Shown: positions 1-64,000 of the stretch, piece after piece | Position numbering within the stretch: the first letter of the stretch is position 1 | Layout of the letters: every line of letters starts with the position of its first letter | Assembly: GCA_902602765.1 (NCBI GenBank) | Contig: CACKSH010000002.1 | Span: 117,420-181,419, forward strand | Direction: 5' to 3' | Source: Paracoccaceae bacterium | Lineage (GTDB): Bacteria > Pseudomonadota > Alphaproteobacteria > Rhodobacterales > Rhodobacteraceae | DNA length: 64,000 nt | Notes under the pieces: generated by a model | The model's database searches: none | The model's input: the letters and a program-made list of their open reading frames with translations, nothing else | What the model was told of the DNA's origin: nothing | Translations under genes and position numbers: made by a program

Positions 1-698
1 TCAGCTTTTATCCTGGGAGCTGGTAGATTATGTAAAACACCTTCCTCTAGAAAATAGACGCCATTTGGCCCGTCGGTAACACAAGCCCACGAATTGAAGT
101 CATTTTCAATAACTTTCAAACTTGCCATTAAGTCATCCTTATTGGTGAAGTGTCTGAGCCCCTGCATTGAAAATGCAACATGAGATGCAATTTCTACGGC
201 ATGTTGAGAAACGGGCGCTTCGGCATCTAAAATACCAGGCTTTTTATATTTTCTGGCTAAAGAGAGAGTAGCGATTGCTGCTTCGCTCCACCTACTGTCT
301 GAAAGATAGGCATCGTAAATCGGAAAATTCGAAATACTATTTATAGCATTCTCTGGAAGTGACTTTCTGTAATTCACAATCTGCCGGTCACCATCAATAT
401 CTACGAGTACTGACGAAAAAGACGATTGCCAATTTTCTAACTCTAAAACGAACTCTGTATTTACATTTTCGTGCTTTAGCTTCCCGAGAATAAAAGATCC
501 AACTTCGTCGCATCCAACGGCAGAAAATATAGTCGAGTTTGCACCTAACCGTGCAACTGCTACGGATGCATTACCAGCATTACCACCCCCGGAAAACATA
601 GCAGTTTCCGCTCTATACTTTTCACTTTTAACAGGGAAACTATCCATTTTAAAAATTAAGTCTAAGGTCGCTAAGCCTGTGATTAGAATATCTTGCAT
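1..698 (-). CDS. PfkB/ribokinase-family carbohydrate kinase (3' end outside window)
   Basis: Reverse-strand frame open from ATG at 698 to the window edge: MQDILITGLATLDLIFKMDSFPVKSEKYRAETAMFSGGGNAGNASVAVARLGANSTIFSAVGCDEVGSFI...; GGGNAGNASVAVARLG is a PfkB signature-like motif. Absent from the ORF track because there is no stop in the window. Confidence 0.85.
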   Translation of the reverse strand, partial: MQDILITGLATLDLIFKMDSFPVKSEKYRAETAMFSGGGNAGNASVAVARLGANSTIFSAVGCDEVGSFILGKLKHENVNTEFVLELENWQSSFSSVLVDIDGDRQIVNYRKSLPENAINSISNFPIYDAYLSDSRWSEAAIATLSLARKYKKPGILDAEAPVSQHAVEIASHVAFSMQGLRHFTNKDDLMASLKVIENDFNSWACVTDGPNGVYFLEEGVLHNLPAPRIKA

Positions 699-790
699 AT
701 CAAAAAATAACCCTAAACAAATTTACCTAGCTAATCACTTGGCATGCCATTTGCAAAGATTAAACAGAACTGCTTCATATAACCTCCTAC

Positions 791-817
791 TGGCTGCATT
801 TATGCAGCCATTTTTTT
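791..817 (+). terminator. Orphan intrinsic terminator
   Basis: TGGCTGCAT-TT-ATGCAGCCA perfect stem followed by TTTTTTT on the + strand; no + strand CDS upstream. Confidence 0.65.
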
Positions 818-832
818 CTGATCAAACGAAAA

Positions 833-1102
833 TTAATACTTAACAAATTCAAGTTGCTCTGGAAGCTCAAACGCGTCAGCCAGTTCTAGTGATTTTTTTT
901 CTAACTGAACAAAATGAATAAACTTTGAAAGGTTAAAGTCCTGATCGTGCAAATCGTGCGTCACACCAATTACATGTCCTGACAAAGGTGGGGCTGAAAA
1001 TAGTTCACCAATCTTAGGAATAAAATCTTGTGTTGTTGAGAAACTAATATGGCCTTTTTGACCACTTTTAGAGCACTCTTGCCATATTACGAGTTGATAC
1101 AC
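833..1102 (-). CDS. Small hypothetical protein (89 aa)
   Basis: Intact ORF in an otherwise non-coding gap; no family recognised. Confidence 0.5.
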   Translation of the reverse strand: MYQLVIWQECSKSGQKGHISFSTTQDFIPKIGELFSAPPLSGHVIGVTHDLHDQDFNLSKFIHFVQLEKKSLELADAFELPEQLEFVKY

Positions 1103-1235
1103 TTCTAACGTGCCTCCACATCAAACAAGTTTGTCTGATAATGAGCTAATTTGTCAATCTTAATGATTATTACACAAATCTCTCAAGATCTTTATTCACA
1201 ATACTACAGCTTAGATATTTAGTATTCTGAGTATT

Positions 1236-2162
1236 ATGCTAGCCATCCATTTAATAACTGATACAAGTGCAATTTATAGATGGAATTTTAATAGAGATAT
1301 AAGTTTGGTATACGTCTATTCACTTGTTTTGCTTACAATGCTGGCATTTTCTGGGAATGCCCTTTTAACCCGTGCTGCACTAGCGAGTTACAATATGGAT
1401 CCCGAGCTAGTTCTCCTTTTACGTGTATTCGCTGGTGCCATAACGTTACTTTTAATATGTTATCTGAGAAAGTACTCGTTAAAAATATTTAGTAATCTTC
1501 ATTTAAAAACTGCCGCCGCATTGAGCTTATATTTGGTAGGGTTTTCTTATGCATTCACAGGGCTTGAGACTGGGATAGGCGTTTTGATCCAGTTCGGGGT
1601 AGTACAGTTGGTAATGTTCGCTTCATCATTTCTTTCTGAACAGCAAGTACCAAAAAATAAAAGTATTGGTGCAATCATTGCTTTTACCGGACTAATATAT
1701 CTACTTTGGCCGAGTGGAGATTTTACTCTCGATATGAAATCAAGTGTACTTATGGCAATCGCAGGTATGGCATGGGGAATTTATTCTATCCTAGGGAAAA
1801 ATGCGGAATCCGCAATATCCGCTACGACTGCCAGCTTTCTACTTTCCACACCAATTTGTTTAATTGTCATTTTATTACTCCCAAATAACACTGGTTTTTC
1901 GTGGTCAAATAATGGGGCACTGTTGGCAATTTCTTCAGGCGCAATTACGTCTGGAATGGGATACGCATTATGGTATTATGTTTTGCCAAAAATACCATCT
2001 ACCAATGCCGCAGTGTCACAGCTTAGTGTGCCATTAATAGCCGCCGCAGGCGGAATGATTTTTATGCAAGAATTAATAACACTAAAATTTATTTTATCGT
2101 GTGTTCTTGTTCTAGGAGGTATCGCAATAACAATTGGAATACCCAAAAGTGGTAGACAGTAA
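1236..2162 (+). CDS. EamA/DMT-family transporter
   Basis: About 10 hydrophobic segments in two repeats; true start may be internal to the listed ORF. Confidence 0.8.
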   Translation: MLAIHLITDTSAIYRWNFNRDISLVYVYSLVLLTMLAFSGNALLTRAALASYNMDPELVLLLRVFAGAITLLLICYLRKYSLKIFSNLHLKTAAALSLYLVGFSYAFTGLETGIGVLIQFGVVQLVMFASSFLSEQQVPKNKSIGAIIAFTGLIYLLWPSGDFTLDMKSSVLMAIAGMAWGIYSILGKNAESAISATTASFLLSTPICLIVILLLPNNTGFSWSNNGALLAISSGAITSGMGYALWYYVLPKIPSTNAAVSQLSVPLIAAAGGMIFMQELITLKFILSCVLVLGGIAITIGIPKSGRQ

Positions 2163-2268
2163 ATATCTAAAAATTGCCTAATACGTCTGCTTCATCAGCT
2201 TTTGTCATTTTATTTTACTTGTGAAGTAAACTGAAATTTAGGTAGTTTTTTGCCACCAAAAGTATTTC

Positions 2269-3564
2269 TCATCCCTGATACCCAAATAATCTGGGTAACC
2301 ACAAAACCATATTTGGTGAAAAAATCATTATCAGCAATGCAAAAATCAAAACTGCTAAAAATGCCCAAATTTCACCTATTATTTCACGCAAAGGTATATC
2401 AGTTACGGCATTTATAACAAAGAGCAGCATTCCATACGGGGGGGTAATTAACCCTATCATTGAATTCACTACCACAAGGACCCCGAAATGCACTAAATCT
2501 ATACCGAGCGCCTCACAGGTCGGAATGAATAAGGGCACAATAACTAATATAATGACAGTAGCATCTAAGATGCATCCCACTAAAAGGATTAATAAATTTA
2601 TCAGCAGAAGAAAAATAATTGGGCTGATTTCAGCTCCTGCCAATAAGGCTGATAAAGTCTGTGGGATATTTTCTTTAACAACTACATATGTCAATATCAT
2701 GGAGGCGCCAATCACTAAAGCGACCGAGGCAGATGATCGGGCACTCTCAACAAATAACTGATAAAGTGATTTGATAGTCAAAGCACGATAAAAACCAGCC
2801 GCCAAAATAAAGGCATACAAAGCAGCTATCGCTGCTGCCTCTGTTGGCGATGTTACTCCACTATATATACACGTCAAAAGTATCGCTGGCATTAAAAGTG
2901 CTGGAAATGACTTTAAAGTAATCAACGGCAATTGCGCTATTGGAACTGCTTCTTCTTTCCCAAAATCCCGGCGATAAGAAATCCATGTATTCATACCGAT
3001 TAGGACTGCACCCATTATCAAACCCGGCAATATACCTGCTAAAAATAAAAACCCAATGGAAGTGTTTGAAACAAGAGCATATAACACCATCGGAATTGAA
3101 GGAGGAATAATTGGCCCAATAGTAGCAGTTGCTGCTGTAATTGCAGCAGCATATCCACGAGAGTAGCGCCCACTTTTGACCATCATTTCTATGACTAGTT
3201 TTCCAATTCCTGCTGCGTCAGCAACTGCGGAACCTGACATCCCAGAAAAAATTAGCGAAGCCATAACATTTACATGACCCAAACCACCTCTAAATCTTCC
3301 AACAACAGCCACACAAAAATTAAGTAGTCGATCTGAGATTGTACCAGCGTTCATTATGTTTGCTGTCACAATAAAAAGTGGGACTGCTAATAAAAGAAAC
3401 CCATCGAAAAGCCTTTGAACCATAGTTTGGCCAGCAATTGCAAGGTCCTGACCAGCCACACCCAAATAGACTATGATTCCGGAAAGAATTGCATAGGCTA
3501 CAGGCGCTCCTAGTGCGGCCATAGAGAACAGAATAAAAATACCAGCTAATATTTCGATGCTCAT
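2269..3564 (-). CDS. TRAP transporter large permease (DctM family)
   Basis: 431 aa, many TM segments, motifs such as MSGSAVADAAGIGKLVIEMM and ATIGPIIPPSIPMVLY typical of DctM. Confidence 0.95.
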   Translation of the reverse strand: MSIEILAGIFILFSMAALGAPVAYAILSGIIVYLGVAGQDLAIAGQTMVQRLFDGFLLLAVPLFIVTANIMNAGTISDRLLNFCVAVVGRFRGGLGHVNVMASLIFSGMSGSAVADAAGIGKLVIEMMVKSGRYSRGYAAAITAATATIGPIIPPSIPMVLYALVSNTSIGFLFLAGILPGLIMGAVLIGMNTWISYRRDFGKEEAVPIAQLPLITLKSFPALLMPAILLTCIYSGVTSPTEAAAIAALYAFILAAGFYRALTIKSLYQLFVESARSSASVALVIGASMILTYVVVKENIPQTLSALLAGAEISPIIFLLLINLLILLVGCILDATVIILVIVPLFIPTCEALGIDLVHFGVLVVVNSMIGLITPPYGMLLFVINAVTDIPLREIIGEIWAFLAVLIFALLIMIFSPNMVLWLPRLFGYQG

Positions 3565-4175
3565 TAGGCATCATCCTTTTGAGTAGCCGAAAATTCTTCT
3601 ATGGGCCTTTTTGGAGGGCCCTTTATTGATACCTCATAACAAATCCAAGCGTAACGTAATATGACAACAATCATCAATGTGATGTACGATGCGAAAAGCC
3701 ATTTAATCGGTATCTTATCGCCAGTTATTGGCATTCTTAAAGTCTGGATCTTCTTTAAGTCCATCAAACGACTTCCGAATATTGAATCCCAAGTTGGCAA
3801 AAAAGACCAGAGCAAAGCAAAAATCATTATCAATGAAATAATGATTATAGCTATTCGCCTTAAATAGTCTGGGAGGGCCAGATACAGGATGTCAAATGTA
3901 ACATGATCCCGTTCCCGGACGACAAAAGAACAGCCCAAAAAGATCAACCAAACCCAAAGAAGTGATATTAGATTTATAGTCCATCCTATTGGTTCAACAG
4001 TGAGCATCCAATTTGAAAGCTGCTCAATGGGCATGAGCCAAGCTATTTTTGAAGTATAGCGAGCAAATATTTGAAGAAGAAAAATAATAAAAATCGCCGC
4101 CAAAATCATGGCGGCGATAAATTCACATCCGCGAGTGAGCCACTTTGCAAAATTTTGCATATTTGACTCCCTCAC
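3564..4175 (-). CDS. TRAP transporter small permease (DctQ family)
   Basis: About 200 aa, 4 TM, between dctP- and dctM-type genes. Confidence 0.88.
   Translation of the reverse strand: MRESNMQNFAKWLTRGCEFIAAMILAAIFIIFLLQIFARYTSKIAWLMPIEQLSNWMLTVEPIGWTINLISLLWVWLIFLGCSFVVRERDHVTFDILYLALPDYLRRIAIIIISLIMIFALLWSFLPTWDSIFGSRLMDLKKIQTLRMPITGDKIPIKWLFASYITLMIVVILRYAWICYEVSIKGPPKRPIEEFSATQKDDA
4079..4118 (-). terminator. Terminator-like hairpin inside the dctQ coding region
   Basis: Coding strand: ATCGCCGCC-ATGATTTT-GGCGGCGAT (perfect 9-bp stem) followed by TTTTATTATTTT. Confidence 0.5.
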
Positions 4176-4189
4176 AATGAGTGCAAAGA

Positions 4190-5200
4190 TTAATTACCAA
4201 GTGCGTTGATTTTTTCCAACACGCCATCTGGCCAACTTGCTGCAAATTCACTTCCAACATACTGCGCTTGAACGTGAGTTCGGAACGCGTCAAGATCAGG
4301 GCTATAGATTTCAACACCTTGACTACGAATAAAGTCTGCTAGATTATTTTCTTTATCTAATTGCTTCAAACGACCCCAAGCCGATGCTGCATCTGCGGCG
4401 CGCTGAACAGTCATTTGCTGATCGGGTGTTAAGCTATCCCAGGTAGCTTTTGAAAATGCTACATAGTTTAAATCTACTAGATGCGAAGTAAGAGCGATTT
4501 GCTTTGTCACTTCATAAAATTTCGCGTCTACAACAGTTGGTAGTGGATTGTCTTGTCCATCAACCGCGCCTGTTGAAAGTGCTGTATACACTTCTGTAAA
4601 TGCAAACGGTGTTGGCGAGGCTCCTAGAGCTGCACCAAGGAATTGCCAAGCATCTGTTCCAGGCATTCTCAAGTTTACGCCGGCTAAATCTGCTGGAGTT
4701 TGGACATCAACTTCAGATCTAGGCTGACGCAAATTCACATGACGACGCCCTAAATACATTACTGAAAGTAATTTTACACCAAGCTCATCTTCAACTGTTT
4801 TCTTGAAAGGATCCATTAATGGATCGTTAAAGACTCGCACTTGGTGGGCTGCATCCTGATGAACATACCCGGTAGCAAAAATTGAAAACTCTGGGAAAAA
4901 TTGAGCTAATTCCTGCGCAGACGCAATTGACATTGTCAAGTTACCACGACTGATAGCATCGAGCTCAGTCCCTTGAGCGAACAATGTTGCGTTATATCCA
5001 GGTTGGTAATCAGCGAAGCCTGCTACCATTGGTGCGAAAACTTTCGCCATAGCTGCCGATCTCATATCTGTCTCAGAACCAGCTGTAGCCAGAGTAAAAG
5101 TCATTTGATCTGCTGCAACTGTTGTAGCCGTAGTCCCAGCCAACATTCCTGCCGCTGCAATTGCATTCAAGACTGAACGTCTTGTTAATTTATGTAACAT
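4190..5200 (-). CDS. TRAP transporter substrate-binding protein (DctP family)
   Basis: Signal peptide (Tat-like RRSVLNAIAAAGMLAG), DctP-like motifs (LSTGAVDGQDNPLPTV). Confidence 0.93.
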   Translation of the reverse strand: MLHKLTRRSVLNAIAAAGMLAGTTATTVAADQMTFTLATAGSETDMRSAAMAKVFAPMVAGFADYQPGYNATLFAQGTELDAISRGNLTMSIASAQELAQFFPEFSIFATGYVHQDAAHQVRVFNDPLMDPFKKTVEDELGVKLLSVMYLGRRHVNLRQPRSEVDVQTPADLAGVNLRMPGTDAWQFLGAALGASPTPFAFTEVYTALSTGAVDGQDNPLPTVVDAKFYEVTKQIALTSHLVDLNYVAFSKATWDSLTPDQQMTVQRAADAASAWGRLKQLDKENNLADFIRSQGVEIYSPDLDAFRTHVQAQYVGSEFAASWPDGVLEKINALGN

Positions 5201-5250
5201 AAAATATTCCTCCCATTATAAACTATAGCACATTAAGTGCTCCATAATTC

Positions 5251-5305
5251 GATATCATATTTTTTCACTTTTGCAATTTTTAAGTCAAAATATATGATAT
5301 TTTTC
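5251..5305. promoter_or_regulatory. Candidate operator pair upstream of dctP
   Basis: GATATCATAT (5251-5260) and TATATGATAT (5291-5300) are inverted copies of an ATATGATAT core; the 13-mer TATATGATATTTT recurs at 6508-6520. Confidence 0.35.
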
Positions 5306-5337
5306 AATAACCTTTCCCGAATTGAAACGAATCTAAA

Positions 5338-6405
5338 TTAACTTTCAACCTTTACAGATTGCTGTGTCAATGCAGATTTCTGGATAGCCTCGATGACCCT
5401 TAGGGTAAAAAGGCCCTCTCTACCAGAAACAATAGGATTTTCTTCCTTTTTGATAACGTCAATAAAATGGATAATCTGATTGTATAATGGATCAGCGGGT
5501 TCATGGTCCATCGATAAGGCTTCTAAAGGTTTCCACCAATCACGTTCACTTTTTTGACCCCATAACGTTAAATCTGGAATAGAGAGAGAGCCATGTGATC
5601 CTCCGATAAAATAACAACTTTCCGAAGTCGGAGGATATACGGGATTTTCTTTTGAAGTCATCTCCCAGCTCCACGGCGAAACGATAGAGTCTGAGACAGA
5701 TATTGTTCCTATTGCTCCATTTCTAAACGTTAACAAAGCACCTGCGACATCTTCATTTTCAAATCCTCGAATTGACTTAGCTGTTTGCGCCTGAACAAAA
5801 TCAATTTCACCACAAAAGTACCTCAAGAGATCTATATCATGAGCAAGGTTCACTGAAATTGGTCCTGCACCCCTCTTTTTTCTCCATGCTGCCTCATCAA
5901 AATATTCATCTGGTTTATAAAACCAACAATTAGCATGAACTGCCCGAACTTTTCCAATTTCTCCTGATGAAATAACTTTGTTAGCTCTTTGTATAATCGG
6001 GTTATAACGCCTATGATGACCCACGAGTACTGGAACATCCAAACTTTCCGCCTTTTCAACTAATGCAAGAGCTTCTTGCGAAGAAGTAGCGATTGGCTTT
6101 TCAATCATGACTGGACAAGTTCTCTGAATGCAGTAGAAAGCCTGCTCACTATGCATCAACGTTGGGGTCGCAAGTATAATTCCATCCGGACATTGCTCCG
6201 TAAACATATCCTCTAGAGAGTGATATATTGTAAGACTTTTCTTACGCGCATAGTTTTGGGCATCTTTAGATGGATCCACAATTGCGACCAATTCGGCACT
6301 CTTTGTTTTAGCTATAACATCAGCATGACGCCTCCCGACAAGTCCAAGACCGACAAGAACCAATTTTACGGTACCACTCATAAAGCCATTATTTAACGCA
6401 GACAT
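5338..6405 (-). CDS. Gfo/Idh/MocA-family oxidoreductase
   Basis: N-terminal Rossmann VLVGLGLVGRRHADVI and EKPIATS motif. The listed ORF reaches 6504 via a TTG start; ATG at 6405 or 6381 fits the family better. Confidence 0.9.
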   Translation of the reverse strand: MSALNNGFMSGTVKLVLVGLGLVGRRHADVIAKTKSAELVAIVDPSKDAQNYARKKSLTIYHSLEDMFTEQCPDGIILATPTLMHSEQAFYCIQRTCPVMIEKPIATSSQEALALVEKAESLDVPVLVGHHRRYNPIIQRANKVISSGEIGKVRAVHANCWFYKPDEYFDEAAWRKKRGAGPISVNLAHDIDLLRYFCGEIDFVQAQTAKSIRGFENEDVAGALLTFRNGAIGTISVSDSIVSPWSWEMTSKENPVYPPTSESCYFIGGSHGSLSIPDLTLWGQKSERDWWKPLEALSMDHEPADPLYNQIIHFIDVIKKEENPIVSGREGLFTLRVIEAIQKSALTQQSVKVES

Positions 6406-6507
6406 TTTAATTGGATAAAGTTGCGAAACTATAAACCAAATATCGCGCGTTAATCTCCCAATATAATCTGTTCCATTCGTAAGCAAAAAAATCGCCGACT
6501 GCAATAT

Positions 6508-6521
6508 TATATGATATTTTC
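6508..6521. promoter_or_regulatory. Candidate operator, third copy of TATATGATATTTT motif
   Basis: Lies between divergent idh-like and gntR genes and shares 13 identical bases with 5291-5303. Confidence 0.35.
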
Positions 6522-6610
6522 GCTTTAGACAGATATTTATAAAACTTGAAAAATTACTTACCTAATCATAATCATAATAGAATGTTAAATTAATTTGGTA
6601 CATTAGCCTT

Positions 6611-7264
6611 ATGGGAAAACATCAAAACACTGTCGGTTCATCGACCTACGAAAAAATAAAACACGATATTATTTTTGGACAACTGGTACCGGGATCTAAA
6701 TTAAAACTTGAATTGATAAAGAGGCAGTATGAAGCCAGTGTTTCAACTTTAAGGGAAACACTCAATAGACTTGCAAGTGAAGGTTTCGTGTTAGCAGAAG
6801 AACAGCGTGGTTTCTATGTGACTGAGGTTTCTCAGAAGGATCTTATTGAAATCGCAAAACTTAGAGTTCTTCTAGAGTGCCACGCGCTCAAAGCATCAGT
6901 CGAAAGTGGAGACGATGACTGGGAGGGTAATTTAGTTGCTGCTCATCATAAACTACAACTAATGGAAAAAAAAATGATTGCAGGAGATGTCTCTGAAAAA
7001 GAGACCTGGAAGCGTTATGATTGGGAATTCCATCTAGCAGTAATAGAAGCCTGTAATTCTAAAAATTTACTAGATTTACACTCAATACTTTATGACAAGT
7101 ATCTTAGATATCAAATGTTGGTTTTTACATTTAGAGGTTATGAAGCAGCTCAAGAGCATCATAAAATTTTTGAAGCCGCACTAAGTAGAAATGGTACAGA
7201 AGCTGCAAGATTATTAGAAGCTCATATAATAAACGGCTTAGAACATACTTTGGCTGCAATGTAG
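6611..7264 (+). CDS. GntR-family regulator (FCD subfamily)
   Basis: N-terminal wHTH (YEKIKHDIIFGQLVPGSKLKLELIKRQYEASVSTLRETLNRLASEGFV) plus helical FCD-like C-terminal domain. Confidence 0.92.
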   Translation: MGKHQNTVGSSTYEKIKHDIIFGQLVPGSKLKLELIKRQYEASVSTLRETLNRLASEGFVLAEEQRGFYVTEVSQKDLIEIAKLRVLLECHALKASVESGDDDWEGNLVAAHHKLQLMEKKMIAGDVSEKETWKRYDWEFHLAVIEACNSKNLLDLHSILYDKYLRYQMLVFTFRGYEAAQEHHKIFEAALSRNGTEAARLLEAHIINGLEHTLAAM

Positions 7265-7287
7265 TTAAAATTGCTACTTAACGACCT

Positions 7288-7407
7288 TTATGCACCCAGA
7301 AAGATAAACACAAAAACAAATGCTGCCAATGCAAGAAGAACGTAAAAAGCTATCTCGCCACTTACTCTTGCATCGGATTTTTGTTTCTTACCATTATCTC
7401 GCTTCAT
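7288..7407 (-). CDS. Small single-TM protein (39 aa)
   Basis: Below ORF-track cut-off. Translation MKRDNGKKQKSDARVSGEIAFYVLLALAAFVFVFIFLGA*: basic N-terminus then one TM helix. No clear SD. Confidence 0.45.
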   Translation of the reverse strand: MKRDNGKKQKSDARVSGEIAFYVLLALAAFVFVFIFLGA

Positions 7408-7458
7408 AAAAATTAATTAGTATTTTAAGATTACGTTTCCAGCGAATTAAAAATGCAA

Positions 7459-7635
7459 TTACTCTGTTTGTAATTTTTCGACGCTCTCAATCAGATAATT
7501 AAGTTTTTTGTGATAGCCCTCATCATACTCTTCATGATGACCAAGGCTAGCAAGCATTTCCACAACTATAATAAGAGTTACTATCACTACACATACCGTT
7601 ATAATGGTAACCATCACTTTTAAATATGTATCCAT
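7459..7635 (-). CDS. Small single-TM protein (58 aa)
   Basis: Below ORF-track cut-off. MDTYLKVMVTIITVCVVIVTLIIVVEMLASLGHHEEYDEGYHKKLNYLIESVEKLQTE*, preceded by a strong SD (AAGGAGGGAGG on the reverse strand). Confidence 0.6.
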   Translation of the reverse strand: MDTYLKVMVTIITVCVVIVTLIIVVEMLASLGHHEEYDEGYHKKLNYLIESVEKLQTE

Positions 7636-7666
7636 TTTAATAGCCTCCCTCCTTCAAAGATTAGTC

Positions 7667-7954
7667 CTAACGGGATTTTCCTTCTATAATTCTTGGACCC
7701 TCTAACAAGCTCATTTTACAACCTTTTGCTATCTCACGAATTTCATCTTTCATTAAACCCATTATTTTATTTGCCGTTTCTTCGTCTGAAAATTTGGAAA
7801 CTGTAAAAATTTCGGTTGGAGACTTTTCAAAAACTTCACCCGAAACTTGTCCTGCGGCTAGGTTTCTGGGCATCATAGTTGACTCAATATAAGAAGTAAT
7901 CATCTTTAACTGAATCTCACTGACTGCCTTTACATGAACTACGCGGCAATACAA
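7667..7954 (-). CDS. Hypothetical protein, possibly dimeric alpha/beta-barrel (ABM-like)
   Basis: 95 aa intact ORF, apparent TTG start; ferredoxin-like length and pattern only. Confidence 0.5.
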   Translation of the reverse strand: MYCRVVHVKAVSEIQLKMITSYIESTMMPRNLAAGQVSGEVFEKSPTEIFTVSKFSDEETANKIMGLMKDEIREIAKGCKMSLLEGPRIIEGKSR

Positions 7955-7984
7955 AACTTGATCTCATCCAATTTAAATTAATAA

Positions 7985-9352
7985 TTATTTACCAAATTCT
8001 TCCAGAAGTTTACAATATCCAATTTGACTTTTCTTAAAGCTAGAAAGTCTAAAAAATTCATTTGGCGCATGTATTTTTTCGTCATCTAGGCCAAAAGCAA
8101 ACATAGTTGCATGAATACCCAACTCTGACAATAAGGTAGACATCACTGGAATAGATCCTCCAACTCGGGTCTCCAATGGCTCTTTTCCATATAAATCGTG
8201 TAAAACCCGGCCCGCTATTTGACTGGAGTTATGGCCTCTTGGGACCAGAAATGGATCAGCATCACCAGCAAGTTTTTTAACCTCAGCTTTAACTCCCGGT
8301 GGTCGGTTATTTTCAACATGCTGTTTTATTAAATCATATATTCTTTCAGGCTTCTGGTTAGCGACTAGCCTACACGTGATTTTTGCGTGAGCTTGAGAAG
8401 GCAATACTGTTTTAGAGCCTCCACCTTGATATCCACCCCATATCCCGTTCAGCTCTAAAGTTGGACGTGCCCAAAGTCTTTCTTGCACAGTATAACCCGT
8501 CTCCCCAAAAGTTTCCGGAACACCTAATTTTTCTACATAGTCCTTTTCATCGAATGGCAGCCCAGCAAACATTTCCTTTTCTTCGTCCGATAATTCGATA
8601 ACATCATCATAAAATCCATCTATTGTTATTCTACCATCGAGATCTTTCATTGATGCTATTAAATGTGACAATGCGTGTATCGGATTGGCTATACCACCGC
8701 CATGAGTTCCAGAATGTTGATCACCACTCGCTCCAGTTACCGTAATCTCACACCCAACTAACCCTCGTAAGGCATAAACCAAACTCGGCTGATCCTCAGA
8801 CCACTGTCCTCCATCAGATGAAAATATCATATCTGCTTTCAATAGTTCTATATTGTCTTTTATAAATGGACCAATCGTGGGCGAGCCAATTTCTTCCTGT
8901 CCTTCATAAAAAAACTTAACATTCACGGGCAGCTTTTTGTCACCCGAAATAAGAGCTTCGATTGCCAAAATTGGCGCTAACATATTTCCTTTATCATCTG
9001 ATGCACCACGACCATAAATTTTTCCATCCTTAACAAGTGGTGTAAAAGGTGGACTATCCCAAAGTTCATAAGGATCAGCCGGCTGAACATCGAAATGTCC
9101 ATATATTAATACAGTCGGCTTATCATCTCCAGCATTTAGCCAGTCTCCATAAACAACTGGGTGTGTTTGTGTTTTCATCAATCGAGCATTTGAAATTCCA
9201 ATTGACTGCAACTTAGATACGACCCATTCACCTGCTTTAACAACATCCTGAAAATGTTCATCCGCAGCCGATACTGATGGAATTGATATGAATTCGCTTA
9301 GCTCATCCACAAAACGGTCCTGATTTTCTTCAAGATAAGATTCCCAAGCCAT
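7985..9352 (-). CDS. M20 family dipeptidase/metallopeptidase
   Basis: VLIYGHFDVQPADP, GRGASDDKGN, FYEGQEEIGSP metal-ligand motifs. Confidence 0.95.
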   Translation of the reverse strand: MAWESYLEENQDRFVDELSEFISIPSVSAADEHFQDVVKAGEWVVSKLQSIGISNARLMKTQTHPVVYGDWLNAGDDKPTVLIYGHFDVQPADPYELWDSPPFTPLVKDGKIYGRGASDDKGNMLAPILAIEALISGDKKLPVNVKFFYEGQEEIGSPTIGPFIKDNIELLKADMIFSSDGGQWSEDQPSLVYALRGLVGCEITVTGASGDQHSGTHGGGIANPIHALSHLIASMKDLDGRITIDGFYDDVIELSDEEKEMFAGLPFDEKDYVEKLGVPETFGETGYTVQERLWARPTLELNGIWGGYQGGGSKTVLPSQAHAKITCRLVANQKPERIYDLIKQHVENNRPPGVKAEVKKLAGDADPFLVPRGHNSSQIAGRVLHDLYGKEPLETRVGGSIPVMSTLLSELGIHATMFAFGLDDEKIHAPNEFFRLSSFKKSQIGYCKLLEEFGK

Positions 9353-9522
9353 GACTGCTGTCCCTTAAAAGTTTTGAGATATTGCCGAAAAATAGATTGG
9401 ACTCAAATGGAGAAAGTAAGCAAGCAGAATCCTGAAAAGAACTCAGAGCTTGTTAATTTTTAAAAACACTGTGATTAATATACTTAGGAAATTAAATACT
9501 ACCATTTTGGAAAATAGTAATC

Positions 9523-10299
9523 ATGGATATTTCGTTAAAAAACTTGAAAGTAGTTATTTCTGCAGGAGGCTCCGGTATCGGAAAAGCAATCTTGGAAGGT
9601 TTCCATTCACAAGGGGCAAAAATTGCAACTTGTGATATTAATTCAGACTTGATTAAGATTTTAAAGGACGAATACCCCGATATTTATACAGAAGTGCTGG
9701 ACGTTTCGGATGAGCATGACGTTCAATCATTTTGTTCGAATGCGTTGAATAAATTGGGAGGCCTCGACTGTCTAGTAAACAATGCAGGAATAGCTGGACC
9801 GACCAGTAAAATTGAAGAAATTGACACAGCAGACTGGTCCGAATGTCTAAATGTATGTTTAACAAGCCAATTTTTGTTCATTAAAAATTGTATCCCAAAC
9901 CTGCGGTTAAGCAAGAATGCTTCAGTAGTAAACCTCTCTTCCGCGGCAGGTAAAATGGGCTTTGGGCTACGTTCACCTTACGCCGCTTCCAAGTGGGGCG
10001 TTATAGGCCTGACAAAATCACTTGCTATTGAATTAGGTGACGACAAGATACGAGTGAACGCTATTTTGCCTGGATTAGTAAAAGGCGAGCGACAAAAAAA
10101 TGTTTTAATGGCAAAAGCACAACGCTTAGGCAAAAGCTTTGCCGAAATCGAAAAAGAAGCATTCTCATTTACATCGATAAAATCATACGTCACTGCCGAG
10201 GACATAGCTAATCAGATCATGTTTTTAGCATCACCACTGGGGGCAAGAATTTCTGGGCAGTCGATTGCAATTGATGGTGACACGAAGATGCTGGCTTAA
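9523..10299 (+). CDS. SDR family oxidoreductase
   Basis: GGSGIGKAI, LVNNAGIAGP and YAASKWGVIGLTKSLA motifs. Confidence 0.93.
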   Translation: MDISLKNLKVVISAGGSGIGKAILEGFHSQGAKIATCDINSDLIKILKDEYPDIYTEVLDVSDEHDVQSFCSNALNKLGGLDCLVNNAGIAGPTSKIEEIDTADWSECLNVCLTSQFLFIKNCIPNLRLSKNASVVNLSSAAGKMGFGLRSPYAASKWGVIGLTKSLAIELGDDKIRVNAILPGLVKGERQKNVLMAKAQRLGKSFAEIEKEAFSFTSIKSYVTAEDIANQIMFLASPLGARISGQSIAIDGDTKMLA

Positions 10300-10327
10300 A
10301 TTAAAAACCGTAGGAAATAATGAAAAA

Positions 10328-11980
10328 TTATTTTTCTTTTTTCCCAAAAGGTTTTAAGTTGTCAAATTTTTTCCCAGTTATGGCTTCGAACTCGTTTTCA
10401 TCCCAGAAACCAATTAATATGCCTAGCTCTGTTGCTTTCTTTTGAGATTCTAATAATTCCTCGGTTGCAGTAATTCTCGTATGATGACGCATTGCCCAAG
10501 ACTCTAGAGCAGTCTCTAACCGCAACCTTGCGTCTCGATGCATAACAGTTGTTGAGCCCGCAAGGTCAACAAGCTCATCTGGATCCGAAAATAAATCAAA
10601 TAGGATAGGTTCGAACCCTTCACATCTTATATATTTCCATCGTCCATCAAATATCATTTTTGTGTGGGCTAAATCCTGTGGCTGATCAAGCTCCTTCGCC
10701 ATTTCAGACCAATGGTAATCATGTTCACTGATAATATAATTTCGAGAAAAACCTGCCGTTCCAGTCAGAATGGGTGTAAGATCACGCCCCTCAATTATAT
10801 TCGGCTTGGGCGGACATCCAAAAAAGTTTAGAATAGTAGGCGCTAAGTCAATCATCTCCACAAGATCATTTTTAACAGTGCCCCTAGATTTATCTGAAAC
10901 CTTTCTAGGGTCGTGGATTATTAGCGGCACCTTTACTGCCATTTCATGATAAAAATCCTTGTCTCCCATCCAGTGATCACCGAGATAATCGCCATGATCA
11001 GATGAAAAAATAATAATCGTATTTTCACTTAAATTGGACTTATCCATCCACTGAAATAATCTACCTAAATTGTCATCTAGCTGCTTAATTAATCCCATAT
11101 AAGCCGGTATCACATGCTCTCGCACTTCATCTCTAGAAAAGCATTTTGAGACCCTTGCATTTTGATAAGCACGAAGTAACGGATGATTGGTCTGCTTTTC
11201 TTTATCGGAACGAATTGGGTTATTGACGTCTTCATCTGAATACATTTCATGATAGGGAGAAGGAACAATATATGGCCAATGCGGTTTGATATAGGATAAA
11301 TGGCAGAGCCAAGGCTGATCACTTTCACGAGCTTGAGCCATGAAATCCATAGCCCGATTTGTCATATAAGCAGTTTCAGAATGCTCCTCCTGAATATTCG
11401 CTGGCAATCTTGAATTTTTCAAAAGCCAGCCAGATAATAAATCTCCATTTTCATCCAACCCAGAATTAGCAAAATCACCCCATGGATTATCTGAAATATA
11501 TCCCTTTTCTGCTAAATAATCATCATAGGAAGACCACCGCTGGCGAGCACTATTTGGATGCAAACCATCGTCTCGCTCAAAAGGCACAAACCCACATTCA
11601 GAAACACGAACTCCAATTTCACTACTAGGATCAATCCCAAGCCAAGCCATACCTTCAGCATCGGCAACCATGTGCGTTTTCCCGACTAAAACGGACTGTA
11701 TACCATTTTCTTTTAGATGATCGCCAATAGTGCGCTCACCAACCCTAAGCGGCATTCCATTCCAAGTCGAACCATGACTTCTGACATATCTACCAGTGTA
11801 TGCTGACATTCTAGATGGCCCACAAACTGGAGATTGTACATATACGTTACTAAATTGAACTCCTCGGCTAGCAAGGGCGTCTATATTTGGCGTATGTAAA
11901 TTTGAGTGACCATAACAACTCAAATAATCATATCTAAGCTGATCAGCCATAATCCATAAAACGTTAGGAGGGGAAGTCAT
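10328..11980 (-). CDS. Type I sulfatase
   Basis: NVLWIMADQLRYDYLSCYG metal site; SPVCGPSRMSAYTGR matches the C-x-P-x-R formylglycine signature; FSSDHGDYLGDH. Confidence 0.92.
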   Translation of the reverse strand: MTSPPNVLWIMADQLRYDYLSCYGHSNLHTPNIDALASRGVQFSNVYVQSPVCGPSRMSAYTGRYVRSHGSTWNGMPLRVGERTIGDHLKENGIQSVLVGKTHMVADAEGMAWLGIDPSSEIGVRVSECGFVPFERDDGLHPNSARQRWSSYDDYLAEKGYISDNPWGDFANSGLDENGDLLSGWLLKNSRLPANIQEEHSETAYMTNRAMDFMAQARESDQPWLCHLSYIKPHWPYIVPSPYHEMYSDEDVNNPIRSDKEKQTNHPLLRAYQNARVSKCFSRDEVREHVIPAYMGLIKQLDDNLGRLFQWMDKSNLSENTIIIFSSDHGDYLGDHWMGDKDFYHEMAVKVPLIIHDPRKVSDKSRGTVKNDLVEMIDLAPTILNFFGCPPKPNIIEGRDLTPILTGTAGFSRNYIISEHDYHWSEMAKELDQPQDLAHTKMIFDGRWKYIRCEGFEPILFDLFSDPDELVDLAGSTTVMHRDARLRLETALESWAMRHHTRITATEELLESQKKATELGILIGFWDENEFEAITGKKFDNLKPFGKKEK

Positions 11981-12248
11981 AATTCGTCACCATTAAAATC
12001 AATGAGCCTGACCATCAAACAGATAAAGAGTTCCGGCACTGATGACATCAACCTAGGTTGTCCTTTAATTTTTTTAAACATGCTTATTTCTTAAGCTTCG
12101 GTGTCTAATTTAGCCTAGTTTTAAAACTTATAAAAGTAAGGCAAAGTTTAAACTTAGGATCTCATTATATTTCCAGAAATTGTAATATAAGTTTAACAAA
12201 CTAAGATTTATTTTTCTAATTGTCCTTATAATTAAATCTTAGCCTGAA

Positions 12249-12277
12249 ACGAATAGTCTCCCTATTCCGTTTTTTTA
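12249..12277 (+). terminator. Orphan terminator-like hairpin 1
   Basis: ACGAATAG-TCTCC-CTATTC(C)GT with TTTTTTT tract; no upstream + strand CDS. Confidence 0.5.
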
Positions 12278-12282
12278 CTTTA

Positions 12283-12332
12283 GCAGGGTCATAAACAATT
12301 TAATCAAATCGTTTTGGCTCTGCGCTTTTTTT
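12283..12332 (+). terminator. Orphan terminator-like hairpin 2
   Basis: GCAGGGTCA pairs with TGGCTCTGC (9 bp, two G-U) across a 23-nt loop, then GCTTTTTTTC. Confidence 0.4.
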
Positions 12333-12429
12333 CATAAATCTACACAATAAGACATGTATTACTTTCAAAGGGTTAGAGTGATCCAAAAGGAGTAAGCCAC
12401 CGTATCTTATTTAGTTAAAGGATATCGCC

Positions 12430-12615
12430 ATGCTCAAACCTTACTTAAAACCATACCTAATTGGATACGTTAATGAACATTACGAAGACGTCGACGACCA
12501 GTTAGTATTTGCTTATGATGAGGCTCATGCAACAAAAATTGTACTTGAGACTTTCCAAGACGCTAAATTTGTTTTCCAGTCACGCCCAGTAATAGAACAG
12601 CAGACTGCAGCTTGA
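12430..12615 (+). CDS. Small hypothetical protein (61 aa)
   Basis: Intact ORF preceded by AAAGGATATCGCC SD-like sequence; no family recognised. Confidence 0.5.
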   Translation: MLKPYLKPYLIGYVNEHYEDVDDQLVFAYDEAHATKIVLETFQDAKFVFQSRPVIEQQTAA

Positions 12616-12693
12616 TCTAAAAGCGTATACAGTTGTCTAACTACCAGACGTTGATGTTTTGCAGCAAAATATGTAAGTTGCCTGTGCGTGTTT

Positions 12694-12852
12694 ATGGCAA
12701 GATATCAGGAAATGTTAAAAAAAGTATTCTGCACATCTTTAGTTTTACTGCTTTGCTCTTGTGGAACGACCAAGGGAGTACTAGATGGTGCAGGCTCTGT
12801 TCTAGAAGGCTTAGCTTCTGACGTTCGAAGTGTTGGTGACTATTTGAATTAG
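12694..12852 (+). CDS. Small lipoprotein, entericidin-like (52 aa; ATG at 12712 also possible)
   Basis: Below ORF-track cut-off. MARYQEMLKKVFCTSLVLLLCSCGTTKGVLDGAGSVLEGLASDVRSVGDYLN*: short signal peptide with a lipobox-like LLCSC. Confidence 0.6.
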   Translation: MARYQEMLKKVFCTSLVLLLCSCGTTKGVLDGAGSVLEGLASDVRSVGDYLN

Positions 12853-12923
12853 CTTTTGGGCCAAGTTTTAAAAAATATCTACCCATACATGACACCCCTC
12901 CATGGAAGAATTGTGAACTTTAA

Positions 12924-13460
12924 ATGTATCCATTTATAAGAATGGCAAAAGAGCGATTAGTTAACAGATCTCAGCAGCACATATCTGTAGGTGAAATCCA
13001 TGAATCATTCCATATTTGCTGGCCATGGGATCTTGATTTCTGGTTTGAACTTAATAATGGGCGTGCACTAACATTGTATGATTTGGGCCGTATACCATTT
13101 TCGAGCAGGTCAGGCTTTAGCAAGGTCATTTTAAAAAATAGATGGTCGATGACAATGGCGGGCGCAAATGTAAGGTATCGAAAACGTATAAGGGCTTTTG
13201 ACCGGATACGAATGCAGACCAGAACGGTCTGCTGGGACAAAAGGTTCTTGTACATTGAACAATCTATGTGGAATTCCAAAAAAGAGTGCGCTGGACATAT
13301 TATTTATCGCGCAGCGTTTGTAGGGAATAATGGAATTATTAATCCACAAAAGATTTTTGATGAGATCGAAGTGGCGCTTGTGTCGCCTAAAATGCCAGAC
13401 TGGTTGAAAGATTGGGTTGACTCAGAAGAAAAAAGACCTTGGCCCCCAATGCAAGAATAA
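12924..13460 (+). CDS. Acyl-CoA thioesterase-like protein (THEM6/4HBT-like hotdog)
   Basis: Overall pattern (LNNGRALTLYDLGR..., tyrosine/tryptophan-rich hotdog) resembles that thioesterase family. Confidence 0.65.
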   Translation: MYPFIRMAKERLVNRSQQHISVGEIHESFHICWPWDLDFWFELNNGRALTLYDLGRIPFSSRSGFSKVILKNRWSMTMAGANVRYRKRIRAFDRIRMQTRTVCWDKRFLYIEQSMWNSKKECAGHIIYRAAFVGNNGIINPQKIFDEIEVALVSPKMPDWLKDWVDSEEKRPWPPMQE

Positions 13461-13517
13461 CTTGCTTTAGTCTATGCGAACTTGTTTTAGTACATAGAAC
13501 AATGGGAGACTAGTCTT

Positions 13518-14873
13518 ATGAACACTTCAAAGAAAATATGGGGCTGGTTTTTTTATGACTGGGCCTGTCAGCCTTATAATACGCTGATGGTTACATTTAT
13601 AATCGGCCCTTATTTTGCCACTGTAGCTGCTGAGTATTTTATAACTAACGGATTAGACGGCGCATCTTCCAGAGCCAATGCTCAATATTATTGGTCTTTG
13701 ACCATAACAATAGTTGGCCTGATAGTCGGTTTTACCGCACCAATTATCGGTGCCATTGCTGATAATTACGGGAACAGGATAAAATGGATTTATCTTTTTT
13801 CTGCTTTATTGATAATTGGCGCCTTTAGTTCTTGGTTTGGCCTGCCTGATGGATCAAATTGGCAGTGGATTTTGATTTCTTTTGGGATAGGGTTTGTCGG
13901 TGCTGAATTGGCTTATATTTTCAGTAACGCACAACTGCCCTCATTGGGAAATAGATCCGAAACAGGTGCAATCTCTGGGAGTGGTTTTGGATTTGGATAC
14001 GTTGGAGGCCTAGTTTCTCTTGTAATAGTCCTTACCCTATTTGTTGAACAGGATAATGGGAAAACATTAATTGGTTTTGATCCAATTTTTGGCCTTAACG
14101 CCGAGGCTAAAGAAGGAACACGCTTTGTTGGTCCTTTTGTCGCTTTGTGGTTTATTATTTTTTCAGTGCCTTACTTTTTATGGATTAATGATAAGTCCAA
14201 GCCACGCATAGGTGCCAGCTTCGGGAGCGGTCTGAAAGATCTGTGGAAAACAGTGGTGGGCTTACGCGACAAAAAAAGTACAGTTAGATATCTAATTTCA
14301 AATATGTTTTACCGCGACAGCTTAAATGGGCTTTACAGCTTTGGAGGAGTTTATGCAGCCTTAGTTTTAGACTGGTCGATTGTTCAAATTGGAACTTTTG
14401 GAATAGTTGCAGCACTTGCAGCAGCCGTTTGTAGTTGGCTCGGTGGTAAGTGGGATAGACGGGTGGGGCCGAAGCCAGTAATACTCTTGAGTATTATAGT
14501 TTTAACTGCTGTTTGCGTTATAGTTGTTGGAATGTCTAGAGTATCTTTCTTTGGCATTCCATTAGCCGAAGGCTCAAGTATTCCAGACAATATTTTTTAT
14601 GGATGTGGGGTTCTAATTGGCGGCTTTGGAGGCATTCTACAATCAGCAAGTCGAACCATGATGGTAAGACATACGAACACTTCTAATTCAACTCAGTATT
14701 TTGGTATATATGGATTACTTGGTAGAGCTACCGCTTTTCTTGCTCCAGCATTAATTGCCTATGTCACAGCAGTAACAAACAGTAACAATCTTGGTGTATC
14801 ACCTCTTATTATTCTTTTTTTAATTGGTTTAGTTCTTATGCTAAGAGTAAACCCCGATGGCGATACAAGCTAA
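13518..14873 (+). CDS. MFS transporter, UMF1/Atg22-like
   Basis: N-terminus WGWFFYDWACQPYNTLMVTFIIGPYF typical of UMF1 family; 12 TM pattern. Confidence 0.9.
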   Translation: MNTSKKIWGWFFYDWACQPYNTLMVTFIIGPYFATVAAEYFITNGLDGASSRANAQYYWSLTITIVGLIVGFTAPIIGAIADNYGNRIKWIYLFSALLIIGAFSSWFGLPDGSNWQWILISFGIGFVGAELAYIFSNAQLPSLGNRSETGAISGSGFGFGYVGGLVSLVIVLTLFVEQDNGKTLIGFDPIFGLNAEAKEGTRFVGPFVALWFIIFSVPYFLWINDKSKPRIGASFGSGLKDLWKTVVGLRDKKSTVRYLISNMFYRDSLNGLYSFGGVYAALVLDWSIVQIGTFGIVAALAAAVCSWLGGKWDRRVGPKPVILLSIIVLTAVCVIVVGMSRVSFFGIPLAEGSSIPDNIFYGCGVLIGGFGGILQSASRTMMVRHTNTSNSTQYFGIYGLLGRATAFLAPALIAYVTAVTNSNNLGVSPLIILFLIGLVLMLRVNPDGDTS

Positions 14874-14942
14874 GTTAATTATTGTACTTTACGCTTGCAA
14901 AACTTTTAATCTGAATGTAACGCTCACACGTTAATAAAAAAT

Positions 14943-14976
14943 AACAAGTCACCGCTACCTTGGATAAAAAACGGGA
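14943..14976 (+). ncRNA. Candidate preQ1-I riboswitch
   Basis: CAAG-TCA-CCG-CTAC-CTTG-GATAAAAAA-CGG: P1 CAAG/CTTG, H-type pseudoknot CCG/CGG, GCTAC loop and ATAAAAAAC tail, 10 nt before the yhhQ ATG. Confidence 0.65.
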
Positions 14977-14985
14977 ATAAATTTT

Positions 14986-15636
14986 ATGGAAAAACTTCTT
15001 ATTGGCATTCTTGCCATGGCGTCAGTAGTAGTTGCGTCAAACATTCTAGTACAATTCTTATTGCTAGATGGCCTTCTTACCTGGGGCGCATTTACTTATC
15101 CCATCGCATTCTTAATTACCGATCTGATGAACAAAAGTTATGGCCCCACCGCAGCTCGGAAAATAGTGCTGGCAGGATTTATCACAGGCATCTTATGTTC
15201 TTTTGTTGGAAGCAAAATTATGCTACAAGGTGATGGCTATGAATATCCAGCTGTAGCATTAAGAGTAGCATTTGCATCAGGCCTTGCTTTTATTATAGCG
15301 CAACTTTTTGATATAGCTGTTTTCAATAAATTGCGCTCAGCTGAATGGTGGAAGGCGCCTCTCGCATCAACGTTGCTGGCATCTTTAATCGATACTGCTA
15401 TTTTTTTTACGATTGCATTTTCAGCACAGATAACATTCTTTTCTGAAGCCGCAAATAATGAGGTTTCATGGTCATGGGAAATAGTTCCCTTTTTAACCTT
15501 TGGTGCTGATGCGCCACTGTGGGTATCACTTGCTGTAGCAGATTTAATGGTGAAATGGTTAATTGGATTAGCGGCATTAATCCCCTTTCGAATTTTTGTT
15601 TCATTTTTTTTATCGCGAGACAATAAAACATCTTGA
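14986..15636 (+). CDS. yhhQ: Queuosine precursor transporter (YhhQ/VUT-1 family)
   Basis: YPIAFLITDLMNKSYGPTAARKIVLAGF motif typical of the family. Confidence 0.92.
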   Translation: MEKLLIGILAMASVVVASNILVQFLLLDGLLTWGAFTYPIAFLITDLMNKSYGPTAARKIVLAGFITGILCSFVGSKIMLQGDGYEYPAVALRVAFASGLAFIIAQLFDIAVFNKLRSAEWWKAPLASTLLASLIDTAIFFTIAFSAQITFFSEAANNEVSWSWEIVPFLTFGADAPLWVSLAVADLMVKWLIGLAALIPFRIFVSFFLSRDNKTS

Positions 15637-15696
15637 AAAATTTTCATTCTATGACACCATATGTTTTAGAGTTAACAAACGAAAGGAGGTGGTCCA

Positions 15697-15753
15697 GTGT
15701 CTAAAAAGGTATTGGAGAGAGGTGTCGGAACAGTTAGGGGTAGTCGCATCTAG
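15697..15753 (+). CDS. Mini-ORF (18 aa, MSKKVLERGVGTVRGSRI)
   Basis: GTG start 7 nt after GGAGG within a very extended SD; ends TAG. Below ORF-track cut-off. Confidence 0.5.
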   Translation: MSKKVLERGVGTVRGSRI

Positions 15754-15820
15754 GGCAGTCCTGAAATGCAAAACTTTTAATTGGTGAGCCACCTAACCGG
15801 CCCACCTCCGAAAATCTTGG

Positions 15821-15847
15821 AAGGCCGCTCAGACTGAGCGGCCTTTT
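15821..15847 (+). terminator. Intrinsic terminator
   Basis: AAGGCCGCTC-AGACT-GAGCGGCCTTTTC. Confidence 0.85.
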
Positions 15848-15889
15848 CTAATAAATGACTAATACGGCAAAAAATGGTAACTTCCAAAG

Positions 15890-16324
15890 ATGCTAAAAAT
15901 TAACGAACAAATAACTTTACAGAGTTGGGAATTAAGCGAACAGTTTATTAGAGCTTCCGGGCCTGGAGGCCAACACGTTAATAAAACAAGCAGTGCAGTA
16001 GAATTGAGATTTGAAGCCGGAAAATCACCATCATTGTCCGACCCTGTAAAAAAAAGGCTAAAAATAATCGCTGGAAGTAGATGGACAAAAGATGGTGCCA
16101 TTGTGCTCAAGTGCGATGATACAAGACACCAAGTACGTAATCGCGAGATTGTACTTAAACGCTTGAAGGATATGATTAGAAAATCTTTACTCAAACCTAA
16201 AAGCAGGGTGCCTACTCGGCCAACTTTAGCCAGTAATAGAAAACGCCTTTCTGAAAAGAAAAATCGAGCTGGATTGAAATCTAATCGAGCCAGAATTTCT
16301 ACAAAAGATCTTTCTTTTGATTAG
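15890..16324 (+). CDS. arfB: Alternative ribosome-rescue factor / peptidyl-tRNA hydrolase ArfB
   Basis: RASGPGGQHVNKTSSAVELRF GGQ motif and basic C-terminal tail. Confidence 0.95.
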   Translation: MLKINEQITLQSWELSEQFIRASGPGGQHVNKTSSAVELRFEAGKSPSLSDPVKKRLKIIAGSRWTKDGAIVLKCDDTRHQVRNREIVLKRLKDMIRKSLLKPKSRVPTRPTLASNRKRLSEKKNRAGLKSNRARISTKDLSFD

Positions 16325-16564
16325 TTTAATAAGAAATTAAGCTATTTTTTATATTTCTACTACACACTACGGCTGTTTTTAGTAGACCAAACATAAAATA
16401 TCAAATTTACCAATAAGGGCAGATTTTAAGCTGCTATATTCTCATTTTATTAAGATTAGACCCTATTTTCTGCCAAAAACTTAAAAAAAGTGCTATTTTA
16501 TACCAAAATTATACACTATTTGTTGTGTTGTTACACAATATTCAGTTACAATCAGATAGTGAAG

Positions 16565-16578
16565 CCCAACCTGTTGGG
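16565..16578. promoter_or_regulatory. Inverted repeat in the HU 5' region
   Basis: CCCAAC-CT-GTTGGG, 20 bp before the HU ATG and just after a promoter-like TTGTGT-18 bp-TACAAT. Confidence 0.35.
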
Positions 16579-16598
16579 TATTTAATAAGGAGAAAAAT

Positions 16599-16886
16599 AT
16601 GTCGAAGCCAATGACAAAGACACAGCTTGTAGCAGCTTTGTCTGAAGAAATGGGTACAGATAAGAAATCTGCTAGTGCAGCACTAGACGCAATTTGTGGG
16701 CTCATCACTAGAGAAGTTTCAGGCGGGGGAGCAATCACTCTACCAGGTGTTGGTAAAATCATGTGCCGTGCACGCCCAGAAAGAATGGTGCGCAATCCTG
16801 CAACCGGTGAACAATTCAAAAAAGCGGCAGACAAAGTTGTCAAAATGACAATCGCAAAGGCTTTAAAAGAAAGTGTAAACAACTAA
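16599..16886 (+). CDS. HU family DNA-binding protein
   Basis: GVGKIMCRARPERMVRNPATGEQFKKAADKVVKM signature. Confidence 0.96.
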   Translation: MSKPMTKTQLVAALSEEMGTDKKSASAALDAICGLITREVSGGGAITLPGVGKIMCRARPERMVRNPATGEQFKKAADKVVKMTIAKALKESVNN

Positions 16887-16911
16887 AAACAATTAAAGTT
16901 GATATTTGAAG

Positions 16912-16940
16912 GGGTCGCTTAAGGCGGCCCTTTGCTTTTT
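16912..16940 (+). terminator. Intrinsic terminator of HU gene
   Basis: GGGTCGC-TTAAG-GCGGCCC followed by TTTGCTTTTT. Confidence 0.8.
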
Positions 16941-16978
16941 GTTAAATAGCCTTTAGATCTTTAATTTTTGGAGAGAAC

Positions 16979-17845
16979 TTGAAACCTAAAGCTTTACTTC
17001 TTGGTCTAGTGTTTGCTCTTCTTTGGTCTTCCGCCTTCACAGCAGCAAGAATTATCGTGAGCTATGCTCCACCTCTTGGCACACTATCACTAAGATTTTT
17101 TATATCTGGGATGTTAGCTTTAATCATTGCAAAGTGGCTCAGGCAAAATTTCAAACTTACAAAAAAACAATTGCGAGCAACAATAATTTTTGGGATCTGC
17201 CAGAATACAATTTATCTCGGATTAAACTTTATCTCGATGCAGTGGATTGAAGCCTCTATAGCGGCAATAATAGCATCTAGTATGCCACTACTAGTTGCTC
17301 TTCTAGGATGGTTGTTTTTAGGACAACGGTTATCATTTATAGGTATTTTGGGACTTGGGGTTGGTTTTGTTGGGGTCATTTTAGTAATGGGGTTTAGAAT
17401 AAGTGACGGGGTTAATCAGTTGGGTATAATATACTGCATTTTAGGGGCTTTAGCATTATCCATTGCGACACTTGCCGTGCGAAACACTAATTCAGAAGGA
17501 AACCTATTAGTCATAGTTGGTTATCAGATGCTAATAGGTGGAGGTTCACTATTCATTTTTTCAATTATATTTGAAACCTATATTATTGACCTTAACATGA
17601 AACTTTTGATGGCTTTTATTTATACAACTTTAGCGGCAGGCCTAGTTGCTACAGTAGTTTGGTTTTGGTTGGTGAACGAAATTGGAGCAGTAAAAGCGGC
17701 AACATTTCATTTTTTAAATCCCTTCTTTGGCATTTTCATTGCTAAGCTGGTACTAGGTGAGTCACTAAGTGTATATGATTATTTTGGAGTGTTAATAGTT
17801 ACCGTAGGTATATTGTTAGTACAAACCTCAAAGGAAAGTATTTAG
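16979..17845 (+). CDS. EamA/DMT-family transporter (TTG start)
   Basis: 10-TM EamA pattern; TTG after GGAGAGAAC. Confidence 0.85.
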   Translation: MKPKALLLGLVFALLWSSAFTAARIIVSYAPPLGTLSLRFFISGMLALIIAKWLRQNFKLTKKQLRATIIFGICQNTIYLGLNFISMQWIEASIAAIIASSMPLLVALLGWLFLGQRLSFIGILGLGVGFVGVILVMGFRISDGVNQLGIIYCILGALALSIATLAVRNTNSEGNLLVIVGYQMLIGGGSLFIFSIIFETYIIDLNMKLLMAFIYTTLAAGLVATVVWFWLVNEIGAVKAATFHFLNPFFGIFIAKLVLGESLSVYDYFGVLIVTVGILLVQTSKESI

Positions 17846-17868
17846 AGACTTATCAAACAACAGTTTCC

Positions 17869-18972
17869 TCAGCCAATTCGACCACCAGCGTTTCCAATTT
17901 GCCCTCTATTGACAAGAAAATGATCTAATATAACGCATGCCATCATGGCCTCCGCTACCGGCACTGCACGTATTCCAACACATGGATCATGACGGCCTTT
18001 AGTAACCACTTTAGTTGGTTCGCCAGTCTTAGTTATCGACTTACGTGAACTCAATATTGAGGAAGTTGGTTTTACCGCAAATCTAGCAATAATATCTTGT
18101 CCTGTTGATATACCTCCCAAAATACCGCCAGCATGATTAGAAGTATACTCTGGCTTACCGTCATTCCCTATAAATATTTCGTCAGCATTTTCTGAACCAG
18201 TCAATTCTGCAGCTTGCATTCCTTCACCAATCTCAACACCCTTTACTGCATTTATGGACATTAATGCAGAAGATATATCCATATCTAATTTTCCATAAAT
18301 TGGCGCTCCTAATCCAGCGGGTACGTTGGTTGCTTGCACCTCAATTACAGCGCCTGTGGAATTATGTGATTTCCTGATCTTATCTAGATATTTAGCCCAT
18401 CTGTCCGCTGCTTTTTTGTCCGGAGACCAAAAATCATTTTGCTCTATTTCTTGCCAATCAAAATTACTTTTATCAATTTTATCCGGACCTATTTGAGTTA
18501 GGTAAGCTTGTATTCGAAGGTCTGGCATCAATTCCGATAAAACGGCACGAGCCACCGCTCCCGCAGCGACACGAGAAGCTGTCTCTCTTGCTGAAGACCT
18601 ACCACCACCCCGGTAGTCTCTAATACCATATTTCTGCCAATAAGTTATATCAGCGTGCCCTGGGCGGAACGTATTTTCAATTTCACTATAGTCTTTGGAT
18701 CTTTGATCAGTATTCTTTATCAAGAGCTGGATTGGCGTTCCTGTACTTTTGTTTTCAAAGACGCCAGATAAAATTTCTACCAAATCCTTCTCGCGTCGCT
18801 GTGTAGTGTATTTACTTTGTCCAGGTCGTCGCTTTTCCATAAAATGTTGAATATAGTTATGAGTTATTTCTACACCCGGAGGACAACCATCTATAGTTGC
18901 CCCAATAGCTTCCCCGTGGCTTTCACCCCAAGTTGTTACACAAAATAAATGTCCAAATGTATTTATACTCAT
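17869..18972 (-). CDS. aroC: Chorismate synthase
   Basis: [24 protein letters not shown], full-length family match. Confidence 0.98.
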
Positions 18973-19068
18973 TACCAGTTCCTATGCATAACGATGGTGT
19001 AAACGTTGGTTGGCCATTCCTCAAGTCAATTCCTCTTGATCATTACCAAATCTGTATATACTAAGAAA

Positions 19069-19150
19069 GTACCTCGGGGTGCCTAAGGCTGAGACATGTT
19101 AATGAACCCGTAGAACCTGAACCGGTTAGAACCGGCGGAGGGAAGGTCTG
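19069..19150 (+). ncRNA. TPP riboswitch (thi-box)
   Basis: CCTCGGGGTGCC...GGCTGAGA...ACCCGTAGAACCTGAACCGGTTAGAACCGGCGGAGGGAAGGT matches THI-element core motifs, upstream of thiBPQ. Confidence 0.95.
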
Positions 19151-19194
19151 GGCAATGTCCTAAACCACTCTCCGCTAGCATAAGGAGAGAAAAA

Positions 19195-20172
19195 ATGCTT
19201 AAACTTACTTTTGCAGCGGGATTATTGAGCGCCGGGACGGCGTTAGCTCAAGTACCCACTTTGACAGTCTATGCACCAGATTATTTTACTTCTGAGTGGG
19301 GTCCTGGTCCCTCTATAGAAGCTAAATTCGAAGAGACATGTGATTGCGATCTAGTCTTTTCGGCAGGAGAATTATTACCCAGACTTGTGCTAGAAGGAAA
19401 TAATACTTCTGCCGACGTAGTCATTGGATTAAATACGGACATAACGAAAAAGGCTAGGGAATTAGGAATTTTTGCCCCTCATAATCAAGACAACGGCCTT
19501 CTGACCCTTCCAATTGATTGGGATGATGAAATATTTTTACCATTTGATTGGTCTTATGCCAGTTTTGTATTTGACACTACAAAAACAAAACCACCAAGTA
19601 GCTTTGAAGAATTGGCAAACTTGCCTGATGATATTAAAATAGTCATTCAAGATCCTAGAAGTTCTATCTCAGGTCTAGCACTAGTTCTTTGGGTTAAAAA
19701 AATATATGGGAAAGATGCCGGTGAATACTGGCAAAAACTTGCACCAAAAATATTAACCGTGACTAAGGGGTGGTCGGAGGCCTACGGTCTTTTCACCGAC
19801 GGGGAAGCAGGAGGAGTTCTCTCTTTCACGACATCGCCAGCATACCACATTGTGGTGGAGGAAGATAACACAAAGCAAGCCGCCATATTTAATGAGGGGC
19901 ATTATCCATTCTTTGAGCTTGCTGCCAAAGTTAAATCCTCACAGAATGACGCCCTTTCTTCAATGTTTATGAAATTCATTTTATCTGACGAATTTCAGGA
20001 TTTAATACCAATGACAAATTGGTCTTATCCCTCTTCACAAGCCATGGAGAAATGGCCTTCCGTGTTTTCTGATCTGCCAATGCCGAAATCTACTGTATAT
20101 TTCTCTGAAAATGAGGCGTCAGAAATAACTAAACTGGCGATAGAAGAGTGGCGCAACGCACTTTCTCAATAG
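19195..20172 (+). CDS. thiB: Thiamine ABC transporter substrate-binding protein
   Basis: Signal peptide, ThiB-like body, TPP riboswitch upstream, thiP/thiQ downstream. Confidence 0.93.
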   Translation: MLKLTFAAGLLSAGTALAQVPTLTVYAPDYFTSEWGPGPSIEAKFEETCDCDLVFSAGELLPRLVLEGNNTSADVVIGLNTDITKKARELGIFAPHNQDNGLLTLPIDWDDEIFLPFDWSYASFVFDTTKTKPPSSFEELANLPDDIKIVIQDPRSSISGLALVLWVKKIYGKDAGEYWQKLAPKILTVTKGWSEAYGLFTDGEAGGVLSFTTSPAYHIVVEEDNTKQAAIFNEGHYPFFELAAKVKSSQNDALSSMFMKFILSDEFQDLIPMTNWSYPSSQAMEKWPSVFSDLPMPKSTVYFSENEASEITKLAIEEWRNALSQ

Positions 20173-21662
20173 TAGCAAATTGCATTCTGCTTTTTGCAGT
20201 TTTTGGTCCGTTGGTGGTACTAATATTCCATGCGGACCAAAACTTTACTTTCACAACTGCTGATAGAGAAGCATTAAAATTTACCCTAGTTCAGGCTGCT
20301 TTATCATCCCTTTTATCAGTATTACTTGCATGGCCTTTAGCATTAGCTTTGTCACGAAGACAATTTAGAGGCCGACGGCTTTTAATCGTCGCTTTGAGTG
20401 TGCCGTTCATCCTTCCGGTTATAGTTGCAATATTAGGCTTGTTATCCGTTTTTGGTAATTCAGGTCTTTTAAACTCAGTATTAAGTTTTTTTGGGTTTCG
20501 AGTATTTTCTATATATGGGCTTTCAGGGGTATTATTAGCTCATATTTTTTTCAATATACCTTTAGCGACCAGAGCATTTTTGCTGGCCCTGGAAAGAAGA
20601 CCTAAAGAGCTCGACCGATTAGCAGACGGGTTGAATCTAAATTTCTTAATACGTTTTTGGATACTGGATTGGCCAATCGTGCGCTTAATTGCTCCGCAAA
20701 TTTTTAGTCTTATTTTTGTGCTGTGTCTAACAAGTTTTGCTGTTGTTCTTACTTTAGGAGGAGGGCCGAAAGCAACTACCCTTGAACTTGCAATATATCA
20801 ATCATTTCGGTTTGAGCTAGACTTTGGGAGGGCATCATTTTTAGCATTCATACAATTGTCAATCGCCGCTTTGACATGTGTTTTATCGATCATAATCTTT
20901 GGTCTGCCCCTAAATTTTAATAAAGGCTTAGATCGTCCAATACATAGAAGATATTTGAGGCTCGGCTCGTTATTCTGGGACTTTGGCATTATAATTGTAA
21001 TGGGTCTTTTCTTAACTATACCATTAATTTCAGTACTAATTAAAGGAGTACAGAATTTCTATTTATTAGAAATCACAATCTGGACTCCGATATTTAATTC
21101 AATCACGCTGGCTCTTTTTTCTGCGCTTATTTCTACAATTTTGGCAATGGGTTTTATGAACAAGTGGGGTGAAGTGATTGGGACTCTAAGCATCGCAGTG
21201 TCCCCACTAATTATAGGTGCAGGCTTATTTCTTATGATTAGAAACTTTATTAACCCTTTCGAAGTTACCTTTTGGGTAATCTTGACAGTAAATTCTATAA
21301 TGGGGCTACCATTTGCAATTCGAATTATGCGTCCAGCATCTGATGAAATAGTATCGAATTTCCGACGCCTATCTATCACTCATGGAATGACACCCATTGC
21401 TTGGTTTTACTGGGTATACCTACCAAGATTAAAAAGTGCTTTGACTTACAGTATAGGGCTGGTGGCAGCACTGTCCATGGGGGACTTAGGTGTAATTGTT
21501 CTTTTCGGAGGTGCGAATTTTGAAACACTGCCGCTTGTTATATACCAATTGATGAGCGCGTACCGTATAGACCAAGCAATGGCATCAGCGGTAATATTAG
21601 TTTTAATTTCAATAGGAATTTTCTTAATCTTTGATAGAATTGGGAAAACAAGAAATGCTTAA
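20148..21662 (+). CDS. thiP: Thiamine ABC transporter permease (GTG start)
   Basis: About 12 TM, two permease halves; overlaps thiB end by 25 nt. Confidence 0.92.
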   Translation: MAQRTFSIVANCILLFAVFGPLVVLIFHADQNFTFTTADREALKFTLVQAALSSLLSVLLAWPLALALSRRQFRGRRLLIVALSVPFILPVIVAILGLLSVFGNSGLLNSVLSFFGFRVFSIYGLSGVLLAHIFFNIPLATRAFLLALERRPKELDRLADGLNLNFLIRFWILDWPIVRLIAPQIFSLIFVLCLTSFAVVLTLGGGPKATTLELAIYQSFRFELDFGRASFLAFIQLSIAALTCVLSIIIFGLPLNFNKGLDRPIHRRYLRLGSLFWDFGIIIVMGLFLTIPLISVLIKGVQNFYLLEITIWTPIFNSITLALFSALISTILAMGFMNKWGEVIGTLSIAVSPLIIGAGLFLMIRNFINPFEVTFWVILTVNSIMGLPFAIRIMRPASDEIVSNFRRLSITHGMTPIAWFYWVYLPRLKSALTYSIGLVAALSMGDLGVIVLFGGANFETLPLVIYQLMSAYRIDQAMASAVILVLISIGIFLIFDRIGKTRNA

Positions 21663-22341
21663 GCTTAATTTTTCTTTCGAGGAAAACTATTTGGCGATCT
21701 CTGCTAATCTCTCGTTAGAATCTGACAAAATATATGCAGTAATGGGCCCCTCTGGCGCTGGGAAATCCACCTTTTTAAATCTTATCTCGGGCTTCTCTGA
21801 GATTTCGAGTGGTTCTATCTTATGGAATAAGCAAGAAATTAGCGACCTTCCTCCCTCAAAAAGAAACATTTCAATTTTATTTCAAGATAATAACTTGTTT
21901 CCACATTTGAGCGTTTGGCGAAATTTAGCGCTGGCCGTTTCTCACTGGCCAAAAATTTCTAATGATGATGAAGATAAACTACACTCTGTTATTTCAGAGG
22001 TTGGAATACACGGCCTAGAAAGCAGAAAACCCTCACAGCTTTCTGGAGGACAACAAAGTCGCGTAGCACTGGCAAGAGTTTTACTACAAAAAAATAAAAT
22101 TTTGCTATTGGATGAACCATTTTCCGCATTAGGCCCATCTCTCAAAGATCAAATGTTAGAATTAATCGAAAAAATTGCTAGAAAGAGAAGATTATTAGTT
22201 TTGATGGTAACTCACGATCCTGCTGATGCAAATAAAATTGCGTCACAGACAATCGTTGTAAAAAACAATAAAGTGCATCCTCCGTTAAACACTAAGAAAG
22301 CTTTGGATCCAATTAAAGGACCTTTAGTCGACTACTTATGA
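21655..22341 (+). CDS. thiQ: Thiamine ABC transporter ATP-binding protein
   Basis: Walker A GPSGAGKST, LSGGQQSRVALARVL, LLLDEPFSALGP. Confidence 0.92.
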   Translation: MLKLNFSFEENYLAISANLSLESDKIYAVMGPSGAGKSTFLNLISGFSEISSGSILWNKQEISDLPPSKRNISILFQDNNLFPHLSVWRNLALAVSHWPKISNDDEDKLHSVISEVGIHGLESRKPSQLSGGQQSRVALARVLLQKNKILLLDEPFSALGPSLKDQMLELIEKIARKRRLLVLMVTHDPADANKIASQTIVVKNNKVHPPLNTKKALDPIKGPLVDYL

Positions 22342-22351
22342 AATAAATCTG

Positions 22352-23659
22352 TTATAAGACATATCTGCTTAGGTCTGATGATTTTGATAAGTCACCGATA
22401 TTGCTTTCAACAAAATCTGAATTGACTTCAATCGATATACCCGACTTATCGGGAGCAGTGAATGATAGCTCCTCAAAAACGCGCTCCATAACAGTATATA
22501 ACCTACGCGCTCCAATATTTTCTACGCTTTCATTTACATCAGCAGCTATTTTTGCCAATGCGTTTATTCCTTCAGTAGAAAAAGTTACTTCAACTCCTTC
22601 TGTCGCCATTAAAGCTTTGTATTGAAGGGTAAGCGCATTGTCTGTTTCAGTTAAAATTCTGACAAAATCTTCTTCTGTTAAAGCGCGCAACTCAACTCGA
22701 ATAGGCAAACGGCCCTGAAGCTCTGGCAATAAATCTGATGGTTTTGCTACATGAAAAGCGCCTGAGGCTATAAAAAGAATATGGTCAGTTTTGATTGTAC
22801 CATGCTTTGTAGACACAGTCGTACCCTCTATTAGGGGCAGTAAATCCCTTTGCACGCCCTCTCTACTAACGTCCCCACCTCGCGCATCTGACCTAGCGCA
22901 GACTTTGTCAATCTCATCAAGGAACACAATTCCATTTTGTTCAACAGCATCTATTGCAGCTCGGGTAACTGTCTCATCATCTAATAACTTATCTGCTTCC
23001 TCACTCATCAAGACTTCATGGCTCTCCTCAACTGTCATTTTTCTTTTGACGGTTCTGCCACCCATTGCTTTGCCAAACAAATCAGATAAATTCATCATCC
23101 CCATTTGTGATCCAGACTGGCCAGGTATATCGAACATTGGGAGAGGGCTTGAAGTATCATTTAAGTCTAGCTCTATTTCTGTGTCGTCCAATTCTCCAGA
23201 TCGTAATTTTTTTCGGAACATTTCTCTTGTAGCTTCTCTTGCATCCACGCCGGCTATCGCATCTAGCACTCGCTCCTCTGCTGCGCGCTCAGCGTTCGAG
23301 CGGACCTCATCTCTCATCCACTCTCGCGTCTGATTTATGGACGCCTCCACAAGATCTCTGACGATTTGCTCAACATCTCGACCGACATAGCCTACTTCCG
23401 TAAATTTAGTAGCTTCGACTTTTATGAAAGGTGCTCTGGCCAGCTTTGCTAAACGTCGACTTATTTCTGTCTTGCCAACTCCAGTAGGGCCTATCATCAA
23501 AATATTTTTTGGATAAACCTCGTCTCTTAAATCATCACCGAGCTGCTTTCGCCGCCACCTTGACCTTAATGCAACCGCCACTGCTCGTTTAGCATCTCGT
23601 TGACCAATAATATACCGGTCGAGTTCTGATACAATCTCTCTTGGAGTAAGATCAGTCAT
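22352..23659 (-). CDS. hslU: ATP-dependent protease ATPase subunit HslU
   Basis: [40 protein letters not shown], Walker motifs. Confidence 0.98.
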
Positions 23660-23679
23660 TTTTATTCTCCAGAAAAAAA

Positions 23680-24231
23680 TTAGAGTGTTTCAACCGTTAG
23701 TTTCCCATTGGTGTAAACACATATATCAGCCGCTATTGCCATAGCTTTACGGGCTACGTCTTCAGCAGTCTTCTTGCTGTCCATCATACCTCTGGCCGCC
23801 GCCAAAGCATAATTGCCACCAGAACCAATTGCTGCAACATTATGTTCTGGCTCTAAGACATCTCCAGCCCCAGTAATAACGAGCAATTGCTCTCCATCTG
23901 TAACAATCAGCATAGCTTCTAGTTTTTGAAGATACTTATCAGTTCGCCAATCTTTGGCCAACTCTACAGATGCTCTTGCCAACTGGCCAGGCATAGCGTC
24001 TAGCTTAGCTTCCAAACGTTCCAGTAGTGTAAATGCATCTGCAGTAGATCCAGCAAACCCAGCAATAACATCATGGCCACCTGGAGAGAGTTTTCGAACC
24101 TTCTTGGCCGTCCCTTTGATAACTGTTTGACCCAAGCTGACTTGCCCGTCACCGGCAATAACAACTTTTCCATTTTTTTTAACGCCAATAATTGTGGTGC
24201 CATGCCATGTACTAAATTTTTCATGTGCCAT
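23680..24231 (-). CDS. hslV: ATP-dependent protease peptidase subunit HslV
   Basis: [31 protein letters not shown]. Confidence 0.98.
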
Positions 24232-24324
24232 CAGGTATCTACCCCATCAAAAACTGGCTCAAAATATGCTCTGGTTTCAAAAGCACGAAATAAGCTAACA
24301 GACATATTAGCTTCTCAATTCGAA

Positions 24325-24645
24325 CTAGATACTCTCTTCAATCCAACTTTGTAATGCTGCTTTTGGAGCAGCACCAGCGCGATTGGACACCACTTCTCCA
24401 TCTTTAAAAATGAACAATGCTGGAATTCCTCGAACGCCCATCGAAGCGGCTGCACTTGGATTGGTATCAACGTCAACCTTTGCTATTTTGACTTTCCCTT
24501 CAAGCTCCATCGCCAACTCTTCCAATGCAGGTCCAATCTGTTTGCAAGGGCCACACCATTCTGCCCAAAAATCTACCACTACAGGTATTTCCGAATTCTT
24601 AACCTCTGTATCGAATGTTGCATCGGTTACCGCTACTGTTGCCAT
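24325..24645 (-). CDS. trxA: Thioredoxin
   Basis: [23 protein letters not shown] active site. Confidence 0.98.
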
Positions 24646-24698
24646 GAAGTTCTCCTAAACTTATCCTAATTAAAACCTATGGTCGCGTAGTGGAAAGG

Positions 24699-27600
24699 TC
24701 AAGTCATTCGGAGTGAGCCTATTGAACTTACAGCCCTAATAACATCGATTTTCATCAGCTCGGCTGAGTGAGTCCAAATAATTCCCAACTCTATATTTTT
24801 TTTTGGAAATACTTTTTGCATTGATGCCGCATATGCTCCCATTTGTTTTAGAACTCCAAGGGGTACCTCATCAATGCTAGAAGGAACCTCTTGGTTAGTT
24901 TTAAAATCAATTATTAGAGCTGAGTCCTGAGACAACACGAGCCTATCAATTACACCAACAATAGGTATTTCTCCAACAGACTCTACAATTGTTGAAAACT
25001 GAACCTCTGACAAAGTATCCGGAGCAAATATAAATTCAAAGCTTGGGTTCTTTAGTATATTTTCCGCCTGTTTATATGCCCTAATCTGGGTTTCTTCAGA
25101 CACGTTTATCTCTGCCCACTTCAGGAGGTTAGGCACAATATTCTGCCAGTCAGTTGAGTTTGATTTTGGCAATTTCTCTAAAAGCAAATGTACTATCGTA
25201 CCAAAAAGTTTACCGCCATCGCCCTCAGTGACCTTATCAATCCGTTGGATACTCTTGGATCCCATTAAGTTTGACGGATTGATAAATTTCTCAAATTTTA
25301 CGGGCGCACCTAAGTTTTCTTTAAAAATCTGAGGCAATTTTATTTTTGCATCTTTTTTAAGATGCTTTTCAGAACACTTGCCAACCAACCACTCACCACG
25401 CTGATAGCGAAGGCCGTGACCATGTGAGAAGGGTTCTGACTTTGCATCAAGATCAATCAATCCTTTTTCAACTTTTTTATACCAACTCTTTCCATCATCA
25501 GATACATTTCCTGCTGCGGCCACTATCAGCCAAACCTCGGACCGCGTTAGTGCAACGTACAAAAGGCGGTCTCGCTCGGCAGAGTTTTTCTGCTTTTGAC
25601 TGTTATACACTTCAGTTGTTTTATTACTGCGCTCCGTACTGGAAAATTTTTTGAATGCTAAATCATCAGTGAACAATATTTCATCCGATATCTCATTTTT
25701 AAAATCGTGAGTCTCTGGTAAAATAACTATCGGTGCTTCCAGTCCCTTAGCACCATGAACAGTCATTACTCTGATTTGATTTACAGAACTATCAAATTGC
25801 CTTTTAACTTCTATATTCTCATCGGAAATCCATGCAAGAAACCCTGTTAAACTTGGTATCTCAGAAGATTCATAATCCATAGCCTGGGTCAGCAATGTAT
25901 CTATACCTTCTTCTGCCTCTTTTCCAAGCCTCCCAATTAATAAAGATCTTCCATTGTGGAGAATTAATATTCTTTCTATCAGTTCATATGGCCTTACAAA
26001 GTCAGCAACAGATCTGAGATCCTCAAAAACTTCTAACTCATGAGCAAACTTAATTGGGTCATTTCTTAAAGCCTGCCATAAAGTCATTTCTTCGCGTGAA
26101 TGTGCTAATTCAAATAACCTCTTCTCATTCCAACCAAATAGCGGCGACTTTAAAATTGCAGCTAACGAAAAATCATCATCTGAATTATCAATAAATGAAA
26201 GAAAATTGCATATATCTTTAATGGCGAGTTCACCAGCTAACCTTAATCTATCTGCTCCCGCTATCGGCAAATTGACATCTTTACAGGCCCGTATGATCTC
26301 ATGAAAAATTTCTGACCGCCGTTGGACGAGAATTAAAAAATCCCCTGCTCGAACACTACGAAAGGTAGGCTGTTGATTAATGGTTTTCTGCTCTGGGACT
26401 TGGACATCTTGATCTATCATTCTCTTGATTTCTTGTGCAATTAAGCGAGCTAAACTTACAAAGTGATCAGCGTCACTAATTAATTCAATTGGCTTTTCCC
26501 ATTCTGACAAATTAGGATTTACTTTTTTTGGAATAATTGGCCACAGATCAATGCGACCAGGTAACTCTGACTTAAATGCTAAATGCTTTCGTCCCCAACC
26601 AAAGCCCTCACCCCTAGCGTCTTCATAAATCTTATCAACAAGAGCTAGAATTGTTTGCGATGACCTAAATGAATAGTCAAGAGAAGCTACTTGTAAAGTT
26701 TTCTCGGCACCTTCTAACTTAGCCGAAAAACTATCACGAACTCTATCAAATTGCCCCGGATCAGCCCCCTGAAATGAATAGATTGATTGCTTTTGATCTC
26801 CCACAACAAAAACTGTTCTAGACCTATTCTCATTTATACCTTGGCCACTTGTTAATTCCTGAGCTAATGTTTCAATCACTTTCCATTGAGACGGACTAGT
26901 GTCCTGAGCTTCGTCTACTAAAATATGATCTATACCGCCATCTAATCGATATAGGACCCAGTCAGCGACTGCTGAGGTCGTAAGAAGATTAACAGTAATA
27001 TTTATCAAATCATCAAAGTCCAAAAGTCCTTTGAAATTCTTTTGCTCTGTGTAAACTTTCAAAAAAGCACTCGCAAATTTATGAATAGAAAATGAAGTTT
27101 CAGCCGCTAGATAAGAAAGCCTTCTATTTCTAAAAGTTTCTAGGCGAACCATAAAATCATCAATTTCGTCTGTATAATCAGCTAAAAAACCATTTTTCAT
27201 TTCTTTAGTTGAAAATTTTCCTAACTTCGCAGTGAATGGTGCCTTGGCAGTTTTGCTATATAGAAAAATTTTTTCTAGGAGCTGAAGGCTAATCAAATCA
27301 ATTGAGAAAATTTTACTCAGTTCTTTAGAAATTTTTTGATCAACTTTACTAGTAGATTTTTGCAAACACTCCGATATTTTCTTCAAAAAACTTATTGTAC
27401 CATTTGGGAAGTAAGAACTGATATCGTCCTCTATTGAAACTTCAGAGCTTACAGAAAATGCTTCATATATTTCTGCACGACTTTTGCTTTTTGAAAAAAT
27501 ATTTCTTTTTGAGACTATTTTTGAAACGGTCTCTTCCCAATTACTTACATTGGCTATCTTTGAAAAATGCTCAAAACTTTCTTCCGTTGCCTCATCTGCA

Positions 27601-28091
27601 GAAAGTATTTCGAGAACTTTTAAATATAAATCACGCTGGCCCCTTTCAGTTAATTCTCCAAACTGTGGCGATATTCCAGCCTCTAAGGGAAATTTTCTCA
27701 ATAGAGATGAACAAAATGCATGTATTGTTTGAATTTTTAGACCTCCGGGAGCTTCTATGGCCCGGGCAAATAAGGTTCTTGCCTTTTTAAGCTCTTCAAT
27801 ACCCAGTTGTGTTTGAATACCCATCTCACGAAGACTGAAATTCAGTTCCTGATCTGCTAACATTGCCCATTTACCAAGCCGATCAAATAACCTATTTTTC
27901 ATTTCTGCAGCAGCAGATTTAGTGTATGTCAAACATAGAATTTGCTCTGGTTGTACTCCATCAAGAAGTAAACGTGCGACCCTATCTATTAAAACTTTTG
28001 TCTTGCCTGACCCAGCATTTGCGGTAAGCCAAGATGAAAATCTGGCATCTGATGCTGTAATTTGAGCTCTTGTTGCAGAATTTATTTTCAT
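24699..28091 (-). CDS. addA: Double-strand break repair helicase AddA
   Basis: UvrD-type helicase motifs (TANAGSGKTKVLIDRVARLLL, DEAQDTSPSQW) and C-terminal nuclease; followed by addB. Confidence 0.96.
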   Translation of the reverse strand: MKINSATRAQITASDARFSSWLTANAGSGKTKVLIDRVARLLLDGVQPEQILCLTYTKSAAAEMKNRLFDRLGKWAMLADQELNFSLREMGIQTQLGIEELKKARTLFARAIEAPGGLKIQTIHAFCSSLLRKFPLEAGISPQFGELTERGQRDLYLKVLEILSADEATEESFEHFSKIANVSNWEETVSKIVSKRNIFSKSKSRAEIYEAFSVSSEVSIEDDISSYFPNGTISFLKKISECLQKSTSKVDQKISKELSKIFSIDLISLQLLEKIFLYSKTAKAPFTAKLGKFSTKEMKNGFLADYTDEIDDFMVRLETFRNRRLSYLAAETSFSIHKFASAFLKVYTEQKNFKGLLDFDDLINITVNLLTTSAVADWVLYRLDGGIDHILVDEAQDTSPSQWKVIETLAQELTSGQGINENRSRTVFVVGDQKQSIYSFQGADPGQFDRVRDSFSAKLEGAEKTLQVASLDYSFRSSQTILALVDKIYEDARGEGFGWGRKHLAFKSELPGRIDLWPIIPKKVNPNLSEWEKPIELISDADHFVSLARLIAQEIKRMIDQDVQVPEQKTINQQPTFRSVRAGDFLILVQRRSEIFHEIIRACKDVNLPIAGADRLRLAGELAIKDICNFLSFIDNSDDDFSLAAILKSPLFGWNEKRLFELAHSREEMTLWQALRNDPIKFAHELEVFEDLRSVADFVRPYELIERILILHNGRSLLIGRLGKEAEEGIDTLLTQAMDYESSEIPSLTGFLAWISDENIEVKRQFDSSVNQIRVMTVHGAKGLEAPIVILPETHDFKNEISDEILFTDDLAFKKFSSTERSNKTTEVYNSQKQKNSAERDRLLYVALTRSEVWLIVAAAGNVSDDGKSWYKKVEKGLIDLDAKSEPFSHGHGLRYQRGEWLVGKCSEKHLKKDAKIKLPQIFKENLGAPVKFEKFINPSNLMGSKSIQRIDKVTEGDGGKLFGTIVHLLLEKLPKSNSTDWQNIVPNLLKWAEINVSEETQIRAYKQAENILKNPSFEFIFAPDTLSEVQFSTIVESVGEIPIVGVIDRLVLSQDSALIIDFKTNQEVPSSIDEVPLGVLKQMGAYAASMQKVFPKKNIELGIIWTHSAELMKIDVIRAVSSIGSLRMT

Positions 28092-31027
28092 AAAATTTCA
28101 ATTTCACATTTATCGGATGTATCCCATTCGCCATAACGTGAGATTTGATCGTATGGGGAATAATCTTCTTTTGCAAAAAGAGCACGTCGAGCCTTAAAAC
28201 CTGTGTTTGGCATGAAATAAGCGTCTATCAATTCACCTAGTTTAATTTCAAATTCGCCTAAACTTTCCAAGTGAGTTGGTATGTATACTTCGTTTACATT
28301 TGGCTTAAGCGGCACAAAAGAGGCAACTTTGCTTTCAAATTTGCTAAGCCCTTTTAATCCACCCTTTTGTAACATCAAGCAGAGTAAATAAAGTTGTTTA
28401 TCATAAGCAACTTGCTGTTTTAACGATGGCAACGTACCAGATTTATAATCATAAATAATTGCATCACCGCTATCCCTCAAATCTACTCTGTCGACTTTAC
28501 CAGATATTTCAAAATCCTTATCCTTAATCTTAAATTTACCAATTCTCTCAAAAGCTAAAGGGGTAGCCTCATTATGCCGCTCTATCTCTTTGTTAATAAA
28601 TGACTCTGATAAATCGTTTATCCCCTTCATCCAGAACTTTTGTAGAATTTTATTTGAAGTACTGAATTTTATTACTTCAGATGCTATTTTATGTAGATTG
28701 TTTATATGATCTTTTAAATTCGCTTCATCATTCCAAGTCATCATGAATTTCTCGAAGATTGAATGGTAAACGATCCCTCGTAATGCATAAGCCGAGAACT
28801 TATCCAGACGGTCTAAGGGTTCAATTTTTAAAATATGACGAGCATATATAGAGTAAGGATCACGGATTAGAGTTTTGATTTCTGTTACCGATAGTTTTTT
28901 TGGCCTTACTTTTACAGGAGGAATTGGTTCAGGCCTGGATGGCTTTTTTATTTGTTTTGTTTTTTCTAGTTCATTTATCAATAAAAGATGTTTAGCTCCC
29001 CGACTGCGCATATTTTCAAGAGCACGTCTCCCTCCGTTAGAAGTTAGCCCCTCCAGTAGGTTAATTAACCTACTTAGCCAACGCGAGGGAGTTGTCTCTG
29101 CCTCAGAATTTCTTTTAGACCTAGTTATCCAAACTTCCTTTGCGCCCATAGCTTGTTGGAAATCATGAGCTGCCAGACCTATCCTTCTATCTGGCAACAG
29201 CAGCCCAGCATCTTTTCTCATTTTTCTATTCATCCATTGGTCAGAATCTGGCTGCGCTGGCCAAATTCCCTCATTTAAACCACTTAAAATAAGTAGATCT
29301 GTTCCATTTCCACGAGCCTCAAGTGTTCCCCAAATTAAAATATCATTATGCGAAATATGCGAATTTCTGACCTCATGATCCGAGAAAATTGTCTTAAGCA
29401 TCCTGTTATAGTCAAGCGAAGACATTAAGGGCGCTGACTCCGCCACCACAAACATATTATCGATTATCTTTTTTGCCATCTCACCAGCATCACGCTCCCA
29501 CAAAGCACTAGACATTTTGTTATTTGCCGGATCGCTACCAATTGCGAGGTAGTTGGAGTTAGAAATATGTTCTTCCAACCAATAACCTAATTTTTGGTAT
29601 CCGTCTTTTTGAACTTTCATTAAAAAAAATGAAAGCCATTTTACCCATTTATGCGTAAATTGCTGATTATTTTCTTTTAAAAAATTATTTAAATGATCAA
29701 CCCTTGGATCTATTATGGTATTTTTTCTGAGGAAAAATTCTAATCTTGATACTAGATGCAAATGTTTACCACGGTCTAATTCATCACTGTGACATATTGG
29801 GTTTTTTAACAATGCAATTAATTCAGATGAAGTTGGTGATCTATTTAAAAGCTCTGACACTTTTCTTAGAAACCGGCCCGGCAATGTTAGATGAAATGAA
29901 ATTCCTGCACTGTCATCTGGAATAATACCCCATCTCAATAGCTCTGCCGTCACCTGGCGAGTGAGCCTTCGATCTGGAGTAACCAGAGCAACTCTTTTGT
30001 TTTGATCAGCTGCCTTTCTTAAGAGCATTGCAATAGCCAAAGCTTCTTGTCTTTGGTTATCAGCTTCAAATAAGCTTAACCCTTCACAGGCACTCTCCAA
30101 ACTTTCTAGCTTAGGGCCCTCTAACATCCAACTATCCGTGAATGGCGCTGGACGCAAAGCAAGGGAAATTAATTTGTTACGTGGGATGCTTGGGGGGGAA
30201 GCAACAGGCCAAATACCAACTTCTCTGAATTTAATATTTAGCTCTCCAAGCAGTTTAACAAATCGATACTGTGGATGATCTTCACCTACGAGTGGTTCAG
30301 AAATACTGCCAAAAACTGTTTCCGGCATATGAAAATCAAATCCTGGCAAAACGACAACACCATTAGGAAGCCCATAAATTCCTTTTATTAATTCTGAAGT
30401 CGTGCCTCGTGAACCAGTAGAGCCTGCTATGAAAATATAATTTTCTGGGGGATATTCTTCCCAAGCTCTTAGTAGCTTTAATACTTGATTTCGTTGAAAA
30501 CCTTCAGAGTCTGGTTCCAAACTCCTTTCCTCAAGATAGGTTACTACTATATCCATAAAGTGCAAAATACGCTGCCAATGACCCGAATGATCCTCTACGT
30601 TTAGATTTTTAATCATCATTGGTGTGACGTTCTCACCCTGCAATTCATCTATTAATTTTGCTAAATTATCAGTGAGATCATAAAGAGCTGATTTCGATGC
30701 TAAGTCAGGTTGTTGTTCGATCAATTTTTGAACCAGAACCATTAGCTCAAATCTGTATTGCAAGTGCGAATTGGGATTAGGATCTTTGAAAGTGCCAACC
30801 AATTCTGATAAATCGGATAAAACATATACTTTAGGAATTAAGACTGTATCGAGTGATGCAAACTCCTCCAACAGCCTAATTCGCATACGGTTAGTATTTA
30901 CAATTATATTTACACGCGCCAAAATTTCTGGAGAATAAGCAGAAAAAAAATTAAAAACTCCAGAAGCTAACGACCTTGGAAAATCTGCTCCACAGGGCAT
31001 TCCAAATATTTTTTTATTTAATTCCAT
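28088..31027 (-). CDS. addB: Double-strand break repair protein AddB
   Basis: 979 aa, C-terminal PD-(D/E)XK nuclease (GKVDRVDLRDSGDAIIYDYKSG); pairs with addA. Confidence 0.95.
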   Translation of the reverse strand: MELNKKIFGMPCGADFPRSLASGVFNFFSAYSPEILARVNIIVNTNRMRIRLLEEFASLDTVLIPKVYVLSDLSELVGTFKDPNPNSHLQYRFELMVLVQKLIEQQPDLASKSALYDLTDNLAKLIDELQGENVTPMMIKNLNVEDHSGHWQRILHFMDIVVTYLEERSLEPDSEGFQRNQVLKLLRAWEEYPPENYIFIAGSTGSRGTTSELIKGIYGLPNGVVVLPGFDFHMPETVFGSISEPLVGEDHPQYRFVKLLGELNIKFREVGIWPVASPPSIPRNKLISLALRPAPFTDSWMLEGPKLESLESACEGLSLFEADNQRQEALAIAMLLRKAADQNKRVALVTPDRRLTRQVTAELLRWGIIPDDSAGISFHLTLPGRFLRKVSELLNRSPTSSELIALLKNPICHSDELDRGKHLHLVSRLEFFLRKNTIIDPRVDHLNNFLKENNQQFTHKWVKWLSFFLMKVQKDGYQKLGYWLEEHISNSNYLAIGSDPANNKMSSALWERDAGEMAKKIIDNMFVVAESAPLMSSLDYNRMLKTIFSDHEVRNSHISHNDILIWGTLEARGNGTDLLILSGLNEGIWPAQPDSDQWMNRKMRKDAGLLLPDRRIGLAAHDFQQAMGAKEVWITRSKRNSEAETTPSRWLSRLINLLEGLTSNGGRRALENMRSRGAKHLLLINELEKTKQIKKPSRPEPIPPVKVRPKKLSVTEIKTLIRDPYSIYARHILKIEPLDRLDKFSAYALRGIVYHSIFEKFMMTWNDEANLKDHINNLHKIASEVIKFSTSNKILQKFWMKGINDLSESFINKEIERHNEATPLAFERIGKFKIKDKDFEISGKVDRVDLRDSGDAIIYDYKSGTLPSLKQQVAYDKQLYLLCLMLQKGGLKGLSKFESKVASFVPLKPNVNEVYIPTHLESLGEFEIKLGELIDAYFMPNTGFKARRALFAKEDYSPYDQISRYGEWDTSDKCEIEIL

Positions 31028-31074
31028 AGGAGTGAAAAAATAGGGGTATTTCTAGCCTTAATCAAGCTACCAAA

Positions 31075-31605
31075 TCAATCTTTTCTAGCAACATATTGCT
31101 TTTGTTTCGCATTATAACTTTCAGAAATTTTTTCGATGCGCTGGGCCCAACTATCAGAAGAAGCCCAGCTAAATTTTACCATTCTTTCCTGTTCAGCAGT
31201 TATTAAAATCTCTAAACTCAGGGAGGTTTCCGGCACAATATCAACCGCCAGCTCTGGCCATTCAATTAAACAGATTTTATCCTCAAAAGCTTCCGAAAGG
31301 CCAAGTTCTATCAAACCTGCTGCATTAGTAAGACGATATAAATCCACATGCCAAATTTCGCCTAACTTGGTCTCGTATGTCTGAACTAGAGTAAATGTTG
31401 GCGATGGCACTTCTTCTGGAAAAGTTTGTTGGGATTGAATGAGTTTTCTGGAAAAATAGCTTTTTCCAGCCCCTATTTCTCCCTTAAGCAATAATATGTC
31501 ATTACTCTTTATAATTTGACCAGTTAGTATGGCTAACTCGGCCATTTCCTGCTCATTACTAATTTCAATTTCAAATGTCTGTTTGAGCAAAATAAATTCT
31601 TTCAT
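31075..31605 (-). CDS. tsaE: tRNA threonylcarbamoyladenosine biosynthesis ATPase TsaE
   Basis: LLKGEIGAGKSYFSRKLIQ, SPTFTLVQTYE, WHVDLYRL. Confidence 0.95.
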   Translation of the reverse strand: MKEFILLKQTFEIEISNEQEMAELAILTGQIIKSNDILLLKGEIGAGKSYFSRKLIQSQQTFPEEVPSPTFTLVQTYETKLGEIWHVDLYRLTNAAGLIELGLSEAFEDKICLIEWPELAVDIVPETSLSLEILITAEQERMVKFSWASSDSWAQRIEKISESYNAKQKQYVARKD

Positions 31606-31657
31606 AAGCTATTATAAATGTATTTGATCTTCCGGCTCTGATATAAATTCTAAACTG

Positions 31658-33049
31658 CTAAAATACATTTAAGTTTTCGTTCTCCCCTGATAAATTTTTC
31701 TTCTTTTCAATATCTGAGCGTGTCCAAGAAATCTCTACAACCGCACCTATCTGACCATCATTGTCTAAAACCTCAACTGATCTTGACGCACCATTTGAAA
31801 AGTTAAGCTTTGCATTCGTTCGCTCAAGTAACGTTTTTGCTATAAACAAACCAAGTCCCATCCCTTCATACTCTATTTGCTTATTTCGCACTGAAGAAGA
31901 TTTTCGATAACTAACAAATGGATCCCCTATCCTTGAAATCATTTGCACAGGAAACCCCGGTCCATCATCATTTATTGTAATTTTTATGTCTGCCTCACTC
32001 CAACTAAGAATAATCCAAACCTTACTATCAGCAAAATCAATTGCATTTTGGATCATATTTCTCAAACCATGAATTATCTCTGGGAGACGCTGAATTACTG
32101 GCTGGGATATATCTTCTTTTGATTTCAGATTTAGCTCAAAAATTATCTCTACCCCCCGATCCAAGTGAGGTTCTGCTGCTTCGCGAATTACTTCTGATAC
32201 TGGTGCATTACGCATATGCTGATCATCTTTACCAGCCTGACCCATAGACTGAAGAATATCACGGCAACGATCTGCTTGATCTCTTATAAGTAAAGCATCT
32301 TCCAAAAGCTCTTTTCGATCCTTTAGTTCATCCATAAGTTCACTACTAGCCAATTTAATAGTTGCCAATGGTGTTCCGAGCTCATGCGCCGCAGCTGCTA
32401 CGACTCCCCCTAAGTCTGTAAGTTTCTGTTCTCTTGAAAGTGCCATTTGCGTTGCAAATAATGCATCCGACATATCGTTAACTTCAACCGTTACTTTACG
32501 AGAATAGAAACTCAAAAATAACATTGAGATAACAATTGCAGTCCAGTTTCCAAAAATAAAAATATTGGGAACTCTTAAAACAAATCCTTGCTCTGTTAAT
32601 AAAGGATAATTGTAATTAGCCAATACAGTTACTGCAACTATAGCTATAATACCTAGTGAAAGTGTATACCTTAGAGGTAGTGAGGTCGCAGAAATAGCAA
32701 CTGGAGCGATCACTAAAACTGCAAATGGATTGTTTAGTCCACCAGTAAAAAAAAGTAGCAACAGTAATTGAAGAAGATCAAATAATATCATGGCCATATT
32801 TTGTTTTTCCGATAACCGTTCATTTTTTGGAAAAACAAACATAGCCACAAGATTACCTGCCACCGAAATTCCAATGGCAAAAATAATTAAATCAAGCTCT
32901 AAACGTAGGTTGTAAAACTGAACTGCCACTAAAACTGCCGCACTTTGACCAAGTATCGCGACCCAGCGTAATAAAATCATTGTACGCAATCTAATCCATT
33001 GACTACGCTGATTATCTCTTGAAATTATTACTGCATTTTCGGGTATCAT
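31658..33049 (-). CDS. regB: Redox-responsive sensor histidine kinase RegB/PrrB
   Basis: 6-TM N-terminus, GGLNNPF quinone motif, AAHELGTPLATIKL H-box, DRCRDILQSMGQAGKDD; divergent from senC/regA. Confidence 0.95.
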   Translation of the reverse strand: MIPENAVIISRDNQRSQWIRLRTMILLRWVAILGQSAAVLVAVQFYNLRLELDLIIFAIGISVAGNLVAMFVFPKNERLSEKQNMAMILFDLLQLLLLLFFTGGLNNPFAVLVIAPVAISATSLPLRYTLSLGIIAIVAVTVLANYNYPLLTEQGFVLRVPNIFIFGNWTAIVISMLFLSFYSRKVTVEVNDMSDALFATQMALSREQKLTDLGGVVAAAAHELGTPLATIKLASSELMDELKDRKELLEDALLIRDQADRCRDILQSMGQAGKDDQHMRNAPVSEVIREAAEPHLDRGVEIIFELNLKSKEDISQPVIQRLPEIIHGLRNMIQNAIDFADSKVWIILSWSEADIKITINDDGPGFPVQMISRIGDPFVSYRKSSSVRNKQIEYEGMGLGLFIAKTLLERTNAKLNFSNGASRSVEVLDNDGQIGAVVEISWTRSDIEKKKNLSGENENLNVF

Positions 33050-33123
33050 TGTCGCACCCTCGTTATTTTGTAAGATATTCTCTATAGCATATGTATAACA
33101 AGGTACTGAGTTAGTTCAAGAAA

Positions 33124-33759
33124 ATGACGAATATGAAAAATATTGTTTACTTATCGGCCGCGTCGTTGATCATACTAGTCAGTCTGACATATTTAGCTAC
33201 AACGCCAATCTGGCCGTTTAATGAAGAAGATACGTTCGCTCAGTGCCGAAATTCGAAAGTAACTGGAGGTTCCGGAAATATTGGAGGCCCGCTTGAGTTA
33301 GTTTCTACCAATGGAAACACTGTGACAGATGTAGAAATATTTTCGAAACCCTCTTTAGTGTACTTCGGATACACATTCTGTCCCGACGTTTGTCCATTGC
33401 ATGTTTCAAGAAATGCTGATGCTGTTGATATGCTTGAGGAGCGGGGCATCCAAACAATACCCGTTTTTATATCAGTTGATCCAAGACGAGATACACCAGA
33501 AGTTTTACAAGAATTTACTGAAATGATCCATCCGCGAATGCTTGCATTTACCGGAAGCGAGGAGCAAGTAAGAGCAGCAAGTAAGGCTTATCGAACTTAC
33601 TTCAAAAAGCAAGAAAGTAATGATGAATACTACCTAGTAGATCATTCGACTATTACCTATTTAGTACTGCCAGAGCATGGTTTCGTAGAGTTTTTTAGAG
33701 CCGACACATCACCTGAGATTATGGCCGAGACTACAGCGTGTTTTGTCGAAAATACTTAA
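33124..33759 (+). CDS. senC: SCO/SenC (PrrC) copper chaperone
   Basis: YFGYTFCPDVCPLH copper motif; regB-senC-regA context. Confidence 0.95.
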   Translation: MTNMKNIVYLSAASLIILVSLTYLATTPIWPFNEEDTFAQCRNSKVTGGSGNIGGPLELVSTNGNTVTDVEIFSKPSLVYFGYTFCPDVCPLHVSRNADAVDMLEERGIQTIPVFISVDPRRDTPEVLQEFTEMIHPRMLAFTGSEEQVRAASKAYRTYFKKQESNDEYYLVDHSTITYLVLPEHGFVEFFRADTSPEIMAETTACFVENT

Positions 33760-33830
33760 ATTTACAAGACATTTGACGACAAAGTATTATCTTTCTAACA
33801 AAGCAACCGATAAAAGGCAGGAGACAACCC

Positions 33831-34385
33831 GTGAAAGAGGTTGAAAAACGATCAATTGGTGAAGATAACACACTACTAATTTTAGATGACGATGAACCAT
33901 TTCTGCGTCGTTTAGCAAAGGCTATGGAAAAACGTGGTTTTTCAGTAGAAACGGCAGGTTCAATTGCTGCGGGTAGTGCAATAGCCACAGCGCGCACTCC
34001 AGCTTACGCAGTCATTGATCTTAGACTTTCAGATGGAAATGGTTTGGACGTAGTAGAAATTTTACGTTCTAAACGGCCCGACTGTCGGATAGTCGTATTA
34101 ACGGGTTACGGGGCAATAGCAACGGCAGTTGCGGCGGTAAAAATTGGTGCTACCGATTACTTGTCAAAGCCAGCTGATGCAAATGATGTGATAAATGCTC
34201 TATTAACTAAAGATGATGAACTTCCACCGCCGCCAGAAAACCCGATGAGCGCAGACCGCGTAAGATGGGAACACATTCAGAGGGTTTATGAGCTTTGCGA
34301 CCGAAATGTCAGTGAAACTGCAAGACGCTTAAACATGCATAGAAGAACACTCCAACGCATATTAGCGAAAAGAAGTCCACGATAG
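33831..34385 (+). CDS. regA: Response regulator RegA/PrrA
   Basis: LILDDDEPFLRRLAKAMEKRGF receiver and C-terminal Fis-type HTH SETARRLNMHRRTLQRILAKRSPR. Confidence 0.97.
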   Translation: MKEVEKRSIGEDNTLLILDDDEPFLRRLAKAMEKRGFSVETAGSIAAGSAIATARTPAYAVIDLRLSDGNGLDVVEILRSKRPDCRIVVLTGYGAIATAVAAVKIGATDYLSKPADANDVINALLTKDDELPPPPENPMSADRVRWEHIQRVYELCDRNVSETARRLNMHRRTLQRILAKRSPR

Positions 34386-34913
34386 ATACTCATCGCATAA
34401 ATCGAATCTTTTCAAAATGCAATTCTGACCGTTTTGATTTTCACACTGCGCGTATTCGTAAAAACCTAAAGTATCATAGAATTTAATGGCTTCTTTGTTA
34501 ACAGAGCTTATTGTAGCGCTTATTGAGCGCATCTTTATTTTACTTGCATATGATTTAGTAGCACCAAAAAGTTTTTTCCCAGCACCAAGTCTTCGAGCAG
34601 TTTTGCTTATATAAGTAGCAATAAGCCCCCAATTCGATGGCAGCTTATCAATTCCCAACCAATTAGGATCTGACCATTCAAGAAATTGAAAGCCAATAAT
34701 CGAGTCACCTTGGACAGCTACATGACTGCAAATAGCAAATCGATTTTTAAAGAAATACTTTTCAAATTCCATTGCCGTAAAAATACGATTCTGCAGCGTA
34801 CTTCCACCCTCAATAATAATATTATTTAATAAATTAGACATTTCAATGATATCGTTGGAACCAGCGATTCGAACAGAAAATGGCATTAGATTTGATCCAA
34901 TAGATTTGAACAT
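34362..34913 (-). CDS. GNAT family N-acetyltransferase
   Basis: GNAT fold pattern (RRLGAGKKLFGATKSYA...FYDTLGFYEY). Confidence 0.85.
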   Translation of the reverse strand: MFKSIGSNLMPFSVRIAGSNDIIEMSNLLNNIIIEGGSTLQNRIFTAMEFEKYFFKNRFAICSHVAVQGDSIIGFQFLEWSDPNWLGIDKLPSNWGLIATYISKTARRLGAGKKLFGATKSYASKIKMRSISATISSVNKEAIKFYDTLGFYEYAQCENQNGQNCILKRFDLCDEYLSWTSFR

Positions 34914-35479
34914 TTATCTATGTAGTCTTTTCGGACTATAGCGGGTGGCCGGATCTGAATTGAAAATTGGGATAAATAGGACTTATCAAACTTTCCAAAA
35001 AACTTGTCGGCCTCATGTTTTGAAAAACCAGCTATTTCCATTGCTTCTAACCAAGCACTAACTTTATCAGCTTTCTTAATTTTCTTCTTAAGATGAGGAG
35101 AGACTTTTGCAGGCAAACCAAATCTTCTATGAATTGCTGCTGTAAGTTTATCATCTAGATTTTCATACCCGTAACCAACAGCAGCTTTGACAGGTGAAAT
35201 AAGGTCCCCAAGTACGTACTCTGGTGCATCGTGGAGCAGTGCTGCTAATTTAGCCTCTGAATTACTATTTGGGTTTAATTCGCTAAAAATCCTTTCTACT
35301 AGAAGTGAATGCTCAGCTACAGAATAAGGAAAGTCACCATTTGTTTGACCATTCCAACGAGCAACAAAGGACAAACCATGGGCTATGTCCTGAATTTCAA
35401 TATCTACTGGTGTGGGATCTAACAAATCTAATCTGCGGCCAGATAACATTCTTTGCCATGCACGTGCTGGTCTCATCAT
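34886..35479 (-). CDS. HD-domain phosphohydrolase (YfbR-like)
   Basis: SVAEHSLLV, LLHDAPEYVLGDL HD motifs. Confidence 0.88.
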   Translation of the reverse strand: MMRPARAWQRMLSGRRLDLLDPTPVDIEIQDIAHGLSFVARWNGQTNGDFPYSVAEHSLLVERIFSELNPNSNSEAKLAALLHDAPEYVLGDLISPVKAAVGYGYENLDDKLTAAIHRRFGLPAKVSPHLKKKIKKADKVSAWLEAMEIAGFSKHEADKFFGKFDKSYLSQFSIQIRPPAIVRKDYIDKCSNLLDQI

Positions 35480-35591
35480 TCCGCCTTCAAAAAAAGTATT
35501 TTCATCGATATTTTAAATACTTTAAACAATTTATTGATTAATTGCAGCCTTGTTTTAGTTGTGATAGCAGACGATAAAACGGAGTTTAAAA

Positions 35592-36980
35592 ATGGCCACT
35601 GATTACATAGTAAAAGATATCTCACTTGCAGAGTTTGGACGACGTGAACTCGATATAGCAGAGACAGAAATGCCAGGCCTAATAGCTCTCCGCAAAGAAT
35701 ACGGTAATTCTAAACCTCTCAAGGGAGCTAGAATTGTTGGTTCTTTGCATATGACGATACAAACTGCTGTTTTAATCGAAACATTAGCAGCTTTAGGTGC
35801 GGATGTAAGATGGGCATCTTGCAATATATTTTCCACGCAAGATCATGCGGCCGCGGCAGTTGCAAAAACTGGTATCCCTGTTTTTGCGATTAAGGGTCAA
35901 TCCTTAGAAGAACATTGGGATTACTTGGACCAATCATTTCAATTCGAAAATGGCCCTAATATGATTTTGGATGATGGCGGTGATGCGACACTTTATGTTC
36001 TTCTGGGTGCGAGGGCTGAGGCTGGCGAAGAGATACTTGCTGTCCCACAATCAGAAGAAGAAGAAGTCATAAAAGTACAAATCTATAAGAGAATTAAGAA
36101 GTCCCCTGGTTGGTTCACTAAAACCAGAGACAATATACGTGGTGTATCAGAAGAAACGACAACCGGAGTGCATAGACTTTATGAGCTCGTGAAAAATGGG
36201 CAACTCCCTTTTCCAGCTATTAACGTAAATGACTCTGTAACAAAGTCTAAGTTCGACAACAAATACGGATGCAAAGAGTCTTTGGTGGACGGCATTCGTA
36301 GAGCCACAGATACAATGATGGCTGGAAAAACAGCTGTTGTGTGTGGTTATGGCGACGTTGGCAAGGGCTCTTCTGCATCACTGCGAGGCGCAGGAGCACG
36401 CGTTAAAGTCACAGAGGTTGATCCAATTTGCGCATTACAAGCCGCAATGGATGGCTTTGAAGTTGTTGTCCTGGAGGATGTGGTCTCGGATGCAGATATT
36501 TTTATAACAACGACAGGAAACAAAGATGTCATTCGTTTAGAGCATATGAGAGAAATGAAAGATATGGCCATTGTTGGAAATATTGGGCATTTTGATAACG
36601 AAATTCAAGTTTCAAGCCTGCGCAACCACAAGTGGACAAACATTAAAGAACAAGTTGACATGATAGAAATGCCAAATGGCAATAGACTTATCCTTTTATC
36701 TGAAGGTCGCCTTCTGAACTTAGGAAATGCGACCGGCCATCCATCGTTTGTTATGTCTGCATCCTTTACTAATCAAGTACTTGCACAAATGGAATTATGG
36801 ACAAATAGTAAAAACTATAAAAATGAGGTTTTTATTTTACCCAAGCATCTAGATGAAAAAGTAGCACGACTACATTTGGATAGAATTGGTGTTAAACTAA
36901 CAAAGTTAGCAACGGACCAAGCCGATTATATTGGAGTTACGCCAGAGGGTCCTTATAAACCAGAGCATTATAGATATTAA
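35592..36980 (+). CDS. ahcY: Adenosylhomocysteinase
   Basis: [34 protein letters not shown]; full length. Confidence 0.98.
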
Positions 36981-36987
36981 CTAAGAT

Positions 36988-37947
36988 TTATTCTTGCCTT
37001 TGCGGCCTGGATAAAAGGTTTTGGATCGCGTGCGTCAAAGAAATCTTACCTAAAACAAGGTTATTAATAACAGCCATCACTGGCGTATCTACCTCGAACT
37101 CTTTTGCCTTTAAAACTATCGCACTAGAAGTACTAACACCCTCAACAGTGATATTTTTATCAAAAGACTGCTGTTTTCCAAGTGCAAGACCATATTGATA
37201 GTTTCTAGATTCGGAGGACATGCACGTTAAACTTAAATCTCCTAATCCAGACAATCCGAATAGTGTCTCCGGCTTAGCGCCAAAATAAGGTGCAATATTA
37301 ACAATTTCAGAATAACCACGGGTCATCAGTGCGGCACGAGAACTACTCCCATAGCCAGCACCAATAGTGACCCCACATCCAATAGCAATAACATTCTTCA
37401 ACGCCCCGCCAAGTTCTGCTCCTATTGGATCATTAGACCAATAAAGTCTTAATATCTCTGTACCTAATTCTTTTTGAATATATTTTGCCAAACCTTCTAT
37501 CTTAGAAGCGATAGTAAGAGCGGTTGGAAAACCTGATGCTAAATCAGAAGCAAAGCTTGGGCCAGTTAATACAGCTGTCTTTTCTGATGCTATTTCAAGA
37601 ATTGCGGTTGGACCCAAACCAGAGGAGACTTCAAACCCTTTACAACAAGCTACTAATATCTTTCCCTTCAAAATTGATCCATGCATCTCCACCAAAGACC
37701 TTAACTGTTGCATGGGTACGGCAATCAATACTATTGAGCAGTCCTTAATTTCAGCAATATCATTAGTCGCTATGATCTGTTCAGGCAGAATGTAGCCAGG
37801 CAATCTGAGCCGGTTTTCTCTTGCTTCCTGAATAGATTTTACTGTACCGTGATTTAGGGTCCAAAGTTTTAGCTTTTTATTTGGGGTTGATAAGGCAATC
37901 GACAGAGAAGTTCCAAAAGCCCCAGCCCCAATAATTCCCACAGTCAT
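36988..37947 (-). CDS. gpsA: NAD(P)H-dependent glycerol-3-phosphate dehydrogenase
   Basis: [31 protein letters not shown]. Confidence 0.96.
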
Positions 37948-39053
37948 GCTTTAGCCCCTCTTTTTCCACTGCCCAGCATAGGTGGTTTTTTTTCGTCGAG
38001 TGGCCAACGAGATCTCGGTGATAAAGTATAATCATCCTCCTGCCCAAGATCATAAAGCTCTCCCGCAGCATGTGCTATCATAGCTGCATTATCAGTACAA
38101 AGTTCAAGCGGTGGTGCAGTAAAGTTAATTTCTAAACCATTGCAAAGTGACAGTAAATTCGAACGTATTTTTTTGTTTGCAGCCACTCCACCTACAATTG
38201 CAAAAGTTTTTATGTCTGAAATTTTTTTTCTCACTTCAACTATTGCTCTCTTTGATTTTTCCACTAGAACATCAGAGATTGCAGCTTGAAAACTAGCTGC
38301 AAAATCTTTAACATCATGCTCATATAAACCGCCTTGTTGTGTATCTAAATCCTTCAGAGACCTAGATAAAGCAGTCTTCAATCCAGAAAATGACATATCA
38401 CAATCGTTTCGATTGAGGAGAGGTCTGGGAAAATCAAATCGTCCAGAATCACCATTAATAGATGCTTTTTCAATAGATGGACCCCCTGGTTGTTCTAAAC
38501 CAAGAAGACGTGCAGTTTTATCAAAAGCCTCTCCTGGAGCGTCGTCAATAGTGCCACCTATCCGCGAAAATTTATTTGCACATTCAACCTGAATAAATTG
38601 GCAATGACCTCCTGATGCAAGTAAAATTAAATAAGGATATTCTATATTTTCAGTAAGTCTTGGCGTCAGTGCATGACCCGCCAGATGATTAACTCCGACC
38701 AAAGGTAAATTACCACCATACGCTAAGCCTTTAGCACACATCACACCAGCAACCACCCCTCCTATTAAACCTGGGCCAGCAGTAACACCAATTAAATCTA
38801 CATTTTCTAAACTTAATTTTGCTTCTTTAAATGAGTTTTTTACGACAGTATCCACTCTCTCGGCGTGCGCTCTTGCGGCAATCTCTGGAACTACGCCGCC
38901 ATATTTTTCATGCAATGTATTTTGGTTAACGACTACCGATGAAAGTATTTTAGAATTACCATTTTCGTATGATACTATAGCAGCAGCTGTATCATCGCAG
39001 CTACTCTCTATGCCTAAAATTATACGAGCAGATAACTTCAATTTAAATCCCAT
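37944..39053 (-). CDS. tsaD: tRNA N6-adenosine threonylcarbamoyltransferase TsaD
   Basis: [27 protein letters not shown]. Confidence 0.97.
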
Positions 39054-39089
39054 TGTGTGAAAGTTTCAGGCCAGTTACCATTACAGTAT

Positions 39090-39812
39090 ATGACATACAA
39101 CGAATTAAAACCTAAATTGATTATAACAAGGCCTGCAGACGCAGCCAATCTGTTCGCTTCTTTTTTTGAGAAAGAACTAAAAAAAGATCAAATTATAATA
39201 TCACCATTGCTTGAGATAAAATTTTTTAAAAGGCCGAAGACTTTAAAACAAACCCACTGCCTAATTTTCACATCTTCTAACGGGGTAAAAGCCGCAGGGC
39301 AGGCCGCGAATAATAATATAAAGGCTTTATGTGTCGGAAATAGAACGACAAACCTTGCGTCTTCTCTGGGTTATTCCGCTGAAAAAATTGGCGACAATGT
39401 TGAGCAACTTTTAAAAATACTTTGCAAAGGTGAAAAAATTGCTAGCGAAATCCTCCATATTCACGGAAAATATACAAAGGGCGACCTTGTAAATCAGTTA
39501 AGAGACGCAGGGTTCTTGTGTAACGAATGGATAGGATATGACCAAGTTGCGCAAAACCTATCAATTCCCGCTTTGAGTGCATTTGAAAACGGAGATAAAA
39601 CAATTTTACCAATTTTTTCAGAACGCACCGCTCTTTTGCTGAAGAAGCAAATTCCCACGCTTGATAGGTCTCATATAATTGCTATAAGTTCAGCAGTGGC
39701 AAATGTATTTTTGAATGTCAGAGCAGCTTCAGTTAGTGAAGCACAAACACCAGATTTAGCAGGAATGAAATCTTTAACCAAAAAGGTTCTTCAAAACGTG
39801 TTGCTTGAGTAA
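39090..39812 (+). CDS. hemD: Uroporphyrinogen-III synthase (weakly conserved family)
   Basis: LIITRPADAANLFASFFEKEL, FTSSNGVKAAG; position before mic60-hemY. The track lists a GTG start at 39057. Confidence 0.82.
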   Translation: MTYNELKPKLIITRPADAANLFASFFEKELKKDQIIISPLLEIKFFKRPKTLKQTHCLIFTSSNGVKAAGQAANNNIKALCVGNRTTNLASSLGYSAEKIGDNVEQLLKILCKGEKIASEILHIHGKYTKGDLVNQLRDAGFLCNEWIGYDQVAQNLSIPALSAFENGDKTILPIFSERTALLLKKQIPTLDRSHIIAISSAVANVFLNVRAASVSEAQTPDLAGMKSLTKKVLQNVLLE

Positions 39813-39865
39813 TTAATTTCAAAGGATTAGCTTGCTACCAACGAACATTTTTATTTAGGTAAAAA

Positions 39866-40918
39866 ATGACAGACAATAAAAAAGCCACATTAGAAAATAA
39901 TAAAGCTAAAGTGGAAAAATCTAAATCAGATAAAAAAGAATATTCAAACAAACCGCCAAGTGATCATGTTGTTGATAATCCATATAAAGCTATTATAAAA
40001 AACGCCCTCATACCCATTTTATTTGGCGCTATCGTGGGAGCAGCCGTAAGCTTTCTACTCAGCATCAATATCGTCCCAAGATTACCTTTATGGAATGAAT
40101 TAAAAGAGGCTCAGGAAAAGTCTGCCGTTAATTTCGACAATATATCTAAGCAAATGAATGAGCTTAAAATAATGGTTGCTAAGATCAATAGTGATATCCC
40201 AGAAGAGGTCGATATACTCCCAATTGTCAATGAGTTAGGAGAATTGAGCAAGAAAGTTCAAATAATTGAAAAATATGATTTTTCACAGTCCGATGTTAGT
40301 ATAAAAAAAATAGAAGCGCTCGTTGATGATAAAATTAAAATGTTGGAAGAGGATATTTATTTATTAGGCACAAAAATTGAAAAAAATGTGCCCATGAATA
40401 TGCCGAGCACTAATGAAAATGCCAATGTTTCTCTTAATGAAGCATTGGTGTCCATGCAAAATGCAATAACGACGGGTTTACCTTTCCAAAAAACTTTAAC
40501 AGACTATGAAATGGCTAGTGGTAGAGAAGCGCCCCCTATTATAAAGATTTGGTCAAAAACTGGAGTGACTACACAATTTAATTTACTCCAAACCTTTCCC
40601 GAGTACGCACGAAACCTTTTACAAATTGAGCATGATAATCACTTTACAAATGAAGAAAGTGGGCTGGGAATTATAAAATTTTTAAAAAAATTCGTAAAAA
40701 CAAGATCAACGAGCCCACAAGTAGGAACCAGTAATGACGCGATTTTGTCGAGAGCCGAACATTCATTGAAAAATGGAGATATTGAAAAGGCATTAAAAGA
40801 GCTAGACCGGCTACCGTTAGACTTACAGAATGAAATGAGGGATTGGTACAAGAAAGCAAAAAATCACTTAGAGATTAATAACGCTATGAATGAATTAATC
40901 TATTTTCATACAGATTAG
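39866..40918 (+). CDS. Alphaproteobacterial Mic60/mitofilin-family protein
   Basis: N-terminal TM, coiled-coil middle, C-terminal ALSRAEHSLKNGDIEKALKELDRLPLDLQNEMRDWYKKAKNHL mitofilin-like segment; between hemD and hemY. Confidence 0.82.
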   Translation: MTDNKKATLENNKAKVEKSKSDKKEYSNKPPSDHVVDNPYKAIIKNALIPILFGAIVGAAVSFLLSINIVPRLPLWNELKEAQEKSAVNFDNISKQMNELKIMVAKINSDIPEEVDILPIVNELGELSKKVQIIEKYDFSQSDVSIKKIEALVDDKIKMLEEDIYLLGTKIEKNVPMNMPSTNENANVSLNEALVSMQNAITTGLPFQKTLTDYEMASGREAPPIIKIWSKTGVTTQFNLLQTFPEYARNLLQIEHDNHFTNEESGLGIIKFLKKFVKTRSTSPQVGTSNDAILSRAEHSLKNGDIEKALKELDRLPLDLQNEMRDWYKKAKNHLEINNAMNELIYFHTD

Positions 40919-40927
40919 GACCCTCAG

Positions 40928-42397
40928 ATGCTGTTATCGCTGTTTAAAATTGTTTTTTTTATTGTGATAATAACCCTTGTTGCGCTTTGCATTACGTATT
41001 TGCTTGATAATGAACAAACTTTTTTGGGCGACGTGTTCATAAATATTGGTACAACTGAATTTATACTCAGCCCTATCCAAACGGTCATTTTTTTGGGATT
41101 AGTTATATTTTTAGCAGTCTTGGTTCTAAAGCTATTATCGCTCTGCCTTGCAATCTTGAGTTTTATTAATGGTGATGAAACTGCTATCTCACGGTATTTC
41201 ACAAGAAATAGAGAAAGAAAGGGCTTTAATGCCCTTTCTGAGGGATTATTGGCACTAGCTTCAGGCGAGGGAGCAACTGCCTTGGCAAAGGCAAATAGAG
41301 CAGAAAAACACCTTAGGAGACCTGAATTAACAAACTTGCTAATAGCCCAGGCTGCAGAACTCTCTGGAGATTTAAAAAAAGCAAATGAGACATATAAAGC
41401 TCTAATTCAAAATCCACGAACTAAGTTTGTTGGCTTACGCGGAATACTTAAGCAGAAATTGGCAGAGGGACATACGGAAATAGCAATTAAAATTGCAAAA
41501 GAAGCCTTTAATATTAAGCCCGCACATACCGAAACACAAGATATTTTATTACAGCTTCAAGCAGAATCAGGAGACTGGAGAGGAGCGCGTAAAACCCTTG
41601 GCACGAAGCTTAAAAAGGGAACCATACCTAGGGACATACACCGACGCCGTGACGCTGTCTTGGCATTAGCAGAGGCTAAGGAGCTGCTTGCTGAAGAGAC
41701 TTCAATAGAAAAACAAGAAGCAGCGATAGAGGCAAACAGATTATCACCAGACCTCGTGCCGGCGGCAGTTCTTGCAGCTCGCGCATACATAAATAGGGAC
41801 AACAATCGTAATGCGAGCCGTATAATCAACAAAGCTTGGCAGTCACAACCACATCCCGACCTAAAGGCAGTTTTCTACGAGATTTACCCAAAGGAAGGTG
41901 ATGAGGATAAACTAAAACGATTACAAAAACTTTGCAGGCTAAACCCAGATCATCTGGAATCAAAAATTTCCCTATCAGAACTGTATTTAAAGCAGGAAAA
42001 TTTTCCTATGGCGCAAAGGGTGCTCAACAAAATTCAGAAAGAGGATCGTGACGCTCGAGTATTAACTCTTATGGCTGTAGCTGAAAGAGGTAAAGGTGGA
42101 GATGACCAAAAGATACGTGACTTATTAAATTTAGCAATTACTGCAAAACGTGCTCCGCAATGGATATGTGAAAAATGTAATACTGTCCATGCAGATTGGG
42201 AACCAATCTGCATAAACTGTGCTGCAGTGGACTCTTTAGAATGGAAAGTACCACCCAAGGACCCAACCGATTTTACTGTAAGCGAAGATTTACTTCCATT
42301 TTTGTCTAATGAGTTGAAGGCTGAAGCTCCTATGAAAGAACAGGCTTCGGAAAAGCTTCCACAAATGCAAGAAAATGAAAAATCAAAATCAAAATGA
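40928..42397 (+). CDS. hemY: HemY-like membrane TPR protein with C-terminal zinc ribbon
   Basis: Two N-terminal TM, TPR body, C-terminal WICEKCNTVHADWEPICINCAAVDSLEW. Confidence 0.88.
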   Translation: MLLSLFKIVFFIVIITLVALCITYLLDNEQTFLGDVFINIGTTEFILSPIQTVIFLGLVIFLAVLVLKLLSLCLAILSFINGDETAISRYFTRNRERKGFNALSEGLLALASGEGATALAKANRAEKHLRRPELTNLLIAQAAELSGDLKKANETYKALIQNPRTKFVGLRGILKQKLAEGHTEIAIKIAKEAFNIKPAHTETQDILLQLQAESGDWRGARKTLGTKLKKGTIPRDIHRRRDAVLALAEAKELLAEETSIEKQEAAIEANRLSPDLVPAAVLAARAYINRDNNRNASRIINKAWQSQPHPDLKAVFYEIYPKEGDEDKLKRLQKLCRLNPDHLESKISLSELYLKQENFPMAQRVLNKIQKEDRDARVLTLMAVAERGKGGDDQKIRDLLNLAITAKRAPQWICEKCNTVHADWEPICINCAAVDSLEWKVPPKDPTDFTVSEDLLPFLSNELKAEAPMKEQASEKLPQMQENEKSKSK

Positions 42398-42463
42398 ATC
42401 TTGCACTTGCCGATTGTTGCAATGTTACCTAACTAATAATGATAAAATGAAAGAGTAACGCTT

Positions 42464-42748
42464 ATGATGGCAATATATGGACCTTTACGCTTAATATTAG
42501 ATGCAGCTTTTTTTATAATGATTGTACACATTATTTTTAGCTGGCTTATTTCATTCCAGATTTTAAATTTACGCCAACCATTTGTCACGCAGGTTTGGCT
42601 AGGGTTAAATAAACTCTTAGAACCCATCTACACTCCCATAAGAAACGTTTTACCAGATACGAGGCCACTCGATGTAGCTCCACTAGTTGCCTTTGTGATA
42701 CTGATATCTTTAAGAGATTACATTTTGCCGGAATTACTACTAAGATAA
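42464..42748 (+). CDS. YggT family protein
   Basis: 94 aa, ending LDVAPLVAFVILISLRDYILPELLL; RNVLPDTRPLD. Confidence 0.92.
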   Translation: MMAIYGPLRLILDAAFFIMIVHIIFSWLISFQILNLRQPFVTQVWLGLNKLLEPIYTPIRNVLPDTRPLDVAPLVAFVILISLRDYILPELLLR

Positions 42749-42868
42749 CTCAACGTGTTAATTTTGATTGTTCATTTTTGATTATCAGACGTTAGAATTA
42801 GTTTGACCAGAAAACTGGACGTATTGATTAAAGAGAACTAAATATTCTTTATAAATTTTGGAGATTGA

Positions 42869-43621
42869 ATGTTAGTAGTTGTATCACCAGCAAAAAAACT
42901 TGATATGTCACCAATTGATACAGAGGTGACGTCAGTGCCTTTATTTTCAGACGAAGCAAATGATCTGGCTAAAGTGGCATTAAATCTTGGAAAAGATGGA
43001 CTAATTTCCGCGATGAAAATTAGTGAAAAATTAGCTGATTTAAATTTAGAACGATTTAAATCTTTTGGTCATCAAAATAAAAAAGCTGCTGTTTTTGCTT
43101 TTGCTGGTGACACGTACCAAGGTTTTGATGCCACATCTTTAAGTTCCGATGGATTGCGTTGGGCGCAAGATCATCTCCGTATTTTATCAGGTTTGTACGG
43201 CATTCTTCGGCCTTTAGACGAAATTGAGCCATATCGACTTGAAATGGGAAGCAAATTTTATATTAGTGGTAAAACATCGCTTCACGATTTTTGGAAGGGT
43301 CGAATATCGGAAGTCCTCAATCAAACAGCCAAAGAAACAAATTCTGGATTCCTGGTTAATTGCGCTAGCCAAGAATATTTTGGCTCTGTGGCACTAGATA
43401 TATTAAATATCAAAGTTATAACTCCATTTTTTTATGAAAATACAGATAATGGCATAAAAATTATCAGTTTTTATGCAAAAAAAGCCCGAGGGGCAATGGC
43501 CCGTTACATTATGGAAAATCGACTAAGTGATCCAAATTCATTGTTGGAATTTGACTTAGGAGGTTATAAATATCAGCCTGAAAAATCTACACTAGAGTCC
43601 CCTATTTTTCTAAGAGATTAA
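42869..43621 (+). CDS. yaaA: Peroxide stress protein YaaA (DUF328)
   Basis: MLVVVSPAKKLD, FAGDTYQGFDA, LSGLYGILRPLDEIEPYRLEMG. Confidence 0.96.
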   Translation: MLVVVSPAKKLDMSPIDTEVTSVPLFSDEANDLAKVALNLGKDGLISAMKISEKLADLNLERFKSFGHQNKKAAVFAFAGDTYQGFDATSLSSDGLRWAQDHLRILSGLYGILRPLDEIEPYRLEMGSKFYISGKTSLHDFWKGRISEVLNQTAKETNSGFLVNCASQEYFGSVALDILNIKVITPFFYENTDNGIKIISFYAKKARGAMARYIMENRLSDPNSLLEFDLGGYKYQPEKSTLESPIFLRD

Positions 43622-43685
43622 CAGTATCTTTAAATGTTAGGTACCCACATCGTGGAATTAAGCTAAAATTTAAAAGGATAATATT

Positions 43686-44606
43686 ATGTCAGTTTTGGTT
43701 TTCGGACATAAATCGCCTGATACAGACTCTACTGGCGCGCCTGTAATTTGGGCCTGGTATTTGAAACATATTCAAAAGACTGATGCGGAACCAATTCTTT
43801 TAGGTCAGCCTAATAGTGAAGCTCTTTTCATGTTAGATTATTGGGGAATAAATATGCCCCGAATAATAGACAAATTAGACGAAGGTAGTTCTGTTATAAT
43901 TGTTGACACAAATAACCCTGATGAACTACCCGATAACATCAACGAATGCGAAATTCAGGGAATTATTGACCACCACAAGCTGATTGGTGGGTTAGAAACA
44001 AACCGCCCTATTGAAGTGATTATCCGCCCATTAGCCTGTACAGCAACAGTAATGATTGACATTATGGGTACTAGCATAGCCCAAATGCCCCGAGCGGTTA
44101 AGGGCGCCGCGTTAAGCTGTATTTTATCAGATACGCTTGCATTCAGAAGCCCAACAACAACAGATTTGGACAAGTCAATCGCCACAAACCTAGCACGGGA
44201 TTTAAACATTGACATAGAGATATTTGCCTCACAGCTCTTCAAGGCAAAGTCTGATATTTCAAAATATACAGACCCTGAGTTAATTTTGATGGACTCAAAG
44301 AAGTACGATGTAGAGGGCAAAAAGCTTCGAATATCCGTAATGGAAACTACCCAACCTGACCAAATCCTTGAAAGAAAAAAATCTTTACTTCAAGCAATGA
44401 AGGATATTGAAGAAAACGAAGGAGTTGATCAAATTTTGTTCTTTGTTATTGATATATTGAATGAAGAGGCAACCCTTTTTGTTCCAAACAAATTAGTTAA
44501 GGAGATTGCTGAAAAGTCATTTGGCAGAAGCTGCATCGAGGATACAGTTGTTTTGCCAGGCGTACTTAGTCGTAAGAAGCAGATAATACCACAGCTCAAA
44601 TTATGA
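43686..44606 (+). CDS. ppaC: Manganese-dependent (family II) inorganic pyrophosphatase
   Basis: FGHKSPDTDSTGAPV, IVDTNN, IIDHHKLIG DHH motifs. Confidence 0.96.
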   Translation: MSVLVFGHKSPDTDSTGAPVIWAWYLKHIQKTDAEPILLGQPNSEALFMLDYWGINMPRIIDKLDEGSSVIIVDTNNPDELPDNINECEIQGIIDHHKLIGGLETNRPIEVIIRPLACTATVMIDIMGTSIAQMPRAVKGAALSCILSDTLAFRSPTTTDLDKSIATNLARDLNIDIEIFASQLFKAKSDISKYTDPELILMDSKKYDVEGKKLRISVMETTQPDQILERKKSLLQAMKDIEENEGVDQILFFVIDILNEEATLFVPNKLVKEIAEKSFGRSCIEDTVVLPGVLSRKKQIIPQLKL

Positions 44607-44641
44607 ATTTACTACGAAATGTGGCCAATTAGGTACCGAAA

Positions 44642-45514
44642 GTGACACTCATAATAAATAATCTGGATGAAATCTCCCATAAATATGATGCACTATTTGT
44701 TGATCTTTGGGGTTGTGTACATAATGGAATTACTGCCTATAAGTCCGCGGTGACCGCTCTGGTAGAATATAGAAGAAATGGCGGCAAGGTTGTTTTGGTA
44801 ACTAACTCACCAAAGCCAAGAATTGACGTAGAGAAGCAGCTAGTTAATTTCAATGTTCCAAAGACGTGTTACGATACAGTGGCAACATCCGGCGATAGTG
44901 CTAGAACGGCAATGTTTAAGGGTGCAGTAGGAAAAAAAATTTATTTCATAGGGGAACCACGAGATCAAGCATTCTTCGAACCTATTTCTATTATTAAATC
45001 CCCCATCGAAATTGAACAAGTATCTATTCAAAATGCAGAAGGTATCGTTTGCACAGGACCTTTTGACGGATCTGCAGACCCCTCTGTTAACAAAGAGATT
45101 TTTTTATTCGCCATTAAAAACGGTATGAAGTTTTTATGTGCTAATCCTGATATAGTAGTAGACCGAGGAGAGACTAGACAGTGGTGCGCTGGAGCTCTAG
45201 CGAAAATGTACACTGAAATGGGTGGTAAAAGTTTATATTTTGGTAAACCGCATAGTGCTATTTATAATTTAGCTAGGATACGACTAGCGCAGCTAGGTGC
45301 CAATGTTGATGAAAATAAGATCTTAGCTATCGGTGATGGAGTTAACACTGATATAAAAGGCGCCAATTCAGAAGAAATTGATAGTTTGTTTGTAACTGGC
45401 GGTCTGGCTGCAAAAGAAACCAAAACATCGTATAGCCCAAATCCAGAAGCCCTTAAAATGTATATCACTAAACAAAAAGTGGACTGTACCTACAGTATTG
45501 GGTACTTACGCTAA
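44642..45514 (+). CDS. HAD-superfamily hydrolase, class IIA (TIGR01459-like)
   Basis: YDALFVDLWGCVHNG, VLVTNSPKPR, FGKPHSAIY, AIGDGVNTDIKGA. Confidence 0.92.
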   Translation: MTLIINNLDEISHKYDALFVDLWGCVHNGITAYKSAVTALVEYRRNGGKVVLVTNSPKPRIDVEKQLVNFNVPKTCYDTVATSGDSARTAMFKGAVGKKIYFIGEPRDQAFFEPISIIKSPIEIEQVSIQNAEGIVCTGPFDGSADPSVNKEIFLFAIKNGMKFLCANPDIVVDRGETRQWCAGALAKMYTEMGGKSLYFGKPHSAIYNLARIRLAQLGANVDENKILAIGDGVNTDIKGANSEEIDSLFVTGGLAAKETKTSYSPNPEALKMYITKQKVDCTYSIGYLR

Positions 45515-45640
45515 GTAGATTTTGAAATTATTTTAACCCACAGTATTAATTTGCACTTGATTTTCTGCACTTGCAAAGTAATAAAGTTACACTAGATTTG
45601 GTCAATAAGAAGCAATATTTCGTCTTGAAGTGAGGATAGC

Positions 45641-46084
45641 ATGCTAGATAACCAGCCACGCGGAACAATTTGCATTGAAGATATCGAAATGGGGATGACG
45701 CGCTATCTTCAAAAGTATGTGACCGATAAAGATATAGAAATGTTCGCAGAAGTCAGCACAGACCATAATCCAGTTCATTTAGATGATGACTATGCTCAAG
45801 ACACTATATTTGAGGGAAGAATTGCTCATGGTATGTTAACGGCAGGATTGATATCTGCTGTTATTGGTGAACAGTTACCAGGTCACGGTGCGATTTATAT
45901 GAGCCAGTCGTTAAAATTTCTCGCACCAGTAAGGCCAGGCGACCTAGTCTACGCAGAGGTAAAAGTAACAGACATCCAAATTGATAAGCGTAGGGTAAAG
46001 CTTGACTGTAAGTGTGAGGTCGATGGTAAAAATGTTCTTATAGGTGAGGCCATGGTTTTGGCACCAAGCCGTAAATTTGATTAA
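45641..46084 (+). CDS. MaoC-family (R)-specific enoyl-CoA hydratase-like
   Basis: STDHNPVHLDDDYAQ...GRIAHGMLTAGLIS hydratase motif. Confidence 0.93.
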   Translation: MLDNQPRGTICIEDIEMGMTRYLQKYVTDKDIEMFAEVSTDHNPVHLDDDYAQDTIFEGRIAHGMLTAGLISAVIGEQLPGHGAIYMSQSLKFLAPVRPGDLVYAEVKVTDIQIDKRRVKLDCKCEVDGKNVLIGEAMVLAPSRKFD

Positions 46085-46148
46085 TATCCCGTCTTGTATA
46101 TAAAAAGCTATCTTGCACCGCCGGTCGACTGGCGCTAATTCCATTACT

Positions 46149-47081
46149 ATGAGAATAATTAGAGATTACCAGTACGTCGACGCTGACGACACTAATGCCG
46201 TTGCAGCAATTGGCAACTTCGATGGTGTACACTTAGGACATCAGTCTGTTCTAAAAAAAGTTCACAGTATAGCAAAAAATTTAAATGCTCCTACTGGAGT
46301 GGTCACTTTTGAACCTCATCCAAGGAGCTACTTCGCCCCGGATGCACCTTATTTTCGCTTGATGAGCTCCTCTGCAAAAGCAACTCGATTAGAAAAATTG
46401 GGTGTGTCAAAGCTTTACGAGTTAAATTTTAATGCTGCGCTATCAAAACTAAACCCAGAAGAATTTGCTCGAAATGTATTATCCGAAGGCTTAAAACTAC
46501 AGCATGTTTTGGTTGGAGAAGACTTCTGTTTTGGAAAAGACCGAAAAGGTAATGTAAAAATTCTTAAAGACTTGGGGGCTAATCTTGGCTTTGGGGTATC
46601 GGCGCTTGAATTAATTAAGGGCAAACATGGTGAAATCTCATCAACATCTATAAGAAATTTATTATCAGAAGGAAAACCAAAGGAAGCTGCTAACCACTTA
46701 GGACATTGGCACAGAATTGAAGGACCCGTCGTTGGAGGAGAACAACGTGGTCGTGTCTTAGGATATCCAACCGCCAATATGGAATTGAGCGGTTTACATA
46801 TTCCAAAACTAGGAGTTTATGCTGTCCTTATTGACATTTTAGACGGACCGTACAAAGGCAGCTTCAAAGGCGCTGCCTCTATAGGCGTTAGACCAATGTT
46901 TGGCAAAAACAGTCCAAATCTGGAAACTTATATTTTTGATTTTTCTGGCGATATTTATGGAGCTCAACTATCAATTGCGCTTGTAGAATATTTACGGCCT
47001 GAATTGAGCTTTGACAGTGTAGAAACATTAGTTGAGCAAATGGCTTCTGATTGTGAAAAAGCTAAAGAGATGCTTGCTTAA
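46149..47081 (+). CDS. ribF: Bifunctional riboflavin kinase/FAD synthetase
   Basis: AAIGNFDGVHLGHQSVL, GRVLGYPTANM. ATG at 46149 preferred over track start 46113. Confidence 0.96.
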   Translation: MRIIRDYQYVDADDTNAVAAIGNFDGVHLGHQSVLKKVHSIAKNLNAPTGVVTFEPHPRSYFAPDAPYFRLMSSSAKATRLEKLGVSKLYELNFNAALSKLNPEEFARNVLSEGLKLQHVLVGEDFCFGKDRKGNVKILKDLGANLGFGVSALELIKGKHGEISSTSIRNLLSEGKPKEAANHLGHWHRIEGPVVGGEQRGRVLGYPTANMELSGLHIPKLGVYAVLIDILDGPYKGSFKGAASIGVRPMFGKNSPNLETYIFDFSGDIYGAQLSIALVEYLRPELSFDSVETLVEQMASDCEKAKEMLA

Positions 47082-47083
47082 TC

Positions 47084-47552
47084 ATGGCTCCTCCAGAGAA
47101 AAAAAGCTCCATCTTTGCTAATAACTTTTGGGAAACAAAACCCTTAGAAAGCTTGAATTCTGAAGAATGGGAGGCACTTTGTGATGGTTGTGGAAAATGT
47201 TGCCTTAATAAAATCGAAGACGAGGAAACTGGAAAAGTTTTTTTAACACGGATAGCATGCCGCCTCTTTAGTGACGAGAATTGCTTGTGTAATGACTATG
47301 AGCATCGTAACGATCACGTCCCGGAATGTATTAAACTTACCCCGACCACAATCAAAGAAAATGCTTACTGGCTCCCATCCACATGTGCCTACAAATTACT
47401 TTATGAAAAAAAGAAATTACCAGTTTGGCATCCTTTGTTGACGGGAAACAAAGAAACTATGCATCGCGCGGGTATTTCTATAAAAGGCGCTACTATTTCA
47501 GAGAAATCTGTAAATGAAGATGATTGGGAAAATTTTATTATTCCGGAACCAA

Positions 47553-47557
<5 letters not shown>
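47084..47557 (+). CDS. YcgN family cysteine-cluster protein (UPF0260)
   Basis: EEWEALCDGCGKCCLNK, conserved cysteines. Confidence 0.94.
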
Positions 47558-51041
<3,484 letters not shown>

Positions 51042-51169
51042 TTAAATTATAATACCTTTTTTTTGTTCAAATGTCACGTGTTTCGATCTCTTGGTGCTTC
51101 AATAATTGATGTAAATTCTTATAATAACTTGCCTCTTTTTTTGTTGCCGTTAGTGTACCTGAGAGGGGG

Positions 51170-51931
51170 GTGAATATGGCGATCGCTCAAATGAAATCAA
51201 ATATAAATCATTGGCAAGAACGTATAGATATGGCCGCAGCATTTCGCTGGACGGCTAGGCTTAATATGAATGAAGCCGTTGCTAATCACTTTTCGCTTGC
51301 AGTGAGTAGTGACGGAACCAAATTCCTTGTTAACCCCAACATGGTCCATTTTTCAAGAATTAGAGCCAGTGATTTAATTGAGCTTGACTCGAAAAATGCT
51401 GACACAATGAAGTTACCTAATGCACCAGATCCAACTGCATGGGGCTTGCACGGCGCGCTGCATAGGCTTTGCCCGCATGCAAAGTGCGCAATGCATATTC
51501 ACTCTGATTACGCAACTGTTTTGGCAAGCCTAGAAGATAGCAGGCTTCCTGCAATAGATCAGAATACTGCTATTTTCTTCAATAGGGTCATAGTTGATAA
51601 TAATTATGGTGGGCTTGCCTTTGAAGAAGAAGGCGAAAGGTGCGCAGCACTTTTCTCAGACGAGAAGAAGAAGGTAATGGTCATGGGCAACCATGGAATT
51701 TTGGTAATTGGTAGTAATGTAGCAGAAACTTTTAATCGCATGTACTATTTTGAACGGGCAGCCAAAACTTATATAAAAGCACTTCAAACAGGTATGAAAC
51801 TTAAGGTCTTACCAGATAGCATTGCTGAAAAGACAGCAAGCGAACTGGAAAACTATCCAAGTGATGACTGTAAACACTTAAGTGAATTAAAGAAAATTCT
51901 GATCAGTGAGGGATCAGATTTTCAATCATAA
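51170..51931 (+). CDS. Class II aldolase/adducin-family protein
   Basis: AMHIHSDYATVLASL, GNHGILVIG zinc-site motifs. Confidence 0.93.
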   Translation: MNMAIAQMKSNINHWQERIDMAAAFRWTARLNMNEAVANHFSLAVSSDGTKFLVNPNMVHFSRIRASDLIELDSKNADTMKLPNAPDPTAWGLHGALHRLCPHAKCAMHIHSDYATVLASLEDSRLPAIDQNTAIFFNRVIVDNNYGGLAFEEEGERCAALFSDEKKKVMVMGNHGILVIGSNVAETFNRMYYFERAAKTYIKALQTGMKLKVLPDSIAEKTASELENYPSDDCKHLSELKKILISEGSDFQS

Positions 51932-51958
51932 AGGAAGACAAGTCAGGATAATTAGTAT

Positions 51959-51979
51959 TGCGAATGATTATCAATTGCA
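51959..51979. promoter_or_regulatory. Candidate Mur/Fur-type metalloregulator box
   Basis: TGCGAATGATTATCAATTGCA, a 21-bp imperfect palindrome (8 of 10 arm pairs), 60 bp before the SBP gene of a metal ABC operon. Confidence 0.6.
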
Positions 51980-52038
51980 TTGACAAGCTATCAGATCTCT
52001 CTAAGTATTAAAAAATTAACTTACTAGAGAAATTAGCA

Positions 52039-52941
52039 ATGAAAATTATCAATAACATCCACTTATTCAAGATAGCATGGGTTTGCATTTTGCTATGCGT
52101 CATATTAACGAGCCATCTTTCAGCAGAAAAATTTAAAGCTGTCACTACTTTTACCGTAATCGCCGACATGGCACAAAACGTAGCCGGTGAAAATGCGATC
52201 GTTGAGTCAATCACTAAGGCTGGAGCAGAAATTCATGGATACCAACCCACCCCAAGAGATATCGTTAAAGCACAAAATGCTGATTTAATATTTTGGAATG
52301 GATTAAATTTAGAACTTTGGTTTGAACAATTCTTTTCAAATCTCTCTGGTGTCCCAAGCGCTATTCTTACAAAGGGCATAACTCCAATAAGTATCAAGGA
52401 CGGAGAATATTCTGGTTTACCAAACCCTCATGCTTGGATGAGCTTAGATAGTTCCTTAATTTATGTAGATAACATAAGAGACGCGTTTGTGAAACACGAC
52501 CCCGCAAACGCAATTTCTTACAGAACCAATGCCGAAACCTACAAACGCAAAATTAAAGATACAATTTTACCATTGAAAAACGCAATACTAGTAGTTCCAA
52601 AAGAAAAAAGGTGGCTAGTATCATGTGAAGGAGCATTTAGTTACTTGGCTAGAGATTTTAAAATGAACGAATTGTATATTTGGCCAATAAATGCAGGCGC
52701 ACAAGGAACTCCAAAACAAGTTAAGAGGGTAATTGACAGTGTTAGGAAAAATAACATCCCAGCAGTTTTTTGTGAAAGCACAGTCTCTCAAGCACCAGCC
52801 CAACAAATTTCTCGAGAAACTGGAGCCGCTTATGGTGGCATTTTATATGTTGACAGCCTTACAAAAGCAAATGGGCCAGTACCAAGCTACATCGATCTTT
52901 TAAAAGTGACATCTGAGACAATAGTCACAGGGCTTCAGTAA
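52039..52941 (+). CDS. sitA: Metal (Mn/Zn) ABC transporter substrate-binding protein, SitA-like
   Basis: Signal peptide, TFTVIADMAQNVAG, NPHAWMSLD, CESTVSQAPAQQISRETGA. Confidence 0.92.
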   Translation: MKIINNIHLFKIAWVCILLCVILTSHLSAEKFKAVTTFTVIADMAQNVAGENAIVESITKAGAEIHGYQPTPRDIVKAQNADLIFWNGLNLELWFEQFFSNLSGVPSAILTKGITPISIKDGEYSGLPNPHAWMSLDSSLIYVDNIRDAFVKHDPANAISYRTNAETYKRKIKDTILPLKNAILVVPKEKRWLVSCEGAFSYLARDFKMNELYIWPINAGAQGTPKQVKRVIDSVRKNNIPAVFCESTVSQAPAQQISRETGAAYGGILYVDSLTKANGPVPSYIDLLKVTSETIVTGLQ

Positions 52942-52962
52942 CTACTGTAAACCGAATTAATA

Positions 52963-53859
52963 ATGGACAAAAACTTCATTCAATATAGCAAAAATGGCCA
53001 AATGAACGAAAAAAAAACCGGCATAATAACTAACGATTTGACCGTAACCTACAACAACGGAACTACTGCCTTACGAAATGTCTCATTTGAGATACCCAGA
53101 AGCACAATAACGGCATTAGTAGGAGTTAACGGAGCCGGAAAATCAACTTTGTTCAAAGCTCTTATGGGTTTTATACCGACAATAAAGGGTGAAATATCAA
53201 TTTTGGGTCAATCCGTAAAATCTGCACTTAAAGGCAATCATATCGCATATGTGCCACAAGCAGAAGAGGTTGATTGGTCATTTCCTGTGCTAGTTCAAGA
53301 CGTCGTCATGATGGGCCGATATGGACATATGGGGTTTTTTCGAAAACCGACTTCAAATGATATATTGGAAGTTGATTACGCTTTAAATCGTGTTGGCATG
53401 GAAGACTTTAAAGACCGTCAAATTGGTGAATTATCCGGCGGCCAAAGAAAAAGAGTTTTTTTGGCTCGCGCATTGGCACAAAAAAGTGGAGTAATTTTGC
53501 TAGACGAACCGTTCACAGGAGTGGATGTAAAAACAGAAACGGCCATAATCAAACTTCTTAGAGAAATGCGAAAAGAAAGTAAAATAATGCTTGTTTCAAC
53601 CCATAACCTTGGGTCGGTTCCAGAATTCTGTGACAGGACAATTTTAATTAAGGAAACAGTACTAGCGTACGGAAAAACTGAAAAAACTTTTACACGACAA
53701 AATTTAGAACTCGCATTTGGTGGAGTTCTTAGGCATTTTGTTCTTAGTGGAACAGATCTTCATGACGACGACGATACGCGCCAAATCCGCGTGATTTCGG
53801 ATGACGAGCGTCCCTTCGTCCTATATGACAACGAAAACAAAAGTGATAAAGATGCTTGA
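52963..53859 (+). CDS. sitB: Metal ABC transporter ATP-binding protein, SitB-like
   Basis: GVNGAGKSTLFKAL, LSGGQRKRVFLARAL, LLDEPFTGVD. Confidence 0.93.
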   Translation: MDKNFIQYSKNGQMNEKKTGIITNDLTVTYNNGTTALRNVSFEIPRSTITALVGVNGAGKSTLFKALMGFIPTIKGEISILGQSVKSALKGNHIAYVPQAEEVDWSFPVLVQDVVMMGRYGHMGFFRKPTSNDILEVDYALNRVGMEDFKDRQIGELSGGQRKRVFLARALAQKSGVILLDEPFTGVDVKTETAIIKLLREMRKESKIMLVSTHNLGSVPEFCDRTILIKETVLAYGKTEKTFTRQNLELAFGGVLRHFVLSGTDLHDDDDTRQIRVISDDERPFVLYDNENKSDKDA

Positions 53860-54715
53860 TGCTTTATTAGAGCCATTTTCTTATAGATATATGATAAATG
53901 CCCTTTGGGTGAGTGCTTTAGTAGGAGGCGTTTGTGGTTTTCTTTCAGCATACTTAATGTTGAAGGGCTGGTCTCTCATAGGCGATGCACTAAGCCATTC
54001 AATAGTTCCAGGGGTTGCTGGGGCCTATATGCTGGGACTGCCCTTCGCTCTTGGGGCTTTTGTTGCAGGGGGGTTAGCAGCAGGCTCGATTCTTTTTTTA
54101 CAAAGCCGCTCTAAACTCAAAGAAGACGCTATAATAGGGATTATCTTTACTGCTTTCTTTGGACTAGGTTTGTTTATGATATCAGTGTCCCCGATATCTG
54201 TGAGCATTCACACCATTACAATGGGCAATATCCTTGCGATAACGCCAGCAGATACCGTCCAGATGGCAATAATTGGCATTGTATCACTTTGCATCCTTAC
54301 AACGAAATGGAAAGACTTTATGGTTACATTTTTTGATGAAAACCATGCAAGGTCTATAGGTTTGAATCCAGGTTTGTTGAAAATATTATTTTTTACAATT
54401 CTTGCTGCTTCTTGCGTTGCGGCACTTCAAACTGTTGGTGCGTTTTTAGTAATTGCAATGGTTGTTACTCCCGGGGCAACAGCTTATCTACTTACAGATA
54501 AATTTTCCAAATTACTCATTATAAGCGTTCTTGTTGGCACCTTAAGTAGTTTTTTTGGTACTTATCTTAGTTATTTTCTTGATGGCGCTACTGGCGGGAT
54601 AATTGTTTCAATCTTAACCATAATATTTATTTTTACTTTCATCTTTGCACCAAAACATGGGTACCTTAATTCCGGACGGCGCGCAGCTTCAGAAGCAGAT
54701 ACTAATTATGGCTGA
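53852..54715 (+). CDS. sitC: Metal ABC transporter permease, SitC-like
   Basis: LMLKGWSLIGDALSHSIVPGVAGAY; ATG at 53852 overlaps sitB stop. Confidence 0.93.
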   Translation: MLDALLEPFSYRYMINALWVSALVGGVCGFLSAYLMLKGWSLIGDALSHSIVPGVAGAYMLGLPFALGAFVAGGLAAGSILFLQSRSKLKEDAIIGIIFTAFFGLGLFMISVSPISVSIHTITMGNILAITPADTVQMAIIGIVSLCILTTKWKDFMVTFFDENHARSIGLNPGLLKILFFTILAASCVAALQTVGAFLVIAMVVTPGATAYLLTDKFSKLLIISVLVGTLSSFFGTYLSYFLDGATGGIIVSILTIIFIFTFIFAPKHGYLNSGRRAASEADTNYG

Positions 54716-55529
54716 AATATTAAGTGCGCCATTCCAATATAGTTTTATGATAAACGCTTTTTTATTAACGGCTATCATATCCATTCCATCAGCATTACTA
54801 TCGTGCTATTTGGTGCTGAAAGGCTGGTCACTTATGGGAGACGCAATAAGCCACTCCGTACTTCCTGGAATAATAATATCATACTTACTGCACATCCCGT
54901 TACTTATAGGAGCTTTCTGTTCTGGTATGATTTGCGCGGTTGCATCTGGATTTTTAAGTGAAAATAGCAGGATCAAACAAGACACAATAATGGGTGTAGT
55001 TTTTTCTGGAATGTTTGGCTTTGGCATTGTTTTGTACTCGAAAGTGCCCACTGAAGTACACTTGGAACATATATTATTTGGAAATATACTTGGACTGAGC
55101 TTCGAGGAATTATTAATTTCTTTTTTAATTTCTGCAACAGTCACAATCCTCGTAACCATAAAAAGACAGGATTTGCTAGTACATACTTTTGATCCAATAC
55201 ATGCTCGTTCTCTTGGAATCCCAGTTCGCTTTTTCCATTACGGATTTTTAGCAATGGTATCCATAACAATAGTAGCCACTTTATCGGCAGTAGGAATAAT
55301 ACTATCAATCGGTTTATTGATTGCCCCCGGGGCAATAGCATTTTTGCTAACACAGAGGTTTGGCCAAATGCTTGTAATTGCAATGATAGTTTCTTTATTA
55401 TCCAGCTTTTTAGGTATTTACATAAGTTTTTTTATTGACAGCGCACCAGCACCAACAATTATTTTGTTACTCTCAGCCTTTTTCATTGGGGCGTTACTTC
55501 ACACTAATATGAAACTTAAAACAAATTAA
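54708..55529 (+). CDS. sitD: Metal ABC transporter permease, SitD-like
   Basis: LVLKGWSLMGDAISHSVLPGIIISY; paralogue of the preceding gene, overlapping it by 8 nt. Confidence 0.93.
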   Translation: MAEILSAPFQYSFMINAFLLTAIISIPSALLSCYLVLKGWSLMGDAISHSVLPGIIISYLLHIPLLIGAFCSGMICAVASGFLSENSRIKQDTIMGVVFSGMFGFGIVLYSKVPTEVHLEHILFGNILGLSFEELLISFLISATVTILVTIKRQDLLVHTFDPIHARSLGIPVRFFHYGFLAMVSITIVATLSAVGIILSIGLLIAPGAIAFLLTQRFGQMLVIAMIVSLLSSFLGIYISFFIDSAPAPTIILLLSAFFIGALLHTNMKLKTN

Positions 55530-55617
55530 ATATATAGGATTTGAAGACTACGATATTGATATATTATTATGCACATGCGAATGTCTATTCTTTGCGAGAC
55601 ATGCCTGGTCATAAAAA

Positions 55618-56574
55618 ATGAATGAAAATTTTATAAAAAGAAACGATGGATCTGAACTTGATGTGGATTGGGTTATGTCACAAACCGCAAACACTTCGGC
55701 AATCGAGCGTCGTGCCACCACTCTTGGCACTCGTAGATCAATAAAAAAAGACCATCAGGCTGCCTGGCTTTTGCGGGCAATTTCTTGCATAGATCTTACA
55801 ACCCTATCTGGGGACGATACAGAAGGCCGCGTAAGAAGGTTATGTGCTAAAGGTATCCAGCCTATTAGACCAGATTTAACAAGAGCCTTAGGAATTACGA
55901 ACCTTCATGTTGGGGCTATATGCGTATACCATGAGATGATTGGAACGGCGATCACAGCCCTAGGTAATAGCGGCATTCCAGTTGCCGCTGTTTCAACCGG
56001 TTTTCCCGCCGGCCTATCTCCTTTAAGTACCCGATTATTAGAAATCAATGAAAGTGTGGCAGCTGGTGCTAAGGAGATTGATATTGTTATTTCCCGTAGG
56101 CACGTACTCACTCAGAACTGGCGGGAACTTTTTAATGAAGTTAAAGCATTTCGATCGGCCTGCGGAGAAGCGCACCTTAAAACCATCTTGGCAACTGGAG
56201 AATTAGGAAGTCTAAGAAATGTCGCTCGCGCATCAATGGTTTGTATGATGGCTGGAGCTGATTTCATTAAAACCTCAACGGGAAAAGAAAGTGTTAATGC
56301 TACTCTTGCTACTTCTATTGTTATGGTGCGTGCTATCAGAGATTACTACGAACAAACAGGTTTTAAAATTGGGTACAAACCAGCAGGTGGTATATCAAAA
56401 GCAAAAGACGCTTTAGTTTATCTAAGTCTTATGAAGGAAGAATTGGGAAATGATTGGGTAGATGCTTCTTTATTTCGTTTTGGAGCATCTAGCCTTCTGG
56501 GAGATATTGAGCGACAATTAGAACATTATTTAACTGGTTCTTATTCAGCTAATTACAGGCATCCATTGGGGTAG
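55618..56574 (+). CDS. deoC: Deoxyribose-phosphate aldolase
   Basis: GFPAGLSPLSTRLLEINESVAAGAKEIDIVI, FIKTSTGKESVNATL, GYKPAGGISKAKDAL. Confidence 0.97.
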   Translation: MNENFIKRNDGSELDVDWVMSQTANTSAIERRATTLGTRRSIKKDHQAAWLLRAISCIDLTTLSGDDTEGRVRRLCAKGIQPIRPDLTRALGITNLHVGAICVYHEMIGTAITALGNSGIPVAAVSTGFPAGLSPLSTRLLEINESVAAGAKEIDIVISRRHVLTQNWRELFNEVKAFRSACGEAHLKTILATGELGSLRNVARASMVCMMAGADFIKTSTGKESVNATLATSIVMVRAIRDYYEQTGFKIGYKPAGGISKAKDALVYLSLMKEELGNDWVDASLFRFGASSLLGDIERQLEHYLTGSYSANYRHPLG

Positions 56575-56577
56575 AAC

Positions 56578-58920
56578 ATGAAAATTAAAGAAATCTATGA
56601 TGAAATGGATTACGGAGCAGCACCGGAAAGCTCTTTAGAAGCCCACAATTGGCTTGAGAAACACAATTATGATTTTGGAAATTTTATCAATGGAAAATGG
56701 AAAAGCTGCAAAAATCACTTTGATACCATTAATCCTTCTAACAACAAAGTATTAGCAAGAATTGGCCAGTCGTCACAAGCTGATGTAGACGCGGCTGTAA
56801 AAGCAGCTAGGACCGCTCAAAAAAAGTGGTCTTCGGAAAGTGATCATAAACGTGCGCGTATTTTATATGCCATTGCGCGTCTTTTACAGAAGAATTCTCG
56901 TCTTTTTGCTGTTTTGGAGACCTTAGATAATGGAAAGCCAATCAGAGAATCGCGTGATATAGATATCCCTCTTGCGCAGCGGCACTTCTATTACCATGCG
57001 GGAATGGCCCAATTAATGAAGGCTGAACTTCCAAATCGCGCTCCAATAGGGGTATGTGGTCAAATTATTCCATGGAATTTTCCACTTCTAATGCTTTCAT
57101 GGAAAATAGCACCTGCCATAGCAATGGGTAATGCTGTCGTGCTGAAGCCTGCAGAATATACATCTTTAACAGCTCTTTTATTCGCTGAGCTATGTGTGTC
57201 CGCAGGTGTGCCAAAAGGTCTGATAAATATTGTTACTGGCGATGGCAAGGTTGGCGAAATGATTGTCAGCCATACAGATATCAATAAAATTGCATTTACC
57301 GGATCAACAGAAGTTGGAAAATTAATAAGAGAAAAAACTGCCGGATCAGGCAAATCTTTGACACTCGAGCTGGGTGGAAAGTCTCCATTTGTTGTTTTTG
57401 ATGATGCAGACCTGGATAGTGCTATTGAAGGGGTTGTTGATGCAATTTGGTTTAATCAAGGGCAAGTTTGCTGTGCTGGATCTCGCCTATTAGTGCATGA
57501 AGCCATCGCAGAAAAATTTTATAAAAAGCTCAAAGCCCGAATGAAAACTCTACGCCTGGGAAATCCCTTAGACAAATCAATAGATATGGGCGCTATAATA
57601 GATAAAAAACAACACGAAAAAATCAATCGAATGGTTTCCCTGTCAAATGGAAAAGTTTATCAAGCCGATATTCCATTACCCGAAGAAGGCTGTTTCTTTT
57701 CACCCACCTTAATCACAGACTTGCACACTGCAGATCCACTGATGCAGGAAGAAATCTTTGGTCCAGTACTGGTAAGCACAACTTTCAGAACACCATCAGA
57801 AGCAATAGAACTATCAAATAATACTACGTTTGGACTTGCGGCATCTATATGGAGCGAAAATATCAATTTATGCTTAGAGCTCGCTCCTAAAATTAAAGCT
57901 GGGGTAGTGTGGATAAACGGAACAAATATGTTTGACGCTGCTGCTGGATTTGGTGGACTTAAGCAAAGTGGATTTGGGCGAGAAGGTGGCTGGGAAGGTC
58001 TACTAGCATATAGTAAGTCGAAAAAACTTTCTCCGGCTATTATTAAGGGTAAACCAGTTAAAAAACAAATTAGCAGAGTTGATCATATTGACCGAACTGC
58101 AAAACTTTACATTGGGGGGAAGCAGTGCCGCCCCGATAGTGGTTATTCCCAAACAATTTTTGACTATCAAGGAAAGCCTGTAACCCAGGTGCCGTTATCA
58201 AATCGCAAAGATATTAGAAACGCCGTAGAAGCCATGAACTCGGCAAAAGCTTGGTCTCACTCCACCGCACATTTAAGGGCTCAAATATTGTATTATCTGG
58301 CCGAAAACCTTTCAGCGAGAACAGTAGAATTTACAAATAATTTACAATTACTTACTGGGAGAGCGGATGCAAAAATTGAAGTAGAGGCCAGTATTCAAAG
58401 ACTATTTTTCTATGCGGCTTGGGCAGATAAGTTCGATGGTAGCGCGAGAAGCGTGCCTCTAAAAGCAATAGCGCTCGTTATGAACGAAGCAATAGGCAAT
58501 TGCGCTGTAATATGCGATGATAGGTATCCCTTGCTCGGATTTATATCAGCAATGGCACCTTTATTTGCTACAGGTAACCGATCAATTATTATTCCTTCAG
58601 AACCTTTTTCTCCCATCGTAACTGACTTCTACCAAGTCCTAGATACCTCAGACGTGCCTCCAGGAAGTGTAAATATATTAACTGGCAAGCATACTGACTT
58701 GGCAATTGAGCTTGCTAGTCATATGGACATTGAAAGTGTCTGGAGCTTTTCAACATCAGATGTGTCAAGAGATATAGAAAAAGCTTCAGTTAGTAATTTA
58801 AAGCGAACATGGGTTAGCAATGGCGAGAAACGTGACTGGTATAACGAAGAAAGTCAGGGCAAACAGTTCCTAACGAACTCAACAGAAAATAAAACTATTT
58901 GGATACCCTACGGTGAGTAG
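56578..58920 (+). CDS. Two-domain aldehyde dehydrogenase (ALDH16-like)
   Basis: First half complete ALDH (LTLELGGKSPFVVFDDAD, NQGQVCCAGSR); second half ALDH-like with no catalytic Cys motif. Confidence 0.92.
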   Translation: MKIKEIYDEMDYGAAPESSLEAHNWLEKHNYDFGNFINGKWKSCKNHFDTINPSNNKVLARIGQSSQADVDAAVKAARTAQKKWSSESDHKRARILYAIARLLQKNSRLFAVLETLDNGKPIRESRDIDIPLAQRHFYYHAGMAQLMKAELPNRAPIGVCGQIIPWNFPLLMLSWKIAPAIAMGNAVVLKPAEYTSLTALLFAELCVSAGVPKGLINIVTGDGKVGEMIVSHTDINKIAFTGSTEVGKLIREKTAGSGKSLTLELGGKSPFVVFDDADLDSAIEGVVDAIWFNQGQVCCAGSRLLVHEAIAEKFYKKLKARMKTLRLGNPLDKSIDMGAIIDKKQHEKINRMVSLSNGKVYQADIPLPEEGCFFSPTLITDLHTADPLMQEEIFGPVLVSTTFRTPSEAIELSNNTTFGLAASIWSENINLCLELAPKIKAGVVWINGTNMFDAAAGFGGLKQSGFGREGGWEGLLAYSKSKKLSPAIIKGKPVKKQISRVDHIDRTAKLYIGGKQCRPDSGYSQTIFDYQGKPVTQVPLSNRKDIRNAVEAMNSAKAWSHSTAHLRAQILYYLAENLSARTVEFTNNLQLLTGRADAKIEVEASIQRLFFYAAWADKFDGSARSVPLKAIALVMNEAIGNCAVICDDRYPLLGFISAMAPLFATGNRSIIIPSEPFSPIVTDFYQVLDTSDVPPGSVNILTGKHTDLAIELASHMDIESVWSFSTSDVSRDIEKASVSNLKRTWVSNGEKRDWYNEESQGKQFLTNSTENKTIWIPYGE

Positions 58921-58926
58921 CCATAA

Positions 58927-61026
58927 TTAAGGCCTAGTTTTAACTCTTTCCTTTCTCTTATTCTTTAAATATTTATGTTTTGGTTTTTTTTGTTTTTTCC
59001 GGCTTATGTTAGATCGGCCATTTTTGCCCAAAATGCTTATTGGCTCATCGTCAAGATGGGTGAGTTGGAATACTAGCCCCCCTGCAAATGGATCTACCTC
59101 TTTTAGTATCACTCGAACTGACATTCCTAATTCAAGCTTTAGTCCAGTTTCTGAACCAATCAATCTATTGCCAGGTTTATCATGTTTAAAATATTCGTTA
59201 CCTATCGTCCTTACAGGAACAATACCATCGGCTCCAGTCTCATATAACCTAACAAATATACCAAAATTTGATACCCCACTTATGCTCCCATAGAATTCAC
59301 CTCCAACTCTTTCTGACAAAAAATGTGCAAGGTACCTATCATTTGTATCACGCTCTGCGACCATAGAACGTCGCTCACATTCAGATATTTTTTCTGCAGT
59401 ACGATGCATACTATCAACATCCATATCTTTGAGACCATCATCACCCAGTCCAACAGCAGATATCAAAGCGCGATGTACAACAAGGTCGGAGTATCGCCTA
59501 ATAGGTGAAGTAAAATGAGCGTATTTAGATAAAGATAATCCAAAATGACCAAAATTTTCTGGCGAATAATATGCTTGGCTCATGGAGCGCAATGTAGATA
59601 AATTTATTAAATCACGAAAAGGAACTGATTCTGCCTGAGAAAGCAATTGATTAATGTGGCTAGCTTTTATAATTTGTCCCTTTGGCAAATTTAATCCTGC
59701 TGACTGAGCTGTTTTTCTCAAAGACTCGATTTTCTCTTTCTCAGGCTGTTCATGTACTCGGTAAATTGTAGGTACCTTTTTGTCAGATAGTGTTTCGGCG
59801 GCACAGATATTAGCAAGAATCATAAACTCTTCGATCAGTTTGTGAGCGTCCAATCTTTTTTTGAATCTAACTTCTGTTACTTTTCCTATTTTATCGATTT
59901 CTATCTGCCTTTCAGGCAAATTCAATTCCAAAGGTCCTCTTTTATTTCGAGCCTCTTTCAGACTATTATATGCCCCATACAAAGGATTTAATACTGGCTC
60001 CAACAGCTGCAAAACTTCCTGTCTTCCGGTACCCTTATCTACAGCGTCCTGAACTTCACCATACTCAAGCGATGCAGAGGATTGAATAAGTGCACGGGCA
60101 AACTTATGATTTAGCTTATTGCCTTGTGCGTCAATTTTCATTTTTACAACAAGGCAAGCTCTCTTTTCCCCCTCATGCAAACTGCAAAGATCCCCAGATA
60201 AACTATCTGGAAGCATTGGAACAACCCGATCAGGGAAGTAAGTTGAGTTACCCCTGTAACGTGCCTCATTGTCTATTGAGTCCCCAGAACGAACGAAATG
60301 TGCTACATCTGCGATTGCGACCCATATTAAATGTCCACCAGGATTTTTTGGATCATCATCCAATTTTGCATAGCAAGCATCATCGTGGTCACGGGCGTCT
60401 TTCGGATCAATCGTAACAAAAGGCATTTCAGTATAGTCATGCCACTTTTTATTATTTGTAAGGGCAGCTTTTTTTGATTGTAAAATCACCTCATCAGGAA
60501 AAGTATTGGGAATGTTATGTTGATGTATCGCTATAAGAGATATTGACCTTGGGGCTGAAGCATCGCCTAGCCTTTCTGAAATTAGGACCTTATCAGACCG
60601 AATTCTTCTTCCTGAATAAATTTTCTTAACTTCAACTAATTCTCCCTCATCAATAGCCACACTTTCATCCAGTTCCACCAACCAATCTTGACCAGACTTA
60701 TCTATCGACCTAACCCTAGGCCCGTTTGGTGTGTTTCGAAAAATTCCAAGTTGCTTTTGTGGCTTGCTATCAATTTTTTTAATAACTTTTCCAACATAAT
60801 CAAAATTATTAGCATGGGCCAACTTAACTCTGGTCAGAACACGATCGCCATAAGATAAGTTACCAGTGAATTTATCAGGTTCAATATAAACAATCGGCTC
60901 GTCACCAACCTCATCCCAAAAAATAGGGCGTGCGAATATATCACCATCGCTGGTTGGTGCCATAACTTTCAAAATAAGAATTTTATCTGGGGTTTTTGGG
61001 CGCTGATAAGCTTTATTAGTCGTCAC
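58927..61026 (-). CDS. rnr: Ribonuclease R
   Basis: VTIDPKDARDHDDACYA, RNB motifs, S1 domain, basic C-terminal tail. Confidence 0.95.
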   Translation of the reverse strand: MTTNKAYQRPKTPDKILILKVMAPTSDGDIFARPIFWDEVGDEPIVYIEPDKFTGNLSYGDRVLTRVKLAHANNFDYVGKVIKKIDSKPQKQLGIFRNTPNGPRVRSIDKSGQDWLVELDESVAIDEGELVEVKKIYSGRRIRSDKVLISERLGDASAPRSISLIAIHQHNIPNTFPDEVILQSKKAALTNNKKWHDYTEMPFVTIDPKDARDHDDACYAKLDDDPKNPGGHLIWVAIADVAHFVRSGDSIDNEARYRGNSTYFPDRVVPMLPDSLSGDLCSLHEGEKRACLVVKMKIDAQGNKLNHKFARALIQSSASLEYGEVQDAVDKGTGRQEVLQLLEPVLNPLYGAYNSLKEARNKRGPLELNLPERQIEIDKIGKVTEVRFKKRLDAHKLIEEFMILANICAAETLSDKKVPTIYRVHEQPEKEKIESLRKTAQSAGLNLPKGQIIKASHINQLLSQAESVPFRDLINLSTLRSMSQAYYSPENFGHFGLSLSKYAHFTSPIRRYSDLVVHRALISAVGLGDDGLKDMDVDSMHRTAEKISECERRSMVAERDTNDRYLAHFLSERVGGEFYGSISGVSNFGIFVRLYETGADGIVPVRTIGNEYFKHDKPGNRLIGSETGLKLELGMSVRVILKEVDPFAGGLVFQLTHLDDEPISILGKNGRSNISRKKQKKPKHKYLKNKRKERVKTRP

Positions 61027-61195
61027 GAAAAATCCACCATATTTAAAATCTCTTATTTTTCAATCCTACGCTAATAGAACCCGTTAACTGAGACGCATCA
61101 ACCATCATTTCTATTGTAGATAAAGTATGGATTTCATTTATCCAGTTTATATTTTCGTCTGCAAAAAGACAGGGAGCCAACTAGGTAATGACCAA

Positions 61196-61795
61196 TCAAG
61201 GCTTTTTTTGCGTAGCCATATAGTCAGAAATATTGTCTACATCACGTAAAGTGTCACAACAGGCCCACCTCTCGGTTTCCAACGTTTTAATAGTATCTTC
61301 ATACGCATAAATCGAAGACCAACGGACATTTTTAAAAGTTTTTTTTGATATTTTTCTTATTTTTCTTGAACCAAAAAGCCAAAAGCCACCATCTAAGGTA
61401 GGCCCTATAACAAACTCATTCCTCATTAAAACTTTAAAAGCCCTATCAATCTTTTCAATACCAACATCAGGAATATCAGAACCAATTATGCAAATTGGAC
61501 CAACGCGAAATCTTTGAATTATCTTGAGCATTATTTCCCCTAGATCAGACATACCTTGAGAAATTCGCTTTAATTCAGGTGGCCAAACTCTACTTTTTTG
61601 TCCCTCTATATCTGGCGTAACTGCAATAACAGTTTCCCATTTTGGATGTACAACATTGCGGAGCAGAGACAGGCTTTGGTGCCTATACCACCAAGCTGCT
61701 TCAATCATGCCAATGTCACTCCCCAAACGGGTTTTGACTTTCCCCGGTCGTGGTTCTTTTACCATAACTACCAAAATTGGCTTATATTTCGGCAA
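61196..61795 (-). CDS. DUF2064 / TIGR04282-type glycosyltransferase-like protein
   Basis: VVMVKEPRPGKVKTRLG, ICIIGSDIPDV, FVIGPTLDGGFWLFG. Confidence 0.88.
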   Translation of the reverse strand: MPKYKPILVVMVKEPRPGKVKTRLGSDIGMIEAAWWYRHQSLSLLRNVVHPKWETVIAVTPDIEGQKSRVWPPELKRISQGMSDLGEIMLKIIQRFRVGPICIIGSDIPDVGIEKIDRAFKVLMRNEFVIGPTLDGGFWLFGSRKIRKISKKTFKNVRWSSIYAYEDTIKTLETERWACCDTLRDVDNISDYMATQKKP

Positions 61796-62933
61796 AATAG
61801 TTTTCTAAAATACGAATATAAACCTTCTTTAAGTCGCGTATTTGACTTATTTCGACCCGTTCATCAATCGCATGCATAGTCTTTCCTACTAACCCAAACT
61901 CCACGACAGGACATACATTCTTAATGAACCTCGCGTCGGATGTTCCGCCTGTCGTAGACAGCAAGGGGTTTACCCCAAGCTCTTGCTGAATAGACTCGCA
62001 AACTATATCAGATAAGTATCCTGGAGCCGTAACAAAGCTTTCCCCTGTAATGTGCGTGTCAACTGTAATTTCCGTCCCAGTCTCTTTGGAAATAACTTTT
62101 GAGGTTTTTTCCAGCCAACTTCTAATAGATTCCCCAGTATGATGATCATTGAACCTTATATTAACTTTCGCCGTTGATTTCTCAGGGATTACGTTGCTTG
62201 CAGAATTTCCAGTATCAATGGTTGTGATGGCTAAGGTTGATGGGTCAAAATGTTCGGAACCGTGGTCTAAGTTTTCTTGAGTAAGGGCATCCATTAACCG
62301 CAAGAGTGCGTTAAGAGGGTTTACTGCCAGGGCTGGATAAGCCGTATGGCCTTGCAAACCCTTGACACAAAATTTTGCTGTAACTGATCCCCGCCGACCT
62401 ATCTTCACCATTTCACCCAAGTATTCCGGACACGTTGGTTCACCCACAAGACAATGGCTAATGTTTTCATCATTTTTTCGCATCCAATCTAGAATTGCGC
62501 TCGTCCCGTTTTTGGCTTCACCCTCTTCATCACCAGTAACAGTAATAACAATAGAGCCACTAGGTGGGTTTTTTGCCACAAAGTCTATGGCAGCGGAAAC
62601 AAATGCAGCAACACTTGACTTCATATCAGCTGCTCCGCGTCCTAATAAATAACCGTTCTTTACCTCGGCCCCAAAGGGGTCTACCGACCATGATTTGGAG
62701 TTTCCAACCGGCACCACATCCGTATGGCCATTATAGGCAAAACTATTGCCTAATTTACCAGAGCCCCAACGGGCAAATAAATTTTCTACACCCCCACGCC
62801 TAATTCGATAACAAGTAAATCCATTTTTTTTTAGCAAGTCTTCTATTAATGCTATTGCACCCCCCTCATCTGGGGTAACAGATGGACATTTTATAAGATC
62901 AGCCGTAAGTTTTACTGGATCAATTTCACTCAT
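61782..62933 (-). CDS. dapE: Succinyl-diaminopimelate desuccinylase
   Basis: FAYNGHTDVVPVG, GRGAADMKSSVAAF, TVTGDEEGEAKNGT. Confidence 0.96.
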   Translation of the reverse strand: MSEIDPVKLTADLIKCPSVTPDEGGAIALIEDLLKKNGFTCYRIRRGGVENLFARWGSGKLGNSFAYNGHTDVVPVGNSKSWSVDPFGAEVKNGYLLGRGAADMKSSVAAFVSAAIDFVAKNPPSGSIVITVTGDEEGEAKNGTSAILDWMRKNDENISHCLVGEPTCPEYLGEMVKIGRRGSVTAKFCVKGLQGHTAYPALAVNPLNALLRLMDALTQENLDHGSEHFDPSTLAITTIDTGNSASNVIPEKSTAKVNIRFNDHHTGESIRSWLEKTSKVISKETGTEITVDTHITGESFVTAPGYLSDIVCESIQQELGVNPLLSTTGGTSDARFIKNVCPVVEFGLVGKTMHAIDERVEISQIRDLKKVYIRILENYFAEI

Positions 62934-62941
62934 CGTTTAGC

Positions 62942-63592
62942 CTACATAGGTAATAGTTTCTGTACAGCTTTTGCCAACTCTTCTGGTTTTTCAACAAGCA
63001 GGTCAGCTCCTGCTTCTCTCAGCTCATTTGTTGATCCATACCCATAGCTCACTCCTACAGATTTAATCAAGTTAGATTTTGCTCCAATAATATCATATTG
63101 CCTGTCTCCAATCATTAATGCGTTGTTCGGTTCAAAACCAGTAACGGCCAATGCATGTTTTAATAAGATGGACTTGTCAGATAGGGAACCATCAAGATTG
63201 GAACCAAACTCATATGAGAAATATCGTGTTAAATCAAAATACTCTAATATTGCACTGGCTGAAACAGTTGGCTTTGATGTAGCAAGACTAAGCACATAGC
63301 CCATCTCTAGCAACATTGCTAGTTGACTAGGAATGCCTACGTACACACTATTTTCTAAATACCCTTTAACGTTGTACCGTTCTCGATAGAAATTAACTGC
63401 CTCATTAAGATTTTCCTCAGGGATGCCTAGCTTCATAAAAGTGCCCCACAAGGATGGACCAACCACCCAATCACTATCCATTCCCAACTTTTTAAAATTC
63501 ATTTTATCAAGTGCATAATTTATACAGGCCTTAATGCCTGGCCCAGCATCAGTCAGTGTTCCATCTAAATCAAAAAATATGATACGCCTCAA
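62942..63592 (-). CDS. HAD family hydrolase (phosphoglycolate phosphatase-like)
   Basis: IIFFDLDGTLTDAGPGI, ALMIGDRQYDIIGAK. Confidence 0.9.
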   Translation of the reverse strand: MRRIIFFDLDGTLTDAGPGIKACINYALDKMNFKKLGMDSDWVVGPSLWGTFMKLGIPEENLNEAVNFYRERYNVKGYLENSVYVGIPSQLAMLLEMGYVLSLATSKPTVSASAILEYFDLTRYFSYEFGSNLDGSLSDKSILLKHALAVTGFEPNNALMIGDRQYDIIGAKSNLIKSVGVSYGYGSTNELREAGADLLVEKPEELAKAVQKLLPM

Positions 63593-63951
63593 TTTACTTT
63601 ATCAGCTTCTGTATCATTTCCAAATATAGGCATAACATCAGCAACTATAACGGAGTTTTCATGCACAGCACGTTCCATGAGTTGTTTTTCTTCAGGGTCA
63701 ATTTCATGTCCGTTGCTTAGTCTTTCTTGAATTGAACCATAACCAACAACATTCAGTGGTGCCATATTAGATTGCCTCAATGTTGCAACGGCCTCTCGAA
63801 CAGCCTCATCTTCATCAACACCAGTAGAGTAGCAAATCAATGTTGCCCCAGTGGCTTTTTTTGGAAGACCATCCTCCTTTGAACGCCCTAAGTTTACTTC
63901 TAAAGTATATATAGCACGATGATTTTTATTATCTTCGAAGTTTTTTTTCAT
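63589..63951 (-). CDS. Conserved-looking hypothetical protein
   Basis: ORF overlapping the HAD gene by 4 nt; likely start MKKNFEDNKNHRA at 63951 (track lists 63993). Confidence 0.65.
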   Translation of the reverse strand: MKKNFEDNKNHRAIYTLEVNLGRSKEDGLPKKATGATLICYSTGVDEDEAVREAVATLRQSNMAPLNVVGYGSIQERLSNGHEIDPEEKQLMERAVHENSVIVADVMPIFGNDTEADKVN

Positions 63952-64000
63952 ACAAGCTACAGATTTTCCAGCTTCTTTAGACCGGAAAATCATATCCTAA

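Follow-up and report, generated by a model that had tools for sequence, protein, structure and literature searches.

What does the gap between yhhQ and arfB encode? In the 64,000-nucleotide stretch of DNA that we analyzed (the window), a yhhQ-type transporter gene (14986..15636, forward strand; Pfam Vut_1) is followed on the same strand by arfB (15890..16324; Pfam RF-1 domain), and the space between them holds a compact element that a preliminary description, made from sequence alone, took for a novel ribosome-interacting RNA and possibly a leader of arfB. We conclude, at a probability of roughly 80%, that it is a stand-alone, ribosome-capturing small mRNA, probably an orthologue of rreR in the rreB/CC2171 family. 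This reading is based directly on the sequence, its conservation, selection on frame and stop, a predicted stem, a promoter-like element and a class-wide distribution. The element is real and well conserved, yet it belongs to an already described alphaproteobacterial family.

An extended Shine-Dalgarno sequence facing the 16S 3′ end

The extended Shine-Dalgarno sequence (SD), GAAAGGAGGTGGTCC, occupies positions 15681-15695 of the forward strand, inside a 5′ block, AACAAACGAAAGGAGGTGGTCCA (15674..15696), that sequence comparison shows to be constant across Alphaproteobacteria. Its GGAGG ends at 15689 and is separated by a 7-nt spacer from a GTG at 15697, which opens an 18-codon mini-ORF of the rreR type, MSKKVLERGVGTVRGSRI (15697..15753, forward strand; codons 15697-15750, TAG at 15751-15753). 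On the same strand, 45 nt past the stop lies an anti-SD mimic, GGCCCACCTCC (15799-15809), in which 10 of 11 positions pair with the SD, and then a GC-rich, intrinsic-terminator-like hairpin with a short T run (about 15821-15847), which a strict consensus scanner did not call at the locus. The layout first proposed, of SD, GTG-started mini-ORF, anti-SD mimic and terminator, is in place down to its coordinates.

The 16S 3′ end was read from three congeners, the source MAG being incomplete and without a 16S end. Their 16S sequences match the query (1-78) at 100% and end in GGATCACCTCCTTTC, which complements the extended SD exactly, save for one G-U. The congener sequences thereby confirm the claimed pairing over 15 positions (14 Watson-Crick and one G-U), and the duplex has a predicted energy of −27.4 kcal/mol, compared with −8.7 for plain GGAGG. 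Complementarity extends for 2 nt more (AG), reaching into the start codon; GAAAGGAGGTGGTCCAG and CTGGATCACCTCCTTTC face each other over 17 contiguous paired positions including one G-U, a length that agrees with the at least 16-17 nt over which the SD of rreR, preceding a short ORF, reportedly complements the 16S 3′ end. The ribosome interaction originally suggested is probable.

The motif goes beyond chance. The 1.85-Mb genome has a single copy of GAAAGGAGGTGRTCC, and the fuller pattern AAAGGAGGTGRTCNNRTGTC matched 44 of 240 alphaproteobacterial genomes, with no match for its reversed control. Searched alone across 198 genomes of the order, the SD 15-mer matched 147, some of these matches being the 16S antisense strand; that strand also matches GAAAGGAGGTGATCC, and such matches were filtered out. 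Among the named genomes with the fuller pattern are Bradyrhizobium, Methylobacterium, Bosea, Mesorhizobium, Sphingomonas, Novosphingobium, Paracoccus and Ruegeria. By blastn, homologues of the element were present in 28 of the 61 genomes searched, and comparison of relatives, which the preliminary description had proposed, found both mini-ORF and stem to be conserved among Rhodobacteraceae-type elements. The conservation counts below refer to 89 non-redundant Rhodobacteraceae-type elements, and the counts of synteny to 79 such loci and 48 loci elsewhere.

A reading frame of fixed length

The mini-ORF has exactly 18 codons in 87 of the 89 elements, the length reportedly found for rreR in this family, and GTG is the start codon in 87 of 89. 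Codon 19 is a stop throughout the 18-codon set. Over all 89 elements the stops are divided among TAG (37), TGA (33) and TAA (19), and TGG is absent from the stop position (0/89; Fisher p = 3e-11, uncorrected for phylogeny). Because A or G is free at both of these stop positions, TGG should be common; the interchange of three stop codons without it therefore places the ORF under selection for translation, and we regard this as strong evidence from evolution for translation of the frame. Ribosome profiling in Caulobacter found two earlier-predicted ncRNAs to be translated (PMC4117421).

Selection on the peptide itself is less clear. Across the 89 elements, codons 6-12 are conserved (LExxVGT) and codons 13-18 are variable. 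The core is LE(R/K)xVGT, and the peptide is thus not simply Arg/Gly-rich, as had been claimed; the accompanying idea that the mini-ORF matters by being translated is borne out by the fixed length and stop and by the variable C-terminal third. One could argue from the retained core and the fixed frame that the 18-residue peptide is the functional product. We consider this unlikely: the last six residues vary freely, the core codons also fall within predicted helices, the same 5′ block precedes unrelated peptides, mostly of 14-30 residues, in other orders, and the 18-aa protein of Dinoroseobacter shibae is described as unstructured (PMC7217052). Fixed length, a variable C-terminal third and unrelated peptides elsewhere point instead to selection on translation and length, which is therefore, as judged from sequence, clearer than selection on any one peptide.

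Predicted fold, promoter and neighborhood

The fold energy of the RNA has a z of −4.7 relative to shuffles, and in the minimum-free-energy fold the SD (15685-15692) is paired with positions 15802-15809 of the anti-SD mimic. The individual pairs are retained in 85-89 of the 89 Rhodobacteraceae-type sequences, so that the conserved stem holds in at least 85 of 89 relatives, and almost every member has kept a CCTCC-type anti-SD. Complementarity to the SD also exceeds that of shuffles, with a mean z of −1.6 in Rhodobacteraceae and −0.9 elsewhere. Because the SD side is invariant, the stem shows no true two-sided covariation. One-sided changes are pairing-compatible in 66 cases and incompatible in 15 and mostly follow transition bias; the wobble-compatible changes are also common transitions. 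The consensus fold further contains a hairpin in the start region and a GTGTCGG helix.

The arrangement differs in other orders. There, in both the CC2171 model and the sequences, the ORF start pairs with the stretch preceding the terminator, indicating that the closing stem has moved. CC2171-type members (loci L062, L064, L069, L183 and L247) often carry a CGCCTCC anti-SD-like stretch within the ORF, so that masking of the SD may come from another place. Members from the Sphingomonadales (L185, L186, L205, L217, L234 and others) make up a subfamily of their own, whose ORF is fixed at 18 codons (MSHGS...) and in which, by eye, a CATGGTTCAGC/GCTGACCATG stem replaces the SD/anti-SD stem.

The most economical account of these features is as follows. 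A small mRNA of about 170-180 nt would be transcribed between yhhQ and arfB from a promoter of its own, ending at its own terminator. In the free RNA, pairing with the 3′ anti-SD would mask the SD, and a small hairpin would contain the start region. The 15-17-nt SD near the 5′ end would capture 30S subunits very tightly, and the 18-codon ORF would be translated from its GTG. The RNA would thus be either folded or ribosome-bound, and ribosome binding and translation would most likely set its own output and lifetime. The predicted energies favor the ribosome-bound state: opening the folded SD costs 12.1 kcal/mol, which, set against a 16S pairing of about −27 kcal/mol, means that 30S should outcompete the internal stem. 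We infer that the source organism transcribes this RNA and that 30S capture and a coupling of stability to the ribosome would operate there.

Modeling a 30S subunit on the SD leaves the predicted terminator hairpin unchanged, its arm fully paired either way, and places most of the anti-SD in pairs with another part of the RNA. The latter prediction bears on whether the mimic could be a trans-acting seed that binds SDs in other mRNAs and becomes accessible only once a ribosome sits on the RNA's own SD. In favor of such a seed are the CCTCC-type anti-SD kept by nearly all Rhodobacteraceae-type members and the use of CCUCC-type loops by other alphaproteobacterial sRNAs. It is nevertheless distinctly unlikely, since the anti-SD is predicted to be paired elsewhere once the SD is covered, and outside Rhodobacteraceae the SD complement is weaker and differently placed. 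We give little credence to a ribosome sponge, the other option of the preliminary description, that is, an abundant RNA that titrates free 30S and thereby sets or senses translation capacity. Although the predicted 15-bp pairing far exceeds an ordinary SD and the extended SD is retained across many orders, a sponge would need an abundance near that of the 30S pool, its SD is predicted to be masked by the anti-SD stem, and a fixed reading frame and stop would be unnecessary for it. Highly speculatively, the rreB/rreR/CC2171 RNA might be a class-wide sensor of free 30S or of 16S 3′-end integrity; the SD/anti-SD stem would then open only under a surplus of intact 30S tails, a mechanism that we hold to be equally conjectural, and the fate of the RNA would report this to the cell.

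Upstream of the SD, TTGAC is found at a distance of 47-50 nt in 62 of the 89 Rhodobacteraceae-type elements, whereas, after mono-shuffling of the upstream sequences, an average of 6.3 of 89 contain it at any position. This conservation points to a promoter of the element's own. In the window the corresponding TTGAAA lies at −48 from the SD (15633-15638) and overlaps the yhhQ stop codon; with a tentative −10-like CACCAT (15655-15660), read by eye and not called in the window by the consensus scanner, it delimits a putative forward-strand promoter at 15633..15660.

Synteny with the flanking genes is frequent, though not constant, among Rhodobacteraceae-type loci and absent elsewhere. Among the 79 Rhodobacteraceae-type loci, yhhQ is adjacent in 73 and arfB lies downstream in 65 (60 with both genes, 13 with yhhQ only, 5 with arfB only and 1 with neither), and neither gene is found beside the element in any of 48 loci from other alphaproteobacteria. 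The idea of an arfB attenuator or leader, in which read-through of the terminator into arfB by RNA polymerase depends on whether a ribosome occupies the mini-ORF, draws on this linkage and on the start of arfB 42 nt beyond the terminator in the window, but is unlikely, with at best a slim chance, because arfB is missing from 14 of the 79 Rhodobacteraceae-type loci and from all 48 elsewhere, the element has its own promoter-like sequence, the terminator arm is predicted to be paired with or without 30S on the SD, and a search by fold prediction for mutually exclusive terminator and antiterminator folds found no antiterminator alternative. Given the close spacing, there may be some read-through effect on arfB here. 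At one locus (L006, G012:C61) the downstream arfB match stops at +529 and the aligned part is 57% identical, in contrast to its congeners; this arfB is possibly frameshifted or decayed. Elsewhere in the window, at 19065-19160, a TPP riboswitch (65.8 bits, above its gathering score) lies directly upstream of a gene pair for a periplasmic binding protein and a permease, probably for thiamine transport.

Family membership and known systems

A permissive Rfam scan places RF01867 (CC2171, a Caulobacter sRNA) on 15673-15845, covering model positions 1-159 with 44 bits (E 2.2e-8 to 2.9e-8). This falls below the gathering score of 75 bits, and scans at gathering thresholds gave no match at the locus or at 19 homologous loci. 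The element resembles CC2171 in its 5′ block (CAACAA..GAAAGGAGGTGATCCAGTGTCT), its terminator and a match over the full length of the model; it differs in its sub-threshold score and in its middle, the alignment being confined to the 5′ block and the terminator. The stems differ as well, with CC2171 joining the ORF start to the pre-terminator stretch and the element joining SD to anti-SD. Of 289 genomes from the class, 68 have RF01867 matches, and the score in Methylobacterium isbiliense (L183) is 99 bits. The Bradyrhizobium relatives combine the same 5′ block and a 14-codon GTG-started ORF with an RF01867 match (59 bits at locus L258). Some genomes (G048, G498, G506 and others) have two or three matches, which may mean that certain lineages hold several copies of the family, although weaker second copies may be chance. 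In a MAG labelled Gemmatimonadota (CP070812.1, 5051-5070; L216), the alphaproteobacterial 5′ block precedes an ORF of 21 codons, which may reflect mis-binning, transfer or a wider distribution. Weak Rfam matches to proV and RNAI, under their cut-offs, were set aside.

Other short alphaproteobacterial RNAs are less similar. Like the element, rnTrpL/peTrpL of Sinorhizobium meliloti is a short translated leader-type RNA, possibly of dual function, but it is tied to attenuation of the trp operon, and its 14-aa ORF is described as leaderless (PMC10117765), hence without an extended SD. We rejected S. meliloti SEP1 (23 aa) as a relative, since its reported acidic pI of 4.18 (PMC10117765) does not suit the 23-residue relatives. 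The literature on Ruegeria, Paracoccus and Caulobacter sRNAs yielded no named counterpart, and the permissive Rfam scan of the element gave no match to an anti-SD (CCUCC-loop) sRNA family. Such sRNAs, of which the CcsR/cuckoo RNAs are examples, share the CCUCC-type motif; the element differs from them in masking the motif with its own SD and in having a conserved ORF.

The closest counterpart is a small mRNA that Hahn et al. 2017 (RNA Biol 14:1353-1363) reportedly described as having a "unique, extended Shine-Dalgarno sequence". Their rreB, in Bradyrhizobium, is said to encode 14 residues behind a 17-nt SD, and rreR 18 aa in the Rhodobacter/Roseobacter lineage; rreB reportedly co-sediments with 30S and depends on ribosomes for its stability, tight 30S capture setting both translation and lifetime. 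The element shares with these RNAs, as reported, an SD of 15-17 nt able to pair with the 16S 3′ end, a GTG start, 18 codons in Rhodobacteraceae and 14 in Bradyrhizobium, and the form of a small monocistronic RNA with a terminator. To our knowledge, the RF01867 match, the SD/anti-SD stem and the promoter-like element, both conserved in Rhodobacteraceae, the yhhQ-arfB synteny and the relatives in Sphingomonadales and other orders go beyond what has been reported for rreR and rreB. We take the element to be rreR-like, a name that follows the reported anatomy, with published protein sizes as indirect support. PMC7217052 (Table 1) lists a 14-aa protein of B. japonicum (1.6 kDa) and an 18-aa protein of D. 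shibae (1.9 kDa), both unstructured, and cites Hahn et al. 2017. Our calculated masses, 1.56-1.62 kDa for Bradyrhizobium 14-mers and 1.96 kDa for the 18-mer of one Dinoroseobacter MAG, are close to the sizes in that table. The match to RF01867 and the fit to the published rreB/rreR small mRNA thus overturn the claim of novelty. Rather, the "non-coding" CC2171 of Rfam, the published extended-SD small mRNAs and the elements found from Sphingomonas to Methylobacterium are joined as one probable family. In its Rhodobacteraceae-type members, the conserved stem of SD and anti-SD and the promoter-like element offer targets for mutation in culturable strains.
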